A stretch of DNA of 7,502 nt from the NCBI GenBank assembly GCA_016209865.1, contig JACQVL010000315.1:1-7502 (forward strand). Reading direction: 5' to 3'. Position numbers and translations under genes: made by a program. Of this stretch, positions 1 through 7,502 are shown one piece after another; position 1 is the stretch's first letter; every line of letters begins with the position of its first letter. The notes beneath the pieces are model-generated. The model made no database searches and had not been told where the DNA came from. It worked only from the letters and a program-made list of their open reading frames with translations. Source of the DNA: Candidatus Latescibacterota bacterium (GTDB lineage: Bacteria > JAAXHH01 > JACQVL01).

Positions 1-57
1 AGTCCAAAACATTATCTGAAGGTCTATAAAAGAACTTTTTTTATCTTTCTTTTTTTA
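1..57. other. AT-rich intergenic edge, no gene seen
   Basis: This stretch lies downstream of the minus-strand cupin gene and runs off the window. It is strikingly A/T-rich, with long T runs around 36-42 and 50-56, against GC-rich surroundings. On the minus strand the A-rich run could fold into a weak A/T-only stem, but there is no GC-rich hairpin followed by a U tract, so I do not call a terminator. No coding potential is visible. Confidence 0.5.
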
Positions 58-85
58 TTCGTCCTTTGACCTTCGTCCTTCGTCC
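58..85. repeat. Heptanucleotide tandem array (TTCGTCC type) at the 3' end of the cupin gene
   Basis: Four 7-base units sit head to tail: TTCGTCC (58-64), TTTGACC (65-71, two substitutions), TTCGTCC (72-78) and TTCGTCC (79-85). The array begins two bases past the minus-strand cupin stop codon (88-90). The unit differs in sequence from the AGTGACG arrays elsewhere in the window but shares the period of 7 and the location at a gene end. Confidence 0.8.
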
Positions 86-87
86 TT

Positions 88-513
88 TTATTTTGTCGGT
101 AGTTCCCCCGCCGGGACGATCCGGCAGCCTGGCAGCGTCCGGAGGAACGCTTCCGGACCGGGCGGGCAATAGATGGCCACGACCTTCATCGGCTCCCAGC
201 CGGTGTTGACCGTCTCGTGGTAAACATCCGCCGGGATGTGCACCATCGTGCCCGCGCTGACCGTCTGGCGCTCTTCCTTCCCGTCGACCTCGACCATCTG
301 CACCCCTTGCCCGGAGATGATGTACAGAATCTCCTCCACGCCGGGATGGTTGTGCCGGGTATGCCCCTTGCCCGGTTCGAGGATGACCACCCCCATGCTG
401 AACCGGTCGGTGTGCGTCACTCGCGGCTCGCTGTACCATTTGATCGTTCCCCAGTCGAACACCTGCGTCTCGACGTCGTGCGGCTCCACGAAACGCTTCC
501 CTGGCTCGGCCAT
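88..513 (-). CDS. Small single-domain cupin protein
   Basis: This 141-residue cytosolic protein is a single beta-barrel of the cupin superfamily. Cupin motif 1 reads G48-x5-H54-x-H56-x4-E61-x6-G68, and motif 2 reads G88-x5-P94-x-D96-x2-H99-x3-N103, with Asp in place of the usual Gly. All four classical metal ligands (H54, H56, E61, H99) are present, so a divalent metal is expected to bind. Small cupins of this type serve as sugar or organic-acid isomerases, dioxygenases or ligand sensors, and the sequence does not decide between these. The start is supported by a strong Shine-Dalgarno (GGGGAGG on the minus strand, 523-529) nine to ten bases upstream. It lies 23 bases after the PEP_hydrolase-family gene, so the two are probably co-transcribed and may act on one metabolite. 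The stop is TAA, immediately followed by a heptamer array. Confidence 0.9.
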   Translation of the reverse strand: MAEPGKRFVEPHDVETQVFDWGTIKWYSEPRVTHTDRFSMGVVILEPGKGHTRHNHPGVEEILYIISGQGVQMVEVDGKEERQTVSAGTMVHIPADVYHETVNTGWEPMKVVAIYCPPGPEAFLRTLPGCRIVPAGELPTK

Positions 514-536
514 GGTCGGGTTCCTCCCCTTGAGTC

Positions 537-1370
537 TTACGCCGTAATCTTGATCCCCTTAAACTCCCGCACCTGCTGCGTGATCGCCCGCTCGGTCGGC
601 AGGCGCTCGATGCTGGACGCGCCGAAGAACCCGCAGACCCCGTTCGTCCGGGCGAGGACGTACGCCGCATCTTCCGGCTCCGCGATCGGCCCGCCGTGAC
701 ACAGGACGAGGATGTCCGGACTCTCCGCGACCGCCGCATCCCGCATCGCCTGCACCTGTTTCACCGCGTCGTCTAAGGTCATCGCCGTCGTCGCCCCGAT
801 CATCCCCTTCGTCGTCAGACCCATGTGAGGGACGAGCACGTCCGCGCCGGCCTGCGCCATCTTCCGGGCTTCCTCCTCAGTGAAGACATACGGGCAGGTC
901 AAGAGGCCGAGGTCGTGGGCTTCTGCGATCATCTCCACTTCAAGGCCGTAGCCCATGCCCGTCTCCTCCAGGCCCTGGCGGTACGTCCCGTCGATCAGTC
1001 CGACGGTCGGGAAATTCTGCACCCCGGAGAACCCCTGGTCGATGAGCTGCTTCAGGAAGACGCGCATGATACGGAACGGGTCAGTCCCGCACACCCCGGC
1101 GAGGACAGGGGTGTGCCTGACGATGGGCAGCACCTCCGACCCCATCTCCACGACGATCTGGTTCGCGTCCCCGTACGGCATCATCCCGGACAGCGACCCC
1201 CGGCCAGCCATCCGGTACCGGCCGGAGTTGTAGATGATGATCAGGTCGGCGCCGCCTTCCTCGGCACATTTCGCGGACAGGCCGGTGCCGGCCCCCGTCC
1301 CGATGATCGGACGGCCCTTGGCGACGGTCTCACGGAGCTTCCGCAGACACTCCTCTCGACTGAACGGCAT
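537..1370 (-). CDS. PEP_hydrolase-family TIM-barrel protein
   Basis: This 277-residue protein matches the family called phosphoenolpyruvate hydrolase-like or TIM-barrel signal transduction protein (Pfam PEP_hydrolase). The same domain occurs at the C-terminus of Tm-1/UPF0261 proteins and in some sigma54 regulators. Recognisable blocks are [20 protein letters not shown] (41-60), MPYGDAN (64-70), [14 protein letters not shown] (86-99), [12 protein letters not shown] (117-128), [15 protein letters not shown] (134-148) and LCHGGPI (223-229). Length and barrel layout suggest a complete stand-alone domain. Its biochemical activity is poorly established in the family, so 'PEP hydrolase' is a label, not a proven reaction. 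A clear Shine-Dalgarno (AGAGGAG on the minus strand, 1377-1383) lies six bases before the ATG. It sits between the cysteine-rich small protein (16-base gap) and the cupin (23-base gap) in one minus-strand operon. Confidence 0.92.
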
Positions 1371-1386
1371 GGTGGGCTCCTCTGAG

Positions 1387-1611
1387 TTATGGCGTGTCTT
1401 TTCGCAAGTCCTCGATCAACTTTTCGACCCGTGCATGCAGCTCGTCCGCCTGACGGTTCACGTCATCCATCTCCTCTAACAGGCGGTCGAACTCCGCATC
1501 CCCTAACTTGGGCTCGAACAGCGGACAGGAGACGAGTTTGACGTAAGACGGCTGCTTGCACGTATTCTGGCAGCGGGCGCACAGCGCGTTGATCGCAGGA
1601 GAGTCCGGCAT
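1387..1611 (-). CDS. Small four-cysteine protein with helical tail, unknown function
   Basis: This 74-residue reading frame is first in the minus-strand operon. It has cysteines at 11, 14, 18 and 29 (C-x2-C-x3-C-x10-C), a spacing suited to a zinc or Fe-S site, followed by a highly charged segment (about 36-72) predicted to be one long helix, possibly a coiled coil. I do not recognise a named family. Support for its being real: it ends 16 bases before the start of a well-supported gene, a promoter lies upstream at the expected distance, and the cysteine cluster plus amphipathic tail looks like a designed small protein and not noise. The frame stays open far upstream into the antisense of the methyltransferase gene, but ATG at 1611 is the first in-frame ATG after the predicted transcription start (about 1677). 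No Shine-Dalgarno is visible before it, which lowers certainty. Confidence 0.65.
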
Positions 1612-1640
1612 CGTGAGTATGAAGAACGCGGTAAGAGATG

Positions 1641-1679
1641 GTTGTAAAGGCGCAGCGTGCTGCGCCCCCGGCTTACGAC
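1641..1679 (-). repeat. Two-part stem-loop in the minus-strand leader
   Basis: An inner perfect 7-bp stem, GGCGCAG (1649-1655) with CTGCGCC (1660-1666), encloses a four-base loop. An outer 7-bp helix (1641-1647 with 1673-1679, one G-U type pair) extends it across an asymmetric internal loop. On the minus strand it covers the very start of the predicted 5' leader of the small-protein operon. The GC-rich palindrome also resembles dispersed intergenic palindromes of GTAGGGGCGCAGC type, so it may be a mobile repeat and not a dedicated regulator. Confidence 0.6.
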
Positions 1680-1683
1680 GCAG

Positions 1684-1712
1684 AGTATGCCAGAGTTTGT
1701 CGAGACTGTCAA
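1684..1712 (-). promoter_or_regulatory. Sigma70-type promoter for the minus-strand operon
   Basis: On the minus strand a perfect -35 box TTGACA (1712-1707) is followed by exactly 17 bases and a -10-like CATACT (1689-1684), preceded by TGG, an extended -10. The predicted transcription start is near 1677, giving a leader of about 66 bases before the ATG at 1611, containing the stem-loop at 1641-1679. Confidence 0.6.
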
Positions 1713-1733
1713 CAGAAAAAGGATTGGTACCGC

Positions 1734-1758
1734 ATCGGATGGCGTCCGGGAATCCGAT
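1734..1758. promoter_or_regulatory. Candidate operator: 7-bp dyad between divergent promoters
   Basis: ATCGGAT (1734-1740) and its exact complement ATCCGAT (1752-1758) are separated by 11 bases, an 18-base centre-to-centre spacing suited to a dimeric DNA-binding protein. The right arm touches the first base of the plus-strand -35 box. Centred near -47 for the plus promoter and about -69 for the minus promoter, it could regulate both. No regulator gene is in the window, so this is a structural inference only. Confidence 0.35.
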
Positions 1759-1786
1759 TGACGGGTCATGCCAGGGGGTGTATATT
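1758..1786 (+). promoter_or_regulatory. Sigma70-type promoter giving a near-leaderless mRNA
   Basis: TTGACG (1758-1763), a 17-base spacer and TATATT (1781-1786) form a near-consensus promoter. Standard spacing places transcription start at about 1793, two bases before the methyltransferase ATG at 1795. The only purine-rich stretch upstream (AGGGGG, 1773-1778) is 16 bases from the ATG, too far to act as a Shine-Dalgarno, and would not be in the transcript. The head gene of the plus-strand unit is therefore probably translated leaderlessly. Confidence 0.65.
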
Positions 1787-1794
1787 GAAATATC

Positions 1795-2571
1795 ATGACT
1801 CCGTCTGCAGAATGGTACACCCAGGCATTCCGGCTCGACTATCTGCGGGTCTACCCGCACCGGAACGACGACGAAGCGCGCCGCCAGGTCGAATTTCTGA
1901 TCCGGACGCTGCGTCTGGCGCCCGGCCTGGACGTGTTCGACCTGGGCTGCGGGGACGGCCGGCACGCCATCCCACTCGCCCGGCGCGGGTACCGTGTCAC
2001 CGGACTCGACCTGTCCGGCGACCTGCTCGACCGGGCGCGGGAGCGCGCGCGGACGCTCGGCCTCACGATCACCTTCATCCGCGGGGATATGCGCGACATC
2101 CCGTACGATGAGGCGTTCGACCTGGTCGTCTGCTTCTTCACCAGTTTCGGCTATTTTCAGGAGGACGAGGAGAATGAACGCGTCCTCCACGCCATCGCCC
2201 GGGCCCTCCGGCCGGCTGGACGGTTCTTCATCGATTACCTGAACCGGGATTACGTCCTCCAGACGCTCGTCCCGCACGACCGGCGGGAACAGGATGGACT
2301 GATCATCGAACAGGAGCGCTGGGTGACGGGCGAGCCGGACCGGACAGGTTCAGCCGTGCGCATCAATAAACGGGTCACGGTGACCGAAGCGGGCGTCTCG
2401 CGAACCTACGAGGAATCCGTCCGGATGTATACGCTCGCGGAATTGACCGCGATGGCGGCACGGGCGGGACTGACCATGACTCACACGTTCGGCGAGTTCG
2501 ACGGCCGGCCGTTCGGGGCGGACACGCCGCGTTTGATCGTCGTAGGGACGAAACATTCGCCCATACCGTAG
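1795..2571 (+). CDS. Class I SAM-dependent methyltransferase, possible bacillithiol N-methyltransferase
   Basis: This 258-residue soluble enzyme has a Rossmann-type methyltransferase fold. Motif I is DLGCGDGRH (49-57), the acidic residue after strand 2 is D72 in GLDLS, the strand-4 block is FDLVVCFFTSFGYF (108-121), and the post-III block ALRPAGRFFIDY (137-148) is typical. The N-terminal WYTQAF...DYLRVYPHR (7-23) is characteristic of this subgroup and supports the start at 1795 despite no Shine-Dalgarno. It heads the transcription unit that continues into a SAM hydrolase and the bacillithiol genes. In Chlorobaculum tepidum a SAM-dependent methyltransferase (NmbA) makes N-methyl-bacillithiol; this gene is a positional candidate for that role, but the fold alone does not fix the substrate. 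The last residues (TKHSPIP) are encoded by a copy of an 18-base repeat, and the TAG stop lies in the next copy, so the C-terminus seems to have been reshaped by repeat insertion. Confidence 0.9.
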   Translation: MTPSAEWYTQAFRLDYLRVYPHRNDDEARRQVEFLIRTLRLAPGLDVFDLGCGDGRHAIPLARRGYRVTGLDLSGDLLDRARERARTLGLTITFIRGDMRDIPYDEAFDLVVCFFTSFGYFQEDEENERVLHAIARALRPAGRFFIDYLNRDYVLQTLVPHDRREQDGLIIEQERWVTGEPDRTGSAVRINKRVTVTEAGVSRTYEESVRMYTLAELTAMAARAGLTMTHTFGEFDGRPFGADTPRLIVVGTKHSPIP

Positions 2572-2640
2572 GGGCGGAAACATTCGTTCCCTCATTCAAC
2601 CTGTTTTTCTTTTATCAAGCTCCGAATGCTTCGCCCCTAC
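2542..2640. repeat. Three copies of an 18-19 base GTAGGGGCG repeat, two forming a long hairpin
   Basis: Direct copies lie at 2542-2559 (GTAGGGACGAAACATTCG) and 2568-2586 (GTAGGGGCGGAAACATTCG). An inverted copy lies at 2623-2640 (CGAATGCTTCGCCCCTAC). Copies two and three can form a stem of about 17 pairs with one bulge and one mismatch, around a pyrimidine-rich 36-base loop. Copy one is inside the methyltransferase coding region, copy two contains its stop codon, and copy three ends one base before the SAM hydrolase ATG. The hairpin has no following U tract, so it is not a standard terminator, though it may hinder transcription or translation between the two genes. Confidence 0.8.
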
Positions 2641-2641
2641 T

Positions 2642-3439
2642 ATGGCCATCATTACCATCCTCACCGATTTCGGCGTGCGTGACGGGTTCGTCGGGACGAT
2701 GAAGGGGGTCATCCTGGGGATCAACCCGGCGGTCACCCTCGTCGATCTCGCCCACGATATCGCGCCCCAGGACATTGAGGAGGCCGCGTTCCTCCTGCGG
2801 AACGCCTACCGGTATTTCCCGTCCGGGACGATCCACGTCGTCGTCGTCGACCCGGGAGTGGGAAGCACGCGCCGGGCGCTCATCGTCGAATCACCCCGGC
2901 ACACGTTCGTCGGGCCGGATAACGGGGTGTTCGCTTACATCTACCGGATGGAACCGGAGGCGCGGGTCACCGCCGTCACGAACCCCGCGTACTGTCTGCC
3001 CGAACGCAGCCGCACCTTCCACGGCCGGGATGTGTTCGCGCCGGTCGCCGCCCATCTGTCACGCGGAGTCAGCCCCTCCGCCTGCGGCGTCCCCGCCCAT
3101 GATTACGTGAGAGGCGAGGTGACGGAGCCGGTGATCACCCCGGACCGCATCGACGGGCATATCATCCATACTGACCGGTTCGGGAATGCGATCACTGACA
3201 TTCCGGAGGATCGCTTCATCGAGGCGACGCGGGGCCGGGCATTCCGGGTGGAGATCACGACCTGCCAGTTTGATCGGCTCAGTCAATCCTACGCAGACGT
3301 GCCAGACGGCAGTCCGTTAGCCATCTTCGGGAGTGCGGGACTCCTGGAGGTCGCGGTGAACGGCGGAAACGCCGCGCAGGCGCTGGGATTGAAGCGTGGG
3401 GATCCAGTGAGCGTAAAAATAGTGACGAGTGACAAGTGA
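2642..3439 (+). CDS. SAM hydrolase (SAM hydroxide adenosyltransferase, DUF62 family)
   Basis: This 265-residue enzyme belongs to the SAM-dependent chlorinase/fluorinase-like family. Most bacterial members use hydroxide to cleave S-adenosylmethionine into adenosine and methionine. Family blocks are ITILTDFG (4-11), VVVVDPGVGSTRR (66-78), GPDNGVF (91-97), SRTFHGRDVFAP (123-134), HTDRFGNAITDI (176-187) and GSAGLLEVAVNGGNAAQALG (230-249). The triad D70, R77 and H127 matches the Asp-Arg-His set of hydroxide adenosyltransferases and argues against halogenase activity. The start MAIITILTDFG is standard, yet no Shine-Dalgarno precedes it; the right arm of a repeat hairpin ends one base before the ATG. 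It lies 70 bases after the methyltransferase and 16 before bshC. The last five residues (VTSDK) and the stop are encoded by a heptamer array, so the native C-terminus was probably replaced. Its role beside bacillithiol genes is unknown; SAM turnover with the neighbouring methyltransferase is one possibility. Confidence 0.93.
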   Translation: MAIITILTDFGVRDGFVGTMKGVILGINPAVTLVDLAHDIAPQDIEEAAFLLRNAYRYFPSGTIHVVVVDPGVGSTRRALIVESPRHTFVGPDNGVFAYIYRMEPEARVTAVTNPAYCLPERSRTFHGRDVFAPVAAHLSRGVSPSACGVPAHDYVRGEVTEPVITPDRIDGHIIHTDRFGNAITDIPEDRFIEATRGRAFRVEITTCQFDRLSQSYADVPDGSPLAIFGSAGLLEVAVNGGNAAQALGLKRGDPVSVKIVTSDK

Positions 3440-3448
3440 CGAGTGACG
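3421..3448. repeat. AGTGACG heptamer array overlapping the SAM hydrolase stop codon
   Basis: Four 7-base units are in tandem: AGTGACG (3421-3427), AGTGACA (3428-3434), AGTGACG (3435-3441) and AGTGACG (3442-3448). The SAM hydrolase stop TGA (3437-3439) lies inside the third unit, and the array ends seven bases before the bshC ATG, filling the region where a Shine-Dalgarno would be expected. Confidence 0.85.
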
Positions 3449-3455
3449 AACAAAC

Positions 3456-5096
3456 ATGACCGTCCACACCATCCCTTTCAACCAGACGATGCCGTCTTCC
3501 TCACTGTTTACGGCGTACATCAACACGTTTGACCGTCTGTCGCCGTTCTACGCGCTCGACCCGTGCGGGGGAGTGCCGGTGTGGGAGCGTATGGCCGACC
3601 TGGTTGATCAACGGAATAACAGGCTCCCACGACGCGAAGTCACAACCGCGCTCCGTGAGCAGGGCCATCGATTCGGCGTGGATGACCGGTCGCTGGCTCA
3701 CATCGACGCGCTCGCGGCGGACGAGACGCTCGCCGTCGTGACCGGCCAGCAGGTCGGCCTGTTCATCGGCCCGTTGTATACGGTCTACAAGGCGATCACC
3801 GCGATCAACTTAGCGGAGCGTCTGGAACACCAGCTCGGACGGCGGGTCGTGCCGGTGTTCTGGATGGGCGCGGACGACCATGATTTTGAGGAGATCAACC
3901 ATATCACGGTGTGCAACCAGGCGAATGAACTCGTCCGGCTGGAGCTCGTCCCGAACGAGCCGGCCGACCGCCGGTCGGCCGCGCACATCCGGTTCGGAGA
4001 CGGGATCAACACGGTGATCGATGCGTTCGCCGGAGGCTTGCCGGATGCTGAATTCAAGCCGGCTATGATCCAACTCCTCCGGGACTGTTGCCCGCCCGAC
4101 GAGACATTCGCCGCCGGGTTCGCCCGTTTGATGGCGAGGCTCTTCCGGGGCCGCGGGTTGGTCATCGTCGACCCGACGGACCCCGCGTTGAAGCGGCTGA
4201 TGCGGCCGGTGTTCGAGCGGGAGGTCCGGTTTCCGCTCCGCACGACAGCGGCCGTGCGAGACGCCGGACAACGACTGGAACGGGCCGGGTACCATCAGCA
4301 GATCGAGCGGGAGCCGGACGCGGTCAACCTCTTCCTTTACCACGACGGCCGCCGGACGCCGGTCGCGTATGCAGACGGCCGGTTCTCTCTGCGTGAGACC
4401 GGTGTCTCGTACAGCCCGGAGGACCTGTTACGCCTGATCGAGACCACGCCCGACTCATTCAGTCAGAACGTCATCACCCGCCCGATCGTCCAGGATTCCC
4501 TGCTGCCCACCTTAGCCTACATCGGCGGCCCGTCGGAGATCGCCTATTTCGCCCAGCTCAAGGGCGTCTACGACCACCACGGCCTGCCCGTCCCCATCGT
4601 CTACCCCCGGGCGAGCCTGACGATCGTCGAGCGGCGGGTGGCGAAAGTCCTGGAGAAATACGGCCTCACCGTCGCGGATTTCTTCGGGAATATCCATGCG
4701 ACCGAACGCCGGCTCATCCGTGACGAGATGCCGGACGACCTGACGACCGCGTTCGAGCAGACACGTACGGTTCTTACAGAACATTTCGGTCGACTCGCAG
4801 ACGAGGTCGCTTCCATCGATCCCACCCTCCGTCAGGCGACTCAGTCTGCCCAGGGGAAGGCGGAATTCGAGCTAGCCCGGCTGGAAGAGAAGGCTGTCCA
4901 GGCGTACAAGCGGTCGAACCAGACGACCCGCCAGCAATTGGAGAAAGCTAAGCAGCAACTCTACCCGCACGACCGGCACCAGGAACGGGTGTTCAACATC
5001 TGGCCGTATCTCGTCCTGCATGGGTTCGGGTTCATCGACACCATGTTTGATGCCGTCGATGTCGAGCGGTTTGCGCACACGGTGGTGTTCCTATGA
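3456..5096 (+). CDS. bshC: Bacillithiol biosynthesis cysteine-adding enzyme BshC
   Basis: BshC is assigned the last step of bacillithiol synthesis, adding L-cysteine to the amino group of glucosaminyl-malate. At 546 residues it has the normal length for the family (about 540). Diagnostic blocks are the N-terminal IPFNQT (6-11), VTGQQVGLFIGPLYTVYKA (95-113), VFWMGADDHDFEEINHI (134-150), SFSQNVITRPIVQD (334-347) and GGPSEIAYFAQL (357-368). A charged helical region (about 430-505), expected to form the coiled-coil arm, precedes the conserved C-terminal segment. The start agrees with family N-termini, but no clear Shine-Dalgarno is seen; a heptamer array occupies 3421-3448. Translation may be coupled to the SAM hydrolase, whose stop is 16 bases upstream. 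The stop overlaps the bshB1 start in an ATGA arrangement, a strong sign of one operon. Confidence 0.96.
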   Translation: MTVHTIPFNQTMPSSSLFTAYINTFDRLSPFYALDPCGGVPVWERMADLVDQRNNRLPRREVTTALREQGHRFGVDDRSLAHIDALAADETLAVVTGQQVGLFIGPLYTVYKAITAINLAERLEHQLGRRVVPVFWMGADDHDFEEINHITVCNQANELVRLELVPNEPADRRSAAHIRFGDGINTVIDAFAGGLPDAEFKPAMIQLLRDCCPPDETFAAGFARLMARLFRGRGLVIVDPTDPALKRLMRPVFEREVRFPLRTTAAVRDAGQRLERAGYHQQIEREPDAVNLFLYHDGRRTPVAYADGRFSLRETGVSYSPEDLLRLIETTPDSFSQNVITRPIVQDSLLPTLAYIGGPSEIAYFAQLKGVYDHHGLPVPIVYPRASLTIVERRVAKVLEKYGLTVADFFGNIHATERRLIRDEMPDDLTTAFEQTRTVLTEHFGRLADEVASIDPTLRQATQSAQGKAEFELARLEEKAVQAYKRSNQTTRQQLEKAKQQLYPHDRHQERVFNIWPYLVLHGFGFIDTMFDAVDVERFAHTVVFL

Positions 5097-5836
5097 CCCT
5101 CGACCTGCTCGTCTTCGCCCCCCACCGGGATGACGCGGAGTTGCACTGCGGGGGACTGTTGATCAAGATGGCACAGAAGGGGTACGCCGTCGGGGTCGTC
5201 GACCTGACCTTAGGGGAGATGGCGACGCGCGGGACGGTGGAGGGACGGGCGCGCGAGGCGGCACAGGCCGCCGCTATCCTGGGACTGGCGGCGCGGGACA
5301 ACTTAGAGATTCCGGACACCCGGGTTGATTCCACCGAGGAGAACCAGCTCAAAGTCATCCGGGCGATCCGGACGTACCGTCCCCGGCTCGTCCTCTTGCC
5401 GTACGAGACCGCCCGGCATCCTGACCACCGCCAGACGAGCCTCCTGATCCAGGAAGCCGCGTTCCTGTCGGGACTCCCCAAGATCGACACCGGACAGGAC
5501 GCGCACCGGCCCCAGCGGCTCGTGTTCTACTTCACCCTGTACAACTACCGGGGGATCACGCCATCATTCATCGTCGATATCACCGCGCAGTACGAGCGCA
5601 AGATGGAGGCGGTCCGGACGTACGGGTCGCAGTTCTACAACCCGGCGTCGACCGAGCCGGAGACGTTCATCAGCCGGCCGGAATTCCTCGTCCTGATCGA
5701 CACGTATAGCCGGTATTTCGGCTCCCTCATCGGCGTGGAGCGCGGCGAGCCGTTCTTCGTCCGGGAATACCTGGAACTCGACGACCCGGTCGCACAGTTT
5801 GGGGATCAGGGAAAAGCAAGGGCGTATTTGCCATAG
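5093..5836 (+). CDS. bshB1: Bacillithiol biosynthesis deacetylase BshB1
   Basis: BshB1 is a zinc-dependent PIG-L/LmbE-type deacetylase. It removes the acetyl group from GlcNAc-malate to give GlcN-malate, the second pathway step. The protein is 247 residues, close to the family norm. The N-terminal metal motif appears as APHRDDAELHCGG (9-21), with R12 where the family usually has Pro (HPDD). The predicted zinc ligands H11 and D14 and the catalytic D13 are kept. The second metal motif ARHPDHRQT (107-115) supplies H112 as the third ligand, with H109 nearby. TYGSQFYN (176-183) is a further block typical of BshB1. The start overlaps the bshC stop by four bases (ATGA), pointing to translational coupling; no strong Shine-Dalgarno is needed or seen. 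The stop is followed after four bases by an AGTGACG heptamer array. Confidence 0.95.
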   Translation: MTLDLLVFAPHRDDAELHCGGLLIKMAQKGYAVGVVDLTLGEMATRGTVEGRAREAAQAAAILGLAARDNLEIPDTRVDSTEENQLKVIRAIRTYRPRLVLLPYETARHPDHRQTSLLIQEAAFLSGLPKIDTGQDAHRPQRLVFYFTLYNYRGITPSFIVDITAQYERKMEAVRTYGSQFYNPASTEPETFISRPEFLVLIDTYSRYFGSLIGVERGEPFFVREYLELDDPVAQFGDQGKARAYLP

Positions 5837-5840
5837 AATC

Positions 5841-5861
5841 AGTGACAAGTGACGAGTGACG
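5841..5861. repeat. AGTGACG heptamer array, left arm of a 19-bp inverted repeat
   Basis: Three tandem units are present: AGTGACA (5841-5847), AGTGACG (5848-5854) and AGTGACG (5855-5861), starting four bases after the bshB1 stop. Bases 5841-5859 are the exact reverse complement of 5966-5984. Confidence 0.85.
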
Positions 5862-5965
5862 AGAAAGAGTGGAAAAACAGGAGTTCATACCATCTTTCGA
5901 CGATAGAGCATGAGGGATTGTTGTCATTCCCGCGAAAGCGGGGAGTGGGAATTCGTATCCTTCTT
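5860..5965. other. Spacer of the composite inverted repeat, no gene seen
   Basis: This 106-base interior lies between the two heptamer arms in the bshB1-bshA gap. Apart from the CCCGC-GAAA-GCGGG palindrome (5929-5942) I see no coding sequence, RNA gene or convincing promoter for bshA. A TATCCT at 5956-5961 resembles a -10 box but has no -35 box at the right distance. Confidence 0.5.
5921..5945. repeat. Dispersed palindrome with GAAA tetraloop (GTCATTCCCGCGAAAGCGGG type)
   Basis: CCCGC (5929-5933), a GAAA loop and GCGGG (5938-5942) form a compact hairpin, extended by T5928-G5943 and T5927-A5944. The sequence around it matches a dispersed intergenic palindrome seen in many Gram-negative and uncultured bacteria; read on the minus strand it yields the spurious peptide PAFAGMT often found at the ends of mis-called proteins. 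It sits inside the composite inverted repeat between bshB1 and bshA. Confidence 0.75.
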
Positions 5966-5998
5966 TCACTCGTCACTTGTCACTCGCCACTCGTCACT
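5966..5998. repeat. Inverted heptamer array (CGTCACT), right arm of the 19-bp inverted repeat
   Basis: A partial unit TCACT (5966-5970) is followed by CGTCACT (5971-5977), TGTCACT (5978-5984), CGCCACT (5985-5991) and CGTCACT (5992-5998). It is the same heptamer as at 3421 and 5841 but in the opposite orientation. The array ends five bases before the bshA Shine-Dalgarno. Confidence 0.85.
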
Positions 5999-6003
5999 GC
6001 AGT

Positions 6004-6010
6004 AAGGAGA
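6004..6010 (+). promoter_or_regulatory. Shine-Dalgarno of bshA
   Basis: AAGGAGA lies four bases before the ATG at 6015. It is the only strong ribosome binding site among the plus-strand genes here, fitting independent translation of bshA after the repeat-filled gap. Confidence 0.8.
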
Positions 6011-6014
6011 CCTC

Positions 6015-7136
6015 ATGCGCATCGGCATCACGTGTTACCCCACCTACGGCGGAAGCGGCGCGATCGCGACGGAGCTGGGACAGGCGTTAGCGAAACGGGG
6101 GCACAAGATTCATTTCATCAGCTATTCCCTCCCGTTCCGGCTTCAGGAATACAACGAGAACATCTCGTTCCACGACGTGGAGATCATGCCGTACCCGCTG
6201 TTCAAGTATCCGCCCTATACCCTCGCCCTGGCCGCCAAGATGGCCGCCGTCGCGGAGGACGCCTCTCTCGACGTGCTCCATGTCCATTACGCCGTCCCGC
6301 ACGCCACCTGCGCGTACCTGGCCCGCCACATGCTCCGGGACCGGGACATCAAGGTGATCACGACCTTACACGGCACGGACATCACCCTCGTTGGGAGCGA
6401 CAAATCGTTCTACCAGATCACGAAGTTCAGCATCGAAGAGAGCGACGGGATCACGGCGGTGTCCGAGTCGCTGAGACGCGACACGATCTCCCTGTTCGGG
6501 CTCACGAAAGACATCCGGGTCATCCCTAATTTCGTCAATACCGGACGATTCCGGCGGGAAGCCGGAGAGTGCACCCTCAGGGGCATCGTGCAGGAGGACG
6601 AGAAGATCCTGCTCCACATCTCCAACTTCCGGCCGGTGAAACGGATCACGGACATCATCAGGATGTTCGTCAAGATCAAGCCGAAGATTAAGTCGAAACT
6701 CCTGATGGTCGGAGAAGGGCCGGATCGGATTCCCGCGCAGGAACTGGCCAAGGAGCTCGGCCTGCGGGAGAGTGTCGTCTTCCTCGGCCTGCAGGAAGGG
6801 GTGGATGATATCTTGCCCTGCGCCGACCTGTACCTGCTGCCGAGCGAACAGGAGAGCTTCGGCCTGTCCGCCCTCGAAGCGATGAGCTGCGAGGTGCCGG
6901 TCATCGGAACGAACGTCGGCGGACTCCCGGAACTGGTGAAACATGGGGAGACCGGGTTCATCGCCGAGGTGGGGGATGTGGACAAGATGGCGCAGTACGC
7001 GGTCGAACTCCTGTCGGATGACCGGCTTCGGCGGCAGATTGGTCAGCAGGCCCGTCAGCGGGTGCTGGAGCACTTCGACCAGGACCTCATCGTGCCGCAG
7101 TACGAGGCGTATTATGAGGAGATTCTCAGGCAGTAA
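6015..7136 (+). CDS. bshA: N-acetyl-alpha-D-glucosaminyl L-malate synthase BshA
   Basis: BshA is a retaining GT4-type glycosyltransferase that joins GlcNAc from UDP-GlcNAc to L-malate, the first committed step of bacillithiol synthesis. The 373-residue protein closely tracks Bacillus BshA (about 377). Visible blocks are MRIGITCYPTYGGSG (1-15) with the glycine-rich loop, ELGQALAKRGHKIHFIS (20-36), FKYPPY (63-68), HYAVPHA (91-97), TTLHGTDITLVG (116-127), the nucleotide-sugar motif E280-x7-E288 in SEQESFGLSALEAM (277-290), and VPVIGTNVGGLPELV (294-308). The start agrees with the family and has a good Shine-Dalgarno. It is separated from bshB1 by 178 bases filled with repeats, so it may be co-transcribed through them or have its own weak promoter; none is evident. 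It is followed after five bases by a GNAT gene. Confidence 0.96.
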   Translation: MRIGITCYPTYGGSGAIATELGQALAKRGHKIHFISYSLPFRLQEYNENISFHDVEIMPYPLFKYPPYTLALAAKMAAVAEDASLDVLHVHYAVPHATCAYLARHMLRDRDIKVITTLHGTDITLVGSDKSFYQITKFSIEESDGITAVSESLRRDTISLFGLTKDIRVIPNFVNTGRFRREAGECTLRGIVQEDEKILLHISNFRPVKRITDIIRMFVKIKPKIKSKLLMVGEGPDRIPAQELAKELGLRESVVFLGLQEGVDDILPCADLYLLPSEQESFGLSALEAMSCEVPVIGTNVGGLPELVKHGETGFIAEVGDVDKMAQYAVELLSDDRLRRQIGQQARQRVLEHFDQDLIVPQYEAYYEEILRQ

Positions 7137-7141
7137 GCCCT

Positions 7142-7502
7142 ATGATTCGCCCATTCCGTGAATCCGACCGCCAGGCCCTCAAAGACATCACCGCCATCTG
7201 TTTCGATGGGGTGTCCATCGATCAGAACATCGAAAAGCAATTCGGCATGATCGCGGGCCGGACGTGGCAGTGGCGCAAAGTCCGTCATATCGATGCCGAT
7301 GCGGACGCCAACCCATCGGGCATCTTCGTCGCAGAAGAAAATGGGAACGTCATCGGCTACGTCACCACCCGGCTGGATCACGACAGCAAGATCGGCTGGA
7401 TTCCCAACATGGCCGTCCTGCCCGGCTATCAGGGTCGCGGGATGGGCAAACAGCTCATGCAAACCGCCCTCGACTACCTCCGCGTCTCCGGCATGGAGTA
7501 TG
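7142..7502 (+). CDS. GNAT-family acetyltransferase, 3' end beyond the window
   Basis: The 120 visible codons encode the N-terminal part of a GNAT N-acetyltransferase. It starts with the usual MIRPFRESDRQAL (1-13) and carries an acetyl-CoA binding motif A, NMAVLPGYQGRGMGKQLM (89-106), with the Q-x2-G-x-G pyrophosphate loop. The middle (about 61-79) is the expected pair of beta strands. The gene starts five bases after the bshA stop, so it is probably in the same unit. Substrate cannot be told from this fragment: a protein N-terminus, a small amine, or a thiol-pathway compound are all possible. In mycothiol synthesis a GNAT enzyme (MshD) acetylates the cysteine amine, which makes the location next to bshA worth noting but proves nothing. 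The strand and frame are clear; the C-terminus is cut by the window edge. Confidence 0.88.
   Translation, partial: MIRPFRESDRQALKDITAICFDGVSIDQNIEKQFGMIAGRTWQWRKVRHIDADADANPSGIFVAEENGNVIGYVTTRLDHDSKIGWIPNMAVLPGYQGRGMGKQLMQTALDYLRVSGMEY

Follow-up and report, generated by a model that had tools for sequence, protein, structure and literature searches.

Does the methyltransferase (MT) that heads a bacillithiol (BSH) gene cluster in a marine candidate-phylum bacterium, Candidatus Latescibacterota, act on BSH, and does the cluster as a whole encode a route to N-methyl-bacillithiol (N-Me-BSH)? The locus lies on a single contig of 7,502 bp (C252), referred to in full as the window below, from a MAG that totals 3.75 Mb over 356 contigs, is 83% complete and has Candidatus Latescibacterota MAGs as its nearest named relatives. 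N-Me-BSH synthesis and the broad distribution of its methyltransferase NmbA are already known: deletion of nmbA in Chlorobaculum tepidum supports N-methylation of BSH in vivo (PMC6282198), the NmbA proteins of C. tepidum and Paenibacillus polymyxa (CtNmbA and PpNmbA) methylate BSH in vitro (PMC12719100), and bacillithiol genes have been reported from Latescibacteria (PMC4454575).

The first-pass annotation of the window described one co-directional unit of the MT and three bsh genes, complete protein motifs throughout and a promoter at the MT only. The four genes and their shared plus strand were borne out, while a DUF62 SAM hydrolase on the same strand, which directly follows the MT, had been omitted (Table 1). 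Profile searches placed BshA, BshB1 and BshC far above their NCBIfam equivalog cut-offs, and the MT proved to be a complete class I SAM methyltransferase. The intergenic gaps from the MT through the SAM hydrolase, bshC, bshB1 and bshA to a truncated GNAT gene amount to 70, 16, -4, 178 and 5 bp, the negative value being a 4-bp overlap of bshC and bshB1. Within the unit, plus-strand promoter-like matches clustered at the MT alone, as had been stated; the best is TTGACG-17-TATATT (1758-1786, 10/12), followed by matches at 1768-1796 and 1785-1813, and the whole window holds six such matches against 1.3 +/- 1.2 expected, judged by consensus only. Between the -10 element of the best match and the ATG of the MT lie 8 nt, so that a transcript starting from it would be leaderless. 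No known RNA element was matched in an Rfam search of the window.

Table 1. Features of the analysed contig, with the evidence for each assignment.
Feature	Position	Strand	Basis
Promoter-like cluster, three matches at MT start	1758..1813	+	consensus only
nmbA orthologue, predicted SAM-dependent bacillithiol N-methyltransferase (MT), 258 aa	1795..2571	+	PDB, tree, signature, AF2/Foldseek
DUF62 SAM hydrolase (SAM hydroxide adenosyltransferase), 265 aa	2642..3439	+	PF01887/PF20257, E 4e-58
Dispersed-repeat copy, AGTGACAAGTGACGAGTGACGA core, SAM hydrolase/bshC junction	3421..3449	+	40 exact 22-mer copies genome-wide
bshC, bacillithiol synthase (cysteine-adding)	3456..5096	+	TIGR03998 531 bits, cut-off 266
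bshB1, GlcNAc-malate deacetylase	5093..5836	+	TIGR04001 257 bits, cut-off 183
bshB1-bshA gap with two repeat copies	5837..6014	+	direct 5841-5863, inverted 5966-5998
bshA, GlcNAc-malate synthase	6015..7136	+	TIGR03999 563 bits, cut-off 274
GNAT acetyltransferase, runs off contig	7142..7501	+	PF00583

Several neighbouring genes were recorded alongside the unit. The GNAT gene also closely trails bshA in two relatives (G011 and G013). Upstream, the minus strand carries a cupin gene and a phosphoenolpyruvate hydrolase-like gene (PF09370) at 88-513 and 537-1370, a pair that was not seen adjoining nmbA among the relatives examined, and between this pair and the MT lies a minus-strand ORF of 74 aa (1387-1611) with a CxxCxxxC motif plus one further cysteine (...SCPLF). 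This ORF yielded no Pfam or NCBIfam match and is kept near nmbA in other Latescibacterota (L065, L069, L071, L076, L077).

Comparison of the MT with all PDB sequences returned CtNmbA (CT1040, 9RI2) as the best match (36% identity, E 6e-43, residues 5-250), followed by the cypemycin N-terminal methyltransferase CypM, which shares the fold class and gave a far weaker E of 9e-22. By BLASTP, MT and CtNmbA aligned over their full length (E 1e-50, 36% identity over 252 columns), within the published limits for NmbA homology (E 1e-20, identity >25%, coverage >80%). A maximum-likelihood tree of 64 rows, the bootstrap of which had almost, though not fully, converged, separated a 43-row NmbA clade from a 21-row sister group by a branch with support of 100/99. 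The NmbA clade comprises CtNmbA, the window MT, its Latescibacterota orthologues and every bshC-adjacent MT; its other rows all stem from bshC-bearing genomes, so that none of the 43 rows belongs to a genome lacking bshC. The sister group takes in all 10 MTs sampled from bshC-less genomes as well as a second paralogue from the order of the host. The alignment and tree against C. tepidum NmbA that the first-pass annotation had proposed thus placed the MT with CtNmbA and not with a family of unrelated substrate. The AF2 model of the MT (pLDDT 90.8) had 9RI2 as its best Foldseek match, with near ties by Z: 3D2L, 9RI2 and CypM scored alike, and a ranking by structure is not enough to pick out NmbA. 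The 9RI2 crystal has an unusual cap-domain topology, and according to the paper on it the cap strands are put in the wrong place by AlphaFold even in the case of CtNmbA.

Four residues of the MT, Y20, R23, K192 and E207 (Y30, R33, K198 and E214 in CtNmbA), are invariant in the NmbA clade and occur in 24, 5, 0 and 0% of sister-group rows, respectively. We infer that these residues bind BSH. The complete set was found in no MT from a bshC-less genome and in 0 of 55 weaker survey homologues, which had not been used to derive the signature. Among the best 80 named loci, 71 carry all four residues and one with an internal stop (L197) carries three; the remaining 8 lack the signature, and none of these lies beside bshC. 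As some of the 80 loci belong to genomes of the tree rows or their close kin, this last comparison is only partly independent. In addition, the aromatic pair Y120-F121 of the MT corresponds to Y134-F135 of CtNmbA. The host genome also encodes a second MT paralogue (G000:C268:56-760), 40% identical and with orthologues in all searched genomes of the order; it was rejected as the true NmbA, since it falls in the sister group and is without the signature.

The genomic distribution of the clade was assessed in 384 genomes spread over the domain. Outside the order of the host, bshC was present in 33 of 33 genomes with an NmbA-clade gene versus 40 of 336 other genomes (Fisher p 5e-27, a value that overstates independence because related genomes were counted singly). 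Two of the 33 (G022 and G309) had been found via their position by bshC, and dropping both made no material difference; conversely, 40 bshC genomes of the survey carry no NmbA-clade gene. In 20 other surveyed genomes the MT is the gene next upstream of bshC, and so it is in 50 of the best 80 named loci, which, being best matches only, give no survey estimate. These 50 loci span at least 8 phyla (Hydrogenedentota, Acidobacteriota, Planctomycetota, Gemmatimonadota, Calditrichota, Pseudomonadota, Chloroflexota and Actinomycetota, together with unassigned MAGs), and 27 of them show the MT-bshC-bshB1-bshA order of the window. The expected co-occurrence with bshC was therefore found, and homologues are not concentrated in bshC-less genomes, whereas the gene order, singled out in the first-pass annotation as the reverse of the pathway, had to be rejected as a special feature, this being the common order in such operons.

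The SAM hydrolase of the unit contains both SAM_HAT domains, N and C (PF01887, E 3.8e-58; PF20257), matches 2CW5, 2ZBU and PH0463 in the PDB, and scores 230 bits against NF058624, below the cut-off of 350. D70, R77 and H127, which we take to be the catalytic triad by comparison of motif placement and spacing with PH0463 and not from a structure, are the same in all 14 linked homologues. Both domains and the Asp-Arg-His triad are shared with the DUF62 SAM hydrolases PH0463 and StDUF62, in contrast to which the window gene sits between nmbA and bshC and falls under the equivalog cut-off for Thermus-type (R)-SAM hydrolases. A His-Arg-Asp triad is the hallmark of DUF62 hydrolases, and halogenases lack it (PMC10491745). 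StDUF62 prefers (R,S)-SAM, although the physiological role of that preference has been doubted and the function of these enzymes may still be unknown (PMC12120602, 2025).

A SAM hydrolase gene was found beside nmbA and/or bshC in the host's own order and in four lineages outside it (f61, f102, f147 and f201), in loci that include L276-L286 and L085. It directly precedes bshC in genome G073 and, within family f102, in 7 of 7 genomes, and precedes nmbA in genome G256 and in 3 of 4 genomes of f147, in two of which bshC comes next; with nmbA it forms a pair in most Latescibacterota genomes. Outside the own order, SAM hydrolase and bshC were paired in 5 genomes of 3 families, against about 0.02 expected by chance for the 48 genomes with both genes. 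We tentatively propose, at somewhat less than even confidence, that DUF62 is a recurrent SAM-clearing accessory of (N-methyl-)bacillithiol synthesis, with its gene next to nmbA, bshC or both in five or more deep lineages. No nmbA was found in G073, and in f102 nmbA lies elsewhere, so the SAM hydrolase is not simply a partner of NmbA. Its bsh-linked members did not form one clade in the SAM hydrolase tree, and a single origin is not excluded.

A housekeeping passenger without functional tie to bacillithiol, sharing only its position with the bsh genes, is an explanation that we consider a real possibility, though short of probable. DUF62 genes are widespread, occurring in 190 of the 384 surveyed genomes and mostly apart from bsh genes, and the G073 gene adjoins bshC in a genome where no nmbA was found. 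Mere passage is harder to reconcile with the linkage to nmbA or bshC in the own order, f61, f102, f147 and f201, with the excess of bshC pairings over chance, and with f147, where nmbA lies between both genes. Taken together, a tie between DUF62 and this SAM-using thiol pathway is plausible but unproven.

A second reservation concerns the integrity of the joined unit. A dispersed repeat of 7-mer-like units (AGTGACAAGTGACGAGTGACGA) occurs in the window at 3428-3449, 5841-5862 and 5970-5998 (reverse); its 22-mer has 40 exact copies in the MAG and none for a reversed control, and the SAM hydrolase ORF owes its 3' end to the copy of about 29 bp that lies at its junction with bshC. As the MT-SAM hydrolase pair and the bshCBA operon form separate units in the other Latescibacterota examined and are joined in the window at this repeat, assembly chimerism is possible, as is a true rearrangement. 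We regard an artefact that fused the pair to a bshC-bshB1-bshA-GNAT operon as unlikely, even though the MAG consists of many contigs and the join carries one of the exact 22-mer copies: the usual final assembly k-mers and reads are longer than the repeat, and linkages of SAM hydrolase with bshC, of MT with bshC and of SAM hydrolase, MT and bshC also occur in unrelated genomes. The identities of the enzymes are independent of whether the junction is real, and the predicted pathway would stand in either case.

Finally, that the MT methylates another amine (a CypM-like peptide N-terminus or a glycine-type amine) and stands in a bsh neighbourhood by chance is very improbable: its superfamily is common to CypM, YunM and glycine N-methyltransferases and its predicted fold fits 3D2L and CypM equally well, but CtNmbA outranks CypM by 21 orders of magnitude in sequence, the clade always occurs with bshC in our sample and adjoins it in many phyla, and the MTs found without bshC have no signature. 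A generic or other-substrate methyltransferase was likewise rejected by PDB ranking, tree and signature.

Thus, we concluded from sequence comparison that the window MT is an orthologue of NmbA, a predicted bacillithiol N-methyltransferase, and that the window very probably represents a complete N-Me-BSH operon, a judgement that excludes the SAM hydrolase step. Because of the NmbA orthology, clade membership, signature and MT-bshC context, the locus is best explained as an ordinary N-Me-BSH operon in Candidatus Latescibacterota. The earlier proposal that the MT modifies bacillithiol or its precursor is upheld for bacillithiol itself; the precursor is the less likely substrate, given the in vitro activity of CtNmbA and PpNmbA on BSH (PMC12719100). 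By analogy with characterised orthologues, BshA would couple GlcNAc to malate, BshB1 would take off the acetyl group, BshC would complete bacillithiol by adding cysteine, and the NmbA orthologue would then use SAM to methylate bacillithiol on its cysteine nitrogen; less firmly, the SAM hydrolase would most likely clear (R,S)-SAM that would burden a SAM-using thiol pathway.

With the C. tepidum and P. polymyxa systems the locus shares full-length NmbA homology, the SAM motifs, the signature, the aromatic pair and the presence of bshA-C in the genome. It differs from C. tepidum in phylum and in gene arrangement, nmbA being in an operon with bsh genes here and the C. tepidum locus tags being distant (CT0548, CT1419, CT1558, CT1040). 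All three Bsh enzymes exceed their equivalog cut-offs as in established bacillithiol biosynthesis, with the difference that here they lie close together in a unit headed by nmbA and a SAM hydrolase gene. Points against our reading are the identity of only 36% to a characterised NmbA in a pathway predicted here from genes, the placement of the MT away from bshC in other Latescibacterota examined, the tie of 3D2L, 9RI2 and CypM in structural rank, and the second, sister-group MT of the host genome. In the open-licence literature searched, we found no paper on an nmbA-led operon with bshC, on the residue signature or on a tie between bacillithiol and a SAM hydrolase, which is weak evidence of novelty.

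These results extend the predicted N-methyl-bacillithiol pathway to Latescibacterota. The four-residue signature tells NmbA from look-alike methyltransferases, and since nmbA is often the immediate upstream neighbour of bshC in bsh operons, the thiol can be predicted from gene context. The repeated presence of a SAM hydrolase gene at such loci provides a context in which DUF62 enzymes can be tested and, if the proposed connection is true, SAM hydrolases would gain a physiological partner pathway.
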